NCBI GenBank assembly: GCA_035285325.1
Contig: JAYKJB010000001.1
Span: 1-64,000, forward strand
Source of the DNA: Candidatus Sericytochromatia bacterium
Lineage (GTDB): Bacteria; Cyanobacteriota; Sericytochromatia; S15B-MN24; JAQBPE01
Reading direction: 5' to 3'
Length of the DNA: 64,000 nucleotides
Part shown: in pieces, positions 1 through 64,000 of the stretch
How the letters are laid out: every line of letters begins with the position of its first letter
Position numbering within the stretch: the first letter of the stretch is position 1
The notes under the pieces: model-generated
The model's database searches: none
The model's input: only the letters and a program-made list of their open reading frames with translations
Told to the model about the DNA's origin: nothing
Translations under genes and position numbers: made by a program

Positions 1-2
1 TG

Positions 3-230
3 TATTTCGAGGCCCGCCAAAATGACGTTGAGATCGCGGAGTTGGATGCGGCCTGGGACGATTGGGAGCGCGACCCGGATGTGAAGGCCAAGCCTCCGCG
101 ACGGGCGGCGCCCGCAACGGTGAATGACCCGGCATTCCGCACTTCCGGCGCCAGTTGTACGTGGTCTGGTCCGTCACCCCGAGCTCGCGGCACACGTCGC
201 CCACCTTGCGGCCGGCGTCGAACTTCTTGA
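3..230 (+). pseudogene. 3' fragment of an unidentified gene, cut by an IS remnant
   Basis: The frame is open from the window edge and reads acidic, protein-like sequence (YFEARQNDVEIAELDAAWDD) up to about position 124. It then runs into DNA that encodes an IS3-type transposase on the other strand and stops at 228-230. I read the first 120 bases as the tail of a real rightward gene that lost its native end when a mobile element inserted or was deleted. The last 35 codons would be meaningless read-through. I do not recognise the protein family, and the upstream part lies outside the window. Confidence 0.35.
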
Positions 231-273
231 TGGCGCGGATGATCTGCTCCTCGCTGAATCGGCTGGACTTCAT
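125..273 (-). pseudogene. Truncated IS3-family transposase OrfA (helix-turn-helix part)
   Basis: Translation from the ATG at 273-271 gives MKSSRFSEEQIIRAIKKFDA and then GRKVGDVCRELGVTDQTTYN. This is the characteristic N-terminal helix-turn-helix of IS3-family OrfA proteins, which bind the element ends. About 46 residues match the family. The usual following segment, a leucine-zipper coiled coil, is missing and is replaced by proline-rich read-through. A GAGGAGG ribosome binding site sits just upstream of the ATG, which confirms the start. The protein would be too short to act with an OrfB. Confidence 0.75.
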
Positions 274-345
274 GCTGGTCCTCCTCGGGTTCTATGCCCG
301 GGAGAGATCCAATTTTCATCTGACCCGGATTTAGGGGGTCAGGTC
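125..345 (-). mobile_element. Remnant of an IS3-family insertion sequence (left end plus start of orfA)
   Basis: Read leftward from 345, the element begins TGACCTGACCCCCTAA, which resembles the terminal inverted repeats of the IS407 group of IS3 elements as I remember them. A strong ribosome binding site (GAGGAGG) and the start of a transposase orfA follow. Homology breaks near 125-137, so only about 220 bases of the element survive. No right end and no orfB (DDE transposase) are present in the window, so it cannot move on its own. The exact left breakpoint is uncertain because both flanks remain open in some frame. Confidence 0.7.
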
Positions 346-2328
346 ACTCAATGCCGAGTCTGGTATGAGAAAAGTCTTTTCTAGTCTTACGGGTACGTTG
401 GAAAGCTTCCTATTCGAGGGCGTCAGACCATAAAGCGGGAACAAATATAGGCGATACTCACAGTCTTCATCTTGGTTCAGCAGATTGGCCCAGGGCCTTT
501 CTGAAAGGGCAGGGTATAAAAACGGTCTAGCGACGCAATCACGCAAGAGTGTTTTGTCGAGGGTGCCAGGGCTTAAATTTAAGGTCACACTGATTGGGAG
601 TTCATCGCGAATTCTTACGAGAGACTTTACCAGCGGAGCTTGCTTGATGATGAAATTTGGATCTGAACGGTATTCATAGAAATTGAGAGGAGTCAGGAGG
701 GCCCACGTCACGATGATCAGCGTGTAGCGACCGGCCCGTGCGATTATGGGTTCGAATCGTGATGGCAGGACTTTTTGACGCAAAATCTGGCCATCTGATA
801 GGCACCAAGAGATCCAGAGTGGCAAGGCGACATAGAACGCTGGATTGTAAAAGAAATAAGCCGTACCCTCCTGTAACTTTACGAAGGTCACCATCAGCAG
901 TCCCGCCCCCAATGAGCCCAACGTGTACAAGGTGGTGGGGGTTTTCCATAGATTCGCAGGTCCGGCGGCCATCACGTTGCGCAGCAGGACCCACCAAGAA
1001 AAACAGAAATGTAAACCGAAAAATATGCCCAGTGATGCGACGGTGAGACCCACGGACCGCCAGGTCAACTCCCTCACACCAGTCTGACTGCCAGGTAATT
1101 GAATGATTTGCTCGCCTAAATAGCCGTAATTTCTGATGTGGTGAAACCATTCAATGCTGATCGATGCGCCAAGCTTGGGGGCTGCGATTGCATAGGCTGT
1201 TTCGAAAGTAACGCCGCCCACGATCAAGGTTGCCAGAGCGAAACAAATCCAGGTCCGTTTCACCGTTGCTCCTGGAAGCAGCAACGCACGCAATCCCCAC
1301 AGGCCTGAATAAATGACCCCTACCGGACTTTTGGCGTACGCCAGCATCCCTGATAGTACCAGTACGAAGCAGAGGGCTCGACGGTCAAGTCTCTCTTGAA
1401 AAAGAGGCTTCATTCCGATGAAAAAGAGACCCATCGAGAGGACGTAACTCTCTGAGATGAATGGGTTGTGATGCACCAAGGTCCACGGGTCTACGAGCCA
1501 AGGCAGCAAGGCCAGGGCGGTACAGGTTAGAAGCCAGGCGGATGGGATGTCGTCATGTTCGACCTTCGTGATGGCCGTGGTTGCATAGGTGGTGCAGAAA
1601 ATCAGCAGGGGAGCGAATAGCACCCATTGCGCCACGCCGTAGACCAGCAGGATACTACCACCAGAAATCAGGCTGATGCTGGCCATCAGGGTATGCGAAA
1701 GGACGTGGTAAGGGGTGAAGATGAGCCCGTGTAATCCTGTAGACGTGATGCCATAGTTTTTGATCATGGCGGCGATGCTGGCGTGAAAGAGGGTGTCCCG
1801 ATGAATGAGGCCCGCGTTCACGCGTTGCGTCACGTCGAAGGGGGAAAAACCACAGTCTAGAATGAGCGCGGCAGCGGTGGCTGCCATCAAGACGAGGCCG
1901 AGCCAATCCTCTCTGCGCAGTCGAAGCTTCGTCGCAATCAGATATGCACCGATGCCACAACCGCCGAACAGGATCGCTCCAAATAGTGGGCGCGGCCCAT
2001 AAACCAGGCCCAACAAGCTTCCATAAGTAGCGAGCAAACCCCAGGGCACGCTACCCGTGATGAAAGAGAGGCTGTAGAAGTAAACCAGGATTCCTAGACA
2101 CGCCATTGCGACCGGGAGTGTTTCCACGAAAACGCCAGCATCTCTCAGCAAGATGTGACCGCCTGAAAACACGAACACGGAGCTTCCGAGCAAGGCGGCA
2201 AAGATTCGGTTCAATTCGCGGGGGGAGGGGTCCAGCCATTCCTGCGTAACACTTGCGCGGCGCCACGTCGAGGGGGACGCCGAATTGACTTCAGATGGTG
2301 ATGCTTGATTCATTTCTACGAAAGCCAC
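331..2328 (-). CDS. Large multi-spanning membrane protein, GT-C-like, paralogue of the 7956-10034 gene
   Basis: This is a 665-residue protein with about a dozen hydrophobic segments. It carries the block FHASIAAMIKNYGITSTGLH followed by GLIFTPYHVLSHTLMASISL, which recurs almost unchanged in the second paralogue at 7956-10034. A C-terminal block with SERPW is also shared. The shape, many membrane spans followed by a non-membrane tail, resembles GT-C glycosyltransferases or polysaccharide polymerases, but I see no diagnostic motif, so that role is inferred from context. The stop codon TAA at 333-331 lies inside the IS end, so the native C-terminus may be lost. The start is uncertain: GTG at 2328 or ATG at 2313, neither with a clear ribosome binding site. 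GC content is lower than in most of the window. Confidence 0.7.
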   Translation of the reverse strand: MAFVEMNQASPSEVNSASPSTWRRASVTQEWLDPSPRELNRIFAALLGSSVFVFSGGHILLRDAGVFVETLPVAMACLGILVYFYSLSFITGSVPWGLLATYGSLLGLVYGPRPLFGAILFGGCGIGAYLIATKLRLRREDWLGLVLMAATAAALILDCGFSPFDVTQRVNAGLIHRDTLFHASIAAMIKNYGITSTGLHGLIFTPYHVLSHTLMASISLISGGSILLVYGVAQWVLFAPLLIFCTTYATTAITKVEHDDIPSAWLLTCTALALLPWLVDPWTLVHHNPFISESYVLSMGLFFIGMKPLFQERLDRRALCFVLVLSGMLAYAKSPVGVIYSGLWGLRALLLPGATVKRTWICFALATLIVGGVTFETAYAIAAPKLGASISIEWFHHIRNYGYLGEQIIQLPGSQTGVRELTWRSVGLTVASLGIFFGLHFCFSWWVLLRNVMAAGPANLWKTPTTLYTLGSLGAGLLMVTFVKLQEGTAYFFYNPAFYVALPLWISWCLSDGQILRQKVLPSRFEPIIARAGRYTLIIVTWALLTPLNFYEYRSDPNFIIKQAPLVKSLVRIRDELPISVTLNLSPGTLDKTLLRDCVARPFLYPALSERPWANLLNQDEDCEYRLYLFPLYGLTPSNRKLSNVPVRLEKTFLIPDSALSDLTP

Positions 2329-2893
2329 GTCTTAGCGGGCTGCGTTTTGCCCTGACTGTTCTCGAAATTAGATCCCCGGCATCGAATTGACACGGGACAC
2401 TGACCTCGCACCGGTTTTCGAAGGGAATTTTCGGGTGTGCCTGCATGATGCTTGAGGGAGGCAATGGAAATCCAAGCGCACATCATCTTCGTCATTGTAA
2501 GAGGTACCCACGCTGAGGAGAATGTCCAGCACGCTATGTAGCCTCTCTGTTTGAGGTGCTCGTCAATCCTGCCGAGACACAACGTTTGGTGCGTAGAGGC
2601 GGCTGACACATTTTGAACCCGATTGCTTTACGCACCGCACCCGGAAAGTTGGACACGGTTGGCTGAGGTAGAGTGCTTCAGAGCAATCCTTGCGGGCGGA
2701 ACTGGTCTGAGCGAGTCAAAAGGCCATTGTGAGGGCGATGGGAAGTCACTGTGGTGTCAGATCTGGCTCAAGCGGAAACGTGTTTAAAGCTTGCACGCAG
2801 ATTACCCGATAAGCTTTCTGGGCATCGGCGACATCCGAGTTATTTGCCTCCGCTGCATATTTGTAAAGAAAATTTTCTATTGAGGGAATCTCC
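2329..2893. other. Noncoding stretch of 565 bases between divergent genes
   Basis: I see no convincing gene here. The short frames present show no family signature and no supporting ribosome binding site. The segment GGAAAGTTGGACACGG near 2642-2657 resembles the ends of some insertion sequences as I remember them, but no transposase is attached. The promoters of both flanking genes must lie here. A GAGGGA ribosome binding site at about 2881-2886 serves the lipoprotein that begins at 2894. Confidence 0.5.
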
Positions 2894-3790
2894 ATGCCCG
2901 CTCCGCGTTTGAAGCCAGCCAGCATCATATGCATCTTGGCGGCGTCGCTTTTGGCTTGTCAGGCCGAAAGGCAACCCATCGGTGTGACATTGACGCCTCT
3001 CGCATTAGGACCTGCTGCAACAGCAAGCAGCCAGGATGCGCAGGGGGGAGCGTCTCCTGCGGCGGCAACATCCAACGCCAAGGGCTCAGAGCCGTCGTCG
3101 GATAACCCCAACTCACCGAATCACGCGCAATCTCCAACCTCGCCCCAGAGAGTGGTCCATTTCCGTGAGGATTTCAGCGGTAGCGCGATCGACGGGACCA
3201 GTTGGAGCGTTCACGAGAAATCGGGCGTGGTGAGGCTGAAAGACGGTTGGCTGAACGTGATGCAAGTGGTGGGCGAGGCAGATTTTCCGCTGCTGGTTAG
3301 CAGTGAAAAGGTCATTCCTAAGTCCGGGCCCTGGTATTTTGAAAGCAAGGCGCAATGGCTGAGCGCAGTCAATGAGTCGATTGCCTCCTCCCTCAATTGG
3401 GACGTTCTTCCTCCCAGCGGCCCAGCTGACCCAGGCTTCGTTCCCCCGACAGTTGAAGTTAGAAACTACTGGTACAAGCCAACGGTGACCGTGAGAACTG
3501 GAAGCAAAGAGGTCACTGGCCAATTGGATGACACGTCGCAGGAACCATTCGTCATTCGCCTGGAATTTGACGGAAAAAGTGACTACCAGGTTCTGGTGAA
3601 CTCCAAAATTGTCGTCTCTGAGCAGATGACGCGGCGTCCCCGCTACTTCTGGATAGGGCGCTACCCCAACGTCCCCGTTCCGGGCGCCCGCTTCCATAAT
3701 TGGCGCGTGGATTACATCGAGACCGGCCCCCTGGAGCAACTGACACGTGCGCCCAGTCCATCCCCCTCCCCTTCGGAGGGCAGCAATTAG
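2894..3790 (+). CDS. Secreted lipoprotein with a beta-sandwich-like domain
   Basis: This is a 298-residue lipoprotein. A signal peptide ends in the lipobox LLAC, so lipidation would fall at Cys22. A Ser/Pro/Ala-rich spacer covers roughly residues 30-90. A globular domain follows, starting around FREDFSGSAIDGTSWSV, with a style typical of concanavalin-type or DUF1080-like sugar-binding domains; this assignment is tentative. The tail is a PSPSPS repeat. The start is supported by GAGGGA seven bases upstream of the ATG. It lies alone on the plus strand among polysaccharide genes, so a role in holding or sensing glycan at the cell surface is plausible but not shown. Confidence 0.7.
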   Translation: MPAPRLKPASIICILAASLLACQAERQPIGVTLTPLALGPAATASSQDAQGGASPAAATSNAKGSEPSSDNPNSPNHAQSPTSPQRVVHFREDFSGSAIDGTSWSVHEKSGVVRLKDGWLNVMQVVGEADFPLLVSSEKVIPKSGPWYFESKAQWLSAVNESIASSLNWDVLPPSGPADPGFVPPTVEVRNYWYKPTVTVRTGSKEVTGQLDDTSQEPFVIRLEFDGKSDYQVLVNSKIVVSEQMTRRPRYFWIGRYPNVPVPGARFHNWRVDYIETGPLEQLTRAPSPSPSPSEGSN

Positions 3791-3910
3791 GGAACGCGCT
3801 TCTGTTTGAAACGTTTTAGAGCCAGTCGCAACTCCTCTAAGACTCCAGTTCGCTGCTTCAAGGGGGCAGATCGTGGTCCCCCAACTGAATGATGAGACAC
3901 TCAAACCAGA

Positions 3911-5233
3911 ATGACCGAAGATTTGAACTTCAGGCAACCTTCCTCCGTGTTCAGAGTGCTCGTATTTCCTGCTTGTAACGAACCGGGGCTCGAGATCATC
4001 CATTCTTTGATCAAAAGCAATAAAGTTGAGGTGGTTGGCGGGAGTAGCCAGGATCACCAGTACGATCCAGCTCGAGCCATACTCCGGGACTATCACGACA
4101 TTTCCAGCCTCCAATCCCCCGGGTTCGCGGCTGATTTCCGGGCTTTTCTGACACGTCAGGCTATCGATCTAGTATTCCCGACGACAGACGCCCTAGTCGC
4201 CGAGTTCTCGAGCTGGACGTCGCCAACCACGCGTTTCGTGACGCCAGGAGAGCATTGCGCGCGCATCCTGCTTTCGAAATCAGAGACCTATCGTCATCTG
4301 GAAGGCGTCGTTCCGGTACCGGAGGTTTATCCTTCTGCGCCAGACGGGAGGCCAGCCTTTGCCAAACCGGACATCGGTTCTGGCTCTCGTGGCGGTCGGA
4401 TCCTGCAGTCTGTGGATGATTATTACAACGCGCGTGGTGAAGGCTTATTGGTGACGGAGTACCTTCCCGGCGAGGAATGCACGGTGGATTGTGTCAGTGA
4501 CCTAGCAGGGCGACTGTTGGTGGCAAATCCACGCGTCAGGGGGAAAGTGGGGAGGGGCATCGCACTCGGCGCGAAATCATTCGTTTCCGCTCAAATCCAG
4601 GAATGGCTGTCCGCGGCATCTTCCAAACTTCATCTCCGAGGCCCCTGGTTTGCTCAGTTCAAACGAGATCGCGAGGGGAATTACAAACTGTTGGAGATCA
4701 ACGCGCGCGTGGCTGGTTCAATGGGACTTACCCGTTATTCAGGTGTCAACATTCCCCTGATGTGTGTGTTCATGTTTCTTGGTTACAACGTCCAGGTCCC
4801 TCAGTTGCAATCGGGAGTCCTGGTGAATCGCTCGTTGGCGAGTTGGGTCGAAATGCATCCCTACGATGCGGTCATCTGGGATCTTGATGACACATTGCTC
4901 CGTAAAGACGGAAAACCGGACCCAATCGCGGTAGCTCATCTCATTGACGGGCACAATCGAGGCATACGGCAGTTTTTGTTGAGCAAGAATCGGGACGTAG
5001 ACGGCGTGCTGCGTAGATTTTGTATTCCTCGTCTGTTCAGTGATGTACGTCAGTCGGAAAATAAATTTGAAACCTTGCGTCAGATGATAGCCGACCATCA
5101 CTTGGAACTGAGCAAATTGGTACTTGTCAACGACTCCTATTCGGAGTTATTCCAATTTCAGGCGGCCTTCCCTGAGATTCGCATCGTGACCCCTGCGGAC
5201 ATCGACTGTCTCGGCTGGGAAACCCTTGCCTGA
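3911..5233 (+). CDS. ATP-grasp ligase fused to a HAD-family phosphatase domain
   Basis: This is a 440-residue two-domain protein. Residues 1-310 resemble carbamoyl-phosphate-synthase-like ATP-grasp enzymes: a Rossmann-type preATP-grasp start (LVFPACNEPGLEI), a glycine-rich loop (PDIGSGSRGGRI), the acidic LVTEYLPGEECTVDCV strand and a metal-binding LLEINARVAGS. From about residue 320 a HAD hydrolase domain begins with motif I (IWDLDDTLL, nucleophile Asp in DLDDT) and ends with the motif III/IV region LVNDSYSE. ATP-grasp enzymes join a carboxylate to an amine, thiol or similar group through an acyl phosphate, so this protein may make an amide-linked sugar or amino-acid decoration. No ribosome binding site is clear. 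The substrate is unknown. Confidence 0.8.
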   Translation: MTEDLNFRQPSSVFRVLVFPACNEPGLEIIHSLIKSNKVEVVGGSSQDHQYDPARAILRDYHDISSLQSPGFAADFRAFLTRQAIDLVFPTTDALVAEFSSWTSPTTRFVTPGEHCARILLSKSETYRHLEGVVPVPEVYPSAPDGRPAFAKPDIGSGSRGGRILQSVDDYYNARGEGLLVTEYLPGEECTVDCVSDLAGRLLVANPRVRGKVGRGIALGAKSFVSAQIQEWLSAASSKLHLRGPWFAQFKRDREGNYKLLEINARVAGSMGLTRYSGVNIPLMCVFMFLGYNVQVPQLQSGVLVNRSLASWVEMHPYDAVIWDLDDTLLRKDGKPDPIAVAHLIDGHNRGIRQFLLSKNRDVDGVLRRFCIPRLFSDVRQSENKFETLRQMIADHHLELSKLVLVNDSYSELFQFQAAFPEIRIVTPADIDCLGWETLA

Positions 5234-5400
5234 ATTGGTTGGTTCAACGCCTCTCGTGACAGGTCCTGTTGTCCTTGGACTGGATGCGGCCCATCCTGGG
5301 ACCGTGAGGATTTCCTGAATCCGCTTCCGGAGTATGAATTGAAAGTTTTTCACTGTTTTCCCGCTTTTGAGGCGGCCGGTTCAAGTGAATGGACTGTTGA

Positions 5401-6978
5401 ATGTTGAAAATAGATAAAGATTCGTCCTGGATATTCGCGGCTGCGATTTTATTTCCTGCAGTCATCTACTTTTTTTATACTCCCACCTGGGAAACAAATG
5501 ATGACATCGCAATGATGAGCATTGCGCACGGATTTGGCCTTGTGGCGGAATCCAGCCCCAATATTCTTTTGTCGAACGTATTGATCGGGTATCTGGTTTG
5601 TATTATTCCGGAGATGTTTGGAATACTTGGGTACTCGATATTTTCCGTCTTTTCAATTTTTTTAGCTCTTTTTTTTAGTGTCTATTCGCTTCGGGTGATG
5701 CAAGTCCGCTGGGCATTCCTGGTGATCGGATTAATTTTTGTCTTTCTTCGACCTTTTCTGTTCATCCAGTTCACGGCCACTGCAGGCCTTCTGACTGCAG
5801 CAGCGGTCCTTTCCTGGATTGCTTGGGGTCGCACCGAAAAGAAAATACTGCTAATCGGCGGGTGGTGTCTCGCGTTCCTGGGCTTGCTTGTTCGTCCTCG
5901 GGAGTTTGTGCTGGTGTTGTTTGTTGCTGCGCCGATGTTGCCCTGGCGAATGCTGTTTACCGACATCGTGGCAAGACGATGCGGGCTTGTGTTTGTTACC
6001 TCGGCTGCATTCGCGTTCTGGCTTGATGCTCGGGCTTACAGTGCGGCACCTTGGCAGGACATCGTGAGCATGGGCGGAAACTTGGGGCAGATCTTGCTGT
6101 GGATCGCAGATGAACGCTTGATGCGTCAACCCGATGTCATGAGTCAGTTTCAATACAGTATCAATGATCTGAGGCTGTTGAAGTCGTGGTTTTTTGTGGA
6201 CCGTTCACTGGTCGACCCGGTAAGACTGGGGGGCGCATTGAAGGATGTTGGACCCCTCTCGGACGGTGTGTATACCTTCGGCTATCTGGGCTACACAGGG
6301 GTCCGCGCCGTCCTGGACAGCCACGTCTTTCCATTGGTGATTCCCGTGGGAGTGTTTCTGTTCCTGAGGCCGAATCGGCGTTACGCCTTGGCTTGCCTCT
6401 TGTGTTTATTCGCTTTTTTTCTCTTGGGTGCCTGGGGGCGACCTGCGCCGGTGCGTGTCGCGTTTGCGCCGCTGGCTCTGTTGCTGCTTACCACATTGAC
6501 CTTCCCGCGCCCTCGCTTCCACCCGGTCTACTATGCTGTGCTGTGTGCAACAGCCCTGGCGCACGGCGCTCACATCGCCCAGGCTTCGCGTGATTACCAG
6601 GCATTACTGAGCCAGATACGCGGGCAACTCTGTTCGTTCCCGAGAGAAGTCGTCACCATTTGGGCCGACAGTTTGCCGTCTGAGGCCATCTATCCGGTTT
6701 TCAAGGTGCCGCACGAGGTGCGACAGTTGAAGTTTTATACGCTGGGCGAGCAGGCCTACATGCCATTTTCGAACTCTTATCCACTGGAAAAATCAGGACG
6801 AGGTTTTCTTACGCGTTTGCGGTCTCCAGAAGGGGTCTTGCTGGTCGCGAGAAATGAGTACGTCGAACTCCTGAGAGGCTATTGCCAAGAACACTGGGGC
6901 CTTGAGTTACGAGAAATGGCAAGTCAGGAATGTGGGGTCTTCAAGATCAGGCGCATGCGGTGTGCGGTGTCCGATTGA
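5401..6978 (+). CDS. Multi-spanning membrane protein, probable GT-C-like glycosyltransferase
   Basis: This is a 525-residue protein with about ten to twelve hydrophobic segments over residues 10-395 and a soluble C-terminal part of about 120 residues. The first loop carries TWETNDDIAMM, an acidic pair placed where GT-C glycosyltransferases keep their catalytic aspartates. That resemblance is the only functional hint. The gene is markedly AT-rich at its 5' end (for example the TTTTTTTTAG run near 5668-5678), unlike most of the window, which suggests transfer. It converges on the GT2 gene with only 21 bases between stops, so no separate terminator is visible. No clear ribosome binding site precedes the ATG. 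Confidence 0.65.
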   Translation: MLKIDKDSSWIFAAAILFPAVIYFFYTPTWETNDDIAMMSIAHGFGLVAESSPNILLSNVLIGYLVCIIPEMFGILGYSIFSVFSIFLALFFSVYSLRVMQVRWAFLVIGLIFVFLRPFLFIQFTATAGLLTAAAVLSWIAWGRTEKKILLIGGWCLAFLGLLVRPREFVLVLFVAAPMLPWRMLFTDIVARRCGLVFVTSAAFAFWLDARAYSAAPWQDIVSMGGNLGQILLWIADERLMRQPDVMSQFQYSINDLRLLKSWFFVDRSLVDPVRLGGALKDVGPLSDGVYTFGYLGYTGVRAVLDSHVFPLVIPVGVFLFLRPNRRYALACLLCLFAFFLLGAWGRPAPVRVAFAPLALLLLTTLTFPRPRFHPVYYAVLCATALAHGAHIAQASRDYQALLSQIRGQLCSFPREVVTIWADSLPSEAIYPVFKVPHEVRQLKFYTLGEQAYMPFSNSYPLEKSGRGFLTRLRSPEGVLLVARNEYVELLRGYCQEHWGLELREMASQECGVFKIRRMRCAVSD

Positions 6979-6999
6979 AAAGAGTGATTTGAACCGCGT

Positions 7000-7959
7000 T
7001 CAGGAATCCAAACCGTCGAAGGTGGTGCTCTCAATCAGGTACAGGGGTCTCCGTTTAACCTCATCGAAAATCTTGCCCACGTAGAGACCCACGATTCCCA
7101 ATGCGCCAATGATCAAGCCTGTGGAGAGATAAATCGACACAATCAAACTGGTCCAACCCATTACCGGGGTTGCCCACAGGAAATAACGGAGAATCATCCA
7201 GGCGGCGTATGAGAATGACACCAAAGACATCAAGAGCCCCAAGCGCACTGTAATGCGCAGCATTCTGTCAGAGTGTGTGAGGATGTTGTCGAGTGCAAAA
7301 TTGAACGCTTTGGTGAAGTTGTAACTCGATTGACCGTATGGCCGAATGGCGTGCTGGACGTCAATTTCTAGTCGTCGATATCCGACCCAGCTAGCAAAAA
7401 GGCTGAATGCCCTATGTTGCTCTCTCATGCTGCGGATTCCTGAAATGGCTTTCTTGGAATATATTCCAAAATTCGCGATGCGATGTTCGGAATTCCTCTC
7501 AGTAAAATACGAAAACACCTGGTGGAAAGCCCGCGATAAAAATTTTTTGAGCCAAGTGTCCATACGCTCGACACGTCGTCCCACCACGATGTCGTATCCA
7601 AGCTGAGCTGCTGCATATAGTTTGGGAATCTCTTCCGGAACATCCTGTAGGTCGCAATCCATCACGACCACCCATTCGCCGCTTGCATGGTCCAGTCCGG
7701 CGGTAATGGCACGATGTTGGCCGAAGTTTCGGGACAAGTTTATTCCCTTCACACGAGGGTCCGCAGCCGCCAGGTCACGGATGGTGTTCCAAGACTCATC
7801 CGGACTCGCGTCATTAACCAGAATGATTTCGTAATTCGCCGATATGCACTCGAGCGATGTTTTCAGGCGCTGACATAGTTCAAGAAGCCCCTCATTACAA
7901 CCGTAAACAGGCGAGACAACGGACACTTGAATGCAGCAATCAGATATCGACACGGTCAT
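7000..7959 (-). CDS. Polyprenyl-phosphate glycosyltransferase, family GT2 (GtrB/DPM1-like)
   Basis: This is a 319-residue enzyme. The GT-A domain starts with VSVVSPVYGCNEG, contains LVNDASPDES and the metal-binding DCDLQDVPEEIP, and ends with a conserved FSYFTER segment. Two membrane segments follow near the C-terminus, with the GLYVGKIFDEVKRRPLYLIE tail. This is the layout of enzymes that move a sugar from a nucleotide onto undecaprenyl phosphate on the cytoplasmic face. The ATG at 7959 overlaps the stop of the upstream gene as ATGA and has an AGAGGAG ribosome binding site, so I prefer it to upstream alternatives. It is the last gene of the leftward operon that starts near 12737. A flippase and the GT-C protein next door would complete the pathway. 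Confidence 0.88.
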   Translation of the reverse strand: MTVSISDCCIQVSVVSPVYGCNEGLLELCQRLKTSLECISANYEIILVNDASPDESWNTIRDLAAADPRVKGINLSRNFGQHRAITAGLDHASGEWVVVMDCDLQDVPEEIPKLYAAAQLGYDIVVGRRVERMDTWLKKFLSRAFHQVFSYFTERNSEHRIANFGIYSKKAISGIRSMREQHRAFSLFASWVGYRRLEIDVQHAIRPYGQSSYNFTKAFNFALDNILTHSDRMLRITVRLGLLMSLVSFSYAAWMILRYFLWATPVMGWTSLIVSIYLSTGLIIGALGIVGLYVGKIFDEVKRRPLYLIESTTFDGLDS

Positions 7960-10034
7960 TCTCCTCTGCCCGGCCCCATTAACCAAGAATCCGACACGTG
8001 GGCATTTTTCCTGTCGGGGCCTGGGGCCAGTGAGGGTAGGTGGGGAGAAAGTGGAAATGTCATTTCTTGCAAGCGCATGTTAGATGGAAGTACGGGGGCC
8101 ACCCCGATATCCGGGTGACCTGGCTCTACACCATAGAAATTGTAGAGATAATTTTTCAATTCACATCCATCCTCAGGGGAGATCAGGTTCAGCCACGGCC
8201 TCTCCGAAACGGCCGGTAGGATGAACGGGCGAGCTAAGCAGTGGCTTGATGCCAGCATTGAAATGCTTCCTGGGAGCGGTTTGAACGCGACATTCAGCGA
8301 CGCTTGGTCCCGGATCTCCACTAGCCTGGCAATCAGGGAATTCTCGGCCCGTTTTCCTTTTTTCGATTCTCGCAGGGGAACTTCAAACCATTCGACCACT
8401 CCAACCACAAGGAATGGTACTGCAAGAACTCCAACAGTCAGACTTCTCAACAACATTCCACGTTGATTTTCGGGTTCCCGTAATTTCATCAACTGCGTGG
8501 CGAGACTGCCAATCCAAAAGGGCAATGCTGCCACGGTTGCGAGATGGAAAAACCAGAACGCATTCCCGTCTGGAAGTTTCAGGAACAACAAGGCCATCAA
8601 GCTCAGTGCCAAACTCCCCCAAAGGTAAATTTTCACCAAGGTGCCGCTGTCATCTCCCCGACTGGGCCAAGGTCTTGCGTATCCGAGGGCAAGCAATGGT
8701 GTCACGAAGAACTGCAGCAGGAAGATAAAAATCCCCAAGACCCCGTAGGCAAGGTTGCGCAGGCTTATCTGCCCATGCAGCAAGTTTTCCGGCACCATCT
8801 GGCCGATGTATTCACCAAAATGGCCATAGCGACGAACATGCGAGAAGAGTTCCAGGCTCATGTCACCACGGCTGCTGGCCCCAGACGCTGACGGGAAAAC
8901 AGCCACCACTACTGCGAACAAGACGGCGAGCGCCAGCCCCCAGTCGCGTGAGGTGCTTGAACCCGCAACGCGAATTGTTCGCAGTAAACAGAGGGCCGCA
9001 AAAATTAGACCCACAGGGCCCTTGGCACTTGCCATCAGCACGGCGAGTGCCATCATCACCGCACCATCGCGGCCTGTGAGTTTCGGCAAAAGCAGATAGG
9101 GGGAGGCCAAGACGAACAAGGTCAAACCAAGAACATGACTCTCGGAGCCCATGAAAAACAATCCCGTGGTGATCGTGTCCGTGATGGTCAAGGGGGCCAA
9201 TGGCTCGGGACTGCTCAGTTTTGCGCTCAATGGCGCTTGCCACCAACCCAATGCGAGTAAAGCTAAACAGTGGAGTGTCCAGACGAGAGGAATACTGTTG
9301 AGTTTAAAACCTCCCGCGCGAATCAAAAAATACGACCAAGACACCAGCAGTAAGGGAGCAAAAAGGATCCAGTGTGCCACGGCATATACCATCACCACCG
9401 GACCGCCCGAGAGCAAACTGATACTTGCCATCAGGGCGTGAGACAGCACATGGTAAGGGGTGTAAACCAATCCATGAAGACCGGTAGAGGTCACGCCATA
9501 ATTTTTGATCATCGCGGCAATACTGGCGTGGAAGGGCAGGTCCATGTGAAAGGTGCCTTCGTGAAGTTGCCGAAATACATCAAACGAGCTGTTCGAACTT
9601 GCCAGCATCAACGTACTCCCCACAACCCCCATCATTCCGATCGCGCGCGCGTGACCGTTAAGATGGCGCCTCTGAGCGATGAGGGTCAGCCCGCCCCAGG
9701 CAGCGGCAAGTCCGAAGGCTACCGTAAACAGACCCCGAGGGCCGTATGTCACACAGGTAAGGAGCCCGAGCGTCCCCACCATTCCGGGGGCCAGCCCCCC
9801 CATCCGTTGGGACAGGCCGTACAGGCTCAGCACGATTGCAACGCAGATCCCATAGATGGGTAAGGTCTGCCAAAAAACCTGAAAGGGACCCGCCGCCAAG
9901 TTTCCAAGCAGGAAAGCCAGGCTGGTGGTGGTCAGGAGTCCTGCGACGAGGAGAGTCTGCGCGGCCGACTCATCCGAGGCCTCGCGGGTGTCTACCTGAG
10001 AAGACGCCAACAATCTTTCTCGCAGGCTTTGCAA
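7956..10034 (-). CDS. Large multi-spanning membrane protein, GT-C-like, paralogue of the 331-2328 gene
   Basis: This is a 692-residue protein with a short soluble N-terminus, then about twelve membrane segments, then a soluble C-terminal part. It shares the block FHASIAAMIKNYGVTSTGLH followed by GLVYTPYHVLSHALMASISL with the first paralogue, and a C-terminal block RPFILPAVSERPWLNLI. The TTG start at 10034 is supported by AGGAG seven bases upstream. Its stop overlaps the GT2 start by four bases, so the two are translationally coupled. The natural reading is a membrane glycosyltransferase that uses the lipid-linked sugar made by GT2. The family is not recognised, so this rests on context. Confidence 0.72.
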   Translation of the reverse strand: MQSLRERLLASSQVDTREASDESAAQTLLVAGLLTTTSLAFLLGNLAAGPFQVFWQTLPIYGICVAIVLSLYGLSQRMGGLAPGMVGTLGLLTCVTYGPRGLFTVAFGLAAAWGGLTLIAQRRHLNGHARAIGMMGVVGSTLMLASSNSSFDVFRQLHEGTFHMDLPFHASIAAMIKNYGVTSTGLHGLVYTPYHVLSHALMASISLLSGGPVVMVYAVAHWILFAPLLLVSWSYFLIRAGGFKLNSIPLVWTLHCLALLALGWWQAPLSAKLSSPEPLAPLTITDTITTGLFFMGSESHVLGLTLFVLASPYLLLPKLTGRDGAVMMALAVLMASAKGPVGLIFAALCLLRTIRVAGSSTSRDWGLALAVLFAVVVAVFPSASGASSRGDMSLELFSHVRRYGHFGEYIGQMVPENLLHGQISLRNLAYGVLGIFIFLLQFFVTPLLALGYARPWPSRGDDSGTLVKIYLWGSLALSLMALLFLKLPDGNAFWFFHLATVAALPFWIGSLATQLMKLREPENQRGMLLRSLTVGVLAVPFLVVGVVEWFEVPLRESKKGKRAENSLIARLVEIRDQASLNVAFKPLPGSISMLASSHCLARPFILPAVSERPWLNLISPEDGCELKNYLYNFYGVEPGHPDIGVAPVLPSNMRLQEMTFPLSPHLPSLAPGPDRKNAHVSDSWLMGPGRGE

Positions 10035-10107
10035 AATGCACTCCTACCGGGATTGGCCGCAGACTTGACGCATGGGGCGCCTCTTTCGGGGAACGGGGGG
10101 CGCGCCT

Positions 10108-11238
10108 TCAAGCAATGGAGGCCTGGATGACTCGAATGACCCGCGGTTGGCTTGCCTCCATCCCCGCCCAGAGGGGAAGCCGCAGCAGGCGTGGTGAGAT
10201 CGACTCGGTCACATGTAGGTCACCGTGGGTTCTGGCCAACCGTCGCCCAGCCTTCGAATCGTGCAAGGGAACATAGTGGAAGACAGCTTGAACCTGCTCG
10301 CTCGCGAGCGTCGTCAGTAGGTCGTCACGCTGTCTGGCGTCGCGGAGCAGAATCCAGAAGATGTGGGCATTGTGCCGACAAGTTTCGGGCGGCGAGGGCA
10401 ATTGGACTCCCTGCGTAATCGAAAATGGATGAAGGGCGTCTTGATAGTGGTTCCAGAGGTTGATGCGAAATTGGGTCAAATGCTCAGCTTCTTCCAATTG
10501 GGCCCATAAAAAGGCAGCGTTCAGTTCGCTTGGCAGGTAGGACGACCCCACATCCACCCAGGTATACTTGTCCACCAGCCCTTTAAAAAACCGACTGCGG
10601 TCAGTGCCTTTCTCTCGGATGATCTCGGCGCGCTCCACGAAGCGAGGGTCATTGATCACCAGGGCGCCACCTTCACCCGCCTGGATATTCTTGGTTTCGT
10701 GAAAGCTAAAGGCTGCCAGGTGGCCCCAACTTCCCAGGGGCTTGTCCTGAAAAAAGGCGTGAAGCGCTTGTGCTGCATCCTCGATCAGAAGCAGTTGATG
10801 GCGGTCGGCAATGTCTCGAATCACGTCCATCTGGCAGGCGACGCCGGCATAGTGCACGACCACGATGGCGCGCGTACGTGGCGTGATGGCCGCCTCGATC
10901 AGATTTTCATCCAGGTTCAGGGTATCCGGGCGGATGTCCACGAACACCGGTACGGCGCCCCGCAGCACGAACGCGTTGGCCGTCGAGACGAAGGTGTACG
11001 AGGGCATGATGACCTCGTCACCTGGCTGCAGGTCCGCCAGAATCGCACACATTTCCAGGGCGGCTGTGCATGAGTGGGTCAGAAGGACGCGTGGGGCCGA
11101 GAGGAACGCTTCAAACCAGCCTTCCACTCGCTTGGTGAAAGGCCCGTTACCGGACAAGTGCCCATTGGCGATCGCCTCCTGGATGTATTCGATCTCTCGG
11201 CCGGTGGTGTAGGGGCGGTTGAACGGGATACGAGTCAC
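10108..11238 (-). CDS. wecE: DegT/DnrJ/EryC1 sugar aminotransferase, WecE/RffA-like
   Basis: This is a 376-residue PLP enzyme, the same length as E. coli WecE. Visible motifs include HLSGNGPFTKRVE, LTHSCTAALEM, GDEVIMPSYTFVSTANAF, the PLP-contacting IEDAAQAL and SFHETKNIQAGEGGAL, where Lys183 would form the Schiff base. The family converts dTDP-4-keto-6-deoxy-glucose to dTDP-4-amino-4,6-dideoxy-galactose with glutamate as donor. The GTG at 11238 has a strong GGAGGT ribosome binding site, and a longer upstream frame lacks one. It follows the ArnE-like gene by four bases and precedes the GT-C gene, so it likely makes an amino-sugar for the local glycan. Exact sugar specificity cannot be read from sequence. 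Confidence 0.87.
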   Translation of the reverse strand: MTRIPFNRPYTTGREIEYIQEAIANGHLSGNGPFTKRVEGWFEAFLSAPRVLLTHSCTAALEMCAILADLQPGDEVIMPSYTFVSTANAFVLRGAVPVFVDIRPDTLNLDENLIEAAITPRTRAIVVVHYAGVACQMDVIRDIADRHQLLLIEDAAQALHAFFQDKPLGSWGHLAAFSFHETKNIQAGEGGALVINDPRFVERAEIIREKGTDRSRFFKGLVDKYTWVDVGSSYLPSELNAAFLWAQLEEAEHLTQFRINLWNHYQDALHPFSITQGVQLPSPPETCRHNAHIFWILLRDARQRDDLLTTLASEQVQAVFHYVPLHDSKAGRRLARTHGDLHVTESISPRLLRLPLWAGMEASQPRVIRVIQASIA

Positions 11239-11242
11239 GACC

Positions 11243-11626
11243 TTACCTCCCGAGGAAATAAATGCCACAACCAAGCAAAAGCAGGCCAAGCGCCTTCGAG
11301 GGGGTGAAGGTCTCCCCGAAGAAGCAGGCGCTCAGCACGATGACCCCGGCAAAGCTCAGGCTCATGTAAGGGTAGGCTACGCTGAGCGGGAAGCGGGCCA
11401 CGGCCAGCATCCAGCAGAAGGAGGCCAGCACGGCTGCGAGCAGGCTGCTGATCACCCAGGGGTTCGACAACATAGCGAACAGATAGCCCATCTTGCCCGA
11501 CGAGGCCCCCGACTGGTTGCTTTGGATCAGACTCTGCCACTTGATCACGAGCTGACCATAGACCGTCAACCCAATCGTCCCGGCAATGTAGAGGTATCCT
11601 GATTGCAAGGGCCAGGTCCATTTCAC
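11243..11626 (-). CDS. Small four-helix membrane transporter, SMR/EamA type (ArnE-like)
   Basis: This is a 127-residue protein with four hydrophobic helices (for example IAGTIGLTVYGQLVIKW and FPLSVAYPYMSLSFAGVIVL) and ends in GLLLLGCGIYFLGR. The size and the PLSVAYP element match small multidrug-resistance-like subunits such as ArnE/ArnF, which flip undecaprenyl-phosphate-linked aminoarabinose. The GTG at 11626 is chosen because homology begins there and AGAGGA lies upstream; the same frame runs further upstream into the TPR gene with meaningless sequence. Its position between a TPR protein and an aminotransferase in a glycan operon supports a lipid-linked sugar flippase role. A second subunit (ArnF) is not seen, so it may work as a homodimer. 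Confidence 0.75.
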   Translation of the reverse strand: MKWTWPLQSGYLYIAGTIGLTVYGQLVIKWQSLIQSNQSGASSGKMGYLFAMLSNPWVISSLLAAVLASFCWMLAVARFPLSVAYPYMSLSFAGVIVLSACFFGETFTPSKALGLLLLGCGIYFLGR

Positions 11627-11660
11627 GATGCGGTGTCCTCTGAAGGGGGGAAGGGGACCA

Positions 11661-12737
11661 TCAGGCCAGGTCGAGCGCACAGCGGACGGCGAGGTCGATC
11701 TCCGGGACTTCACTCGGCCTCGCTTCATAGGCCTCGAAATATTGCGCGGCGGCCTCGCGCTCGCCGATGGCCAGGTAGGCGTAACCGATATTGGCTTTGA
11801 TGACGGCATTGGCCGGGGCCAGGCCCTCGGCCATCCGGAAGTGATCGATGGCATCATCATACAGCCCGAGCTGGTAGAAGACCGCTCCCAGTTCCAGATG
11901 CGCCTCGAGCCACTGGGGTGCCAGGCGGCAGGCCTCGGCCAGGTGAAGGCGCGCGGGGCCGAAGTCACGTCGGAGGGAAGCCAGCACCCCCAGGTGGTAG
12001 CGCACCTCGGCGTTGTTGGGGAAACGCTCCGCCAGTTCCGTCAGCAGGCGACTGGCTTCGCCATATTCGAGCAAGGCCACGTGGGCGCGGGCGGCCAGGA
12101 TCATGGCGGCCGGGTGTTGCGGGTCGATCGCCAACGCATCCAGCGCCAGCGACAGGGTGCGCCGGTCATCCTGGCGCTGACGGGCCAGGTCGGCCAGCGC
12201 GATCAGGGCTGGGACGTGGCGAGGATCGCGGTTGGTGACCTGCTGCCAGCAGGCCTCCGCCTCGCCGTGGTCCCCCACCTGCTTGTGCAAGTTGCCCAGC
12301 TGATACAGCACGTTCAGGTCGTCCGGCGTGAGCTGGTGCAGACGCTCCAGGGCGCTGACGGCCTCGCCGAAGCGATGCTGCTGCTGGAGCAGCCAGGCGA
12401 GGTTGGCCAGCGCCATGGCGTGACCGGGTTCCAGCGTCAGGACCTGACGATACTCCGCCGCCGCCTGGTCGAGCTGACCGATCGAGGCGTAGACGACGCC
12501 GAGGTTGAAGCGCGCCTTCGCGTTGAACGGGTGCTCGGCGAGCAAGGTCTGGTAATGGGCGATCGACGCCTCGTTTTCGCCGAGTTGGTAGCGCACCAGC
12601 GCCAGGTTACTGCGCGCCAGTTCCAAGCCCGGGGTCAGCGCCAAGGCGGCCTCATAGGCTTCGGCGGCTTCGCGCAGCTGCCCGGCGCGTTGAAAGCGTA
12701 CCCCTTGCTCGTGCAGGGCGATCGCATCGGTTTCCAT
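11661..12737 (-). CDS. Tetratricopeptide repeat (TPR) protein
   Basis: This is a 358-residue protein made almost entirely of TPR units of about 34 residues, for example LREAAEAYEAALALTPGLEL, ASIAHYQTLLAEHPFNAKA and LDQAAAEYRQVLTLEPGHAM. About nine or ten repeats can be counted. TPRs form protein-binding superhelices. There is no signal peptide, so it is probably cytoplasmic. The start METDAIALHEQG is preferred because a TATAAT hexamer ends six bases before the ATG, which would make a leaderless transcript, and because upstream in-frame sequence does not look like TPR. It is the first gene of the leftward glycan operon and may scaffold or regulate the polymer machinery; that part is inference. 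Confidence 0.85.
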   Translation of the reverse strand: METDAIALHEQGVRFQRAGQLREAAEAYEAALALTPGLELARSNLALVRYQLGENEASIAHYQTLLAEHPFNAKARFNLGVVYASIGQLDQAAAEYRQVLTLEPGHAMALANLAWLLQQQHRFGEAVSALERLHQLTPDDLNVLYQLGNLHKQVGDHGEAEACWQQVTNRDPRHVPALIALADLARQRQDDRRTLSLALDALAIDPQHPAAMILAARAHVALLEYGEASRLLTELAERFPNNAEVRYHLGVLASLRRDFGPARLHLAEACRLAPQWLEAHLELGAVFYQLGLYDDAIDHFRMAEGLAPANAVIKANIGYAYLAIGEREAAAQYFEAYEARPSEVPEIDLAVRCALDLA

Positions 12738-12743
12738 GGCCTC

Positions 12744-12803
12744 ATTATAGCCCTCCGTCCTGAATCGAGCACCGCGATCAGGCGGGCATTCCCTGCGTAT
12801 AAT
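12744..12803. promoter_or_regulatory. Bidirectional promoter region with two outward TATAAT boxes
   Basis: A TATAAT on the minus strand (12749-12744) ends six bases before the ATG of the TPR gene. A TATAAT on the plus strand (12798-12803) ends seven bases before the ATG at 12811. They face outward and are separated by 48 bases. With normal spacing, transcription would start at or next to each ATG. I found no good -35 hexamer for either one. Confidence 0.55.
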
Positions 12804-12810
12804 GGCGGTT

Positions 12811-13743
12811 ATGGAAGGGGCGGGCTGGCTGTTCTGGGGGTGTCGTGCCGCCATTCATCTGGCGGAGGCGTTGTCGCGTCGCCAGGCTTTGCGTCTGGCT
12901 GAATGGACCGCTGCGCTCGCCTGGTGGGTTTATCGCCTCACGCCCTGGCGTCGACTCGTACAGGGCCACCTCGAAACGGTCTGGGGACCCACGCGCGGGC
13001 GTGCGGCGTGTCGGGCGATCGCCCGTGCCCACATTGTGGAACTGGCGCGCAACGTGGCGGAGTTGCTTCGCCTGCGACGCTTCCCCGCTGAGCCCGAGGT
13101 CTGGCTGGCGGGCGTGGACGGCTGGGAGCATGTGGTACAGGCCCAGCAGGCCGGGCGGCCCGTCCTGATCGTGACGGCGCATTACGGTCATTGGGAATTG
13201 CTGGCGGCGGCGCTCGCGCACCGCGGCCTGCGCCTGAATGTGCTGGTGCAGCGCCCCAGTCAGCCAGCCTTCGACTGGCTCTTTCGGCACCTGAGAGACG
13301 CGGTGGGCGTGCGTACCTGGGAAAATTCGAGCCTGCTCTCGCTGCGTCCGCTGTTGCGTGCGCTTCGTCGAGGCGAGGCGCTCGGGTTGCTGGCGGACCA
13401 GCACGGCGAATCGCAAGGGGCGACGGTCGAGTTGCTGGGCCGTGCCGTTGCGGCACCGCTGGGGCCCGTGTTCCTGGCCCAGCACAGTGGTGCCGCGCTC
13501 TTGCCCGCCCGCATGGTGCGCGAAGCCGATTCGCGCCATCGTCTGCGGATCGAACCGCCGGTGTGTTTGCGGGAGGCGCCCCGCGACACCATGCAGGCCA
13601 TCTACGATCGCTATGCCAGCTGGATCGTGGAACACCCCGACCACTGGCTATGGGTACACAATCGCTGGGCACGGGAGGTGGCGCCGCTCCCCAACCAACA
13701 GATGGCACGACCCGCGTCTGTTCTCGCGAGCGCCTCTGAATGA
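12811..13743 (+). CDS. Lysophospholipid/lipid A acyltransferase, LpxL/HtrB family
   Basis: This is a 310-residue protein with an N-terminal hydrophobic region and the family signature HX4E: His124 and Glu129 in TAHYGHWELLAA. It also has LGLLADQHGESQGATVELLG and WVHNRWAREV near the end, both typical of LpxL/HtrB enzymes that add a secondary acyl chain to lipid A precursors on the inner membrane. This supports an outer membrane with lipid A or a related glycolipid. The start at 12811 is favoured by a TATAAT seven bases upstream; an ATG at 12802 overlaps that box. The stop overlaps the next ATG as ATGA, beginning a six-gene coupled operon. Confidence 0.88.
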   Translation: MEGAGWLFWGCRAAIHLAEALSRRQALRLAEWTAALAWWVYRLTPWRRLVQGHLETVWGPTRGRAACRAIARAHIVELARNVAELLRLRRFPAEPEVWLAGVDGWEHVVQAQQAGRPVLIVTAHYGHWELLAAALAHRGLRLNVLVQRPSQPAFDWLFRHLRDAVGVRTWENSSLLSLRPLLRALRRGEALGLLADQHGESQGATVELLGRAVAAPLGPVFLAQHSGAALLPARMVREADSRHRLRIEPPVCLREAPRDTMQAIYDRYASWIVEHPDHWLWVHNRWAREVAPLPNQQMARPASVLASASE

Positions 13744-15014
13744 GACCGCCTCGCTCGTCGTTGCAGCTTCTCCTGATGAGCTTCTGGCTGATGCCCTTCG
13801 GCGTCATCGCGAGCGCGGGCTGTCTGTTGCTGGCCCTCTGGCGGGAGGCGGCCGCCCGTCGACACCAAGCGCCCCCGGTCGCGAGGTCGCGGTCCTGGCA
13901 CGAGTGCTGCCGCAGGCTCCCCCCGGCTGAGCGCCTCTGGCTGCTCACGCTGGCAGGGGCCTCGCTGGCGACCCTGGCTTCGCCCCATCCGCTCCAGAGT
14001 CTACCGCACTGGGCGCTCGCCGTCGGATGCGCCATCACCTTCGCCCTGGCACGGGGGATTCTGCAACGGCCGGCCCACCTCCAACTCCTGCTGCGGGCCC
14101 TGTTTCAGGTCGCCATTGGGATGTCACTGTTCGGTCTGACGGTCTATGCCTTCGACCTGCACGCGCGTTGGCAGGTTGCGCCTGGGGTTGAATGGGCCAT
14201 CGGGACGCCGGACCGGCGGGTGAATGCGGTCATGTACCACCCGAACCAGCTGGCGGGACTGCTGGTCTTGGCGCTCGGAGCGGGCCTGGGCTTGTTTCAC
14301 GGTGCTCCCCCCGGCCGTTCCAGGGTGATCGTCCTGGCCGGTTTGCTCTGTCTGGCCCTCACGCTGCTTCTGACGGCTTCCCGAGCGGGATGGCTGGGGG
14401 CCGCCGTGACCCTGGCGGCTTTTGGTTTCTCGGTCGACCGTCGCTGGTGGCTGGCCGGCGGCCTGGCCGCTGCCACCGCCGCGGCCTGCTTTCCCCAGCT
14501 CATCTGGGCGCGCTTGTCGGCGCTCGCCTGGAATGACCCCGCCTTCGACCATTTTCGCCTGATGGGCTGGGAGGCTGCGCTGAAGATGATTCAGGCTCGC
14601 CCCTGGACGGGCTGGGGCCCCGGCACGTGGGGTGAGGTCTACCCCACCTTTCGGCTGCCGGCGGAGACGGTTCATCTGCCCCACGCCCACAATGCCTTCC
14701 TGCACGTGTCGGCGGAGTTCGGTGTGCCCACCCTGGTTTTCCTGTCTGCCCTGGTCCTCCTGACCCTTCGCCAGGCCCTGCTCGAGACGCGGGACACGCC
14801 GCTGCAGGGGATCGTGGTAGCCCTGACGTGCACCACGTTGGGCTATGCGGTCACCAACTGCTTCGACGCGGCCCTGCTGGAAGGACGCAATGCCATCGCG
14901 TTCTTTCTCTTGTTGGGGGGCGCGGCGGCGGCCCGCCGCATGCCGCTCTTGTCCGGGGGCCGGGAGGGGGCGCTTGCCGCGGGCGAGGGGCCTTCCGAGG
15001 GGGCCTTCGCGTGA
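13740..15014 (+). CDS. O-antigen ligase-like membrane protein (Wzy_C domain)
   Basis: This is a 424-residue protein with about ten to twelve membrane segments. The large periplasmic loop and following helix carry Wzy_C hallmarks: TASRAGWLGAAV, RPWTGWGPGTWGEVYP and the His-rich PHAHNAFLHVSAEFGVP. Family members (WaaL, PglL and relatives) transfer a polyprenyl-linked glycan to lipid A core or to protein, or polymerise repeats; sequence alone does not separate these. It sits directly after the acyltransferase with ATGA overlap and before a GT2 enzyme with GTGA overlap, so a role in finishing an envelope glycolipid is likely. Confidence 0.87.
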   Translation: MRPPRSSLQLLLMSFWLMPFGVIASAGCLLLALWREAAARRHQAPPVARSRSWHECCRRLPPAERLWLLTLAGASLATLASPHPLQSLPHWALAVGCAITFALARGILQRPAHLQLLLRALFQVAIGMSLFGLTVYAFDLHARWQVAPGVEWAIGTPDRRVNAVMYHPNQLAGLLVLALGAGLGLFHGAPPGRSRVIVLAGLLCLALTLLLTASRAGWLGAAVTLAAFGFSVDRRWWLAGGLAAATAAACFPQLIWARLSALAWNDPAFDHFRLMGWEAALKMIQARPWTGWGPGTWGEVYPTFRLPAETVHLPHAHNAFLHVSAEFGVPTLVFLSALVLLTLRQALLETRDTPLQGIVVALTCTTLGYAVTNCFDAALLEGRNAIAFFLLLGGAAAARRMPLLSGGREGALAAGEGPSEGAFA

Positions 15015-15949
15015 GTTCGCCGACCCTATCCGTCGTGATCGCAACCTACAACCGTGCCCCGATCCTGGAGAAGTGCCTGCGGGCCCTGCTGGCGCAAACG
15101 CTGTCGCCGGAACAGGTTGAGATCGTGGTGATCGACGATGGCTCGCAGGATGACACCCGCGACCGCATGGCGGCCTTGCAGGCGCAAGCCCCCCAGCTCC
15201 GCTATCACTGGCAGCCCAATGCGGGGCGCAGTCACGCGCGCAACGTCGGCATTGCGATGGCCCGAGGGGAACTGGTGGTGTTCATCGACAGTGATGTCGT
15301 GGTGGTTCCGGACTTTCTGGCGGTCCATCGCCAGTTACACGAGCGGTATGCGCCGCGACGGATCTTCGTCCAGGGGCTTTCGGTCAACACGGATGACTTC
15401 CATGAGCCCTTGGCCACTCCGGTCCGCTGGCATGACGTCTCAGCCGCTTTCTTCGCCACCAACAACGTCTCGATTCCGCGGCGCCTGCTGGAGGAAGTTG
15501 GTGGTTTCGACGAAGGCTTCGTCGCGTATGGGTACGAAGATCTCGAACTGGGGGTCCGGCTCAAGCGGGCCGGGGTGGGAATCGTGAGAAGTCGGAAAGC
15601 CCGTGGATTTCACTGGCATCCCCGTTTCACGCTGGCCGACCTCCCCGGGATGCGGGCCATCGAGGTGCAGCGAGGCCGTATGGGGGCTTATTTCTTTCGT
15701 CAGCATCCCACCTGGGCCGTGCGGATGATCGTCCAGCACACGCCCCTGCACCGCCTGCTCGATTGGCTGGTGCGTGGGGGGGGGCGCCTGGATGAAACTC
15801 GTGCCGAGCCTTGGTTGCGCTGGCTGCTGGCGAGGGGCCACGCCTTCTGGGCGCAGCAACTGGCGATCGTCTTGCTGAACCGCCACTACCTCGCGACCCT
15901 GGCCGCCGAGCTGGCCTTGCCGCCGGCCGAGCGACCCCAGGGGGGCTGA
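15011..15949 (+). CDS. Glycosyltransferase family 2 with C-terminal galactosyltransferase-like part
   Basis: This is a 312-residue protein. It starts VSSPTLSVVIATYNRAPIL, then has VVIDDGSQDDT, NAGRSHARNVG and the metal-binding VFIDSDVVVV. A later NVSIPRRLLEEVGGFDEGF with YEDLELGVRLKRAG is typical of the GT-A C-terminal glyco_transf_7 module. No membrane helix is obvious, so it acts at the cytoplasmic face on a lipid- or nucleotide-linked acceptor. The GTG at 15011 overlaps the upstream stop as GTGA, and its own stop TGA shares a base with the next ATG. A run of nine G at 15776-15784 lies within the frame and could slip. The donor sugar is unknown. Confidence 0.88.
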   Translation: MSSPTLSVVIATYNRAPILEKCLRALLAQTLSPEQVEIVVIDDGSQDDTRDRMAALQAQAPQLRYHWQPNAGRSHARNVGIAMARGELVVFIDSDVVVVPDFLAVHRQLHERYAPRRIFVQGLSVNTDDFHEPLATPVRWHDVSAAFFATNNVSIPRRLLEEVGGFDEGFVAYGYEDLELGVRLKRAGVGIVRSRKARGFHWHPRFTLADLPGMRAIEVQRGRMGAYFFRQHPTWAVRMIVQHTPLHRLLDWLVRGGGRLDETRAEPWLRWLLARGHAFWAQQLAIVLLNRHYLATLAAELALPPAERPQGG

Positions 15950-16569
15950 TGAACGCGCTGAAGGTGTCGATTGCCGCTGCTCTGATGCTGAGTGCGCCGC
16001 CGGTCCTGGCCGCGGAGCTGCGGGGATGGGGTGCCTCGGGAGTCCGACAGACTGTGTCTCAGATTTTGGTGGCCAGCCTGTCGGGACAGCCGCCTCTGGG
16101 GGCGGACCCGGAACGGCTGCCGCAGGCCTTGCGCGCACCCGCTGGCGTGTTCATCACCGTCAGCCGGGCAGGGGTCGTGCGCGGGTGCTGGGGACGACTG
16201 GCGCCCACCCGAGCGAGCGTCGCCGAGGAACTGGTGTCGGTGGCTGCCCGCTTGCGCACGGCCGACTGGCGCAATCGACCCATCGATGATTCCGAATGGC
16301 CCCAACTGGTGGCGCATGTGTCGGTGGTGGGAGCGCTCGTGCCGATCGCGCGCGCCGCGGCCCTCGATCCTCGACGTCACGGATTGTGGCTCACGGCCGG
16401 CGGGCGCGGCGGGGTGGTCCTGCCGGGGGAAGCGGCCTCCTCGGCCTGGCAGGAATTGCTCTGCCGTCGCAAGGCTGGTCTGTCCTCCCGCCATCCGGCG
16501 CGCCTCTATCGATTCGAGACGGAGCTGTTGGGGCCGATTTCGCTGGCGGCGGTGAGGAGAGTGCCATGA
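15949..16569 (+). CDS. Exported AMMECR1-domain protein
   Basis: This is a 206-residue protein with a clear signal peptide (MNALKVSIAAALMLSAPPVLA, cut before AELRG). The rest matches the AMMECR1 fold: GVFITVSRAGVVRGCWGRL corresponds to the conserved LRGCIG signature, followed by VAHVSVVGALVPI and a late DPRRHGLWLTAGGRGGVVLPG. AMMECR1 proteins are of uncertain biochemical function and are normally described as intracellular, so export is unusual. The last codons overlap the start of the A2M gene as ATGA, and the first base overlaps the GT2 stop. Coupling to glycan and A2M genes suggests an envelope role; that is inference. Confidence 0.8.
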   Translation: MNALKVSIAAALMLSAPPVLAAELRGWGASGVRQTVSQILVASLSGQPPLGADPERLPQALRAPAGVFITVSRAGVVRGCWGRLAPTRASVAEELVSVAARLRTADWRNRPIDDSEWPQLVAHVSVVGALVPIARAAALDPRRHGLWLTAGGRGGVVLPGEAASSAWQELLCRRKAGLSSRHPARLYRFETELLGPISLAAVRRVP

Positions 16570-19500
16570 GGGAACCTCGCACGTCGCAGAACTGGCAGGC
16601 CTTTTGCTGGACGGCCCTGACCTGGCTTTTGCTGTGCGGCCTCGGGCTCGCGGCGATCGCCCTGGAGCGTCCCACCGGCTCGCTGCGCGGCGTGGTGCTG
16701 GATGAACGCGGCCAGCCGCTGGCGCGGGCCCGCGTGGTGGCTGTTGGCGCCGTCACGCGCACCCGTCGGAGCGATGCGCACGGTCGCTACGAGTTCCTGC
16801 ACCTGCCGACGGGGGAATTCTACGTCTCGGCCAAGGCGGCGGGTCACGAGCCCCAGTATCAGGAACAGACGATGCTGGTGCAGGAGGGAAAAACCCTCGA
16901 CCACGTCGATTTCAAGCTCTCTCGCACCGAACCGTCCCTCTCCGTCTCGAACGTGCAGCGCGTGTTTTTGCCGGGCAAACCCGTGCGCGTGATGGCCCGC
17001 GGCAATCAGTTCAGGCGGCTTGAGGTGGAATTGCTGCGCCTCGACCTGGCGCGTCTGGCCGCCACGCGCCCGGGGCTATCCTCCCTGCGCAGCGCCTTGG
17101 ACGTCGATCGCCTGAAGCGTCTCGGGGTGTTGCAAACTCAGCGGACCTGGAGCTTGCCGGTCGCCCGGGAGCATTTCGAGGATGAGGACTGGTTTCACCA
17201 GCCTGTTCAGCTGCCGGTCGAGCAACCCGGGGCCTATGTGGTGCTGGTGGGCGGCGTGCCCGTGCCGGATCCCGAGGGCAAGCCGCGAGCGGCCATTCAG
17301 GACTCCTGGTGGTTCACTGTCAGCCGGACGGCGCTGGTCACCAAGCGCAGCGCTGACGCCTTGCTGGCCTGGTGTGTCGACCTGGAGAGCAAACAGCCGC
17401 TGGCGGGGGCCGGGGTGCAACTGTTCACTGCCCAGGGGCGGGCAAATGCCGGCGTGACCAACGGCCAGGGCCTGGTGTCGCTGCGGATTCCCGCGGGGGC
17501 AGAGCGCGTCACCTTGCTGGCCGACCACGCCGGGGCGCCGGCGCTGGTCGAAGCCGGATTCTGGGGCGACCAGCGGACGCTCGAAGCCTTCGCGTTTACC
17601 GACCGGCCCGTCTATCGGCGGGGGCAGACCGTCTTTCTGAAGGGCGTGCTGCGCAAACGCATCGCTCAGGGGTTCGAACCGCTGCGGGGCGGCACGGTGG
17701 AGGTGAACTGGCAGGATGCGCGCGGGGAGGACCTTGGTCAGACGCGCGCCGTGCTGTCCGACGCCTCTGGCTTCGACACGGCCTTCAGCCTGCCGGAGGA
17801 GGCGGCCCTGGGCGAGTACCGGGCCCGCGTTCGGGTGGGCGAGTCCGAGGAGTGGGTCTCCTTCGTGGTGGCGGATTATCGCAAACCGGAGTTCAAACTG
17901 GAGATCTTGCCGCGTCAGGTCCGCTGGATCGGGGGGCAGACCGCCGAGGTGGATCTTCGCACGACCTACTACTTCGGGGCACCGGTCGCGGGAGCCAGGC
18001 TCCAGACGACCGTTTATTCCGCGCCGGCCTATCCCAGCTACGACGAGGAGACCGGATTTTTTGCCCGCTTCCTGCAGGATGAGGCGGACCCGGTCTGGGG
18101 GCTCGGGGATGTGGTTCTGCAGCAAGACTTGCAGGCCGATGCCGGCGGCCAGGCGGCACTCTCGATTCCTCTGCCCCAAGCGGGAGAGGGGGCTGCGGGC
18201 GATCGCCTCTTCACCGTCGTCACCGAAGCCCTGGACGGCAGCGGACGCCCGGTCAAGTCGCAGGCCAGTTTCCGGGTGGTGCAATCGGACGTGCGGCTGC
18301 GGGTGCATGCGGAGCAGGGCCTCTATGTTGGTGGGCAAAAGGTGCGCATCCGGGTGGAAACGACCTCGCATGAGGGCCGTCCGCTCACGCGCCCGGTCAC
18401 GACGCGCTTGTATCGCCTGGAGAGCGAGGAGCGGGTGAGTCCTCAGGGGGACTCCTACTTCGAAACCCGCCGCGTCTCCGTCCAGCAGGGACAGGTCACG
18501 ACCGATGCGCGCGGGCTGGCCTGGCTGGAACTGGCTTCACCCGGCATGGGCAGCTATGAACTGGAGGCTGAGGTGAGCGACGCGCAAGGACGCCACAGTC
18601 ATGATGTGGCCGGGGTGTGGGTCGCCGCCGCTGCTGAAACGCCCAGCAGCTATCGCTATGGCGGTTTGCAGATTCGTCTGGACAAGGCGGTCTACCGGCC
18701 TGGCGACACGGCCCGGGGCATGGTGATCTGTCCCGAGCCCGGCGCCACCGTTCTGCTGACCCTGGAAGGTCGGACGGTGATGGCGCCCCGGTTGATCAAG
18801 TTGAATGGCACGATCGGCTTGTTCGAGCTGCCCGTGGAGAGCGCTCATAAACCCAACGTCCACCTGGCGGCGACGGTGGTCAACGGGCTGGAGTTCTTGA
18901 CCGCGGAACGCTCGTTGAACGTGCTGCCTGAGGACAAGTTCCTGGCGGTGACGGTCTCCGCGGACCCCGCCAAGGCCCGACCCGGTGACACCGTGACCTA
19001 CACGGTCGAGACCCGTGACTGGAAAGGCCGTCCGGTGGAGGCGGAGGTGGCGCTCGGCGTGGTGGACGAGGCCATCTATGCGATCGAGCCCGACCGGACC
19101 CCCGATATTCGCAGTTTCTTTCACGGTCCACGCTGGAACCAGGTGGAGACGGCCTATTCGTTTGCCGAGGATTACAGCGGCGGCCTGGATAAGTTCGCCC
19201 CTGATCCGCGCGTGAGGGCGCAGTTCAAGGACACGGCCGCCTGGTATCCCAGCCTGCGCACCGGGCGGTCGGGCCGGGCGGCGGTACGGGTGCGCTTGCC
19301 GGATAACCTGACGACCTGGGTCGCCACCGCCCGTGCGGCGACGCTCGACACGCGCGTGGGCACGGCGCGCCATCGCTTGCTGGCCACCCAGGACCTGCTG
19401 GTGCGCCTGGAGGGGCCGCGCTTCGCCGTCGTGGGAGACGAGGTGGTGCTGGCGGCGATCGCCCACAACCAGACCGGCCGCGAGCAGCGGATTGCGCTCC

Positions 19501-21365
19501 GGATCGAGGTGGACGGCGTGGCGCCACCCTCGCCGGGGGAGGAAACCCTCGCCCTGCCTCCGGGGGGCACGGGGCGTGTGACGCGGCGCATCGAGGTGCC
19601 GGCCGTCTCGGCCCTTACCTGTCGTGCGCTGGCGAGGCCGCTCGTGGGCACCGTTCAGGGGGATGCCATGGCCCAGGACATCCCGGTGCGCCCGGATGGC
19701 ATCGAGGATTTCCTGCCCGTGGCGCTCGAGGCGACCACGGCCACGCCCGCGACGGTGGCGCTCAGCCTGCCCTCCGATGCGTTGCCCGGGGCTCAGCTGG
19801 AGGCGCAGCTGCAAGCCTCCCCGCTCTCAGCCCTGCGCACGGGGAGCGAATACCTGTGGCGCTACCCCTATGCTTGCAGTGAACAGACCAGCGCCCGCCT
19901 GGTCCCTGACCTGGTCGTCGGGCCGGCACTGGCGAAAACGGGCCTGCCGCCTGCAACTTGGCGTTCCTGGCAACCGGAAGGCGACGCGCAAACGACCAAA
20001 ATGCTGGCGGCCTTGCTGAGCCTTCAGCAGCCCGATGGGGGGTGGGGGTGGTGGCGCCAGGACATCAGCCGCCCGGAGCTGACTTCGCACGTCATGCTGA
20101 TCCTGGCCGAGGCTCGGCGAATGGGGCTCCCGCTCCCCCCCGCTCAGATTCGACGCGCGCTGGAACGGATGCGGGCCGACCTGGCCCAAACGGGACGTGA
20201 TGCCACCGAGCGCGATCGCGTTCACCACGGGGAGGGGCCCGAACTGCGTGCCCAGATCGTTTTGGCCCTGACGCGCTGGGGAGAGCCGCAACCAGAGGCC
20301 CAACGCCGCTTGCGCACGGAGCTGACCCAGTTGGGGCCACGCGCGCAGGCGCAGCTGGTGTTGTCTCTGCTGGATACAGGCGGGCCAGCGGCTGCCCGGG
20401 AGGTGCTGACGGAGTTGACCCGGACGGTGGACGAGACCACCACCTACGCCCACTGGAATCCCCGGGAGGAGGCGTCCGCGTGGCGTGCCTCTGCCCCTGA
20501 GGCTACCGCCTGGGGGTTGCGCGCCGTGCTGGCCGCTGACCCTGATGCGCCACTGGTAGGCAAGCTGGCGCGCTGGCTGCTCTCGCGCAATGCCGAGGGA
20601 CACTGGGGAGATACCCGGGCCTCGACGGCCGCGTTGTGGGCGCTGGCCGAATACTGGCCGATCGCCCGGGCGGATGCGGGCGACGGTGGGGTGGGCACCC
20701 TCGCGTTGGACGGCCACGCCGTTCACACCTGGGAGGTCACGGATCCCCAGCGCCCCGTGGAGACGCCCCGCATTCGCCAGCCTCTGACGCCCGGGGAACA
20801 TACGCTGGAATGGGTCGTCGCGGGGCCGCGGCCACTGACGTGGGCCGTCAGTGGCGGCATTCGCCTTCAGAGACCCGCTCAGGCCTGGCGGGCCGCCTCG
20901 CGGCGTGGCCTGTCGGTGGAGCGTCGCTATCTGCGTCTCCCGGCGGATGTCGCGGCGCGGGTGCAGGGGAAGGGCTGGGCTGCTTGCTATGATGACGCCC
21001 TGGCCGATCGCCTGCCGCTCTGGCGGGGCGATGTCCGTGCGGGAGAGCGTATTCTGGTGCGACTCACGCTGCGGGCGGAAAAGCCCGTCCGCTGGATGTG
21101 CTTGCGCGACCCGATTCCAGCCGGCTGTGAAATTCTCGAGGACCTGCCCACCGACTGGCGCTACTGGTGGACCCATCAGGAGGCGCGCGATGACGCGGCG
21201 GTATTTTTCTTCTCCGAACTGCCGGCGGGGGAGCGTTCCGTGTATTATGTCACACGTCCCACCACCCCCGGTCGTTTCCGCGCGCTTCCCGCCGCCTTGT
21301 GGGCCATGTATGACCAGGAGCTTCGGGCCTGGAGTGATGCCCAGACGGCCTCGATTGTGGAGTGA
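16566..21365 (+). CDS. Alpha-2-macroglobulin family protein with thioester motif
   Basis: This is a 1599-residue periplasmic protein. An N-terminal hydrophobic segment (about residues 12-33) probably anchors it; I see no convincing lipobox. A carboxypeptidase regulatory-like domain (GSLRGVVLDERGQPLARARV) follows at about 33-115, then a chain of macroglobulin domains, with VALGVVDEAIYAIEPD near 840 and an A2M-core block RVRLPDNLTTWVATARAATL near 905-925. The thioester motif CSEQ is intact at Cys1104-Gln1107 inside YPYACSEQTSARL, so covalent trapping of proteases is possible. The start at 16566 overlaps the upstream stop as ATGA; a longer in-frame extension would run through the AMMECR1 gene. 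Bacterial A2M often pairs with a penicillin-binding protein (PbpC); here VanW follows instead. Confidence 0.93.
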   Translation: MREPRTSQNWQAFCWTALTWLLLCGLGLAAIALERPTGSLRGVVLDERGQPLARARVVAVGAVTRTRRSDAHGRYEFLHLPTGEFYVSAKAAGHEPQYQEQTMLVQEGKTLDHVDFKLSRTEPSLSVSNVQRVFLPGKPVRVMARGNQFRRLEVELLRLDLARLAATRPGLSSLRSALDVDRLKRLGVLQTQRTWSLPVAREHFEDEDWFHQPVQLPVEQPGAYVVLVGGVPVPDPEGKPRAAIQDSWWFTVSRTALVTKRSADALLAWCVDLESKQPLAGAGVQLFTAQGRANAGVTNGQGLVSLRIPAGAERVTLLADHAGAPALVEAGFWGDQRTLEAFAFTDRPVYRRGQTVFLKGVLRKRIAQGFEPLRGGTVEVNWQDARGEDLGQTRAVLSDASGFDTAFSLPEEAALGEYRARVRVGESEEWVSFVVADYRKPEFKLEILPRQVRWIGGQTAEVDLRTTYYFGAPVAGARLQTTVYSAPAYPSYDEETGFFARFLQDEADPVWGLGDVVLQQDLQADAGGQAALSIPLPQAGEGAAGDRLFTVVTEALDGSGRPVKSQASFRVVQSDVRLRVHAEQGLYVGGQKVRIRVETTSHEGRPLTRPVTTRLYRLESEERVSPQGDSYFETRRVSVQQGQVTTDARGLAWLELASPGMGSYELEAEVSDAQGRHSHDVAGVWVAAAAETPSSYRYGGLQIRLDKAVYRPGDTARGMVICPEPGATVLLTLEGRTVMAPRLIKLNGTIGLFELPVESAHKPNVHLAATVVNGLEFLTAERSLNVLPEDKFLAVTVSADPAKARPGDTVTYTVETRDWKGRPVEAEVALGVVDEAIYAIEPDRTPDIRSFFHGPRWNQVETAYSFAEDYSGGLDKFAPDPRVRAQFKDTAAWYPSLRTGRSGRAAVRVRLPDNLTTWVATARAATLDTRVGTARHRLLATQDLLVRLEGPRFAVVGDEVVLAAIAHNQTGREQRIALRIEVDGVAPPSPGEETLALPPGGTGRVTRRIEVPAVSALTCRALARPLVGTVQGDAMAQDIPVRPDGIEDFLPVALEATTATPATVALSLPSDALPGAQLEAQLQASPLSALRTGSEYLWRYPYACSEQTSARLVPDLVVGPALAKTGLPPATWRSWQPEGDAQTTKMLAALLSLQQPDGGWGWWRQDISRPELTSHVMLILAEARRMGLPLPPAQIRRALERMRADLAQTGRDATERDRVHHGEGPELRAQIVLALTRWGEPQPEAQRRLRTELTQLGPRAQAQLVLSLLDTGGPAAAREVLTELTRTVDETTTYAHWNPREEASAWRASAPEATAWGLRAVLAADPDAPLVGKLARWLLSRNAEGHWGDTRASTAALWALAEYWPIARADAGDGGVGTLALDGHAVHTWEVTDPQRPVETPRIRQPLTPGEHTLEWVVAGPRPLTWAVSGGIRLQRPAQAWRAASRRGLSVERRYLRLPADVAARVQGKGWAACYDDALADRLPLWRGDVRAGERILVRLTLRAEKPVRWMCLRDPIPAGCEILEDLPTDWRYWWTHQEARDDAAVFFFSELPAGERSVYYVTRPTTPGRFRALPAALWAMYDQELRAWSDAQTASIVE

Positions 21366-21368
21366 CCC

Positions 21369-22052
21369 GTGCGGGCCTTGCTGATCACGCGCGAATATCG
21401 ACTGCTCTGGCCAACCGTGATGCTGGTCTTGCTGACGGCCTCGCTCTGGGTTCACCATCGGCGCCCGTTCAAGGAACTGGTGGCACATCACGCGACCTCG
21501 CTCTCGCATCTTTCCGCTGCCCAGCGACGGAACGTGGAAGTGGCGGCCGCCCAGCTGGATGGCTGGGTGGTGGGGCCAGGTGAGCGGATGTCCTTCAACG
21601 AGGTGGTCGGTCCTCGTACCCGCGAGCGGGGCTTCGTGGAGGCGAATGCCTTTCTCGAACGTCAGCGCACGCGCAGCATCGGTGGGGGCGTTTGCCTGCT
21701 GGCCTCAGGTGTGTATGCCGCGGTTCAGCAGACCCCCTGGCCGATTCTGAGACGGGTGGCCCATCCCGTTCGGGTGCAGGCGGTGCCGCCTGGCCGGGAT
21801 GCCACGGTCTGGTACGGTCGGGCCGATCTGCTGGTGGAAAACAGCTTCAAGGAGCCGGTCAAGTTCCGGGTGGTGATCGCGCCGACCTCTTGCCGGGTGG
21901 AGCTCTGGGGCAAGGCCCATCCCGGACAGCAGGTCGGCCTGCGCTTCGCTTACGAGCCGGGGCGGCGTCGCGGGGAACAGCGCGTCAAGGTCTACCGGCA
22001 GTGGGGCTCGCAGATCAGCCTGCTCTCCAACGACCTCTATCGGGTGCGTTGA
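21369..22052 (+). CDS. VanW family protein
   Basis: This is a 227-residue protein with one N-terminal membrane segment (about residues 10-28), then the VanW domain: VGPGERMSFNEVVGPRT, FVEANAFLERQ and the Gly/Cys-rich IGGGVCLLASGVYAAV. These are the conserved elements of the family first noted in some vancomycin resistance clusters; its biochemical role is not established. It begins with GTG three bases after the A2M stop and is the last gene of the six-gene operon. The next gene is on the other strand. Localisation would be the periplasmic face, next to A2M. Confidence 0.88.
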   Translation: MRALLITREYRLLWPTVMLVLLTASLWVHHRRPFKELVAHHATSLSHLSAAQRRNVEVAAAQLDGWVVGPGERMSFNEVVGPRTRERGFVEANAFLERQRTRSIGGGVCLLASGVYAAVQQTPWPILRRVAHPVRVQAVPPGRDATVWYGRADLLVENSFKEPVKFRVVIAPTSCRVELWGKAHPGQQVGLRFAYEPGRRRGEQRVKVYRQWGSQISLLSNDLYRVR

Positions 22053-22061
22053 CGCCGGGGG

Positions 22062-24980
22062 TCAGATCCAGACGCGCCCGAACCAGACGTGGCCGTGATA
22101 GAAGTCCCAGGAGACCGGCAGGGCCGACAGCAGCGGGTAGTAGTAGATGAACCAGCTGATGGCCACCCCCGCGAAGACGGTCACCGCGGCCCTGCGCCAC
22201 GCCCGCTTGGGCGGAGAAGCCGGAGCGGCCTCCCCACCACTGGCGCTGCCCTCTCCATCCACGGGGCGTGCCTGCGCTTCCGCGTCCGTTTGGCCGTGCC
22301 AGAGCAGATAGCCCACGTAGGCCAGCGCCAGACAGGCAAACGGAATCGTTTCGAACATGTAGTGCATGTAGAGCAGCGGGCGGGGTTGAACGCCCCACAT
22401 GACCCAGAGCCCGATGCCCAGCAGGGCGATCGCCCCCAAGGCGCGCACCCGGTCACGCCAGGCCAGGAAGGCGGCGTAACCCAGGGCCGGGATGCTGCTC
22501 CACCAGATGAAGGCATTGCCGATGGCCCAGACCGCCCCCAGACCGTTGAACCCGGTGTTTTTGAGGTCCTGGAAGTAATACCAGGTGGGGCGCAGCATCA
22601 GGGGCCAACTCCACCAGGGGGAGTTGTAGGGATGGGTCGCGTTGAGCTTGGCGTGGTAGTCCCACATTTCTTTTTGCCAGGCGACCACGCGCCCCCAGCC
22701 GTGGTTGGCATGGTCCCAGGACAGCAGTTTGAGCTGCCAGTCGGAGCCGGGCGCCTGCAAAATGTAAGGGATGTAAGAGAGCGCGTAGATGACCAGGGGC
22801 ACCAGCCCCATGCTCACCACCACCAAGCCCACATACCGCAGCATGCCCAGCTTGCTCGCCCGCAGAAAGTCGCGCAGGCTCCCCACGAAGTCGGTGGACG
22901 GTTCGCTGACCCAGACCAGCCGGCGAACCCGCCAGGCGTGGTCGATCAGCAGCAGGCCAGTCAAGCCCCAGGCATAGAGGCTGGACCAGCGCGTGGCCAG
23001 GGCACAGCCCAGGCCGAAGCCGGTCAGCAGGAGCCAACGACCGTCATCCCGCTTGAGAAACTGCCAGGTACCGATGGTGCCGATCATGATGAACGCCACC
23101 TCGTAGATGTTGGTCATGGCCACGCGGCTCTGCACGAAGAAAACCCCGTCCAGGGCCAGCAAGACGGTGGCTGCGGCCGCGATGGTCCGGTTCGCGAACA
23201 TGGCGCGCGCGAGGGCATAGGTCGCCATCAGGGCCACGCCACCAAACAGGACGCTGGTGAAACGCCAGGCAAAGGCCTGCTGCTCCGTGAACGTCTTGGC
23301 CTCCAGCTCCCAGCCGCCTCCCCAGGCCAGCACCCCCAGGGCGGCGATCAATTTGGCCAGGGGCGGATGCGTCCATTCGTAGGGTGAGACCCCCTTGATG
23401 TATTCCATGGCGGTCCGCGCGTGATACACCTCGTCGAAAATTTGCTCGTGGGGCGTACCCAGACGCCAGAACGCCAGACTGCAGAAGGCCACGGCGATGC
23501 CCAGGGGCAGCAGGAGGTCGGCCCAGGTCAGACCATGCTGCCGCACCTCTGCTCGCAGCGTCCGGAGGGCCTTGAAGAGCGGATGTTCCGCGATCTCCTG
23601 CACGATTTCCGATTTGACGAACAGGTAAGCGAGCAGTTCCCCGAACAGCCACACGTTGAACAGCGAGATGATCACCATGCCGGACAGTTTCAGATTGCCC
23701 AGCATCGGACCATTGTTCATGATCGCTTTGAGGCCTTCGACCCAGGAACTCTGATCGTTGTAAAAGAAGAAGATGTAAGAGATCGAGAGCATCGAGGTCA
23801 GCGAGAACAGCCAGTAAATCCAGCTCAGTCGCCGATTGAACGCCTGGGCCAGCGCCAGAAAGGCGATCGCCGGGAAGATATAGCGCTCGTGCATGCGGGT
23901 CGCCAGCATGTAGTAGCCCGTCAGGGCCACACTGGCACTCAGCACAAAGGGGAAGGCGATGGCGTGCTGCCGGTTTCGCCACAGATACCAGGCCACCAGG
24001 GCCAGGGTGAGGCTCACCAGGATCAATCCCCAGGTGCTGTGCGGCAGCATCAAGATCAGGCGATCGTCACCCTTCCAGGCCTCGTTGGGCGGTGGCAGCA
24101 TCCAGAGATTGAACGCATTCACCGAACTGTAGGGGTAGTTGTCCCCGGTCTGCTTCATCAGGTTCGCGAACCAGAGGAACGGCGCGATGAACAGGGCGTG
24201 CAGGAAGCCCGTCACGCCGTGCGACAGATCCCATACCTTGGTCCAGTTGGCGGGCAGCAGCACCAACCAGGCGGTGGTGAGGCCCGCGGCGATCGCCAGC
24301 AACCACCGTTGCCAGCTGTGCCGATGCCACATCGCGAACACGACCACGGGGATCAAAAAGATGCCCTGAGGCTTGATGAAGACCGACGCACTGGCGGCGA
24401 CGGCGGCCAGGGTGAGTCGGTCCGTCAGCACTGCCAGCGTGGTGAGCAGCATGGTGCACGTCACGACCGAGTCGACCTGGCCCCAGATGGCAGACACGAA
24501 CAACACCACCGGATTGAAGAGATAGAACGCCGCCGTCCGGAAGGCCGAGCGGATCGCCACCCGACCCTTCAAGATGGAGAAGATCAGGTAGCCGTTCAGG
24601 ACGTCCGCCAGGCAGGCGGGGACCTTGACCCACTGAACGGTCATCATCGGGTCGACCGAGAACAGCTTGCCGACCGCCGCCCAGGCCCAGGACCACCCCC
24701 ACAGGAGGTACAGGAACAGGGGCGGGTAGTCACTCCAGGTGCTGTTGTAGAACTGGTGGGGGCCCACCTTGAACAGCGTGTCTCCCCAACTGCGGAAGGT
24801 GTTCACGTCCAGCGTGAACTGGTAGGGAAAGCGAATCAGGAACAGTCTCAGCAGCAGCGCTGCGATGAGCACGTACCAGAAAAGCCTGGTGTAATCTCTC
24901 CCACTGGATTCAGAGCCTGCCACGGAAGCGGTGACAGGCTCCTGCGCTGCGGCATCGGGAGGCAAGGGCTCAGAAGTCAT
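22062..24980 (-). CDS. Double GT-C glycosyltransferase: N-terminal mannosyltransferase-like half fused to a PMT-like half
   Basis: This is a 972-residue membrane protein with some twenty hydrophobic segments. The N-terminal half (about 28-470) starts a GT-C fold with RLFLIRFPYQFTLDVNTFRS and WSDYPPLFLYLLWGW, as in polyprenol-phosphate-mannose transferases. The C-terminal half (about 490-972) resembles protein O-mannosyltransferases (GT39): AFWRLGTPHEQIFDEVYHAR with the catalytic-type DE pair, EWTHPPLAKLIAALGV and a late PRPLLYMHYMFETIPF. Each half looks complete. Such enzymes use lipid-linked sugars on the periplasmic side. It follows secF by 20 bases in the same direction, so export and glycosylation may be co-expressed. 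No good ribosome binding site is visible. Confidence 0.85.
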   Translation of the reverse strand: MTSEPLPPDAAAQEPVTASVAGSESSGRDYTRLFWYVLIAALLLRLFLIRFPYQFTLDVNTFRSWGDTLFKVGPHQFYNSTWSDYPPLFLYLLWGWSWAWAAVGKLFSVDPMMTVQWVKVPACLADVLNGYLIFSILKGRVAIRSAFRTAAFYLFNPVVLFVSAIWGQVDSVVTCTMLLTTLAVLTDRLTLAAVAASASVFIKPQGIFLIPVVVFAMWHRHSWQRWLLAIAAGLTTAWLVLLPANWTKVWDLSHGVTGFLHALFIAPFLWFANLMKQTGDNYPYSSVNAFNLWMLPPPNEAWKGDDRLILMLPHSTWGLILVSLTLALVAWYLWRNRQHAIAFPFVLSASVALTGYYMLATRMHERYIFPAIAFLALAQAFNRRLSWIYWLFSLTSMLSISYIFFFYNDQSSWVEGLKAIMNNGPMLGNLKLSGMVIISLFNVWLFGELLAYLFVKSEIVQEIAEHPLFKALRTLRAEVRQHGLTWADLLLPLGIAVAFCSLAFWRLGTPHEQIFDEVYHARTAMEYIKGVSPYEWTHPPLAKLIAALGVLAWGGGWELEAKTFTEQQAFAWRFTSVLFGGVALMATYALARAMFANRTIAAAATVLLALDGVFFVQSRVAMTNIYEVAFIMIGTIGTWQFLKRDDGRWLLLTGFGLGCALATRWSSLYAWGLTGLLLIDHAWRVRRLVWVSEPSTDFVGSLRDFLRASKLGMLRYVGLVVVSMGLVPLVIYALSYIPYILQAPGSDWQLKLLSWDHANHGWGRVVAWQKEMWDYHAKLNATHPYNSPWWSWPLMLRPTWYYFQDLKNTGFNGLGAVWAIGNAFIWWSSIPALGYAAFLAWRDRVRALGAIALLGIGLWVMWGVQPRPLLYMHYMFETIPFACLALAYVGYLLWHGQTDAEAQARPVDGEGSASGGEAAPASPPKRAWRRAAVTVFAGVAISWFIYYYPLLSALPVSWDFYHGHVWFGRVWI

Positions 24981-25000
24981 AGGGGGTCACCGTCCGAGGG

Positions 25001-25918
25001 TCAAGCTGCGCGCTTGACTCCCATCATGCGCCAGACCGACAGCAACTGGCTGGCATTGAAGATGCTGGAGTAGGTGCCTGCGACGATGCCCAGCAACATG
25101 GCGAGCACGAACCAGCGCACCGTCTCGCCACCAAACAGCAGCATGGCCAGCAGGGTCAGACAGACCGTCAACGAGGTGTTGATCGAGCGCGCGAGCGTCT
25201 GTTTGATGCTGCGATTGGCCACGTCATCGAAGGTGTCGCGCTTGCCCGCCGTCCGCATGTTCTCGCGGATGCGGTCATAGATGATGATCGTGTCGTGCAC
25301 GGAGAAGCCCACCACCGTGAGGACCGCCGTCACGAACAGGCTGTCGACCTCTACGTGGAGGAAAATGCCCAGAATGGCAAAGACCCCCAGGATGAACACC
25401 ACGTCGTGGAGCAAGGCCGCGATGGCACACATGGCGAAGTCAAACTGATAGCGGAAAGACACATATCCAATGATGCCGAGCAGGGTCAACGCCACGGCGG
25501 ACATGGAATTCAGCAGCAGCTCCTTGCCGATGGTGGGTCCGACGGTTTCGAAGCGGTCGGCCTTGAAGGCCCCCATTTCTTTTTGCACGGCATCCAAGAG
25601 CTGCTGGCGCTGTTCGGTCGACATGGCCTTGGTGCGAATCAGGGCCGTCTTGTTGTCGGCGATTTGCACCTGCGAGTCCGGATGGCCCGCTTTGGACACC
25701 AGCGATTTGACTTCCTGCGCCGTCACCGTTTTCTCGAACGTGAGCTGGGCCAGGGTGCCCCCGGTGAAATCGATGCCGAGGCGCAACGGGCTCCCGAAGG
25801 CCATCAAGCAGTACAGGATGGCCGCGATGCCCGGCACCAGCAACAAAGCCGATATGCCGAACCAGAGCGGCTTTTTGTTCATGTAATTGAAGTCGGAGTC
25901 TTCGAACCGCATCGCCAT
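25001..25918 (-). CDS. secF: Protein translocase subunit SecF
   Basis: This is a 305-residue inner membrane protein with six membrane segments and a periplasmic domain between the first two. Signature elements are RLGIDFTGGTLAQLTF early and VGFSVHDTIIIYDRIRENM in the transmembrane core, followed by SINTSLTVCLTLLAMLLFGG. With SecD it uses the proton gradient to pull secreted proteins through SecYEG from the periplasmic side. The ATG at 25918 has a GAGGTTG ribosome binding site and lies 33 bases after the secD stop, in the same operon. Confidence 0.95.
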   Translation of the reverse strand: MAMRFEDSDFNYMNKKPLWFGISALLLVPGIAAILYCLMAFGSPLRLGIDFTGGTLAQLTFEKTVTAQEVKSLVSKAGHPDSQVQIADNKTALIRTKAMSTEQRQQLLDAVQKEMGAFKADRFETVGPTIGKELLLNSMSAVALTLLGIIGYVSFRYQFDFAMCAIAALLHDVVFILGVFAILGIFLHVEVDSLFVTAVLTVVGFSVHDTIIIYDRIRENMRTAGKRDTFDDVANRSIKQTLARSINTSLTVCLTLLAMLLFGGETVRWFVLAMLLGIVAGTYSSIFNASQLLSVWRMMGVKRAA

Positions 25919-25951
25919 TGTGCCATCAACCTCGAATTGGGCCAGCGCCCA

Positions 25952-27295
25952 TCAACGGATCTTGGAGGGGACCGCCACACCAAACAACTTGGGGCTCTTG
26001 AAAAAGCGACTTTCAAGCAGCCAGTGCAGCAGATTGCGGGAGGCCGTGATGGCGGTGAACATCGAGATGATGACGCCGATGGCAAGCGTGAGTGCAAACC
26101 CCTTGACCAACCCTGTACCGAAATAGAAAAGCACTGCGCACGAGAGGAGCGTCATGAAGTTGGAGTCGAAGATGGCTGAAAATGCCCGCTTGAAGCCAAT
26201 TTCCACGGCGGCGTAAATGGTCCGTCCGTTGCGCAGTTCCTCTTTGGTGCGCTCAAAGATCAAGATGTTCGCATCCACGGCCATCCCGACGGACAGAATG
26301 AAGCCGGCAATGCCGGGAACCGTCAGGGTGATGGGAATCATCTTGAAGATCGCCAGCACGATGAAGCCGTAAATGATCAAGGCCGCATTGGCCACCAGGC
26401 CGGGAATCCGGTAGTAGCCCATCATGAAGGCCAGCACCAGGAGGTAGCCGATCGCCCCCGCAATGATGCTGGCGCGGACCGACTCCGCCCCCAGACTGGC
26501 GTCGACGGAGCGGTTCTCAATGACTTCCAGCGGCACGGGCAGGCTGCCGGCACGCAGGACAATCATCAACTCGTTGGCTTCCTTGACGTCGAAATTGCCG
26601 GTGATCTGCACATTCCCCGTCGTGAGTTCCGACTGCACCACCGGCGCGGACATCAGCTTGTCGTCAAGGAAGATGGCCATCGGCTTGCCCAGCAACTTGC
26701 GGGACACGTCCGCCACCACGGTCGCTCCGTCTGAGTTGAAATCCGCCGTGACGGCCCAGGAAGACCCCATGGGTTCCACGCGGGCCGAGGTGATCATGCG
26801 GCCCTCGACGCCCGTGAGGACCCAGTCCTCCTCTTTGTTCTTGAGCGGGTCGGGCTTGCCGGAGGGGGTCTTGGAGAGCACCGTCTTCGGTTGCAAGGAC
26901 TTCGGAGCGGGCTTTCCCTCCGGGAAGTCTGCTTTGCGAGCGCGGAAGGTCAATACGGCGGTCTTGCCGAGGATGCGCAGGGCTTCGTCCTTGTCCTTGA
27001 TGCCCGGCATGTCCACGATGATCTGGTCTTCGCCCTTCGGCTGGATCAGGGGTTCCGCCACCCCAAGGCCGTCGACGCGGGCCCGCACGACCGCGATCGC
27101 GGCGTTCATCACCTGCGGGGTGATGGCCTTGACGTCATGGGTGGGCTTGGCCTGCAAGACGAGGTGCATGCCGCCCTGGATATCCAGGCCCAGCTTGAAC
27201 TCGAAAGGCCACTTGGCGTCCTGCTTGGAAACCACATAGGCTGAGCCGATGGCGAGAAGGAAGATAATGCCCAGAAGCAGTTTGCGGACGTCCAC
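25952..27295 (-). CDS. secD: Protein translocase subunit SecD
   Basis: This is a 447-residue partner of SecF. It has the early motif FKLGLDIQGGMHLVLQAKP, a periplasmic P1 domain of about 200 residues with IIVDMPGIKDKDEALRILGK, then six membrane segments with GMAVDANILIFERTKEELRN. A GTG at 27295 (VDVRKLLLGIIF) is preceded by GGAGG nine bases upstream and is preferred; an ATG further upstream at about 27331 is possible. A -35/-10 pair (TTATCA, 17 bases, TATACT) lies at 27376-27348. First gene of the secD-secF-glycosyltransferase operon. Confidence 0.95.
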   Translation of the reverse strand: MDVRKLLLGIIFLLAIGSAYVVSKQDAKWPFEFKLGLDIQGGMHLVLQAKPTHDVKAITPQVMNAAIAVVRARVDGLGVAEPLIQPKGEDQIIVDMPGIKDKDEALRILGKTAVLTFRARKADFPEGKPAPKSLQPKTVLSKTPSGKPDPLKNKEEDWVLTGVEGRMITSARVEPMGSSWAVTADFNSDGATVVADVSRKLLGKPMAIFLDDKLMSAPVVQSELTTGNVQITGNFDVKEANELMIVLRAGSLPVPLEVIENRSVDASLGAESVRASIIAGAIGYLLVLAFMMGYYRIPGLVANAALIIYGFIVLAIFKMIPITLTVPGIAGFILSVGMAVDANILIFERTKEELRNGRTIYAAVEIGFKRAFSAIFDSNFMTLLSCAVLFYFGTGLVKGFALTLAIGVIISMFTAITASRNLLHWLLESRFFKSPKLFGVAVPSKIR

Positions 27296-27347
27296 CTGAC
27301 CGATTCCTCCCGGCCGCGACAGCGACCGCATTTAAAATGTGGCCCGC

Positions 27348-27376
27348 AGTATACCTTATTCCGGCCTGCCTGATAA
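27348..27376 (-). promoter_or_regulatory. secD: Probable promoter of the secDF operon
   Basis: On the minus strand TTATCA (27376-27371) is followed after 17 bases by TATACT (27353-27348). Four of six and five of six positions match the sigma-70 consensus. Transcription would begin near 27341, about 45 bases before the GTG start of secD. Confidence 0.5.
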
Positions 27377-27482
27377 AGCATCTTTGCGCCCGCGGGGTGC
27401 AGGGCCTCGTCCGCGCGAGGTATGATGCCGCAGGGGCCTGGCGCCCGTGCTCTTGTCTCTTTCCCCTGGTGGATGTTTGGGA

Positions 27483-28142
27483 ATGTTACGCCTGCTGCAA
27501 CTGCTTCTGTTCACGACCTTGCTCGCCTGCAGCGCTTTCGTGGCCGTGAAGATTCCATTTCTGACCTGGGGACCTCCTCGGCATCTGTCTTCGGCGGACG
27601 GCCTCTACGAATTGCGCGGCCTGGTGTTCGGCTCCCACGTGATCACCGCGCAGCTTCCCCTCCTGTGGCTGACGGCAGCCTGGTTGGGACCCCGGCGAGG
27701 CGCGGTGGCGGCGATGCTTTATCTGGGGATAGGCCTGGGCGGTTTGCCGGTGTTCTCGCTTGGCGGTGGCCTGGACTACGTCACTCAGGCCACCTTTGGC
27801 TATCTCCTGGCTTTCCTGCCGGCGGTGGTGGTGGCGGGGCAACTGGCGGTTCAGCCGAGATTCGGCGCGATCTGGTCGGGCTTTTTCAAGGCCTTGCTCA
27901 TCGTTCAGGCCGTGGGCTTTGTTTTTCAGTTCCTGCGGGAGGGGGTGCTGGGCACTCCCTCCCTGTGGCTTCCGTTCTTCTATGACCAGGTGATTCAGTT
28001 CCTGCCCGGGCAGGTGGCCCTGTTGACCGCCCTGGCTGCTGCAGTCCTGGCCCTTCGCAAGTTCACTTATGTGGCGCTGGGCTTGCTCGATGGCGGCGCT
28101 GGTGAACCCTCCGCTGCTTTGCCATCCTCTGCCCAGGCCTGA
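27483..28142 (+). CDS. BioY-like membrane protein (biotin transporter substrate-binding family)
   Basis: This is a 219-residue protein with about six hydrophobic segments. The stretch LGPRRGAVAAMLYLGIGLGG followed by LPVFSLGGGLDYVTQATFGY matches the BioY core, where LPVF and the glycine-rich turn line the biotin site. BioY works alone or as the S-component of an ECF transporter; no EcfA or EcfT gene is nearby. The ATG at 27483 is chosen because the hydrophobic N-terminus begins there; an upstream TTG at 27447 is possible. A TATGAT at 27421-27426 could be the -10 box. The hydrophobic C-terminus is followed by a short Ala/Pro-rich tail. Biotin specificity is inferred from family only. Confidence 0.72.
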   Translation: MLRLLQLLLFTTLLACSAFVAVKIPFLTWGPPRHLSSADGLYELRGLVFGSHVITAQLPLLWLTAAWLGPRRGAVAAMLYLGIGLGGLPVFSLGGGLDYVTQATFGYLLAFLPAVVVAGQLAVQPRFGAIWSGFFKALLIVQAVGFVFQFLREGVLGTPSLWLPFFYDQVIQFLPGQVALLTALAAAVLALRKFTYVALGLLDGGAGEPSAALPSSAQA

Positions 28143-28210
28143 CCCTGATGGCCCCGGTTCGCTCAGACCGGTTGGTCGGGCAGAAGATGACTTCCGGTGG
28201 CCCCAGGGGC

Positions 28211-29482
28211 TCAGCCGCCCAGCTTCTTGATCATCGCGGCCTTGGTCCGCTGGTCGATGAACGGGTGGGCGCCAGGCGTTCCATCCGCCATCACGTAGTC
28301 TTCCGTGAGCTGATTCTCGCGCTTGAACTTGAGGACGGCCTCCACGGTAGCCGCGTCAAACACTCCGGTGAGCGGGACGGCATAGCCGAAGGAGGCGAGC
28401 ACCTGCTGCAGTTCATTGATCACGTCCCGCCCATCGTTCAGTCCCGGGCCCACCGCTTGCGTGTCTGCCTCCAGCGCTGCCGCTGACGCCACGAACTTGG
28501 CGACATTGGCCTTGGTGGCCAGCAGGCCGGCTTCCTGGGCCACCTTGGTTTCTTCAGCGCTGAGCGTGTCACCGGCTTGGGGTGGGCTTGCGGGGGTTGT
28601 GCCCACCGGAGCAGACGGCTGAGAGGGCAGCGAGGGCGGATTCACGGGCGCTGGTGCTGGCTGTACTGGAGCCGGCTGAATCGGGGCCACGGGCGGAGGC
28701 AGGGGAGCGGCTGGGGGGAGCGCCGGAGGCAGGGGCGCCGCAGGCGGCACGGCCGGTGCCACGGGCAGAGTCGCCGCCGGGGGCGGGGCGACAGGCGCGA
28801 CAGGGAGGGGCAATGGGGCCGGCGGGAGGGCGGCGACCGGCACGCCGGGAGTGGTCGGCATCCCGGGGTTGGCCGGCGCACTGGGGGAGCCCGTCAGCAA
28901 GGCGAGCATCCTGGCCTTGGTCCGCGCGTCGACGAAGGGGGTGGTGCCGGCTTGTCCACTCGAAAATACAAAGGCTTCCGTCAGGCCGACCGACGCTTTC
29001 CAGCGCATCACCGCGTCGGCGGTGGCCGCGTCGAATTGCCCGGTGGTGGGAACGGCATAGCCGAAGTGCGCCAGGACCTGCTGCAACTCAGCCACGGCAT
29101 CCCCCTGGGCGTGTCCCGGTCCAATCACCCCCGGCTCCGACTGAGCGCGGGCGAGGGCCTCACGGAACAGGCGCACATTGTCGGGGCTGGCCAGCAAGCC
29201 GAACTGCTGGGCCAGGACCGCATCCTGGCTGGGTAGGTTACTCGGCTGCGTCGGCACCGGGGCCGAAGGCGAACCGGCGGCACCAAACAACCGCTTGAAG
29301 AAGTTGACGATGCCGCTGACGAGGTTCTCGACGAACTGCGCGAATCCCCCGCCCTGGGCAGGCGCCGTCGAATAGGCCACGGGCCCTTGCTGGAACGTCA
29401 TGGGGGCGGCCGGCGCCACACGCGGATAGCCCGCCTGGGGCATGGCGGGGGGCAGGCCGACGGGACGCACAGGATTGTACAT
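28211..29482 (-). CDS. Proline-rich protein with two peptidoglycan-binding-like repeats
   Basis: This is a 423-residue protein. Two repeats of about 100 residues carry the core of a PG_binding_1-like helical domain: VAELQQVLAHFGYAVPTTGQ then FDAATADAVMRWK, and INELQQVLASFGYAVPLTGV then FDAATVEAVLKFK. Each repeat ends with a similar PFVDARTKARML or PFIDQRTKAAMI. A Pro/Ala linker of about 80 residues separates them. The start MYNPVRPVGLPP (ATG 29482, GGAG upstream) has no signal peptide; only FVENLVSGIVNFFKRLFG is weakly amphipathic. If it binds peptidoglycan, the export route is unclear. It may instead be a cytoplasmic scaffold. Confidence 0.75.
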   Translation of the reverse strand: MYNPVRPVGLPPAMPQAGYPRVAPAAPMTFQQGPVAYSTAPAQGGGFAQFVENLVSGIVNFFKRLFGAAGSPSAPVPTQPSNLPSQDAVLAQQFGLLASPDNVRLFREALARAQSEPGVIGPGHAQGDAVAELQQVLAHFGYAVPTTGQFDAATADAVMRWKASVGLTEAFVFSSGQAGTTPFVDARTKARMLALLTGSPSAPANPGMPTTPGVPVAALPPAPLPLPVAPVAPPPAATLPVAPAVPPAAPLPPALPPAAPLPPPVAPIQPAPVQPAPAPVNPPSLPSQPSAPVGTTPASPPQAGDTLSAEETKVAQEAGLLATKANVAKFVASAAALEADTQAVGPGLNDGRDVINELQQVLASFGYAVPLTGVFDAATVEAVLKFKRENQLTEDYVMADGTPGAHPFIDQRTKAAMIKKLGG

Positions 29483-29630
29483 GGTGACGACTCCGGTCAG
29501 GGGGGGACATCGCATGTATCCGCATCCGTCCGCCAAACTCGGTTAAGTGTCATCTAACTTTGAACGAAGCAGGTGTTAAATTTTCCCTGCCAGACGACCT
29601 CGGATGAAGGGAGCTCATTCGCGAGCGGTT

Positions 29631-29960
29631 CTAGCCACGGGGTTTGCGTGGCCGAATGGGGCGCCCGAAACGCCGGGTATTCTCCTCGATGGCGAGCAGC
29701 ACGCGTCCGAGCTGCGTGGCGAATGCGAGCAAGATGCTCACGCCAATCATCACCCCGCTCCAGAACAGGGCATCCGTGGCCCGCGCGAGTTCGGCCCCGT
29801 TTTTCGTCGCGTAGTAGGCCAGTGCGGCATAAACCAGGCCAGCGCTCGTTCCGAGCAGCGCCAGGGCATTCAATCCCGTGATCAGCAGGCGCAGCAGCCA
29901 GAATCGCGTCCGGGCCGGGTTGGTGTCGTCCTGGTCAGCGCGGCTGGCACCGGGGCTCAT
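29631..29960 (-). CDS. Small membrane protein of unknown function, two helices
   Basis: This is a 109-residue protein with two hydrophobic helices (about 22-48 LLRLLITGLNALALLGTSAG and 62-88 ALFWSGVMIGVSILLAFATQ), charged ends and a basic tail RRFGRPIRPRKPRG. A strong GAGGAGG ribosome binding site precedes the ATG, so I consider it real. It lies 51 bases downstream of the membrane gene at 30012-30821 and probably shares its transcript. No family is recognised. Confidence 0.65.
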   Translation of the reverse strand: MSPGASRADQDDTNPARTRFWLLRLLITGLNALALLGTSAGLVYAALAYYATKNGAELARATDALFWSGVMIGVSILLAFATQLGRVLLAIEENTRRFGRPIRPRKPRG

Positions 29961-30011
29961 CCTTCCCCTCCTCGCCTGGACGAGGGGAAGCTGATGGGAC
30001 GCGCTCCCACG

Positions 30012-30821
30012 TCAAGCCCGCACATCCAGGTTGGGCGCCCTGGCCGGCCACTCGTCCTCGACGAGCATGGTGTAAGCCAACGTGAAGAATGCCACCGTGA
30101 CCATGTAGGCCATTACCCCGATCAACGTGAAGGCCGGATGGAGCGTGGCGATCATCAATCGGGCGCCCAACCAGGCAACCCCATGCAACAGGCCGATCGC
30201 CAGCACCTGAGTGAAGCGTCTCAGGGTCAAGCCACAGCTGCCGAGCCAGGCGGCCGGCCAACTCAAGCCCTTGAGCACCACCATCGGCTGCCAGAACAGC
30301 AGCAGCACGTGCAGGACCGCCACGCTGACAAACCAGAGGGCAAAGAGGTTCATCCAGCCCACCACCCAGGCTGGAATGCGGCTCGGGTCCAGCGCGGCTT
30401 GCTGGGCCGCGGGAGGCAGTTCCAGCAGAGGCTTGAACCAGGCGAGCAGCCTTTCCCATCCATAAGTGTGTTCCCCGTACCAGAACAGCATGGCCGCCCA
30501 GGCCAGAACCAGCCCCCACTGGGCCAGCGTTCCGACCAGCAGGGTCAGCCAGCGCGCGTTGATGCCGTCCAGGAAGTCGGTCCAGCTCGGGTTCCCCTCC
30601 CGCACGGCACGCCCCATCAGGGCGTACCAGCCTGCGCCGAGCAAGACGGCACTCAAGGCGGCACTCAGGGCCGCGAGCGCCTGGGTCGGGCTGCCGCCGC
30701 GCAAACTCAGTGGCAACACGGCATCCTGCAGCAGGATGATGGCAAAGGCCGGCATCCACAAAACAGGGTGAGTGGTCAAGATCCGGCGAGTGTCGTGGAG
30801 GATTTCGGACGTGCTGCGCAT
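30012..30821 (-). CDS. Multi-spanning membrane protein of unknown function
   Basis: This is a 269-residue protein with about six hydrophobic segments, beginning MRSTSEILHDTRRILTTHPV. The pattern of a short N-terminal amphipathic helix followed by paired membrane helices and LLLFWQPMVVLKGLSWPAAW resembles bacterial DUF975/DUF4013-like integral membrane proteins, but no diagnostic motif is visible. The ATG has GAGG five bases upstream and a TATCCT box eleven bases upstream, so its leader may be very short. It heads a two-gene unit with the 109-residue protein. Confidence 0.65.
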   Translation of the reverse strand: MRSTSEILHDTRRILTTHPVLWMPAFAIILLQDAVLPLSLRGGSPTQALAALSAALSAVLLGAGWYALMGRAVREGNPSWTDFLDGINARWLTLLVGTLAQWGLVLAWAAMLFWYGEHTYGWERLLAWFKPLLELPPAAQQAALDPSRIPAWVVGWMNLFALWFVSVAVLHVLLLFWQPMVVLKGLSWPAAWLGSCGLTLRRFTQVLAIGLLHGVAWLGARLMIATLHPAFTLIGVMAYMVTVAFFTLAYTMLVEDEWPARAPNLDVRA

Positions 30822-31120
30822 AGGGCCTCGTCAGGATACCATTCACGCGCCGCTTGCCGCGTGTCGGAAGGTCACAACCGGGTTGCGGTATGCTGACGTG
30901 GTGAAGGCAGCCGCGCCAGGGGCCTCGCGACGTCAATGGCGTGGAGGTCCTTCCGGCGGATGGGGGTCGATTGGCCCCTGGTGCAAGGGGTTTTTGAGGG
31001 AGCGGCCCCCACGCCCGACGCCAATCGACGCATGGCGGTACAATCGCAGGGCTGCTCACCCGGTCGTCACGGCGGCTGGCGTGGGTGTCCATTTCAGAAT
31101 CATGGGGAGAACAACTCAGC
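30822..31120. other. Intergenic region between divergent membrane genes
   Basis: No gene is supported in these 299 bases. A TACAAT hexamer at 31039-31044 may be the -10 box for the CvpA-like gene, giving a leader of about 70 bases. A short inverted repeat (CCCCT at 30975-30979, AGGGG at 30986-30990) followed by five T looks like a weak terminator on the plus strand, with no obvious gene to end. Confidence 0.4.
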
Positions 31121-31621
31121 GTGCTCAAACCCGGTTTCCTCGATTTCCTGCTGCTCCTGGCCATTTTTGTGCTCACCGCGAAAGGTTACATCACGGGAAC
31201 CTTCCGAAGCGTCGTGACCCTGGTGGCCTTGGGGGCCGCCATGGTGATGTCCGGGGTCATGCCGCTTCTGCTGGCTCAGCCGATGCATTACCTGATCCGC
31301 TACGGCTCGCCCAACCATGAACTGCTGAACCGGCTGGTGCTGGCCCTGGTGATGTTCGTGGCCTTCCAAGGGGTGGGCTTCGTGGTGACGGGGCTGATCG
31401 AGAACATCGGCTTGGGCGTGTACGACAAGCTGTTGGGCGCCTTGCTGGGGGTGGTCGCGGGCCTTCTCACGGCCACTTTTCCGGCTGTGGCCATCTATCA
31501 AGCGAAGGGCGCCTACGCCCACACCCCCAACCGGATTTACTTTCGCGAGTCCGTGGTGATTCGGGCTGTGCACCCCTGGGCCAAACGGCTTGCCAGCAAC
31601 TCGGCGCTGCCCCGGCGCTGA
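31121..31621 (+). CDS. CvpA family (colicin V production-like) membrane protein
   Basis: This is a 166-residue protein with four hydrophobic helices. The N-terminal FLDFLLLLAIFVLTAKGYIT with GTFRSVVTLVALGAAMVM matches the CvpA pattern, in which a first helix with Asp leads into a G-x-x-R-G-type turn. CvpA proteins are inner-membrane proteins linked to envelope homeostasis and colicin V secretion; the molecular role is not settled. A GTG at 31121 with GGGGAG eleven bases upstream fits family N-termini; an in-frame GTG at 31085 is the alternative. No mutS2 or other usual neighbour follows. Confidence 0.7.
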   Translation: MLKPGFLDFLLLLAIFVLTAKGYITGTFRSVVTLVALGAAMVMSGVMPLLLAQPMHYLIRYGSPNHELLNRLVLALVMFVAFQGVGFVVTGLIENIGLGVYDKLLGALLGVVAGLLTATFPAVAIYQAKGAYAHTPNRIYFRESVVIRAVHPWAKRLASNSALPRR

Positions 31622-31765
31622 AAATGTGACATAACTCGCTGACGCCACGCTTGAAGCCGCCGTAGAATGCCGCACGAAGACGCATTGCGCCTTGTCCGCT
31701 GGGGGTCTGGCACGCGAAGGGTCAAGTGCAGACGACAGCGGGGGTGTGCGAAAGGTGGGTGGGGT

Positions 31766-32089
31766 ATGGACGTCGGTGCAATCACCATCGAGCGCAAGAC
31801 CGATCTGGGGCACTGCGGCACGGTGGCCTTCCGCATCGGTTCGCGGGCGGGCTTCGTGCTGTTCATCGCCACGTGTCAGTCCCAGGGCCGGATGACCATC
31901 GAGTTTCTTCCCGGTCTGGCGGCGCATCATGCTGACATTGCGGCGCACCACGATGCACTCTCGGATGCAGTGGCCCGTCATCTGTTCGACAATTTGAGCC
32001 GCAAGTCCTTGTTCGCTCGCCGGGCATCGGACGCGGGCATTTACCTGCCTCCGATGGGGCCCAGTCCCGAGGGCTGGTACGAACGCTGA
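31766..32089 (+). CDS. Hypothetical protein of 107 residues
   Basis: This is a soluble protein beginning MDVGAITIERKTDLGHCGTV. It alternates beta-like strands (TVAFRIGSRAGFVLFIATCQ) with a His-rich helix (AAHHADIAAHHDALSDAVAR). No family is recognised. The upstream frame stays open but looks unlike protein, and a purine-rich AAAGGTGGGTGGGG precedes the ATG, so I start it there. The tail SPEGWYER is natural-looking. A hairpin about 150 bases downstream could end the transcript. Confidence 0.55.
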   Translation: MDVGAITIERKTDLGHCGTVAFRIGSRAGFVLFIATCQSQGRMTIEFLPGLAAHHADIAAHHDALSDAVARHLFDNLSRKSLFARRASDAGIYLPPMGPSPEGWYER

Positions 32090-32452
32090 CGGAGTGCCAC
32101 GCCCTGCTCGGTTGCGCTTGACGCTCGAGCGCCTCGACGGCCGGTGGCAGCGTCTCGCCTCACCGTGAGGCCTTGGGGCCATCATTTCTATCCGTCTGAT
32201 CTGGCGGCACAGGCGCCTGGCCTGCGGCCCTTTCCTGGTCCGACCTGCTTGCGCAGGTCGGACTTGATTTTGGGCGTTCGAGCGGCCTGGCGAGACCGTT
32301 GACGGCCACCGCAGGGTTCGGGGAAACTGGCCATATTCATCCTATTTTCGTCATACTTTAACCTGCTCATAGGCAAGTCGAGCCGACCCTTCTGCGATAA
32401 ATCCCGTGTGGCACTTAACAGCGCGTTAAAAATCTCCGAGAGGGTGTTCGCT
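32090..32452. other. Intergenic region with hairpin and AT-rich promoter zone
   Basis: These 363 bases separate two rightward genes. A strong inverted repeat lies at 32238-32263. A patch noticeably richer in A and T (about 32330-32375, including TTTTCGTCATACTTTAACC) probably contains the promoter of the NHL-repeat lipoprotein, although I could not fix a clear -35/-10 pair. GAGAGGGTG near 32438-32446 is its ribosome binding site. No gene is supported. Confidence 0.45.
32238..32270 (+). terminator. Inverted repeat, probable terminator
   Basis: GTCCGACCTGC (32238-32248) pairs perfectly with GCAGGTCGGAC (32253-32263) across a TTGC loop, and TTGATTT follows. An 11-bp perfect stem downstream of the 107-residue gene and upstream of the next promoter zone fits a terminator. 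The T-tract is short, so termination may be weak or bidirectional. Confidence 0.6.
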
Positions 32453-33838
32453 ATGTCCAAGACGTCCGCCAGTTTGCAACTCGTTGCCCTGCTCCTGTTG
32501 AGCGGGACGATGACGGGTTGCGGCCGTTATCAGGACGTACCGGCCCTTCCAGCCTACGGGGGCGACGGCCTGCTGTCGCCGGTCGGGGGACCCTACAACC
32601 GTCTCCCCACCGGGACCGTCACGGGGCGCATTATGGACGAACGGACCAAGATGGGCATCCCGGATGTGATCGTCGAGGTCCAGAACGTGCAACCGGCCGT
32701 GATGGCGCGGACCGACTCCTCGGGCAACTTTGTCCTGCAAAACGTGCCCCAGGGCAAGCAGATTGTCGTGGTCAACCGCCCTGACTACGTGTACCTCGCC
32801 ACCCAGGGATCGATCATTGCGGACGTCGTCCCGAATACCACCGTCAACCTCCCCACGATCCAGCTGAGCCCGGCCATCGCAGCGGCCTCGAATGCGTTTC
32901 TGACGGCCATTGGCGGCTTGGTCGAACCCTACGGGTTGGCCCTCGATAACAACCGAAACGCCCTCTACGCGGTGGACCGGATCGGGTACGGAACGCCGCT
33001 CGACCGTCGCTGCGAGGTCAAGAAGTACAACCTGAACGGGGGCTTCGTGAAGCGCTTCGGCGGCCAGAAGTTCAACCTCAGTCGGGGCAATGAGACCGGC
33101 CGGGCCTTTGACGTGTTCAATCACCTGTCCTGGTCCTACGGGGTCGACGTGGATGCCGGTGGCAACGTCTACGTGGCGGAGACCAACCGGGACCGCATCG
33201 TCAAGTTCAGTTCGGATGGCGATTACATCACCAAGTTTGGTGAGAACGTGAAGAACAACTTCGACGTGGCGGTTCTGAACTCCGGGCAGATTGGCGTCAG
33301 TTCCTCGGGCACCAGCAAGGTGGTCCTGTTCGACGTCAACCTGACGGCGGCCTCGCGAGACTTTGCTGGAACGGCTGATAACGCGGCCATCAATGGCGGA
33401 TTCCGCGGGATGGCGGTCGACAACGCCAATTTCATCTATGTCCTCGACAACTCGGCGGGCCCCGGGGCGGCCGTGAAGAAGTTCGATGCCCGCAGCAACA
33501 AGCCGGTCTTGCAGTTCGCGACCAATTCGGGTTCCGGTCCCAGCCAGTTCCGGGGGGCCACTGACCTGGCCATCGACAACCGGAACGGCGACGTGTACGT
33601 GGTGGACTCGGGCAACAACCGGGTGCAACGCTTCGACCGGGATGGGCGCTTCGTCTCCGAGTTCGGCTCGGCCGGGCGTGGCAACGGACAGTTTGACCGT
33701 CCCTACGGGATCGCGATCGACAAGGACGGCTACATCTTCATCTCGGATTCCGGCAACAAGCGAATCCAGAAGTTCGCTCCCGGCCGACTCTTCAATCAGG
33801 CCAACTCGCTCAACAACGTGTTCTATCCGACCAAGTAG
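32453..33838 (+). CDS. NHL-repeat lipoprotein with N-terminal carboxypeptidase-regulatory-like domain
   Basis: This is a 461-residue surface lipoprotein. The signal peptide ends in the lipobox MTGC (Cys22). A carboxypeptidase-regulatory-like domain covers about 50-120 (GTVTGRIMDERTKMGIPDVI then FVLQNVPQGKQIVVV). From about 160 an NHL beta-propeller follows; repeats include YGVDVDAGGNVYVAETNRDR, LAIDNRNGDVYVVDSGNNRV and YGIAIDKDGYIFISDSGNKR. NHL propellers bind proteins or glycans. The ATG has GAGAGGGTG upstream. A clear terminator follows, so the gene is monocistronic. The binding partner is unknown. Confidence 0.9.
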   Translation: MSKTSASLQLVALLLLSGTMTGCGRYQDVPALPAYGGDGLLSPVGGPYNRLPTGTVTGRIMDERTKMGIPDVIVEVQNVQPAVMARTDSSGNFVLQNVPQGKQIVVVNRPDYVYLATQGSIIADVVPNTTVNLPTIQLSPAIAAASNAFLTAIGGLVEPYGLALDNNRNALYAVDRIGYGTPLDRRCEVKKYNLNGGFVKRFGGQKFNLSRGNETGRAFDVFNHLSWSYGVDVDAGGNVYVAETNRDRIVKFSSDGDYITKFGENVKNNFDVAVLNSGQIGVSSSGTSKVVLFDVNLTAASRDFAGTADNAAINGGFRGMAVDNANFIYVLDNSAGPGAAVKKFDARSNKPVLQFATNSGSGPSQFRGATDLAIDNRNGDVYVVDSGNNRVQRFDRDGRFVSEFGSAGRGNGQFDRPYGIAIDKDGYIFISDSGNKRIQKFAPGRLFNQANSLNNVFYPTK

Positions 33839-33859
33839 TTCGGGACGCCCGAGACGCTC

Positions 33860-33894
33860 GCCCTGGCCCTTCGGTGGGTCAGGGCGTTTTGTTG
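33860..33894 (+). terminator. Rho-independent terminator after the NHL lipoprotein
   Basis: GCCCTG (33860-33865) pairs with CAGGGC (33880-33885), with an inner extension around a TTCGG-like loop, followed by GTTTTGTTG. It starts about 20 bases after the stop codon. Confidence 0.75.
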
Positions 33895-34030
33895 TGGCGC
33901 TTGCCTTGACGCGTGGGTACGCTTCGGTCAGAATCCAGCCCAGTCGATGCTTCGGCGCGTTGGCGCTGATGGGCGACGCGCAGGGGCTGCCCGGAGCCCT
34001 CCGAGGCGGCGAGAGGGAGGATGTCCCACC

Positions 34031-34903
34031 ATGGCACGCAACGTGAAGTGCGCCCTCGTTCAGGCGGCTTGCGACATCGCAAGCGACCGCGCCATCGACG
34101 AGATCAAGCGTCACATGGTCGACAAGCACGTGGGCTTTGTGGAGCAGGCGGCCACCCAAGGGGTGCAGGTGCTGTGCTTCCAGGAAATATTCTACGGCCC
34201 GTACTTCTGCGCCGAGCAGAACACGCGCTGGTACGGTTCCGCTGAACGGGCCGATGGCCCGACCATCCAGCGCTTCAGAGAACTGGCGGAACGTTATCGG
34301 ATGGTGCTGGTGGTCCCTTACTACGAAGAAGTGGGAACGGGAACCTACTACAACACGGCGGCCGTGATTGATGCGGATGGGGCCGTCTTGGGCCAATATC
34401 GCAAGCAGCACATTCCCCACACGCACCCAGGCTTCTGGGAGAAGTTTTACTTCAAACCCGGCAATCTGGGCTATCCCGTCTTCAAAACCCGCTACGCGGA
34501 CGTCGGCGTGTACATCTGCTACGACCGCCATTTCCCGGAGGGGGCTCGCTTGCTGGGCCTGAACGGGGCGGAGATCGTGTTCAACCCCTCCGCTACGGTG
34601 GCAGGTCTGTCCGAATACCTCTGGAAACTGGAGCAACCCGCCCACGCCGTGGCCAACGGCTATTTCGTGGGCGCCATCAATCGGGTTGGCACGGAAGCTC
34701 CCTGGAACATCGGGGAATTTTACGGGCAAAGTTATTTTGTCGACCCGCGCGGTCAATTTCTGGCGACGGCCTCGCGGGACCGTGACGAACTGCTGGTGGC
34801 GGACTTGAATCTTGATGACATCAAGGCGACACGCCACACCTGGCAGTTCTATCGCGACCGCCGTCCCGAAACCTATCAGGACTTGTCGGCGCTGCTTCCT
34901 TGA
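34031..34903 (+). CDS. Carbon-nitrogen hydrolase, beta-ureidopropionase-like
   Basis: This is a 290-residue nitrilase-superfamily enzyme with the full catalytic triad: Glu in VLCFQEIFYGPYF, Lys in LGQYRKQHIPHTH and Cys in VGVYICYDRHFPEG. The later segment NGAEIVFNPSATVAGLSEYL and FVGAINRVGTE closely follows beta-ureidopropionase, which splits N-carbamoyl-beta-alanine to beta-alanine, CO2 and ammonia. N-carbamoylputrescine amidase is the main alternative. The ATG at 34031 has GAGGGAGG upstream. The next gene is a class III aminotransferase of the type that acts on beta-alanine or beta-aminoisobutyrate, which supports the pyrimidine-breakdown reading. Confidence 0.85.
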   Translation: MARNVKCALVQAACDIASDRAIDEIKRHMVDKHVGFVEQAATQGVQVLCFQEIFYGPYFCAEQNTRWYGSAERADGPTIQRFRELAERYRMVLVVPYYEEVGTGTYYNTAAVIDADGAVLGQYRKQHIPHTHPGFWEKFYFKPGNLGYPVFKTRYADVGVYICYDRHFPEGARLLGLNGAEIVFNPSATVAGLSEYLWKLEQPAHAVANGYFVGAINRVGTEAPWNIGEFYGQSYFVDPRGQFLATASRDRDELLVADLNLDDIKATRHTWQFYRDRRPETYQDLSALLP

Positions 34904-35047
34904 GCGTGCGTCCGGGGGCAGCGCTGGTGGGGGCCGACCCGAGGGGGCTTCCTCTGGGGCCGTCGCGCGGGTGACATTCCCCCTGGAATGCCCTCAGGGC
35001 GCACGTTCGCCCGGGTGAGGAGGGCTGTCCGCCCTGGGGCCCTGTGC

Positions 35048-35053
35048 TAGGAT
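35048..35053 (+). promoter_or_regulatory. Probable extended -10 promoter of the aminotransferase gene
   Basis: TGCTAGGAT at 35045-35053 matches the extended -10 form TGnTAnnnT. No good -35 is present. It lies in the 310-base gap (34904-35213) between hydrolase and aminotransferase. I see no gene in that gap. The leader would be about 155 bases long. Confidence 0.4.
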
Positions 35054-35213
35054 ATCCCTCGGAGGGAAACCTTCGCCAAACAGCCGGGGCCAGGCGTCGC
35101 GACCCCGCTGGGATGGGATTCCTGGAGGCGTCATTGTGGCCGCCTCTGCTTGCTCGGGGCCCTGGCTGCGTCGCTGCTTCACCATCGGCCTCGCTGGTCA
35201 AAAAGGAGCTGCC

Positions 35214-36533
35214 GTGAGCGAACCATTGACCCCTGCCGAACTGCTGGCCAAGCGCCAACAGTACATGGCCCCCACGCTGGCCCACTACTACGAGCGCCCC
35301 ATGAACCTGGTGAGGGGCGAAATGCAGCACCTGTTCGACTCGGACGGGCGACGTTACCTCGACTTTTTTGCCGGCATCTGCACCGTCAGCGTCGGTCATT
35401 CCAACCCGCAGGTCAACCAGCGCGTCATCGACCAGATCGGACGTTTGCAGCATACCAGCACGGTGTTCCTGACCGAGCCCATGGTGAACCTGGCCGAACG
35501 GCTGGCGCAGATCACGCCCGGCCGCCTCCAGATGAGCATCATGACCAACAGCGGCACCGAGGCCAACGAGACGGCCGTCTTGCTTGCCAAGCGCTTTACC
35601 GGGCGAAATGAAATCGTGGCCCTGAAGCACGCCTATCACGGGCGGTCCTGGTTGGCTGCCAGCCTGACGGCGATCGCCTCCTATCGGGTCGATCCGGTGC
35701 CCGTGCCAGGCATCAGCTTCGCGGAGAACCCGTACTGTTACCGCTGCCCCTACGGCAAGGTGCCCAGCGCCTGCGCGCTGGAATGCGCCAAAGATGTCGA
35801 AAATGTCATCAAGACGCAAACGACCGGGGCTCCTGCCACCTTCGTGGCGGAAACCATGCAGGGCGTGGGTGGCATCATTACCCCGCCGCCGGACTATTTC
35901 AAGGTGGTGCGCGAGATCACGCAGCGCCACGGCATGGTCTTCCACATCGATGAGGTGCAGGCGGGCTTCGGGCGAACCGGCCGCTGGTTCGGCATTGAGC
36001 ACTATGGCGTCGAACCGGACATCATCACCATGGCCAAGGGCATGGGCAACGGCTTCGCCATCGGAGGCTGCATCACGACGCCTGAGATTGCGGAGAGCCT
36101 GAAGGCTGGAACCATCAACACCTTCGGTGGAAATCCGATTTCCGCGACGGCCAGCCTGGCCACCATCGATTACATCGAACAGGCGCATCTGATGGCTCAG
36201 GCGCGGGAGTTGGGCGATTACCTCCTGGATGCCTTGCGGGGCCTCCAGGAGGAGTTCCCCTTGATCGGAGACGTGCGAGGGAAGGGGTTGATGTTGGGGG
36301 TCGAACTGGTGGAAGACCCTCGCAGCAAGCTCCCGGCCCTGGTCGAGACCAAGCGCGTGCTGGAACTGATGAAGGATGATGGCGTGATCGTGGGCCGAGG
36401 CGGCCTCCACGGCAACGTCTTGCGCTTGCAGCCCCCGATGGTGATCACGCGGGGAGATTGCGATCGCCTGGTCACCAGCATGCGCCGGGCGATCGCGACC
36501 GTGAGCGAGCAACTGGCGAGTAAAACCGGCTGA
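35214..36533 (+). CDS. Class III PLP aminotransferase, AGXT2-like
   Basis: This is a 439-residue enzyme. Motifs seen are YLDFFAGICTVSVGHSNPQV, MTNSGTEANETAVLLAKRF, KHAYHGRSW, FHIDEVQAGFGRTGRWFG and ITMAKGMGNGFAIGG, where Lys in AKGMGN is the PLP lysine. The insert NPYCYRCPYGKVPSACALEC is typical of the alanine-glyoxylate/beta-aminoisobutyrate aminotransferase 2 group. The GTG at 35214 has AAAAGGAG six bases upstream. Together with the ureidopropionase-like neighbour, it would move the amino group of beta-alanine or beta-aminoisobutyrate to pyruvate or glyoxylate. No dihydropyrimidinase or dehydrogenase gene is in the window. Confidence 0.87.
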   Translation: MSEPLTPAELLAKRQQYMAPTLAHYYERPMNLVRGEMQHLFDSDGRRYLDFFAGICTVSVGHSNPQVNQRVIDQIGRLQHTSTVFLTEPMVNLAERLAQITPGRLQMSIMTNSGTEANETAVLLAKRFTGRNEIVALKHAYHGRSWLAASLTAIASYRVDPVPVPGISFAENPYCYRCPYGKVPSACALECAKDVENVIKTQTTGAPATFVAETMQGVGGIITPPPDYFKVVREITQRHGMVFHIDEVQAGFGRTGRWFGIEHYGVEPDIITMAKGMGNGFAIGGCITTPEIAESLKAGTINTFGGNPISATASLATIDYIEQAHLMAQARELGDYLLDALRGLQEEFPLIGDVRGKGLMLGVELVEDPRSKLPALVETKRVLELMKDDGVIVGRGGLHGNVLRLQPPMVITRGDCDRLVTSMRRAIATVSEQLASKTG

Positions 36534-36542
36534 GCCTGGCGC

Positions 36543-36836
36543 TCAGCGGACTCGGCCCATCAGTTGCTCCGCCGCACTCCGAAGACCTTGAGCATCGCGT
36601 TTGGGGCGTTCGACCGGGACTCCCAGAAACGAATCATCCTCGACGGCGATGCGATCGAGCATCTCGGCCAGCATGAACAGCGTGGGGACCCACAAACCGA
36701 TGAACTGACCGGTGTGGCGCGGGCTGCCCCCGTCATCCTTGCGCCCGGCCAGGAACGTCAGTGCGGACAGCGCCATGGCCCCGACCCCGGCGCCCAGGGC
36801 CACGTAACTGGCTTGCTTCAAGGTGTTGCTTTGCAT
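36543..36836 (-). CDS. Small membrane protein of unknown function
   Basis: This is a 97-residue protein with two hydrophobic segments (SYVALGAGVGAMALSALTFL and FIGLWVPTLFMLAEMLDRI) separated by a charged turn, and a soluble tail. A strong AAGGAGGAG ribosome binding site precedes the ATG, which makes it credible. It converges on the aminotransferase with nine bases between stops. A small hairpin (ACGCCG/CGGCGT, 36857-36871) lies just upstream. No family is recognised. Confidence 0.6.
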   Translation of the reverse strand: MQSNTLKQASYVALGAGVGAMALSALTFLAGRKDDGGSPRHTGQFIGLWVPTLFMLAEMLDRIAVEDDSFLGVPVERPKRDAQGLRSAAEQLMGRVR

Positions 36837-37044
36837 CTGGCTCCTCCTTCACCTCAACGCCGCTTCGGCGTCCCCCCAATCCTGGGTGACGCCCCTCGAT
36901 GCGCCAACAGGCAATCCTGAGCCACTGTCAGCCCTGCGACGCGCGGACGCCTGCGGCCCGCTCCGGCGTGGTTCGAGGCTGGCGTGATGCGACAACTGGT
37001 TCGCCGGGACGTGGAGACGGACCGGGAGCAGGCTGTCTTCGCCC

Positions 37045-37830
37045 TCAAGGCAGGCGCAAGCCGAAGCTCAGCGGCGCCATCGGACCCGACGGGTCCATGG
37101 TGAAAGTGGCCAGGCAGGCGGGCGTCGCTGCCTCGCAGTCATCGACCGGGTGACCTGCTGCGTCGACGGCGGTCACCAGCACCTCGTATTCCCGGTCGCG
37201 TTTCAGGTGACTGAGTTCGATCACCGTGCCCAGATTGCCTCCCGAGACTTCAAGCTGGTCCAGCAGCGCGCCCTGGTGACGCAAGGCCACGGTGGCCGTG
37301 GCGACCGCGCTCGCGTCGCCCGTGACCACGATGGTCCCGGAAGCGACGCCGGGGAATACCCGGTCGGCCAGTCTCACGCCGAAGGTCAACGTGCCCGTGG
37401 CGTCCACCTGGCCCGTGCTGAACTCGCTGACGCATTCGGGGCCCTGGTTATCGATGCGAGCCCCCGAACCATCGAATGCCTTCAAACGAACGCGATAATC
37501 GGTGTGCTGTTTGAGGTTGGTGATGACGATCGGGGTCGCGGGGTCCAGGTTGAACTGGGTGTCGAGCAACGTGGCTTCCGACTGGTCCGCTCGCCAGATG
37601 CTGGCTTCGAGATGGTCCACGTCCGTGGCGGTGTAGGGGACGTAGGCCATCAAACGGCGCGGGGCGCCCGCGCTGGGCGAGAGATGGGCCACCCCTTGCA
37701 CGCTGACGCCGGCCGATCGGGCCGAGGTAGCGGCCGGGGGCAGCACGCTGCAGGCCAGTCCCAGTAGGGCCCAGGCCGTCATGGCCGTGGCCCTCAAGTC
37801 GGGGAAGCGGGAGGTGGGCATCGGTTTCAT
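37045..37830 (-). CDS. Exported protein with two copies of a shared unknown domain (member 5 of an envelope-protein operon)
   Basis: This is a 261-residue protein. A hydrophobic N-terminal segment contains LLGLACSVLPPA, a possible lipobox. The body carries the domain also found in the three genes at 37844-38461, 38492-39088 and 40200-40784: TNLKQHTDYRVRLKAFDGSG, CVSEFSTG and LTFGVRLADRVFPGVASGTI. A second, partial copy ends the protein (LKRDREYEVLVTAVDAAG then LSFGLRLP). Cys pairs in each copy suggest disulfides. It is 13 bases downstream of the preceding gene. Function unknown; the pattern suggests immunoglobulin-like or fibronectin-like beta domains. Confidence 0.7.
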   Translation of the reverse strand: MKPMPTSRFPDLRATAMTAWALLGLACSVLPPAATSARSAGVSVQGVAHLSPSAGAPRRLMAYVPYTATDVDHLEASIWRADQSEATLLDTQFNLDPATPIVITNLKQHTDYRVRLKAFDGSGARIDNQGPECVSEFSTGQVDATGTLTFGVRLADRVFPGVASGTIVVTGDASAVATATVALRHQGALLDQLEVSGGNLGTVIELSHLKRDREYEVLVTAVDAAGHPVDDCEAATPACLATFTMDPSGPMAPLSFGLRLP

Positions 37831-37843
37831 TCCGGCACGCCGG

Positions 37844-38461
37844 TCAGTTGCCCAACTGTTCCGGGCTTGAGGTGTCCACGATCACGCCAGGCGTGATGGC
37901 TGCGGTGCCCTCGCGTTCACCGGCAAAGGTCTGGTTGCGCAGACGCAGGTTGAAACTCATGCCGTCCCGGAAATCCTCCAACCCCGTCGAGAATTGGGTG
38001 ATGCAGGCGGTGCTTTCGTCGTCAAAGCGCGCGCCTTGCGCCAGCACACGCCCCTCTGGATGGGTTTCGTTCCGGCCGATATAGGCGACCAGGCGCACCC
38101 GATAGGTTTTTTCCTTTTTGAGGTTTTCGATCACGATGGGCGCATCCGGACCCGTGACGCTGCCCAAGAAAGCCGTTGCCACCGAGTTCTCATCGGAATC
38201 CAGGTCGCCCGAACCATTGCTTTGCCAGATGATCACGTCCATGGTGGCGATATCGCTGGCGACATAGGGTGTCATGGTATACGTCTGCGCCTGGGCCAGC
38301 CGATAGCCGGTGGCCCCAGCCGTCACGCGGGCTTTGCCTGTGACCTTGACTGGCCCCTCCCCGCGCAGGCTGGCCGAACCGAGCGGCAGGACGCACCCCC
38401 CTGCGAACAGCAGGGCCAGGAGCCAGAGGAAGGCGCGGAATGGGGGGTGGGGTCTCGTCAT
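37844..38461 (-). CDS. Lipoprotein with shared unknown domain (member 4 of the operon)
   Basis: This is a 205-residue lipoprotein. The signal peptide ends LLFAGGC, a fair lipobox. The mature part contains the same blocks as its paralogues: IENLKKEKTYRVRLVAYIGR, CITQFSTG, MSFNLRLRNQTFAGEREGTA and a final IT-type strand. The ATG at 38461 has a strong GGAGGAGG ribosome binding site. It lies 30 bases after the 38492-39088 gene. No known family is recognised; a surface beta-sandwich is the likely fold. Confidence 0.72.
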   Translation of the reverse strand: MTRPHPPFRAFLWLLALLFAGGCVLPLGSASLRGEGPVKVTGKARVTAGATGYRLAQAQTYTMTPYVASDIATMDVIIWQSNGSGDLDSDENSVATAFLGSVTGPDAPIVIENLKKEKTYRVRLVAYIGRNETHPEGRVLAQGARFDDESTACITQFSTGLEDFRDGMSFNLRLRNQTFAGEREGTAAITPGVIVDTSSPEQLGN

Positions 38462-38491
38462 CGGGAACCTCCTCCGTCGGGAAGGCGGGAT

Positions 38492-39088
38492 TCACAACCG
38501 GGGGAAGAAGGTGGCAAGGGTCTCGAACTCCAGTGTATCGTCGATTTCGCCCTGAGTGATATGGGCCGTGCCACTGGCGATGCCCAAAAATACCTGGTCG
38601 CTCAGCTTGAGTTGAAAGGTGACCTCGCGGGTGGTGGCATAGCTGCCCCCGCTCGGCAGGGTGTCGAAGCGAACGGTCGAGCTGGCATCGTCCGACATCG
38701 GCAGCAAGCCCCCCGGCTGCTCCGGGTCGGGCTTGGAGGCCCGCAGCAGCGCCTCGTAGGTCTGGTCCTTCTGCAGCCGATACAGGGTCAAATCCCGGCG
38801 GCTTCCAGGCAGCACCGCCAGCAAGCTCCCGGGCGGGGGATCGCCGAGGCGCCGCAGAAAGACGTGGATCTCGCCGGCCAGCAGGGCGGCCTCATCGTTA
38901 CGGCTGCGCAGGGTCTGCAGACGAAATCCCCGTGCCAGTGGGGCCCTCGTCGCGGTGAGCGCAATGCGACCCTTCGCGACCAGGCCCGGTTCGCTCGTGA
39001 CAGCCGGGGCCTGGTCGCAGGCGGTGAGCAGCCATCCGGCGAAAACGACGAATCCTGCCGTGACGATGTGGGAGGCACGCGCGTTCAC
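38492..39088 (-). CDS. Lipoprotein with shared unknown domain (member 3 of the operon)
   Basis: This is a 198-residue lipoprotein with a clear lipobox (LLTAC). Blocks YRLQKDQTYEALLRASKPD, VRFDTLP and VTFQLKLSDQVFLGIASGTA match the paralogues. It begins at GTG 39088, overlapping the upstream stop as GTGA, so it is translationally coupled. Conservation to its neighbours is strongest near the C-terminus. Function unknown. Confidence 0.72.
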   Translation of the reverse strand: MNARASHIVTAGFVVFAGWLLTACDQAPAVTSEPGLVAKGRIALTATRAPLARGFRLQTLRSRNDEAALLAGEIHVFLRRLGDPPPGSLLAVLPGSRRDLTLYRLQKDQTYEALLRASKPDPEQPGGLLPMSDDASSTVRFDTLPSGGSYATTREVTFQLKLSDQVFLGIASGTAHITQGEIDDTLEFETLATFFPRL

Positions 39089-40203
39089 GGCGTCACACCC
39101 TCACTGGCTGTCGGATTGCGCAAGGAACCATCCTGAATGGCCAGAGTGGCGGAGGCAAAGCTTTCACTGCCCGGAATGAAGCCAGGAGCCGGCTCCGGAG
39201 ACGCGAGGGCTCCCGTCGGCCCGCTGGGGGGCGCGGAGGAGGGGAGGGGCTCCTCGCTGAGGGCCTCGAGCGTCAACACGCCATCGATGGCCTGGCCGTT
39301 CGCGTCCACGTAGCTGAAGTTTCCATCCTCTGACAGGTTGAAGGTTCCCAGGGGAAAGGCCTCCGGCGACAATGGCGCCAATCCAGCTTCCCGGGAAACC
39401 TGGGGGACGAAAGGGTCGGTTTGCCGGTTGAAGGTTCGCACCACGAGGTTCGTCAGGTCATTCACCGCGGTCAGCAGATCCAACGACACCAAGGGCGCCA
39501 CCAAGGTTTCCCGCGTTCGCGCCCGTCCCTGGGTGTCGACATTGCGCACGAGTCGTTCGGCCAGCATCGGATTGGCGCCCAGGCCAACTTCTAGCTGGTC
39601 AACGAGAAGCCGGGTGGCGTCCAGACTTTGCGCCACGGCGACATCCCGCTGGGTGTCCGGCAGACGGAACTGCAGTTGCAGAGGGCCCTCCAAGACCTGA
39701 GCCAGCAGCGTGCTGGCTGGCGTCAGGCGCACGGGGGCAGCAAGGGGCCATTGGGCCAGCTGGAAACGGGCGTTCCTCGTCGCCACATCGCTGCTCAGCG
39801 ACTGGCCTCGTCCATCACAGAGGGTCACATAGGCGCGCCCCTCCCCCACGGCCATCAGTTTGAACACCTGATGGGGGGAGCGTGTCAGCAATTCCAGACT
39901 GAAGCGGCCCTGGTCGTCGGTGAACCACGTCGTGGTCTCCATCGCCATCACAGGCACCACGCGTTCGGTGGCGAGATCGAACGCCTGTAACTGAGCCCCT
40001 CGCACGGCTTGCCCCTGGTGGAGCACCTGGCCTTGCAATCGCAGCCGTTGCAGGCCTTGCGTGGCATCAAGCGGGAACGAGCGGGGCTCCGGCGAGCCGG
40101 GACCGACAGGGTGACAGGCTCCACAGGCCCAGGATGCGGCCACCACCACGCTTCGGCGGGCCAACTCGTTCCAGTGAACGGCTAGGCTTCCCGCGCGCCT
40201 CAT
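39085..40203 (-). CDS. Exported protein with carboxypeptidase-regulatory-like domain (member 2 of the operon)
   Basis: This is a 372-residue protein. A hydrophobic start (SVVVAASWACGACHPVGPG) suggests export, though the lipobox is poor. Residues 50-140 read like a carboxypeptidase-regulatory or Cna-B-like beta domain (RLRLQGQVLHQGQAVRGAQL then TWFTDDQGRFSLELL). The middle is alpha/beta-like with no recognised family, and the C-terminus is rich in Pro and Ser. The ATG at 40203 overlaps the previous stop as ATGA, and its own stop overlaps the next GTG. It does not carry the domain shared by the other four. Confidence 0.7.
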   Translation of the reverse strand: MRRAGSLAVHWNELARRSVVVAASWACGACHPVGPGSPEPRSFPLDATQGLQRLRLQGQVLHQGQAVRGAQLQAFDLATERVVPVMAMETTTWFTDDQGRFSLELLTRSPHQVFKLMAVGEGRAYVTLCDGRGQSLSSDVATRNARFQLAQWPLAAPVRLTPASTLLAQVLEGPLQLQFRLPDTQRDVAVAQSLDATRLLVDQLEVGLGANPMLAERLVRNVDTQGRARTRETLVAPLVSLDLLTAVNDLTNLVVRTFNRQTDPFVPQVSREAGLAPLSPEAFPLGTFNLSEDGNFSYVDANGQAIDGVLTLEALSEEPLPSSAPPSGPTGALASPEPAPGFIPGSESFASATLAIQDGSLRNPTASEGVTP

Positions 40204-40784
40204 CGGGGCCATTCCCATTGGCGCAGGGTCTCTGCGGCAGGCGGATCGTCGAAACGGCCCCAGGTGATGGCCAGGCTTCCCGTGGCCTGCGCCACAAAGG
40301 AGCGTTCCGCCAGGACGACCCGGATGCCCCCCAGGGCATCCAGGTCGGTCACACTGTCGGGGGGGCCAGCGATGAAGTCGGTGATGCTGGACGCGTCGAC
40401 CTGAGCCTCCACCAATTCGGTGCTTCGGCTCGCGTCCCAAGCCTGGTAGGCCTTGGCGAGGACGCGATAGGGAGCCTGGGGGGTCAAGCCGTCGACCCAG
40501 ATGGGCCGGTCGAATTGCCCGGGCTCCAGCACGCCGAGCAGCACATCCGGTTGCGTGGGCTTGTCGCGCCGACGGACGTACAGTTCAAGGTGATGGAGAA
40601 ATGCTTTCGAGAAGGGCCGGAGGGACTCGGGAACCTGCTGGAGAGGATAGCGCGGGCCAGCCGAGGGCCAGGCCAATCGGCCTTGCGCCCGGGCCAAAGC
40701 CGGGGCCGCCGCGCTGTCGGGTGGGCTGCAAGCAACCAGCGGCGTGATCAGGGTCAGGGCCAGAAAGTAAGAGGTGGGACGCAT
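40200..40784 (-). CDS. Lipoprotein with shared unknown domain (member 1 of the operon)
   Basis: This is a 194-residue lipoprotein with lipobox LVAC. It is the most divergent of the four paralogues but keeps the blocks LTPQAPYRVLAKAYQAWDAS and GIRVVLAERSFVAQATGSLA and a final ITWG strand. It is the first gene of the leftward operon, and its stop overlaps the next ATG as ATGA. No clear ribosome binding site precedes the ATG. Its promoter must lie in the 137 bases between it and the divergent plus-strand promoter near 40922. Confidence 0.68.
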   Translation of the reverse strand: MRPTSYFLALTLITPLVACSPPDSAAAPALARAQGRLAWPSAGPRYPLQQVPESLRPFSKAFLHHLELYVRRRDKPTQPDVLLGVLEPGQFDRPIWVDGLTPQAPYRVLAKAYQAWDASRSTELVEAQVDASSITDFIAGPPDSVTDLDALGGIRVVLAERSFVAQATGSLAITWGRFDDPPAAETLRQWEWPR

Positions 40785-40921
40785 CGATGAAGAGACCCGA
40801 AGCGAGAGGGAAGCACTGGCTCTCTCATTCCTTGTACCCGCCAGCCACCGCCACGTCAGCCTCAGGCCTTGTTTTCCCTCAACCGGGTGTTGCGGGGCCG
40901 CGCCGGAGGGGATGGGGCGGT

Positions 40922-40927
40922 TATAAT
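40922..40927 (+). promoter_or_regulatory. -10 box (TATAAT) placed for a leaderless transcript
   Basis: A perfect TATAAT ends six bases before the ATG at 40934, so the A of ATG would be the first transcribed base. I found no clear -35 hexamer and no ribosome binding site in the six-base gap. Confidence 0.55.
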
Positions 40928-40933
40928 GCGCAT

Positions 40934-41677
40934 ATGACGCAATGGACTCAACGTGTGGCGGGATGGCTGGCGCTGGCCAGTCTCGTCGCTTGCGACCACC
41001 TGCCTCCCCCCGCCGGGGTGGCGCCGGGCGGTTCCAGCTCGCCCGTGCCCCACGCGGGGGTGGGCCCCACCGAGGGCCCACCTGGGGTTCCGGTGCTGTT
41101 CAACTCGGTCCCCTGGGTCGTGACCCCTCCGCCGGTGATCACGGGCCCCGTGCTGGTTGGGGGCAATCCCACCTCCGGTGGTGCGCCGATCGCGCGGACG
41201 CCGCCCCCGGCATCGACGCCCTCGCCCAGTCCCAGTCCCACGCCCACCCCCACGCCGGAGCCCCAAGTCCTGGAATTCGATGCCTTTCTGGTGCGCGTGC
41301 CGCATCCCTGGCGGGTCGCCCTCAAGCAAACCGAGCCGATTGCCCTGCAACTGGTGCCCGGTGCTGGGGTCGGTGGCCTGCGCGTGGCCGTCGAGGAGGC
41401 GGGCGATACGCGCCTGGAAAGCCGTCAAGCGGAGGCCCGCGGGCTGGCCGGGGATGGCTATCTCGCCCAGGCGGCGCTGACGCTCGATGAGGTGCGTGGT
41501 TTTCAGATCAACAGCAATCGCGACGGCGCCGAGGGCAAGCGTTACGTGATCGAACGGGGCTTCATCTATCGGAGTCGTTACTGGCGCATCGTCAGTGAAT
41601 GGGACAAACGCACCCCTGAGGCTGGGGCCATCGAGCGGGACGTCACAGCCATCTTGAAAACCTGGCGCTGGCTCTGA
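40934..41677 (+). CDS. Proline-rich lipoprotein with PsbP/DcrB-like C-terminal domain
   Basis: This is a 247-residue lipoprotein. The lipobox is SLVAC. A Pro/Ser/Thr-rich linker (PSPSPSPTPTPTPEP) covers about 25-110. The C-terminal 130 residues begin FDAFLVRVPHPWRVALK and end RDVTAILKTWRWL, the layout of PsbP/DcrB-like (DUF1795-like) alpha-beta domains; this assignment is by pattern only. The ATG lies six bases after a perfect TATAAT. It is divergent from the lipoprotein operon and is followed by moaA about 120 bases later. Role unknown. Confidence 0.7.
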   Translation: MTQWTQRVAGWLALASLVACDHLPPPAGVAPGGSSSPVPHAGVGPTEGPPGVPVLFNSVPWVVTPPPVITGPVLVGGNPTSGGAPIARTPPPASTPSPSPSPTPTPTPEPQVLEFDAFLVRVPHPWRVALKQTEPIALQLVPGAGVGGLRVAVEEAGDTRLESRQAEARGLAGDGYLAQAALTLDEVRGFQINSNRDGAEGKRYVIERGFIYRSRYWRIVSEWDKRTPEAGAIERDVTAILKTWRWL

Positions 41678-41800
41678 AAGCGGTCGCTCAGACCACCGGG
41701 GCAGGGTGATCGCGGCTAGTCGGTCTTGAAGGCATCGCGATGGCCTCTCGCTGGCGCTGTCACCCTGGGCTTGCGTTACACTGGGGCAGAGGGAAACACG

Positions 41801-42796
41801 ATGGCGCTCTTGCACGACGCGTTCGACCGTCGGATCGACTATCTCCGCATTTCGGTGACGGACCGCTGCAACATGCGCTGCCAGTATTGCATGCCGGCCG
41901 AGGGGATGGCGTTTGCCCCTCGCGAGGAGCTGCTCAGCTTCGATGAGATCGTGGCCTTTGTCCGCGAAGTGGCCGTTCCCCTCGGCATCACCAAGCTGCG
42001 TCTGACCGGTGGTGAACCCCTGGTGCGCCCGGGCCTGCCCGGCCTGGCGGCACGCCTGGCGGCACTGCCGGAGATTCGTGATCTGGCCTTGACCACCAAT
42101 GGTGCGCTGCTGACGACGCTGGCGCGTGACTTGCAGGTGGCGGGCGTGACGCGCCTCAACATTTCGCTGGATACGCTGCGCCCGGAGCGTTTCCGGGAGA
42201 TGACCAGGGGGGGAGACTTCCAGCGCGTCTGGGAAGGTCTGGAAACGTCGGAGCGTCTGGGTTTCGCGCCCCTCAAGCTGAATTGTGTGGTGATGCGGGG
42301 CTTCAATGAAGACGAACTGGTCGACTTCGTGGCGTTGACCTTGCAGCGCCCCTGGCACGTGCGTTTCATCGAGTTCATGCCGGTCGGAGACTACGCCCGA
42401 TTCCAGCACCTCGGCTACGTCTCTTCCGCTGACATGCAAGCTCGCATCGCTGAGCGGCATCGCCTGGAGCCCCTCGCTCAGCGCGATTTTGCCGGCAATG
42501 GCCCGGCTCGGTACTGGCAGGTACAGGGTGCCCTGGGGAGCGTGGGGTTCATCAGCCAGATGAGTCACGATTTCTGCGCGTCGTGTAACCGGGTTCGCCT
42601 GACCGCGGATGGTCGTTTTCGACACTGCCTGCTGTCGGACCACGAACTCGACCTGCGCGCCCTGCTCCGCTCCGGGGGGGCCTGGGCCGATATCCGGGAG
42701 GCGATCGCCCTGGACCTGCAGCGCAAACCGCAGCGTCACTTCGATGGCCAGGGGATTTCAGGGCGCGGGCGTACCATGTCCCAGATCGGTGGGTAG
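41801..42796 (+). CDS. moaA: GTP 3',8-cyclase MoaA
   Basis: This is a 331-residue radical SAM enzyme for the first step of molybdenum cofactor synthesis: with MoaC it turns GTP into cyclic pyranopterin monophosphate. The SAM-cluster cysteines are Cys23, Cys27 and Cys30 in TDRCNMRCQYC. The glycine-rich LRLTGGEPLVRPGL follows, and a second 4Fe-4S site lies in FCASCNRVRLTADGRFRHC. The C-terminal Gly-Gly tail (SQIGG), needed by MoaA to act on its substrate, is present. The ATG has GAGGGA upstream. moaC follows after 123 bases; no moaB, moaE, moaD or moeA is in the window. Confidence 0.95.
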   Translation: MALLHDAFDRRIDYLRISVTDRCNMRCQYCMPAEGMAFAPREELLSFDEIVAFVREVAVPLGITKLRLTGGEPLVRPGLPGLAARLAALPEIRDLALTTNGALLTTLARDLQVAGVTRLNISLDTLRPERFREMTRGGDFQRVWEGLETSERLGFAPLKLNCVVMRGFNEDELVDFVALTLQRPWHVRFIEFMPVGDYARFQHLGYVSSADMQARIAERHRLEPLAQRDFAGNGPARYWQVQGALGSVGFISQMSHDFCASCNRVRLTADGRFRHCLLSDHELDLRALLRSGGAWADIREAIALDLQRKPQRHFDGQGISGRGRTMSQIGG

Positions 42797-42919
42797 GTTC
42801 CTGCTGGAGGCCATTCGCCGCGGGGATTTCCGTGAGACGGCGGCTGGCCTGAAGGGTCGGACGAGCTAGCAGAAACGCCGGGCGGCCTTGACTGCCCGCG
42901 ATTCAGGGTGGAGGTCAGG

Positions 42920-43678
42920 ATGTCAGGCTTTACCCACTTGAACGCCGAGGGGCGCCCCCGCATGGTGGATGTCACGGGCAAGCCGTCGACCTCGCGCATG
43001 GCGATCGCGCGCGGCTCGGTGCGCATGGCCCCGGCGACCTTGAATGCCATTCGGGAGGGGACCATCTCCAAAGGGGACGTGCTCGCGACCGCTCAACTGG
43101 CGGGCATCATGGCTGCCAAGCGCACCGGGGACTGGATTCCGCTGTGTCATCCCTTGGCGCTGGCCGGTGCTGACTTGCACTTTCGTCTCAATGAGGCCCT
43201 GGCCCAGGTGGAGATCGAGGCACGCGTGCAGGCGCAGGGGCCCACGGGTGTCGAGATGGAGGCGCTCACGGCCGTATCAGCTGCCGCGTTGACGATCTAC
43301 GACATGGCCAAGGGACTTGATCCGGGCATGGTGATCGGACCGGCCTGGCTGGCCGCCAAAGAGGGTGGGAAACGCGGAAGTTTCAGACACTTCAGGGCTC
43401 AGGTGGTGGCCCTGGCTGAGCCAGCTGGGGAGGTAAGGGTCCTGTCTCTGGCGCGCGAGGCGCAGGTTCAACTGATGCCGCAAGCGGGGGAACCTCATCC
43501 GGATCAACCGGCCATCTGGCTCAATACCTCGGACCTGGAGACACTCGCGCCCGGGGCGTGTCTGGAAGCGGGCCCTCTGAAAATGGAGGTTCGCTATGCG
43601 CGAGCCAACGGCTGGTTGGCTGAGGTGAACGATGCGGGCGTGCTGCGTGCCGGAGATTTCCTGGACGCCGTTACTTGA
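42920..43678 (+). CDS. moaC: Cyclic pyranopterin monophosphate synthase MoaC with a C-terminal extension
   Basis: This is a 252-residue protein; usual MoaC is about 160. Residues 1-155 show the family: [71 protein letters not shown] and [14 protein letters not shown]. The remaining 95 residues form a beta-rich module ([20 protein letters not shown], later [16 protein letters not shown]) that recalls MOSC-like domains but is too short to be sure. The ATG has GGAGGTCAGG upstream. The end overlaps the convergent cytochrome c gene by eight bases. Confidence 0.92.
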
Positions 43679-44090
43679 ACGCCCCCACGTGCTGGACGAT
43701 GGCGTCCACCTCACCGGGAGTCAGCGCTGCCGCAAAAGGGGGCATACCGCGATCGGGGCTGCCATTGGCGATCATGGTGCGAACATGCCCCTCCCCACGC
43801 TGGGCCGCCGCTGCCAGCGCAGGGCCCATTCCGCCCGTCCCCGCCTCTCCGTGACAGGCCTGGCAATGGGTCTTGAACAGCACGGCCCCATCCGGCGCGC
43901 CGGCGGGGGGCGACGGGCTCGCGGCGAGGCTCGCCACCTGGGGGGCGCCGGGGCTGGCTCCCTGGTCTGCTCCGGCGGACTCTTGGCTGGTCTGGCGACT
44001 GAGACGGTCACAGCCGGCACCGAGGAGCAACAAGCTCGCTGCCAGCAACCAGGGCATCAGAGAGGGAGACCACTTGGGTGCGTTGGACAT
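43671..44090 (-). CDS. Lipoprotein cytochrome c, single heme
   Basis: This is a 139-residue protein. The signal peptide ends LLLGAGC (lipobox). An Ala/Ser/Pro linker follows, then a class I cytochrome c domain with the heme-binding CQACH in [19 protein letters not shown] and the axial Met in [16 protein letters not shown]. It would sit at a membrane surface in the periplasm and shuttle electrons. It lies 13 bases downstream of a sugar ABC permease gene, which has no obvious functional link. No oxidase or reductase gene is nearby. Its 3' end overlaps moaC on the other strand by eight bases. Confidence 0.88.
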
Positions 44091-44103
44091 GGGAAAACGG
44101 GCC

Positions 44104-45051
44104 TCAAGCAGGCGCCTGCCCCCGCTCGAAGGCACGCACGTTCAGGATGGAGAACGCCAGGATCAGAACGAACAAGACCATCCCGATGGCGTTGGCATAG
44201 CCCATGTTCAGGTTCTGGAAGCTTTGCTGGTACAGATAATAAACGACGGTCGTACTGGCATTCAGGGGGCCCCCGTCGGTCATCACATAGATCTCCGTGA
44301 AGGTCTTCAAGGCCGAAATGCTCGACACGATCGCCACGAAGGTGATGGACGGCCAGAGCATCGGCACGGTCAACCGCCACAGCGTCTGCCAGCGACTGGC
44401 CCCATCGATCGCCGCCGACTCGTAAATGTCAGAAGGGATGGTTTGGAGGCCGGCCAGGTAGATCACCATATAGTAGCCCAGGCCCTTCCAGACGGTCACG
44501 ACCATCACGGCCGCAAGGGCGGTTTCCGGGCGGGACAACCAGGCGACCGGATGGGCTGCCAACCAGGGGATGACCAGGCCCAGGAGATAGTTAAGCAGCC
44601 CATTTTCGGCAAAGATCCACTTCCACATCAAGCCGGCCACGACCATGGAAATGACCACGGGCAGATAGTACGCCGCTCGAAAAAACGTCACGCCGGGCAG
44701 CGAGTGGTTGACCAGCACGGCCAGCAGCAAGGGCAGCAGAACCAAGGCCGGCACCACGCCCGCGAGGTAGATCACCGTGTTGCGCAGGGTCTTCCAGAAG
44801 ACCGGATCCGAAACGAGTCGCGCATAATTCGCACCTCCCACCCAGTCCGGCGGCACCAGCGCGTTGAAGTTTGTGAAACTCAGCCATCCCGCGTAGGCCA
44901 GCGGCGCGAACAGGAAGGTGACCAGGACGACGGCTGCAGGCAGCAAAAACAGGTACGGCGCAGCCACCCGCAGCGCGGTGCGCCCCGGGGCGTGGGGCGA
45001 CCCGGGGGTTGGCGGCGCGGAATTTACGAGGATGCCAGAATCTGAGACCAT
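44104..45051 (-). CDS. Sugar ABC transporter permease (MalF/UgpA-type)
   Basis: This is a 315-residue inner-membrane permease with six helices after a polar N-terminus of about 28 residues. The EAA loop that docks the ATPase is clear: ESAAIDGASRWQTLWRLTVP. The family imports sugars or glycerol phosphates, usually as a heterodimer with a MalG-type partner. No partner permease or ATPase gene is in the window. The ATG at 45051 overlaps the end of the binding-protein gene by 28 bases, so both are coupled. Confidence 0.9.
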   Translation of the reverse strand: MVSDSGILVNSAPPTPGSPHAPGRTALRVAAPYLFLLPAAVVLVTFLFAPLAYAGWLSFTNFNALVPPDWVGGANYARLVSDPVFWKTLRNTVIYLAGVVPALVLLPLLLAVLVNHSLPGVTFFRAAYYLPVVISMVVAGLMWKWIFAENGLLNYLLGLVIPWLAAHPVAWLSRPETALAAVMVVTVWKGLGYYMVIYLAGLQTIPSDIYESAAIDGASRWQTLWRLTVPMLWPSITFVAIVSSISALKTFTEIYVMTDGGPLNASTTVVYYLYQQSFQNLNMGYANAIGMVLFVLILAFSILNVRAFERGQAPA

Positions 45052-46316
45052 TCGTCGGCTGCCTGTTCGAGGGCTTGCTGGGGCGTCTGTTGTTTCAAGA
45101 CGGCCCGCTGCAGGGCGTTGTCGAGGGATTTGGCCAGTTCTGCCTGGCGATAGAGCGGCGGGACCAGCAGGGTGGCGCGCTGAAGTTGCGCGGCCGCCAG
45201 GGCACGGGCCCGGTCCTCCAGGGGCGCTTCCTGCGGTGCCTGGAAAAAGGGGTCGCGGGAGGCGACCTGAATGGAAGGCAGGATCGGGACGATGCGACAG
45301 AATGCCAGCTGGCTGGCTCCCGAAGTCACATGCAGCGCCAGGTCGATGGCCAGGTCCGTATGTTGGCTGGCAGAGGGGATTACCAAATTCATCACCTGCA
45401 TGCCGACGCGACCGTCTGCGCCTCCTACCTGCGGCCCCAGGCCAATGCGCTGATACAGCTCGGGGGCGTTCTGGCGGACCATCTTCAAGAACTGGGGACC
45501 GGCCGGCAAGGCTGCAATTTGTCCGGCCTGGAAGCGATCGATGCCCTCACGATGGGGTTGTGTCAGTGCTTCCTGCGGCAGCACCCCGTCGTGGAACAAA
45601 CTCGCCCAGAAGCTCAGGGTTTGGATACCCTCAGGGCCAGCAAAGGCTGCGTGTTTGCCGTCCGGCGTCAACAACGGCACGTGGTCGGCGGCGAACAGAT
45701 CCAGACATTTGCCACGGTCGCCGAAGGCCGGCAGAAATCCGTAGTGGCCGGTCTTCTGCTTGATGGTGCGAGCGGCGGCTGCCAGCTCTCGGTAGGTGGT
45801 CGGCCATGAACCGGTCTCCAAACCGGCTGATTTCCACAAGTCAGCGTTGTAGAGCGTGATCGAGGTCGATAGATACCAGGGGAGCCCGATCAAACGCCCC
45901 GCGACGGTGTTGGCCTCCAGGGCGGCCGGAAAATAGGCGTCGAGGGTCGCTTTCGGCAGGTTCAAGGGCACGAGGGCCCGGGCCGACGCGAGTTTGTTGG
46001 CAAACATCGGGTTCAGATTCACCAGGTCGGGGGCGCGGCCACTGGCGGTGGCGGTCAGCGTCTTGTTCTCGATTTCGTTGGCTGGCAGGTCGACCCATTT
46101 CACGCGGACCCCGGGGTGGTTCGATTCCCACGCCTTGATCAAGCCCCCCACGTAATCCTCGAAGGTGGGCTTCAACTGCATGGTCCAGAACTTGATTTCG
46201 ACCGTTCGTTCACCGTCCGAACGACCGCATCCCGCCAGCAAGAGCGCACCGGCCAGGAGCAGGGTGGTGATTCGGCGTGCGAGGCAACGGCCGGTTTCAA
46301 CGAAGACGTGGCGCAT
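45024..46316 (-). CDS. Extracellular sugar-binding lipoprotein of an ABC importer (family 1)
   Basis: This is a 430-residue solute-binding lipoprotein. The signal peptide ends LLLAGC. Typical family 1 features are VEIKFWTMQLKPTFEDYVGG at the start of the mature domain, NPGVRVKWVDLP-like segment (NHPGVRVKWVDLP), GLPWYLSTSITLYNADLWKS and the ligand-facing FQAGQIAALPAGPQFL. It catches an oligosaccharide or related ligand and passes it to the downstream permease. A TATACT with an upstream TG (extended -10) ends nine bases before the ATG, so the leader would be two or three bases. The sugar cannot be named from sequence. Confidence 0.9.
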   Translation of the reverse strand: MRHVFVETGRCLARRITTLLLAGALLLAGCGRSDGERTVEIKFWTMQLKPTFEDYVGGLIKAWESNHPGVRVKWVDLPANEIENKTLTATASGRAPDLVNLNPMFANKLASARALVPLNLPKATLDAYFPAALEANTVAGRLIGLPWYLSTSITLYNADLWKSAGLETGSWPTTYRELAAAARTIKQKTGHYGFLPAFGDRGKCLDLFAADHVPLLTPDGKHAAFAGPEGIQTLSFWASLFHDGVLPQEALTQPHREGIDRFQAGQIAALPAGPQFLKMVRQNAPELYQRIGLGPQVGGADGRVGMQVMNLVIPSASQHTDLAIDLALHVTSGASQLAFCRIVPILPSIQVASRDPFFQAPQEAPLEDRARALAAAQLQRATLLVPPLYRQAELAKSLDNALQRAVLKQQTPQQALEQAADEWSQILASS

Positions 46317-46325
46317 GTCGACGCC

Positions 46326-46331
46326 AGTATA
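46326..46331 (-). promoter_or_regulatory. Extended -10 box close to the binding-protein start
   Basis: TGATATACT on the minus strand matches the extended -10 pattern. The box ends nine bases before the ATG at 46316, which places the transcription start within three bases of the start codon. Confidence 0.5.
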
Positions 46332-46359
46332 TCACGCGTCGATGCGTGGGTTGAGGCGA

Positions 46360-47403
46360 TCAGGAACTGGTCGATGAGGGGTGATGAGGGTCGTTACGAG
46401 ACGCCCGCGGCGACGCTTCGGGGATCACCCGTTCGCGCGTCGGTCCCACATTCCGAGGGGGGACTGGGGGAGCCGAAGGTGCGTTTGGCGCTGCCGCCGG
46501 CCGGAGTTCATCTGAACCCGAGGTGGGCGCTGGCGCCGAGTCACCGGGATGTGCCGGGGCCAGCACGTTCATCTCGTGCGGGGCGAGTGCCACCACCGTT
46601 CCATCGGAGAGTTCCACCAGGGCTCGCTCGTGGGCCGCTTGCACTTCAAGCACGCGTCCTTCCCCGCCGCCGGTAAGCACGCGTGCTCCCTGGCGCGGCA
46701 ATTGCTTCTTGGCGGCCCGATAGGCCTCCACCTCGTAGCTCAGGCAACACTTCAAGCGTCCGCAGGCTCCAGAGAGCTTGGCCGGATTGAGCGACATGTC
46801 CTGGTCCTTGGCCAGCTTGATGTTGATCGGGGCGAATTCTCGGATGAACGTGGAACAGCAAAGTTCCTTGCCGCAGGGGCCAACGCCGGAGAGATGGCGG
46901 GCCTCGTCGCGGACCCCGATCTGTTTGAGCAAGATGCGGGTCCGTCGGAACGTGCCCGTCAGGTCGCGCAACAGGTCGCGGAAGTCGACGCGGCCTTCGG
47001 AGGTGTAGAGAAAGGTCAGGCGACTGAAGTCCAACGTGTACAGGGCGTCGACCAGCTTCATCGGCAGGGCGTGTTGGGCAATCTTGGTGAGGCAGACTCC
47101 CCGCGCTTTGACCTCTTCCGTGGTTTTTGACTCCAGTTGCACCAGGTCGGCCTCGGTGGCGACCCTCACGAATCGTGCTGCGCCCAAGGAGCCGTGCGCG
47201 GCCACGACCGGGTTGGCCATGACCGAGAGGGGGCGGCAATCCAGCCCCCCGTCCAGTTCGAACACTACGGGCGTGCGGGGGAGCAGTCCCTCCGGAGCGT
47301 GCTCCAGCAGCCGGATGTCACCCGGCCGAAACCGGATGGCCAGTCGGGCCAAGGGTCCCTCGATTCTGATGACGGCCTGTTGGACAAGCCGAGTAAGTGG
47401 CAA
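46360..47403 (-). CDS. ricT: PSP1-domain protein, RicT/YaaT-like
   Basis: This is a 347-residue cytoplasmic protein. The PSP1 core holds clustered cysteines typical of RicT: GPCGKELCCSTFIREF and ACGRLKCCLSYEVEAYRAAK, which in the Bacillus Ric complex bind Fe-S clusters. Additional signature: NIKLAKDQDMSLNPAKLSG. The last 90 residues are a Pro/Ala-rich tail. In Bacillus, RicT with RicA and RicF adjusts RNase Y activity; those partners are not seen here. It follows holB by 81 bases in the common order holB-ricT. The TTG start is the first codon option after an in-frame stop. Confidence 0.9.
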   Translation of the reverse strand: MPLTRLVQQAVIRIEGPLARLAIRFRPGDIRLLEHAPEGLLPRTPVVFELDGGLDCRPLSVMANPVVAAHGSLGAARFVRVATEADLVQLESKTTEEVKARGVCLTKIAQHALPMKLVDALYTLDFSRLTFLYTSEGRVDFRDLLRDLTGTFRRTRILLKQIGVRDEARHLSGVGPCGKELCCSTFIREFAPINIKLAKDQDMSLNPAKLSGACGRLKCCLSYEVEAYRAAKKQLPRQGARVLTGGGEGRVLEVQAAHERALVELSDGTVVALAPHEMNVLAPAHPGDSAPAPTSGSDELRPAAAPNAPSAPPVPPRNVGPTRERVIPEASPRASRNDPHHPSSTSS

Positions 47404-47484
47404 ACGGTGGAAACGGATAACCTATCAAAAACGGCCCGACGAGCAGGGCCAATCTGCCCATGGCATTCCCCGAAAGCGGCGAGG

Positions 47485-48435
47485 TTACACGGGGGGCTGG
47501 GCCAGCAGGCGTTGTCCCAGCGCATCGAAGACCAGCCGGGCATTCGCATGGCGCCGCAGGGCCTCACGTGCTTGTTCGACCTCCTGCGCCATTTGCAGCC
47601 AGGTGGTGACTGGCGCGCTGGCGGCCTGATGACGCAGGCTTTCGCGCGCGTCGCTCGCGCGCAGTCGTTCAGCGCTGATGTCCGGTTGGGCCGCCAGCAA
47701 GGCCAGGTCTCGCAATTGACCCAGCAGGGAATCGAGCGCCGCCGTTTGCTCCTCGGGGGGGCGCGCGGCCAGGGCGTCGGCCCAGGTCATGTAGCCGGAA
47801 AGATGCGCTTCTGGCCAGGGAGCGGAGGGGAGCACAGGGTTGGGCGACTCGGAGAGCCTGGTCAGCGCCAAGCCGATGCGGCCCTCCGAGTTCAGGGCCA
47901 CCGTCCTCGCGCGGGTGACGTCCTCGGCGCCGCGTTCCCGCAGCAGGGCCACCAGTTGCTCCGGCGGTGTGAGGCCGAATCGCACGATCTGACAGCGCGA
48001 GCGCAAGGTCGGCAAAAGGCCGTCCAGATCGGCGCTCAGCAGGATCAGAAGACTGGTCAGCGGTGGTTCTTCCAGGGTTTTCAACAGGGCGTTGGCCCCT
48101 GTGGGATGGATGGCGTCCAGGGCCGCCAGAATGTGGACCTGGCGCTTCGCGGAGAAGGGCTTGCACGATACTGCCGCGATCAACTCGCGCACCTGATCCA
48201 CCTTGAAGGTTTTTTCCCCTTCCGGAACGTCCCATTCCCGCACGTCCGGATGGCTTCCCGCGGCAATCAGCCGACAGGCGCGACACGCGCCGCAGGCATC
48301 CGGGCCCTCGCCAGTCCGTTCAGGGGTATCGCACAACAGGGCCTGAGCAAAGGCCCTGGCGGCGGTGCGCTTGCCGGTGTGAGCGGGGCCTGCCAGCAAA
48401 TAGGCGTGGGAGGGATGCTCCAATGCGGCAAACAA
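47485..48435 (-). CDS. holB: DNA polymerase III subunit delta prime (HolB-like)
   Basis: This is a 316-residue clamp-loader protein in the form given. It has a P-loop-like LLAGPAHTGKRTAARAFAQA, the zinc-binding cysteines DACGACRACRLIAAGSHPD, the NALLKTLEEPP sensor region and the SRC motif LPTLRSRCQIVRF. Family members normally start about 15 residues earlier, and the frame upstream of the TTG does read like the family (LRGLLGQPLARQRLF), but no ATG, GTG or TTG is available there; a CTG at 48474 with GAGG upstream is the best candidate. It overlaps or nearly abuts the GGDEF gene upstream. Confidence 0.88.
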   Translation of the reverse strand: MFAALEHPSHAYLLAGPAHTGKRTAARAFAQALLCDTPERTGEGPDACGACRACRLIAAGSHPDVREWDVPEGEKTFKVDQVRELIAAVSCKPFSAKRQVHILAALDAIHPTGANALLKTLEEPPLTSLLILLSADLDGLLPTLRSRCQIVRFGLTPPEQLVALLRERGAEDVTRARTVALNSEGRIGLALTRLSESPNPVLPSAPWPEAHLSGYMTWADALAARPPEEQTAALDSLLGQLRDLALLAAQPDISAERLRASDARESLRHQAASAPVTTWLQMAQEVEQAREALRRHANARLVFDALGQRLLAQPPV

Positions 48436-48503
48436 CCGCTGGCGAGCCAGCGGTTGTCCGAGCAGGCCGCGCAGGCCTGTGACCTCGTTCCCTTCGGAGT
48501 CGG

Positions 48504-49457
48504 CTATTTTTCTTCTCCACGCCAGAATTGAAGCCCGTGGGCCGGCGTCGCGTAACAGATCACGCGACGGTGGCCATCCTTGCGGGCCAGGTCAAGCCGG
48601 CGCGTGGCCAGCTGGATCAAGGCGCGCGGCGAGGTGGTTTCCACCGTACTGGACAGCCCCACCAAGGGCTCCAGAATGGCGTGCGAAGACACCAGGCGCT
48701 TACCGAACCGCTTCAGGACCTCCAAGGACGCCTCCGCGGGCGTGGACGGGAAGTAGAACAGCAGTTCGTTGGTGTCCCAACGCACGGCCCAGTCCGTCTG
48801 GCGGATCACGTTGCGGACCGTCTGGCCCACCAGGGTGAACAACTGCGTCACTTCATCGGAGGACATGGTGCGGGACAGGGCCCCGAAGTTATCCAGGCCG
48901 ATGATGGCCACGGAGCCCGTCTCCTTCGAGCGCACCAGGCGCTCGCACTCCTCCCGGAAGCGTTCGTTGAAGTATTGACGGTTCCACAGGCCCGTCACCT
49001 TGTCGGTCGAGGTGCGCTTGGCCACCTCATCGGTCAAGGCGGTGGCCAGCCTGGACAGCCCGAGCTGTGGCAACACGGTCTTGAGGACCGCCTCGCTGAG
49101 TTCGTCCGAGGGGCTGGCCGCGAAGGCCACGCCAAAGGTTTGACGGTTGGACACGATGGCGGTCATCCAGCCGCCCGGAACGTTGGGCAGTTCCCGCAGG
49201 GCCGCCTCCTGCTGAACCACTTCGAGCTGATTGGCTTCCACGAAGGCACCGAAGCGCTGCTCCGCACCGTCCGAAAGCGGGACGAAACCTTCGGGTTGGG
49301 GCCACCACACCGCCAGGTCGACCTCCTTGAGGTATTTCCCGACCAGCTGCTTGATGTTTTGGTGGTTGTATTCCCAGGAAACCGTCAGGTTGAGTTGGGT
49401 GGCGAATTGAACGAGCGCTTGGGCTTGCGCTGTCGACAGTGTGGTCTTGGTTTCCAT
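48504..49457 (-). CDS. Degenerate GGDEF-domain protein
   Basis: This is a 317-residue soluble protein. Residues 1-145 form an unrecognised, possibly GAF-like sensor part. From about 150 a diguanylate-cyclase fold begins (DKVTGLWNRQYFNERFREEC, IIGLDNFGALSRTM), but the GGDEF signature is replaced by DTNEL at 228-232 (RWDTNELLFYF). Diguanylate cyclase activity is therefore unlikely; it may bind nucleotide or a partner. The ATG at 49457 has GGAGG six bases upstream. It precedes holB and ricT on the same strand and probably shares their transcript. Confidence 0.85.
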   Translation of the reverse strand: METKTTLSTAQAQALVQFATQLNLTVSWEYNHQNIKQLVGKYLKEVDLAVWWPQPEGFVPLSDGAEQRFGAFVEANQLEVVQQEAALRELPNVPGGWMTAIVSNRQTFGVAFAASPSDELSEAVLKTVLPQLGLSRLATALTDEVAKRTSTDKVTGLWNRQYFNERFREECERLVRSKETGSVAIIGLDNFGALSRTMSSDEVTQLFTLVGQTVRNVIRQTDWAVRWDTNELLFYFPSTPAEASLEVLKRFGKRLVSSHAILEPLVGLSSTVETTSPRALIQLATRRLDLARKDGHRRVICYATPAHGLQFWRGEEK

Positions 49458-49621
49458 GATTGCCTCCAGTGGCGTCCTCCAGGTGCCTGTCTGTGATGCG
49501 ACGGCAACCGCCTGGGGGTACCCCCCTATTGAACCCAAAAACGAGCAAAAGTTACAGAGTGCGTGTTAAGAATCGACTAAACCTGACCGAGAATGAGGCC
49601 GATGCTGCCTCCAGGCGCTGT

Positions 49622-51133
49622 TTACGCCAGCAAGCTACGTGCCGTCATGGCGCCTGGAACGCTCTGCTCGAGCAGGTCCAGGATGGTCGGGGCCACGTCG
49701 GCAAGCACCCCCCCCTCCCGCAGCCGGCGCTCCGAACCCGCCATGTAGAGGGGCACAGGGTTGGTGGTGTGAGCGGTGTGCGGTTGCCGGGTCTCATAGT
49801 CGATCATCTGTTCGGCATTGCCGTGGTCCGCCGTCACCAGGGCGATTCCCCCCTGGGCCAGCACGCTTTGCACCACCCGGCCCACCGCGGCATCGACGGC
49901 CTCGATGGCCTGAAGGGTCGCCGCCATGTTGCCCGTGTGTCCGACCATGTCGGCATTGGCGAAATTCATCACCAGAAAGTCTGTGTGGCCTCCATCCAAT
50001 GCCGCGCACGCCGCCTGGGCCACCGCCGGAGCGGCCATTTCGGGCTGCAGATCGTAGGTGGCCACTTTCGGCGAGGGGATCAGCATGCGCTCTTCCCCCT
50101 CGTAGGGGGCCTCCCTTCCGCAGTTGAAGAAGAAGGTCACGTGGGCGTACTTTTCCGTTTCTGCGGTGTGGTATTGCCTGAGGCCTCGCTCTGCCAGCAC
50201 CTGTGACAGGTTGTCGCTCAACTGCTGCGGCGTGTAGGCCACCGGCAAGGGCAGTTTGGCGTCGTACTGCGTCAAACAGGTCTGATGCAGGCTGGGCCAG
50301 TCCGGGCGCTCGAAGTGCGGGAAGTCTGCCTGAGTCAGCGCGCGGGAGATCTGGCGGGCGCGGTCTGGTCGGAAATTGAAGAAGATCACGCGATCGCCGC
50401 TCTGCATCCGTCCGGCCGCGTCAACCACGCAGGGGACCAGGAATTCGTCCGAGACATCCGCGGCGTAGCTTCGCTCCACCGCTTCCCGGGCGGAGGGGGC
50501 GGATTCCCCGCGCGCCTCCACCAAGGCCCTGTAGGCCCGCTCAATGCGTTCCCAGTTCTGGTCACGATCCATGGCGTAGTATCGACCGGAGACGGTGGCG
50601 ATCCGGCCGTATCCCAGTTCCTGCAGCATGGCCTCGGTTTGAGACAGGAAGCCCAGCGCGCTGCGAGGGGAGACGTCCCGACCATCCAGAAACGCGTGAA
50701 TGTAAGTGTGGGGAACCCCTCGGTCCTTGGCCATCCGCAGCAGGGCAAACAGGTGCTGGATGCTGCTGTGGACGCCCCCGTCGGAGAGCAACCCCATCAG
50801 GTGCAACCGCCCACTGGTTTGTTTGGCTTCGTCCATGGCGGCCACCAGGGCGGGATTGCCCTGGAGTCGACCCTGTCGGATCTCCTCGTCGATGCGCGTC
50901 AGTTCCTGGTAGACGATGCGGCCTGCCCCCATGTTCATGTGGCCCACTTCCGAGTTGCCCATTTGCCCCTCGGGAAGGCCGACCGCCAGCCCAGAGGTAA
51001 ACAGCTGGGTGTGGGGCCAGCGCTGGCTGAGCGCGTCAAAGTGCGGGGTTCTGGCCATTGCGATGGCGTTGGCTTCTCGACGGGGGTTGATCCCCCATCC
51101 GTCACAGATGATCAGGGCGACGGGTCGGGTCAT
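49622..51133 (-). CDS. gpmI: 2,3-bisphosphoglycerate-independent phosphoglycerate mutase
   Basis: This is a 503-residue metalloenzyme of the alkaline phosphatase superfamily that swaps 3- and 2-phosphoglycerate in glycolysis. Motifs: ALIICDGWGINPRREANAIA with the first metal Asp, MGNSEVGHMNMGAGRIVYQE with the phosphoserine Ser in NSEVGH, FLDGRDVSPRSALGF, and late LVTADHGNAEQMID with two metal ligands. Length is normal. It is the last gene of gap-pgk-tpiA-gpmI, about 60 bases after tpiA. Confidence 0.97.
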   Translation of the reverse strand: MTRPVALIICDGWGINPRREANAIAMARTPHFDALSQRWPHTQLFTSGLAVGLPEGQMGNSEVGHMNMGAGRIVYQELTRIDEEIRQGRLQGNPALVAAMDEAKQTSGRLHLMGLLSDGGVHSSIQHLFALLRMAKDRGVPHTYIHAFLDGRDVSPRSALGFLSQTEAMLQELGYGRIATVSGRYYAMDRDQNWERIERAYRALVEARGESAPSAREAVERSYAADVSDEFLVPCVVDAAGRMQSGDRVIFFNFRPDRARQISRALTQADFPHFERPDWPSLHQTCLTQYDAKLPLPVAYTPQQLSDNLSQVLAERGLRQYHTAETEKYAHVTFFFNCGREAPYEGEERMLIPSPKVATYDLQPEMAAPAVAQAACAALDGGHTDFLVMNFANADMVGHTGNMAATLQAIEAVDAAVGRVVQSVLAQGGIALVTADHGNAEQMIDYETRQPHTAHTTNPVPLYMAGSERRLREGGVLADVAPTILDLLEQSVPGAMTARSLLA

Positions 51134-51193
51134 GGCAGGTCATTTCGCTTTCAGGCGTTCAAGACGGGGCGTGGGGGGCGCGGGATGGCCGCC

Positions 51194-51973
51194 TCAGTGG
51201 GTAGGAATGAGGCCGAGCCGGGCGATCGCCGCAAACGAGCTGGCCTCCAGACTGGCCCCCCCCACCAGAGCGCCGTCGATGTGGGGCTGCGCCATCTGCT
51301 CTGCAATCGTTTCAGCCTTGACGCTGCCGCCGTACTGCACGCGGACGGCGGCGGCGGCCGCCGGGGTGAACAGACGCCCCACCGTGTCGCGGATGATGCC
51401 GCAGACCCGGTTGGCCTCCCCTGCCTCGCAGGTCTTGCCCGTACCAATCGCCCAGACTGGTTCGTAAGCAAAGACGAGTCCAGCGACCTCCTCCGCCGTG
51501 CGGCCCTGCAGGGCACGCTGAACCTGGACGATGACAACGTTATCGGTCAGGCCGCCCTCGCGTTCCGTGAGCGTTTCGCCCACGCACACGATCGGGATGA
51601 GTTGATGAGCCAGGGCGGATTCGACTTTTCGAGCGACGGTGTCATCTGTCTCCGCGAAATACTGACGGCGTTCGGAATGCCCCAGAATCACGTGAGAGAC
51701 CCCGAGTTCCACCAGCATGGCTGGTGCAATCTCACCTGTGAAGGCTCCGTGCGTTTGCCAGTGCATGTTCTGGGCGCCGAGGCGCAAGGCCGTGCCGCGA
51801 ATTGACTCGGATACGGCCGCAAGCGCGGTGAAAGGTGGACAGAGTACCACCTCCGCGGCCAGTTCGGCGGGCCCGAGCTGAGCCAACAGGGCGCGGCTCA
51901 GGTCCCGCGCTTCCGCCATGGTCTTGTGCATTTTCCAGTTGCCCGCAATGACGGGGCGACGAGGGGAAGACAT
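51194..51973 (-). CDS. tpiA: Triosephosphate isomerase
   Basis: This is a 259-residue TIM-barrel enzyme interconverting dihydroxyacetone phosphate and glyceraldehyde 3-phosphate. Active residues are visible: Lys14 in AGNWKMHKT, His99 in VILGHSERR and Glu171 in FAYEPVWAIGTGKT. The phosphate-gripping QYGGSVKAETI is present. The ATG at 51973 is served by AGGAGG, which overlaps the stop codon of pgk, so the two genes are tightly coupled. Confidence 0.97.
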   Translation of the reverse strand: MSSPRRPVIAGNWKMHKTMAEARDLSRALLAQLGPAELAAEVVLCPPFTALAAVSESIRGTALRLGAQNMHWQTHGAFTGEIAPAMLVELGVSHVILGHSERRQYFAETDDTVARKVESALAHQLIPIVCVGETLTEREGGLTDNVVIVQVQRALQGRTAEEVAGLVFAYEPVWAIGTGKTCEAGEANRVCGIIRDTVGRLFTPAAAAAVRVQYGGSVKAETIAEQMAQPHIDGALVGGASLEASSFAAIARLGLIPTH

Positions 51974-51985
51974 GGGCAGCACCTC

Positions 51986-53197
51986 CTAACGGTCGTTGAG
52001 GGCAGCCACGCCCGGGAGGACCTTGCCTTCCAAGAACTCGAGGCTCGCGCCACCGCCGGTGGAGACGTGGGTCAAGCGGTCCGCCAGGCCCAAGCCTTCC
52101 ACGGCTGCGACCGAGTCGCCTCCGCCGACGATCGTGATGGCGCCTCTCTCGGTCGCCGCGGCGCACTGACGCGCGACGGCCTCGGTGCCCACCGCGAAAG
52201 CCGGGTTCTCGAACACGCCCATCGGACCGTTCCAGATGATCGTCTCTGCTCCGGCCAGCACTTCAGCGATGCGACCCAGCGTTTTGGGGCCTACGTCCAC
52301 GCCGATCTGGTCGGCGGGAATGGCGGTCACCTCGACCGTGGCGCTGGCTGCAGGGGCTGCGATATCTGGCGCGAGCACCACATCCGAGGGCAGAATCAGG
52401 GTCGTTTTCATCCGCTCGGCGAGGTCTAGGACGCGCGTCGCCACGGCGAGTTGGTCCTCCTCCACCAGGCTCTTGCCGGTGGCGTGGCCTTGCGCCCGCA
52501 GGAAGGTGAAGGCCATGGCCCCCCCGACCACCAGGGCATCGACCTTGCCGACCAGATGATCGAGCACCCCGATCTTCGTACTGACTTTGGAACCCCCGAT
52601 AATGGCGACCAAGGGGCGTTTGGGCGCACTGAGCGCCTGGCCCATGATCTCGATCTCCTTCTGCATCAACAAGCCCGCCGCGGCGGGCAGGTGAGCGGCC
52701 ACACCCGCCGTGCTCGCGTGCGCTCGGTGGGCCGTTCCAAAGGCATCGTTCACATAGAAGTCGGCCAGGTCCGCCAGGGCTCGGGCAAACGCGGGATCAT
52801 TCTTCTCTTCTTCCGGGTGAAAACGCACGTTTTCCAACAGGATCACGTCTCCAGGCTGACTGGCTGCGACCTTGGCCTGGGCGTCTGGTCCGATCGTGTC
52901 GGCGGCCTTCAAAACGGGGGTTCCCAGGCATTCCGCCAGACGAGCGGCGACGGTGTCGAGCCGCAGGGCTTCAGTGACGCCCTTGGGGCGGCCCAGGTGC
53001 GAGACGACAATCACACGGGCTCCCTTCTCCCGCAGTGCCTGCAAGGTGGGGACCGCCGCGCGGATGCGGGTGTCGTCCGTGATCCGCTCACCATCCAGCG
53101 GAACATTGAGGTCTTCGCGGACCAGAACGCGCTTGCCTCGCAGGTCGGCGTCGCTCCAATCGGAAATCGAGCGTTTCTGCAGCACCGTGGCAGTCAT
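51986..53197 (-). CDS. pgk: Phosphoglycerate kinase
   Basis: This is a 403-residue two-lobed kinase that makes ATP from 1,3-bisphosphoglycerate. Motifs: [72 protein letters not shown] and a nucleotide loop [14 protein letters not shown]. The C-terminal [17 protein letters not shown] is complete. It follows gap by 68 bases and is followed by tpiA 12 bases later. Confidence 0.97.
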
Positions 53198-53265
53198 GGG
53201 GCCTCCTTATAAGGGATATGAAGGGGAAAGCCCGGAGCGCAGGCGCGCTCCGGGCATCGGATGGT

Positions 53266-55564
<2,299 letters not shown>

Positions 55565-55570
55565 GGGGCC

Positions 55571-55576
55571 ATTATA
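55571..55576 (-). promoter_or_regulatory. -10 box (TATAAT) placed for a leaderless transcript
   Basis: On the minus strand a perfect TATAAT ends six bases before the ATG at 55564 (gap GGCCCC, no ribosome binding site), so the first transcribed base would be the A of the start codon. Confidence 0.55.
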
Positions 55577-55732
55577 GCCAGGCACGATGCCGAGTGCGAA
55601 ACCCATCGTTCAGTGAGGCGACGGCCGCCGGGTCGCGCGAGGCGCAACGGCCAAAGCCTGCGATGCGGGTTGAACCGATTGGAGCCTCGCGATGTGCCCT
55701 CCCTGGGCCGACACCATGTTACGATCAAGCCG

Positions 55733-55918
55733 ATGAGTTCACGCAATCGAACGGCTCGCTCCCCATCCAGATCACAGGCGACCAGCCACGGTGGTGTACC
55801 GGCAGAGCGGCCCGTGCGCCGACCGATGCGCGCGCGGGACGTGTTGGCGGCTGCGATCGGTGTATGTGTGGTGCTGGCCATGCTCTTTTCCTCCTTCGCG
55901 CCCTTCTTTTTGCCCTGA
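55733..55918 (+). CDS. Small single-span membrane protein
   Basis: This is a 61-residue protein: a basic Ser/Arg-rich N-terminus (about 35 residues) and one hydrophobic helix (VLAAAIGVCVVLAMLFSSFA) near the C-terminus, ending PFFLP. The ATG lies nine bases after TGTTACGAT, an extended -10 form, so its transcript may be nearly leaderless. No family is recognised. The layout suits a tail-anchored or small bitopic membrane peptide. It might be a chance frame. Confidence 0.45.
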   Translation: MSSRNRTARSPSRSQATSHGGVPAERPVRRPMRARDVLAAAIGVCVVLAMLFSSFAPFFLP

Positions 55919-56106
55919 CGTTCCGCTCTGGAACAGCTTTTCAGCGGGCTCCAGGGCGCCTCATTTAAGTAAAATTTCTGCAAACTTAAAGCAGGCATAA
56001 CGCGGTTCCGTTCAGAGACTGTGAACTGCCTCCTATACAACCCTTGGGTAGACCCACGCCGGGTGTGTGTGCGTCGGGGTGCCACCCAGGTAGGAGGACC
56101 GAACCG

Positions 56107-56739
56107 ATGGCCAGCCAGACCACCCTCAAGCGGATCAGCATTTGTGGCGCCTTGCTGTGCGCCCTTCTGCTCGCGGGCTGTGGGAATCGGATGCCTGCCA
56201 ACATTCCGGAGCCGGAAGAACCCGCTCCTCCTGCGGCGCCTGCCGTGCCAGCGCCGTCGGTCGCGCCGATTCCGCAAGAGCCGGTGGCGCCGCCCGTTGG
56301 CGCCCCCGCGCCGGGAGCCCCCAACTACAGTGCGCCCACGACCGGGTCGCTGGTGGTGAGCGGGGTTGAAAAGTCCAAGACCGGCCTGATTTTCAAGAAG
56401 CTGATCGTCAAGGGGGCCATCGTGAACACGAGTACGGTGCCTCTCTCGGGCACCTTGAAGGTGGACTTCAAGGACAAGAAGGGCCTGTTCACCAAGACCT
56501 TCGTGACGGAGGAAACCAAGACGCAGGTGATAGCGCAACTGGCGCCTGGCCAAAGTCTACCTTTCGAAATCACTGCCACGAAATCGAACATGGATGAGGC
56601 TGAGGTGACGGTCGAAACCATGCCGGCAGCCCCGGCGGCAGGAAGCTTTGCCACGGGGAGCCCCTACGGGGCGCCGATGGGTGCTTCCTACGGGATGGGC
56701 ACCATGAACGCGGGTTACCCCGCTCCGCGGCGCTTCTGA
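56107..56739 (+). CDS. Lipoprotein with Pro/Ala-rich linker and beta-sandwich domain
   Basis: This is a 210-residue lipoprotein. The lipobox is LLAGC at about residue 25. A Pro/Ala linker covers 32-75. The domain beginning about residue 80 (KLIVKGAIVNTSTVPLSGTL, then LAPGQSLPFEITATKSNMDE) resembles FxLYD-type beta domains, which carry extra NTS-type strands. The tail is rich in Gly, Ala, Met and Tyr. GGAGG precedes the ATG. A hairpin follows about 30 bases after the stop. Function unknown. Confidence 0.75.
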   Translation: MASQTTLKRISICGALLCALLLAGCGNRMPANIPEPEEPAPPAAPAVPAPSVAPIPQEPVAPPVGAPAPGAPNYSAPTTGSLVVSGVEKSKTGLIFKKLIVKGAIVNTSTVPLSGTLKVDFKDKKGLFTKTFVTEETKTQVIAQLAPGQSLPFEITATKSNMDEAEVTVETMPAAPAAGSFATGSPYGAPMGASYGMGTMNAGYPAPRRF

Positions 56740-56769
56740 CCCGAGTCAACGTTCACCGGCATCCGCTTC

Positions 56770-56802
56770 AAGCCCCCCTCGCCCACCGGTGACGGGGGGC
56801 TT
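56770..56802 (+). terminator. Hairpin downstream of the lipoprotein gene
   Basis: AAGCCCCCC (56770-56778) pairs with GGGGGGCTT (56794-56802). The 9-bp stem is strong, but the following TCTGCC is not a T-tract, so it may be an RNA-stabilising end or a weak terminator. Confidence 0.55.
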
Positions 56803-57025
56803 CTGCCATTCATTCCATCCATAGGGTCGCGTGCCGTTCGTGTCCCTCGCTGGCGGGCGAGGAGGGCGCTGATGTCCGCTCGGCCCCGGCACCTCTTTCA
56901 GACGTTATGTCATTTCTGGTGCGTGGAACACAGATTCTGTTACCCCAAGTTGTTACGATACCGCCCGTTGATGCCGTCTTGACTCGTTCAAACGGCAACC
57001 GGTTGTCAAATAACAAGGGGTTGCC

Positions 57026-58594
57026 ATGTTCTTCTCCCCCGCTCGTTCTATCTGCATTGCTGCCGCTGTCGTGGCCCCCGCCTGGGTGGCCCCCGCAACG
57101 GTGGCGGCTGCCGGAACCGAGTTGGGCACGCCGCGATTCGATGTGGCCAAGAAGGCGGTGGTCCTACCTTACTTCGGCGCGTTCCCGACGTTCGATTCGG
57201 ATGCCTTGGCGACGCCTCCGCGGGTGTACTTCGACTTCAAGGCCATGCCACGGCATGTCGGCCTGTTGGCGCAGGCCGTGAGCGGAAGCACGACCCTGCA
57301 ACGCGTCACGATGGCGCATCGGCCGGGCGGCGTCACTCGCCTGGTCCTCCACTTCAAGGCGCCCACGCAGGTGCTGGTCCTCAATGACACCTCCCGCCAT
57401 CAGATCGTGCTGGTGCCTCAAGAGGTTCCCTTCGAGGCTCCCGCGGCGACGCCACTGGTGGCTCCCGCGGCGGCTCCCAGCAAAGCGCCGCAGACCAAGG
57501 TGCCCGAGGCCACGCGCACCTTCTTCCAGACCTTCGGTCATACCGACTTCAAGTATTCGGTGGGGCCGCGTCCGAAACACGCCAAGCACGATCAAGTGAT
57601 TGTGCAGGTCGGTGCACAAGGCGTTTCCGAGTTCAACGTCACGGCGGATCCGGCCAACGACTTCGTCAATTTCTCGATCTCCATCAGTGGGAAGGGGCGC
57701 CCCGCGCCAGCGCCGACCCCGAGCCCTGTGCCGACGCCGGAACCCACCCCGCGTCCGATCTGGACGCCTCCCCCGCCGGTGCCTACCGCCATTCCCACGC
57801 CTCCGCCCGTTCTGGAGCCTCTGCCGACTCCTTCGCCCGAGCCGTCCGCGCTCCCGACTCCCGAACCTACCCCGGTGCCGACGCCCATTCCGACACCGCC
57901 ACCGACGCCCGTGCCATCGGCCGAGCCCGGCGCCACGACCTTGGGATTTTCAGGCGGCTTTCCCTACTCCGTTTCGGAGTCCAGCCAGCTTCACGCCTTC
58001 GATGCAGCGGGTGCCAGTGTCGAAGCCCTCTCCTTCGAGACGCGCTTCTCATCTTGGGCCTACCAGCTCTCGGTGGATCATCACCGTCTGGAGATCACCG
58101 ACCAGCAAACGTCGGATCGCACCCGCCACGACCGGGACACCTACACGTTCAACACCGGCCTCGGCTATCGCCTCGACCCGTTCGGACACGACGTGCTGCT
58201 GGGACTCGGGTACCAGTTGCGGCTTCTGAACACCGTCAATCTCGGCCAGCAGGACTCCGGGGCGTGGGAACAGATTCCCGCACCTGACATCGTTTCGGTC
58301 TTGACGGCACAAACCCAGCTGTTCCACGGCCCCACGCTTTTCACTCGCTGGGCTGCGCCGCTCTTCGGGACGTTTGGCTTCGATGCGAGGCTGGCGGCCG
58401 GCTATCTCTTCGCGGCCCTGGACGTTCCAGCGGACGTGGGCGGTCTGGTGTCATTCGGCGCCACGCCCTCGCTTTACGGAGACTTCGGGGCGGTTCGCAC
58501 CTCGCTTGGTTACGACCTGCACATGGCCACCGGCGGCGCTGGGTATAACTTCCTTCGGCACGGGCCGCTTGCCCGTATCGAGATGAGGTTTTAG
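57026..58594 (+). CDS. AMIN-domain protein with proline-rich linker and C-terminal beta-barrel
   Basis: This is a 522-residue exported protein. The signal peptide ends near VAAAGTEL. An AMIN-like domain covers about 50-130 (RVYFDFKAMPRHV, then TRLVLHFKAPTQVLVL), and a second similar stretch may lie at 165-225. A Pro-rich linker (PTPEPTPRP-type) spans about 230-310. The last 210 residues alternate as beta-strands (for example YTFNTGLGYRLDPFGHDVLL) and end RIEMRF; a terminal Phe is the classic outer-membrane insertion signal. AMIN domains bind peptidoglycan or localise proteins at the envelope, so this may tie wall to outer membrane. AAGGGG precedes the ATG. Confidence 0.85.
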   Translation: MFFSPARSICIAAAVVAPAWVAPATVAAAGTELGTPRFDVAKKAVVLPYFGAFPTFDSDALATPPRVYFDFKAMPRHVGLLAQAVSGSTTLQRVTMAHRPGGVTRLVLHFKAPTQVLVLNDTSRHQIVLVPQEVPFEAPAATPLVAPAAAPSKAPQTKVPEATRTFFQTFGHTDFKYSVGPRPKHAKHDQVIVQVGAQGVSEFNVTADPANDFVNFSISISGKGRPAPAPTPSPVPTPEPTPRPIWTPPPPVPTAIPTPPPVLEPLPTPSPEPSALPTPEPTPVPTPIPTPPPTPVPSAEPGATTLGFSGGFPYSVSESSQLHAFDAAGASVEALSFETRFSSWAYQLSVDHHRLEITDQQTSDRTRHDRDTYTFNTGLGYRLDPFGHDVLLGLGYQLRLLNTVNLGQQDSGAWEQIPAPDIVSVLTAQTQLFHGPTLFTRWAAPLFGTFGFDARLAAGYLFAALDVPADVGGLVSFGATPSLYGDFGAVRTSLGYDLHMATGGAGYNFLRHGPLARIEMRF

Positions 58595-58597
58595 GTC

Positions 58598-58987
58598 ATG
58601 CGTCTGCTTCAAGTCCTGCTGGCTGCATCCGCTGTGTTGATTTCCAGTTGTGCCGGGACGGGGCAGAACACGATGCCTGCCTTCAATGTCCAGCGCGGCA
58701 CGATCACATTGGCCGTCGACATCCCGCCCGAGCAAGGCGACATTTCTTCCGTCGAGTTTCGCGTGGATGGCGAGGTGCTGGCGGTGGATTCCCAGGGCCC
58801 AGAATTTTCGGTGCCGTTCGATACCACCAAGAAAGCCGATGGTATTCATTTCGTGGAGGCCGTCGGCAATCCAGGCGCGGCTGAAGTTCAGCTGCTCAAA
58901 AACAGCATCCTGGTTGAAAACGCAGCGCCGGCGCCGGCGCCGGCGGCTTATCGCCGGGCCAAACTGCTCATGACCCCCGCGCGTTGA
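58598..58987 (+). CDS. Small lipoprotein with an Ig-like domain
   Basis: This is a 129-residue lipoprotein with lipobox LISSC at about residue 18. The mature part reads as one beta-sandwich (ITLAVDIPPEQGDISSVEFR, VDGEVLAVDSQGPEFSVPFD, DGIHFVEAVGNPG), similar to Big_9-type Ig-like domains. A GGCGCC repeat near 58925-58945 encodes APAPAPA before the tail. It begins three bases after the stop of the beta-barrel gene, so the two are surely co-expressed and may interact. Confidence 0.75.
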   Translation: MRLLQVLLAASAVLISSCAGTGQNTMPAFNVQRGTITLAVDIPPEQGDISSVEFRVDGEVLAVDSQGPEFSVPFDTTKKADGIHFVEAVGNPGAAEVQLLKNSILVENAAPAPAPAAYRRAKLLMTPAR

Positions 58988-59098
58988 CGCTGGGGACGGA
59001 CGGAATGTCCTGCTGAACCTGGGCGACCGCGTGGAGCAGGTGCGTCGCACGGCCACTCCCCCACCCGCCAGTCTCGCCTGCCCGCCGGCTTGCTGAGG

Positions 59099-60346
59099 CT
59101 AGCGGACCTCGGCGACCAGGAATTTGAGGTAGTCCGTTTCGGGGGCTGCAGGCAGCACCGGGTGATCGGGCGAGGGACCTCGCAGTTCCAGTTGTCGCAG
59201 TCGTTTGCGGGTATCCGAGGCCGCCTCTGCCACGATGGCGCTGAACATGGCCGGGGTGATGTGGTGGGAGCAGGAGCTGGTCACGAGCAGACCTCCCGGA
59301 TTCAACAGGCGCATGGCGCGGAGGTTGATGTCCTTGTAGCCTCGGATGGCACCCGGGATGGAATCCTTGTTCTTGGTAAAGGCGGGGGGATCCAGAATCA
59401 CCACGTCAAAACGGCGTTCGGCCCGCTCGAGCTCCCGCAAGGTATCGAACGCATTGGCCGCCAGCCACTCGCAGCGCGAAGCTACTCCGTTGATCGCGGC
59501 ATTGCGTTCGGCCAGGGCGATCGCCTCGGCGGAAATATCGACACTCAGTACCCGTTCCGCGCCTCCCAGGGCGGAGGCGATGCTGAACCCACCTGAATAG
59601 CAAAAGGTGTTCAACACATCCTTGGCCCCCCCGACCAGCTCGCGAAGGCGCACGCGATTGAGTCGCTGGTCCAGGAAAAAACCGGTCTTCTGGCCATTTT
59701 CCACGTCGACCAGGAATTTCATCCCGTGCTCATCGATGGTCAGGTCTGCGGGAGGTGCTTCGCCCCAGAGCAAGCCTGCCCGCCGTTCCAGCCCCTCCAA
59801 GGTCCGGACGGGGGCGTCGCTGCGTTCGTAGATGCCACGAACCCGGCACACCTTGGCCAGGATCTCGGCAAACATCGGTAGGCGTTGGGCCATCCCGAAC
59901 GCCAGCGCTTGGACCACCAGCCAGTCTCCGTAACGGTCGACAATCAAGCCTGGCAAACCGTCCGCCTCGCCATGGATCAATCGGTAGGCGGCCTCGGGCC
60001 CCTGCGACAAACGCCCATAGCGCTCCCGCAGCAGCAGGGCCTCCTCCACCCGTCTCAGGAAGAACGCCGAGTCGATGGGCTCCCGCTGACGGGTCAACAA
60101 GCGGACCAGGATGTTGGATTGCGTGTTGGCCAGGCCCAGGCCCAACAGGCGGCCCCGCGCGTCTTCCACGGCCACCACTTGCCCGTCGGCCTGCCTGTCC
60201 GGCACCCGGACGACCTCGCCGGCAAAGACCCACGGGTGCCCGGCCGCCACGCGGGCCTCGCGCCCTTTGCGAAGCACCACCTTGTCGACCGCTTCGCCGG
60301 TCTCAGCGGACGGCGAGGGAGGCACCGAGGCAATCAAAGGTTCCAC
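59099..60346 (-). CDS. rlmI: Class I rRNA methyltransferase, RlmI-like (PUA plus SAM domain)
   Basis: This is a 415-residue enzyme. An N-terminal PUA-like domain (about 20-95, GREARVAAGHPWVFAGEVVR) is followed by an RNA-binding middle with LIHGEADGLPGLIVDRYGDW. The SAM-binding domain has DVLNTFCYSGGFSIASALGG, VLSVDISAEAIALAERNA and the catalytic DPPAFTKNKD. E. coli RlmI makes m5C1962 of 23S rRNA. The site here is inferred from family. The GTG at 60346 has AAAGGA eight bases upstream, and a TATAAT lies about 108 bases upstream. Confidence 0.9.
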   Translation of the reverse strand: MEPLIASVPPSPSAETGEAVDKVVLRKGREARVAAGHPWVFAGEVVRVPDRQADGQVVAVEDARGRLLGLGLANTQSNILVRLLTRQREPIDSAFFLRRVEEALLLRERYGRLSQGPEAAYRLIHGEADGLPGLIVDRYGDWLVVQALAFGMAQRLPMFAEILAKVCRVRGIYERSDAPVRTLEGLERRAGLLWGEAPPADLTIDEHGMKFLVDVENGQKTGFFLDQRLNRVRLRELVGGAKDVLNTFCYSGGFSIASALGGAERVLSVDISAEAIALAERNAAINGVASRCEWLAANAFDTLRELERAERRFDVVILDPPAFTKNKDSIPGAIRGYKDINLRAMRLLNPGGLLVTSSCSHHITPAMFSAIVAEAASDTRKRLRQLELRGPSPDHPVLPAAPETDYLKFLVAEVR

Positions 60347-60453
60347 GGACGCGTCCTTTCTGTGCCTCCGATGGTTCGGCAGGCGCTTCCCTTCGCCCGC
60401 AAGCTTGTGTCGGAGCGCACAGATTGCGCGAGGAGGTTCGGGGGATGCTGAAC

Positions 60454-60459
60454 ATTATA
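60454..60459 (-). promoter_or_regulatory. -10 box of the rlmI-like gene
   Basis: A perfect TATAAT on the minus strand lies about 110 bases before the GTG start. A good -35 is not evident. Transcription would start near 60447, leaving a leader of about 100 bases. Confidence 0.4.
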
Positions 60460-60541
60460 CACGGGCCTCTCACAACGCCTCACGGGCTGCGGGACCCGTC
60501 GGGGAAACGATTACGTTATGTGAAGTCGGCACGGGTCTGTC

Positions 60542-60570
60542 TTGACGCATGCCTGCTGCGAGGTTAACGT
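60542..60570 (+). promoter_or_regulatory. Possible promoter of the FtsB/DivIC-like gene
   Basis: TTGACG (60542-60547) is followed after 17 bases by TAACGT (60565-60570). The -35 is good (five of six), the -10 poor (three of six). The ATG at 60619 follows about 40 bases after the expected start, with AGGAG upstream. Confidence 0.35.
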
Positions 60571-60618
60571 AAACCCGCTTCGGGGTGAAAGTTTCGCCCT
60601 GATAGGAGTTGTCAATCC

Positions 60619-61068
60619 ATGGCCAATCGGAGGGCGCGCCGGCAACCCGAACTCGAACGGGCTGCCAAGGCTGCCAAGACTTCCAATCCTTCCCTGCCCT
60701 CGACCCTACTGTTTCTTGCCTTGGTGTTGTACCTCGGTGGCCTCGTATTCCGGCTGGGCTTCCAGGAAGTGCGGTTGCTGCAACAGGGGCGTTTGCTCGA
60801 GTCTGAACGGGTCGCGGCGTTGGCGCAGCATCGCGCCCTCCGCGCGGAGATTGCTTCGGCCAAGACCAACGCGGGCATCGAGAAGCTGGCGCGAGAACAA
60901 CTGGGCTTCGTGATGGACCGCGAGGTGCCGGTGAAAGCTGTACTCGCAGCTGCGCCTTCCGAGGCGGAGCACACGGCGCCGGTGCTGCGCGCTCCGGAAG
61001 CGCAACCGGTGGGTCTGCCCCCGGCCATGGCGGCGCTGGCCAAGTTTTTCGTGCCCCTTTGGCCCTGA
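60619..61068 (+). CDS. Septum formation initiator, FtsB/DivIC family
   Basis: This is a 149-residue protein: a basic N-terminus, one membrane helix (STLLFLALVLYLGGLVFRLG), a coiled coil (RLLQQGRLLESERVAALAQH and on) and the family ending KLAREQLGFVMDREVPVK. The Pro/Ala tail is extra. FtsB/DivIC works with FtsL and FtsQ in the septal divisome; neither partner is in the window. The ATG has AGGAG upstream. remA-gmk-rpoZ-coaBC follows after 118 bases. Confidence 0.85.
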   Translation: MANRRARRQPELERAAKAAKTSNPSLPSTLLFLALVLYLGGLVFRLGFQEVRLLQQGRLLESERVAALAQHRALRAEIASAKTNAGIEKLAREQLGFVMDREVPVKAVLAAAPSEAEHTAPVLRAPEAQPVGLPPAMAALAKFFVPLWP

Positions 61069-61186
61069 GCGCCGCTCGCTGACTTCCTGGCCGCCCCCCG
61101 GCCGACTCTCGCTTCCGTTGTGAAGATTGGCCGCGGGATGTTAAAATGGCGGACTGCAGCGCGATGGACCGGCCCTTGGGGCGCGT

Positions 61187-61480
61187 GTGGGTGGCGTCGT
61201 TTTGGAACTCAAACTGATCAACATCGGCTTTGGCAACATCGTCTCGGCCAATCGGGTGGTTGCCATTGTCAGTCCCGAATCCGCGCCGATCAAGCGGATT
61301 GTGCAGGATGCCAGGGATGCCGGCCGTCTGGTTGACGCCACTTACGGTCGACGGACCCGCGCGGTGATCATCACGGACAGTGACCACGTGGTGCTCTCGT
61401 CCATCCAGCCGGAGACGGTGGCCCATCGCTTCGTCAGTGCCCGCGCGGAAGACAACCGCCTGGCCGGAGAGGATGACTGA
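61187..61480 (+). CDS. remA: RemA-like protein (DUF370)
   Basis: This is a protein of about 92-97 residues, almost identical in style to the RemA family: [40 protein letters not shown] and [20 protein letters not shown]. In Bacillus RemA is a DNA-binding activator of matrix genes; in other phyla its role is open. The family usually starts just before ELKLINIG, so the TTG at 61202 may be the true start; GTG at 61187 is given as the longer option. No ribosome binding site is clear. gmk starts three bases after the stop. Confidence 0.93.
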
Positions 61481-61483
61481 ACC

Positions 61484-62113
61484 TTGGCGTCCCCTTCATC
61501 GCCACTCTCCCTGCCGGTCTTGCCCGTGTCCTCGCGTCGCCGAGGAACCTTGTTCATCGTCTCAGGACCGTCCGGCGTCGGCAAAGGCACCATCGTGCGT
61601 GAACTGCTTGCGAGAGAGAGCGGCATCGCTCTGTCGGTCTCGGTGACGACCCGCTCCCCGCGGCCAGGCGAACAAGAGGGGACGAGTTATTTCTTCAAGT
61701 CGGTGGCTGAATTTCAACGCATGGTGCAGGAAGGTGAACTGCTCGAGCATGCCCAGTTTGGACGCCATTTTTATGGCACACCACGGGCCTTTGTCGAGTC
61801 TCGTCTGCGCGAGGGGCAGGACGTCATCCTGGAAATCGAGGTTCAGGGAGCCATTCAGGTGCGCGAACGCGCCGGGCGTTGCGTCACCCTGTTCGTTCTG
61901 CCACCCTCATTCGAGGCGTTGGCCACTCGCTTGCAGCAACGCAACTCCGAGTCCCCAGAAGCCGTGCGTCAACGGCTGGCCATCGCTTCGCGGGAACTCG
62001 ATTATCTGCCATTTTATGACTATCAACTGGTCAACGACGACCTGGACGTGGCCGTGGCCAAAGTCCAGGCGATCATCGCAGCAGAACGCTGTCGCGTCCT
62101 CTCTGTGAATTGA
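61484..62113 (+). CDS. gmk: Guanylate kinase
   Basis: This is a 209-residue enzyme that makes GDP from GMP and ATP. The P-loop is GPSGVGKGT at 28-36. GMP-binding elements follow: SVSVTTRSPRPGEQEGTSYF, HAQFGRHFYGTPRAFVE and DVILEIEVQGAIQVRE. The start is TTG at 61484, three bases after the remA stop; the first 20 residues are an extension before the family core. Length is normal. Confidence 0.96.
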   Translation: MASPSSPLSLPVLPVSSRRRGTLFIVSGPSGVGKGTIVRELLARESGIALSVSVTTRSPRPGEQEGTSYFFKSVAEFQRMVQEGELLEHAQFGRHFYGTPRAFVESRLREGQDVILEIEVQGAIQVRERAGRCVTLFVLPPSFEALATRLQQRNSESPEAVRQRLAIASRELDYLPFYDYQLVNDDLDVAVAKVQAIIAAERCRVLSVN

Positions 62114-62148
62114 AAGCGCGCCCCATCCGAAACACAGGAGTCCAATTC

Positions 62149-62355
62149 ATGTCCGGAATGCAAGATAAGGCCCAGGAACTGCTCAACCAGGCAGACAACA
62201 AGTACCAGCTGGTGCTCACCGTGGCCCGTCGCGCCAAGTCCATCAAGGATGACCCGATGTTGATGTCTTCGCCAGAGGCCAGCAAGCCCATCAAGCTGGC
62301 GCTGCGTGAACTGGCGGACCACCAACGCGAGCAAGCGGAAGCTGCGGCGATCTAG
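62149..62355 (+). CDS. rpoZ: RNA polymerase omega subunit
   Basis: This is a 68-residue protein with the omega pattern: LLNQADNKYQLVLTVARRAK, then SSPEASKPIKLALRELADHQ. Omega wraps the beta-prime C-terminus and helps polymerase assembly. The ATG at 62149 has AGGAG upstream. It lies in the conserved order gmk-rpoZ-coaBC. It is slightly shorter than the E. coli protein (91 residues) but similar to other short omegas. Confidence 0.9.
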   Translation: MSGMQDKAQELLNQADNKYQLVLTVARRAKSIKDDPMLMSSPEASKPIKLALRELADHQREQAEAAAI

Positions 62356-62364
62356 GCGCCCAGC

Positions 62365-63579
62365 TTGCCGGCCATTCTGCTAGGCGTCACGGGCGGCATT
62401 GCCGCCTACAAGAGCGTGGACCTGGCGTCGCGATTGCGCAAAGGCGGCTGGCAAGTCCACGTGGCCATGACCGCCTCTGCCACGCGCTTTGTGGCACCTT
62501 TGACCTTCGAGGCCATTTCGGGGCGGCCGGTTCATCTGGACCTTTGGTCCTCCTCGCCCTCCTCAGGCCAGGAAGGCGAGGTCGGCGTCTCCCACATCGA
62601 TTGGGGTCGGGACCTGGATGTCTTTCTGGTCGCTCCTGCCACGGCTCACACGCTGGCCAAGCTGGCCCACGGGCTGGCGGACGACGTGGTGACGGCAACG
62701 GCACTCGCCACCGCGGCGCCGCTGGTGGTGGCCCCGGCCATGAACCCTCGGATGTGGTCCCATCCCGCGACCCAAGCCAATCTGGCCACCTTGCAAGCGC
62801 GCGGGGTGCGGGTGATTCCTCCGGCGGAGGGCTTGATGGCCTGTGGGGACGAGGGAGCGGGGCGCCTGCAGGAGCCCGCCGCCGTCGTCGACTGGCTGGA
62901 GGCATTCCTGCGGCAGCGCGGCTCCTTGCGTGGGTGTCGGGTGCTTGTCAGCGCTGGTGGTACCCGGGAGCCACTCGACCCTGTGCGCTATATCGGCAAC
63001 CGTTCCAGCGGCCGCATGGGCCACGCCCTGGCCGAGGCGGCCGCCCGGCGTGGGGCGGCGGTGGCCCTTGTCACGACGGCTCCCGCATTGGCGCCCTCCG
63101 GCGTTGAGGTGGTGCCCGTGGAGACCGCCTTGGAGATGCAAGCGGCGCTGGCGGCGCGATTCGATGAGGTGGATGTGCTGATCATGGCCGCCGCGGTTGC
63201 CGACTATCGGGTCGAATCGCCGGAAACCAGCAAGCACAAAAAGGGGGAGGGGGGCTGGACGCTGAATCTGGTCAAGAATCCCGACATCCTGGCGAGTTTG
63301 GGGGCCCGCAAGGCCCATCAACTGGTGGTTGGGTTCGCCGCTGAGACGGGCCACCCCGAGCAGGCCGCGCGCACCAAGTTGCGCTCCAAACGGGCCGATT
63401 ACATCGTGGGAAATGACGTCAGCATTGCCGGCATCGGCTTCGACAGTGACCAGAATCGGGTGCTGGTGGTCGGAGACGATGGGGTGGTGGCGGAATGGCC
63501 CGTGATGCCCAAACGTTCGCTCGCCGAGCACCTGTGGGACCTGTTCCAGCAGCATCACACCCTGGCCCGTTTCCGTTGA
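62365..63579 (+). CDS. coaBC: Bifunctional phosphopantothenoylcysteine decarboxylase/synthetase CoaBC
   Basis: This is a 404-residue two-domain enzyme of CoA synthesis. The N-terminal CoaC flavoprotein decarboxylase has GVTGGIAAYKSVDLASRL, LVAPATAHTLAKLAHGLADD and VVAPAMNPRMWSHPATQAN. The C-terminal CoaB synthetase (from about 185) has VLVSAGGTREPLDPVRYIGN, RSSGRMGHALAEAAARRGAA, LIMAAAVADYRV and LVVGFAAETG. The start is TTG at 62365, nine bases after the rpoZ stop. Length is normal. Confidence 0.96.
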   Translation: MPAILLGVTGGIAAYKSVDLASRLRKGGWQVHVAMTASATRFVAPLTFEAISGRPVHLDLWSSSPSSGQEGEVGVSHIDWGRDLDVFLVAPATAHTLAKLAHGLADDVVTATALATAAPLVVAPAMNPRMWSHPATQANLATLQARGVRVIPPAEGLMACGDEGAGRLQEPAAVVDWLEAFLRQRGSLRGCRVLVSAGGTREPLDPVRYIGNRSSGRMGHALAEAAARRGAAVALVTTAPALAPSGVEVVPVETALEMQAALAARFDEVDVLIMAAAVADYRVESPETSKHKKGEGGWTLNLVKNPDILASLGARKAHQLVVGFAAETGHPEQAARTKLRSKRADYIVGNDVSIAGIGFDSDQNRVLVVGDDGVVAEWPVMPKRSLAEHLWDLFQQHHTLARFR

Positions 63580-63688
63580 TGGGGCACCCAAACGGCGCGA
63601 TCTTCACCTGGGTATAAGGGGAAGGGTGGCCTTCGGCTGGCTGGCGTGGCCTGTGCGTTCGGGCCCCCTCAGGTCAGGGGAGGCTGTG

Positions 63689-64000
63689 ATGACCCATCTT
63701 TCCAACGTGCCGGGAGGGGGCGCGCAGGGAACGGGTAAACTGGGCGGGAAACGCGCCACAGGTCCGATTCAACTCGACCGTTTGCGCGAGATACTGGAGG
63801 AAACGGCTCCCGCAGACCGGGTAGAGCTGGCCGGAGCCGCGTCGCAGGCCTTCCCCCTTCCGCCGGTGTATCACAAGCTGTCGGCCCGCGATCGTGCCGC
63901 GCTCGAGGCCTTGCCCGCGGAGGTGCGCAAGGAACTGCTGACGGACGTACCAGCCAAGGTAGAACTGGCGCGCCTCGAAGTCTCGCGCCGCCTCCAGGTG
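63689..64000 (+). CDS. Start of an unidentified gene, cut by the window end
   Basis: The frame runs open from ATG 63689 to the window edge (104 codons). GGGGAGG precedes the ATG. After a Gly-rich start (MTHLSNVPGGGAQGTGKLGG) it reads as helices, LDRLREILEETAPADRVELA and LSARDRAALEALPAEVRKEL. The spacing AALEALPAEVRKELLTDVPA suggests repeated short helical units. No family is recognised from this part. Orientation and spacing allow it to follow coaBC. Confidence 0.6.
   Translation, partial: MTHLSNVPGGGAQGTGKLGGKRATGPIQLDRLREILEETAPADRVELAGAASQAFPLPPVYHKLSARDRAALEALPAEVRKELLTDVPAKVELARLEVSRRLQV

Follow-up and report, generated by a model that had tools for sequence, protein, structure and literature searches.

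To our knowledge no activity has been assigned to the AMMECR1 fold or family, which is widespread, conserved and linked to human disease, and its members are normally intracellular. The locus considered here raises the question of what such a protein might do outside the cytoplasm. It lies in a 64,000-nucleotide stretch of DNA, which we call the window, from an uncultured Sericytochromatia bacterium whose 3.8 Mb genome (G000) is a metagenome-assembled genome (MAG), the kind of data on which this analysis rests. A reading made from the sequence alone had proposed that an AMMECR1-domain protein starting with a signal peptide, an alpha-2-macroglobulin (A2M) of 1599 residues with an intact thioester, and a VanW protein are encoded by overlapping or nearly touching genes at 15949-22052. 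Our analysis confirms the coordinates, domains and junctions of this trio, and places the CSEQ thioester motif at residue 1104 of the A2M. The features of the locus are as follows.

12802 to 15949, plus strand: acyltransferase, O-antigen-ligase-like (Wzy_C) and GT2 genes, leading into the AMMECR1 gene (Pfam).
15949 to 16569, plus strand: AMMECR1-family protein, predicted to be exported, 206 aa (Pfam PF01871, 84.7 bits; AF2 model and Foldseek).
15949 to 16014, plus strand: predicted signal peptide of AMMECR1, about residues 1-22 (sequence, and N-terminal hydropathy across the family).
16180 to 16194, plus strand: RGCWG motif, AMMECR1 R78 to G82 (alignments); R78, C80 and G82 are also invariant in the sampled cytosolic AMMECR1s.
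16420 to 16434, plus strand: LPGEA motif, AMMECR1 residues 158-162, without variation across the exported family; only its LP persists in cytosolic copies.
16566 to 21365, plus strand: thioester A2M, 1599 aa, with an N-terminal signal or anchor and a CarboxypepD_reg domain (Pfam).
19875 to 19886, plus strand: CSEQ thioester motif, A2M residues 1104-1107 (sequence); CxEQ is present in 14 of 14 homologues checked.
21369 to 22052, plus strand: VanW-domain protein, 227 aa, with an N-terminal membrane anchor (PF04294, 118.7 bits).
21681 to 21695, plus strand: GGGVC motif of VanW, containing C109 (alignment); C109, H132 and D144 are invariant in six VanWs.

In the window sequence, the GT2 stop and the AMMECR1 start overlap as TGATG, the AMMECR1 and A2M genes share 4 nt (ATGA), and 3 nt separate A2M from VanW. 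The genome has a single AMMECR1 gene, a single VanW gene and one A2M bait domain. Directly upstream of the acyltransferase gene is a TPR gene on the minus strand (11661-12854), and the acyltransferase at 12802 is therefore taken as the first gene of the operon. Antisense to the TPR gene is a plus-strand frame of 424 aa (11628-12902), which was for that reason rejected as a gene. On the other side, a protein O-mannosyltransferase (PMT) gene (22062-24980, minus strand) converges with the VanW gene; G001 likewise has a PMT gene downstream of VanW, at 61% identity.

Is the first protein of the trio really an AMMECR1, and is it exported? Its PF01871 score stands against a cut-off of 25, and its AF2 model (pLDDT 87) matches only AMMECR1 structures at Foldseek E <= 0.001, namely 1zq7, 1vaj and 1wsc, with a probability of 1.00 and TM values of 0.5-0.64. 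The N-terminus, MNALKVSIAAALMLSAPPVLA^AE, was judged from the sequence to be a signal peptide. Signal peptides were called by eye from sequence and hydropathy throughout, and that of one member (L035, from G007) is weak. A hydrophobic N-terminal segment is nevertheless present in 21 of 21 members of this family and in 0 of 5 cytosolic AMMECR1s from the same class, the 12-aa hydropathy of the N-terminal segment being 1.8-3.0 in the former and at most 1.45 in the latter. The exported proteins are monophyletic, set apart by a branch supported at 100/100, and their own profile scores them at 190-246 bits and the same-class cytosolic copies at 102-119, with none between. At the sequence level, the export proposed in the sequence-only reading is supported. 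Eight residues (F68, R78, C80, G82, L158, P159, K175 and G177) are invariant in both the exported and the cytosolic branches, and the functional site has therefore likely been retained in the exported branch; among the sequences compared, LPGEA is restricted to that branch. We considered a disulfide between the cysteines of RGCWG and CRRKAG and rejected it, as the second cysteine is absent from several members.

The two other proteins are also clear members of their families. MG2, A2M_BRD (the bait region), A2M, TED, bMG5 and bMG10 exceed their Pfam cut-offs in the large protein and bMG3 falls just below; with its CxEQ thioester and its bait, TED and MG10 domains it fits a bacterial type I A2M. 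The VanW protein is a PF04294 member by its score and, in an alignment of six sequences, carries the Cys/His/Asp pattern of C109, H132 and D144. A fold search with its model gave no significant match in the PDB, and no VanW relative was found among solved structures. The PADLOC models of anti-phage defence gave 0 matches for the six proteins of the wider module described below.

The sequence-only reading had tied the functional coupling of the trio to recurrence of the neighbourhood elsewhere, and the neighbourhood does recur, which supports the coupling. Among 59 relatives searched, seven carry a divergent AMMECR1 and A2M adjoins it in all seven. When 84,980 species genomes were scanned with a single LLPGEA pattern, 17 loci were returned; because one motif pattern was used, exported AMMECR1s lacking LLPGEA would have been missed. 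These loci come from Sericytochromatia, Obscuribacterales, a Synechococcus MAG and MAGs labelled Armatimonadetes, Proteobacteria or simply bacterium. RpoB of the 'Proteobacteria' MAG is 89% identical to that of a Melainabacteria genome. RpoB of the 'Armatimonadetes' MAG is 53-57% identical to those of all Cyanobacteriota genomes aligned with it, and this MAG therefore probably falls outside that phylum. The RpoB survey also revealed that the three Obscuribacterales-type genomes searched (G060, G061 and G063; L064-L081) have two RpoB genes each, one scoring about 435 bits and a divergent one about 330 bits.

Overall, in 18 of 21 loci, which belong to Sericytochromatia, Obscuribacterales and one apparently non-cyanobacterial MAG, the gene immediately 3' of the exported AMMECR1 is that for A2M. 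A2M is in turn followed by VanW at every one of the 16 loci that allow a check (13 on the same contig, 3 through a second contig of the same genome). VanW is found in exactly 8 of 18 Sericytochromatia genomes, those with exported AMMECR1, in single copy and always after A2M (Fisher p 2.3e-5, uncorrected for relatedness; counts across relatives are not independent, owing to shared descent). A2M bait domains occur in all eight of these genomes and in 3 of the 10 others. As a negative control, A2Ms lacking an adjacent exported AMMECR1 have unrelated neighbours: GH31 and gyrB in G013, the sole one of the three latter genomes with neighbours identified on both sides, and T2SS/T4P and NFACT in G187. 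Gene order is kept across classes at protein identities of 25-45%.

The further suggestion that the trio belongs with the acyltransferase, O-antigen ligase and GT2 genes was not borne out. In a tblastn search of the relatives this neighbourhood recurs only in G001, one other genome of the same family, and the glycan genes are therefore not part of the conserved module.

Neighbour clustering with Pfam and NCBIfam instead identified three additional conserved partners in most relatives: a short PBP2-like transpeptidase domain, a SpoIID/LytB protein and a polytopic membrane protein. The original outline of the module thus holds for the trio and had missed these cell-wall partners. In 16 of 21 loci SpoIID is either next to AMMECR1 or divergent from it on the 5' side, and the PBP usually accompanies it. 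G002, G003, G004, G006 and G010 share one order, membrane protein, PBP, SpoIID, AMMECR1, A2M; three of them have VanW on the same contig and the other two have it on a second one. The arrangement in Obscuribacterales has PBP and SpoIID divergent from AMMECR1-A2M-VanW, while the membrane protein gene, on the opposite flank, is convergent with this trio. Within the window's family the module is split in two. No PBP or SpoIID gene lies beside the trio in the window, and the membrane protein, PBP and SpoIID genes of this genome are grouped on another contig (C51); a gene for a PBP2-like (not PBP1C) domain is close by in most relatives. The membrane protein falls into no known family: it has no Pfam match, and its assignment to the SEDS glycosyltransferases (PF01098) was rejected at an hhalign probability of 6.6%. 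In one Obscuribacterales-like MAG a SUFU (suppressor of fused) domain protein is encoded directly after VanW (L046:7609-8703), and a related gene is found at the L051 locus.

Which of these proteins is the working partner of AMMECR1? The coding regions of SpoIID and AMMECR1 overlap in L031, L035 and L036, and at L059 PBP-SpoIID-AMMECR1 is retained with A2M on another contig. Because of these tight junctions and the L059 arrangement, SpoIID/PBP is more likely than A2M to be that partner. In the Tanganyikabacteria MAG G004, SpoIID and AMMECR1 share a single open frame of 445 aa (L037:8849-10186); its value as proof of contact is weakened by an ATG at the join, after which comes a plausible signal peptide, and the 'fusion' may therefore be two proteins. 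Exported AMMECR1s are also found beside PALP/chorismate-synthase genes, with A2M far off, in the Thermostichus-like genomes (G187, L048). The G187 copy (L115:8911-9717) stands alone between a PLP enzyme and chorismate synthase in the closed genome, of 3,046,682 bases, of a cyanobacterium that may be in culture.

We compared the module with known systems. In the yfhM-pbpC pair of E. coli and Salmonella, as here, a thioester A2M adjoins a penicillin-binding transpeptidase, and type I A2Ms beside PBP1C have been proposed to trap proteases while the wall is repaired at a breach (PMC5764988). The PBP here, however, is short and PBP2-like rather than PBP1C, in the window genome it is on another contig, and the module adds SpoIID, AMMECR1, VanW and the polytopic membrane protein. 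The yfa operon of E. coli and the mag operon of P. aeruginosa, which encode type II A2Ms, are likewise multi-gene envelope operons built around an A2M, and MagD shields P. aeruginosa from some peptidoglycan-targeting T6SS effectors (PMC12663445). Within yfa, the gene for an exported protein of about 206 aa, YfaT, overlaps the A2M start, and YfaQ, encoded beside the A2M, has a SpoIID-like domain; both features are paralleled here. The yfa and mag A2Ms lack the thioester, whereas the window A2M has it and so is not of type II. YfaT belongs to DUF1175, with weak NlpC/P60 similarity, and was rejected as a relative of either AMMECR1 or VanW (hhalign probability 0.1% for both); its position upstream of A2M is analogous to that of AMMECR1, not homologous. 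MagB, at 589 residues, was rejected as a YfaT counterpart, and in the loci examined the module had no neighbouring counterpart of DUF2138, DUF2300 or DUF2135.

Two further comparisons concern single families. The AmmeMemoRadiSam system (AMMECR1, Memo and a radical SAM protein) shares the AMMECR1 fold and the eight invariant residues, but the window protein is predicted to be exported and scores 64.4 bits against NCBIfam TIGR04335, below the cut-off of 99; Memo (PF01875) has no match in the window genome. The VanW known as an accessory of glycopeptide resistance shares the PF04294 domain, but the window VanW scores 39 bits with the resistance model, whose cut-off is 365, and here VanW has an A2M neighbour in every testable case.

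Taken together, the conserved neighbourhood and the export of AMMECR1 suggest an undescribed module for protection or repair of the cell envelope, best read as analogous to the E. coli A2M-PBP1C pair and the Yfa/Mag operons with different partners. We think it somewhat probable that AMMECR1-A2M-VanW is the core of a periplasmic module combining peptidoglycan maintenance or repair with a protease trap, in which AMMECR1 works with SpoIID/PBP. Where the wall or envelope is breached, A2M would use its bait region and thioester for the covalent trapping of proteases, whether incoming or stray; SpoIID/LytB and the transpeptidase would meanwhile trim and re-crosslink peptidoglycan. The exported AMMECR1, beside SpoIID, might act on a peptidoglycan-derived substrate or ligand through R78, C80 and K175, and VanW, with its Cys-His-Asp pattern, could be a second enzyme directed at the wall or at A2M. 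Joining the trap to local peptidoglycan trimming and cross-linking in this way rests on analogy and on the conserved neighbourhood. Counting against this reading are the Thermostichus-like genomes with their distant A2M, the trio of the window with neither PBP nor SpoIID at its side, the doubtful G004 fusion and the lack of structural matches to the VanW model. As for the earlier idea of a defence of the envelope against proteases, it fits the intact thioester and may hold.

Other readings have to be weighed. AMMECR1 (and VanW) could be dedicated partners of A2M that form a complex with it and stabilise, tether or regulate its thioester, with the wall enzymes as looser companions. There is precedent in MagA, MagB and MagF, which bind and stabilise MagD (PMC5764988), and such a role would agree with the start-stop overlap of AMMECR1 and A2M in the window, L036 and L037 and with the persistence of the trio without wall genes alongside in the window's family. 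However, exported AMMECR1s away from A2M (L059, G187 and L048) and the unrelatedness of AMMECR1 and YfaT lead us to regard this reading as rather unlikely. A module for building or remodelling the envelope during growth or differentiation rather than for defence, in which A2M only guards the site from the cell's own proteases, would suit the families of the PBP2-like transpeptidase and SpoIID/LytB, which are growth or remodelling enzymes, and the placement of the trio after glycan genes in the window's lineage. We consider it improbable: retention of the thioester in all A2Ms checked points to covalent trapping of targets, and a presence in 8 of 18 class genomes is patchy for a core growth function. 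That the genes are chance neighbours, or the AMMECR1 a cytosolic protein with a misread N-terminus, can be dismissed almost entirely, for although signal peptides were read from sequence and one is weak, hydrophobic N-termini separate the two groups (21/21 versus 0/5), and chance is refuted by a gene order kept across classes at such low protein identity.

The most novel proposal can be made only tentatively, and we judge it less probable than not: that peptidoglycan itself, or a product bound to A2M, is the direct target of the exported AMMECR1 clade, and that the thioester-A2M wall-repair module in which this clade works, alongside SpoIID, a PBP2-like transpeptidase and VanW, is of a new type. 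A search of the open PMC literature found no report linking AMMECR1 with export or peptidoglycan in this manner, VanW with bacterial A2M, or SpoIID with A2M. If direct action of this kind is true, it would be the first extracytoplasmic role for the AMMECR1 fold. An exported, monophyletic AMMECR1 branch with fixed cell-wall partners gives the family its first tie to a process that can be tested, namely the turnover of peptidoglycan next to a protease trap. With this module, the idea of teamwork between bacterial A2Ms and wall enzymes reaches deep-branching cyanobacterial relatives, and VanW domains gain a functional context outside glycopeptide resistance.
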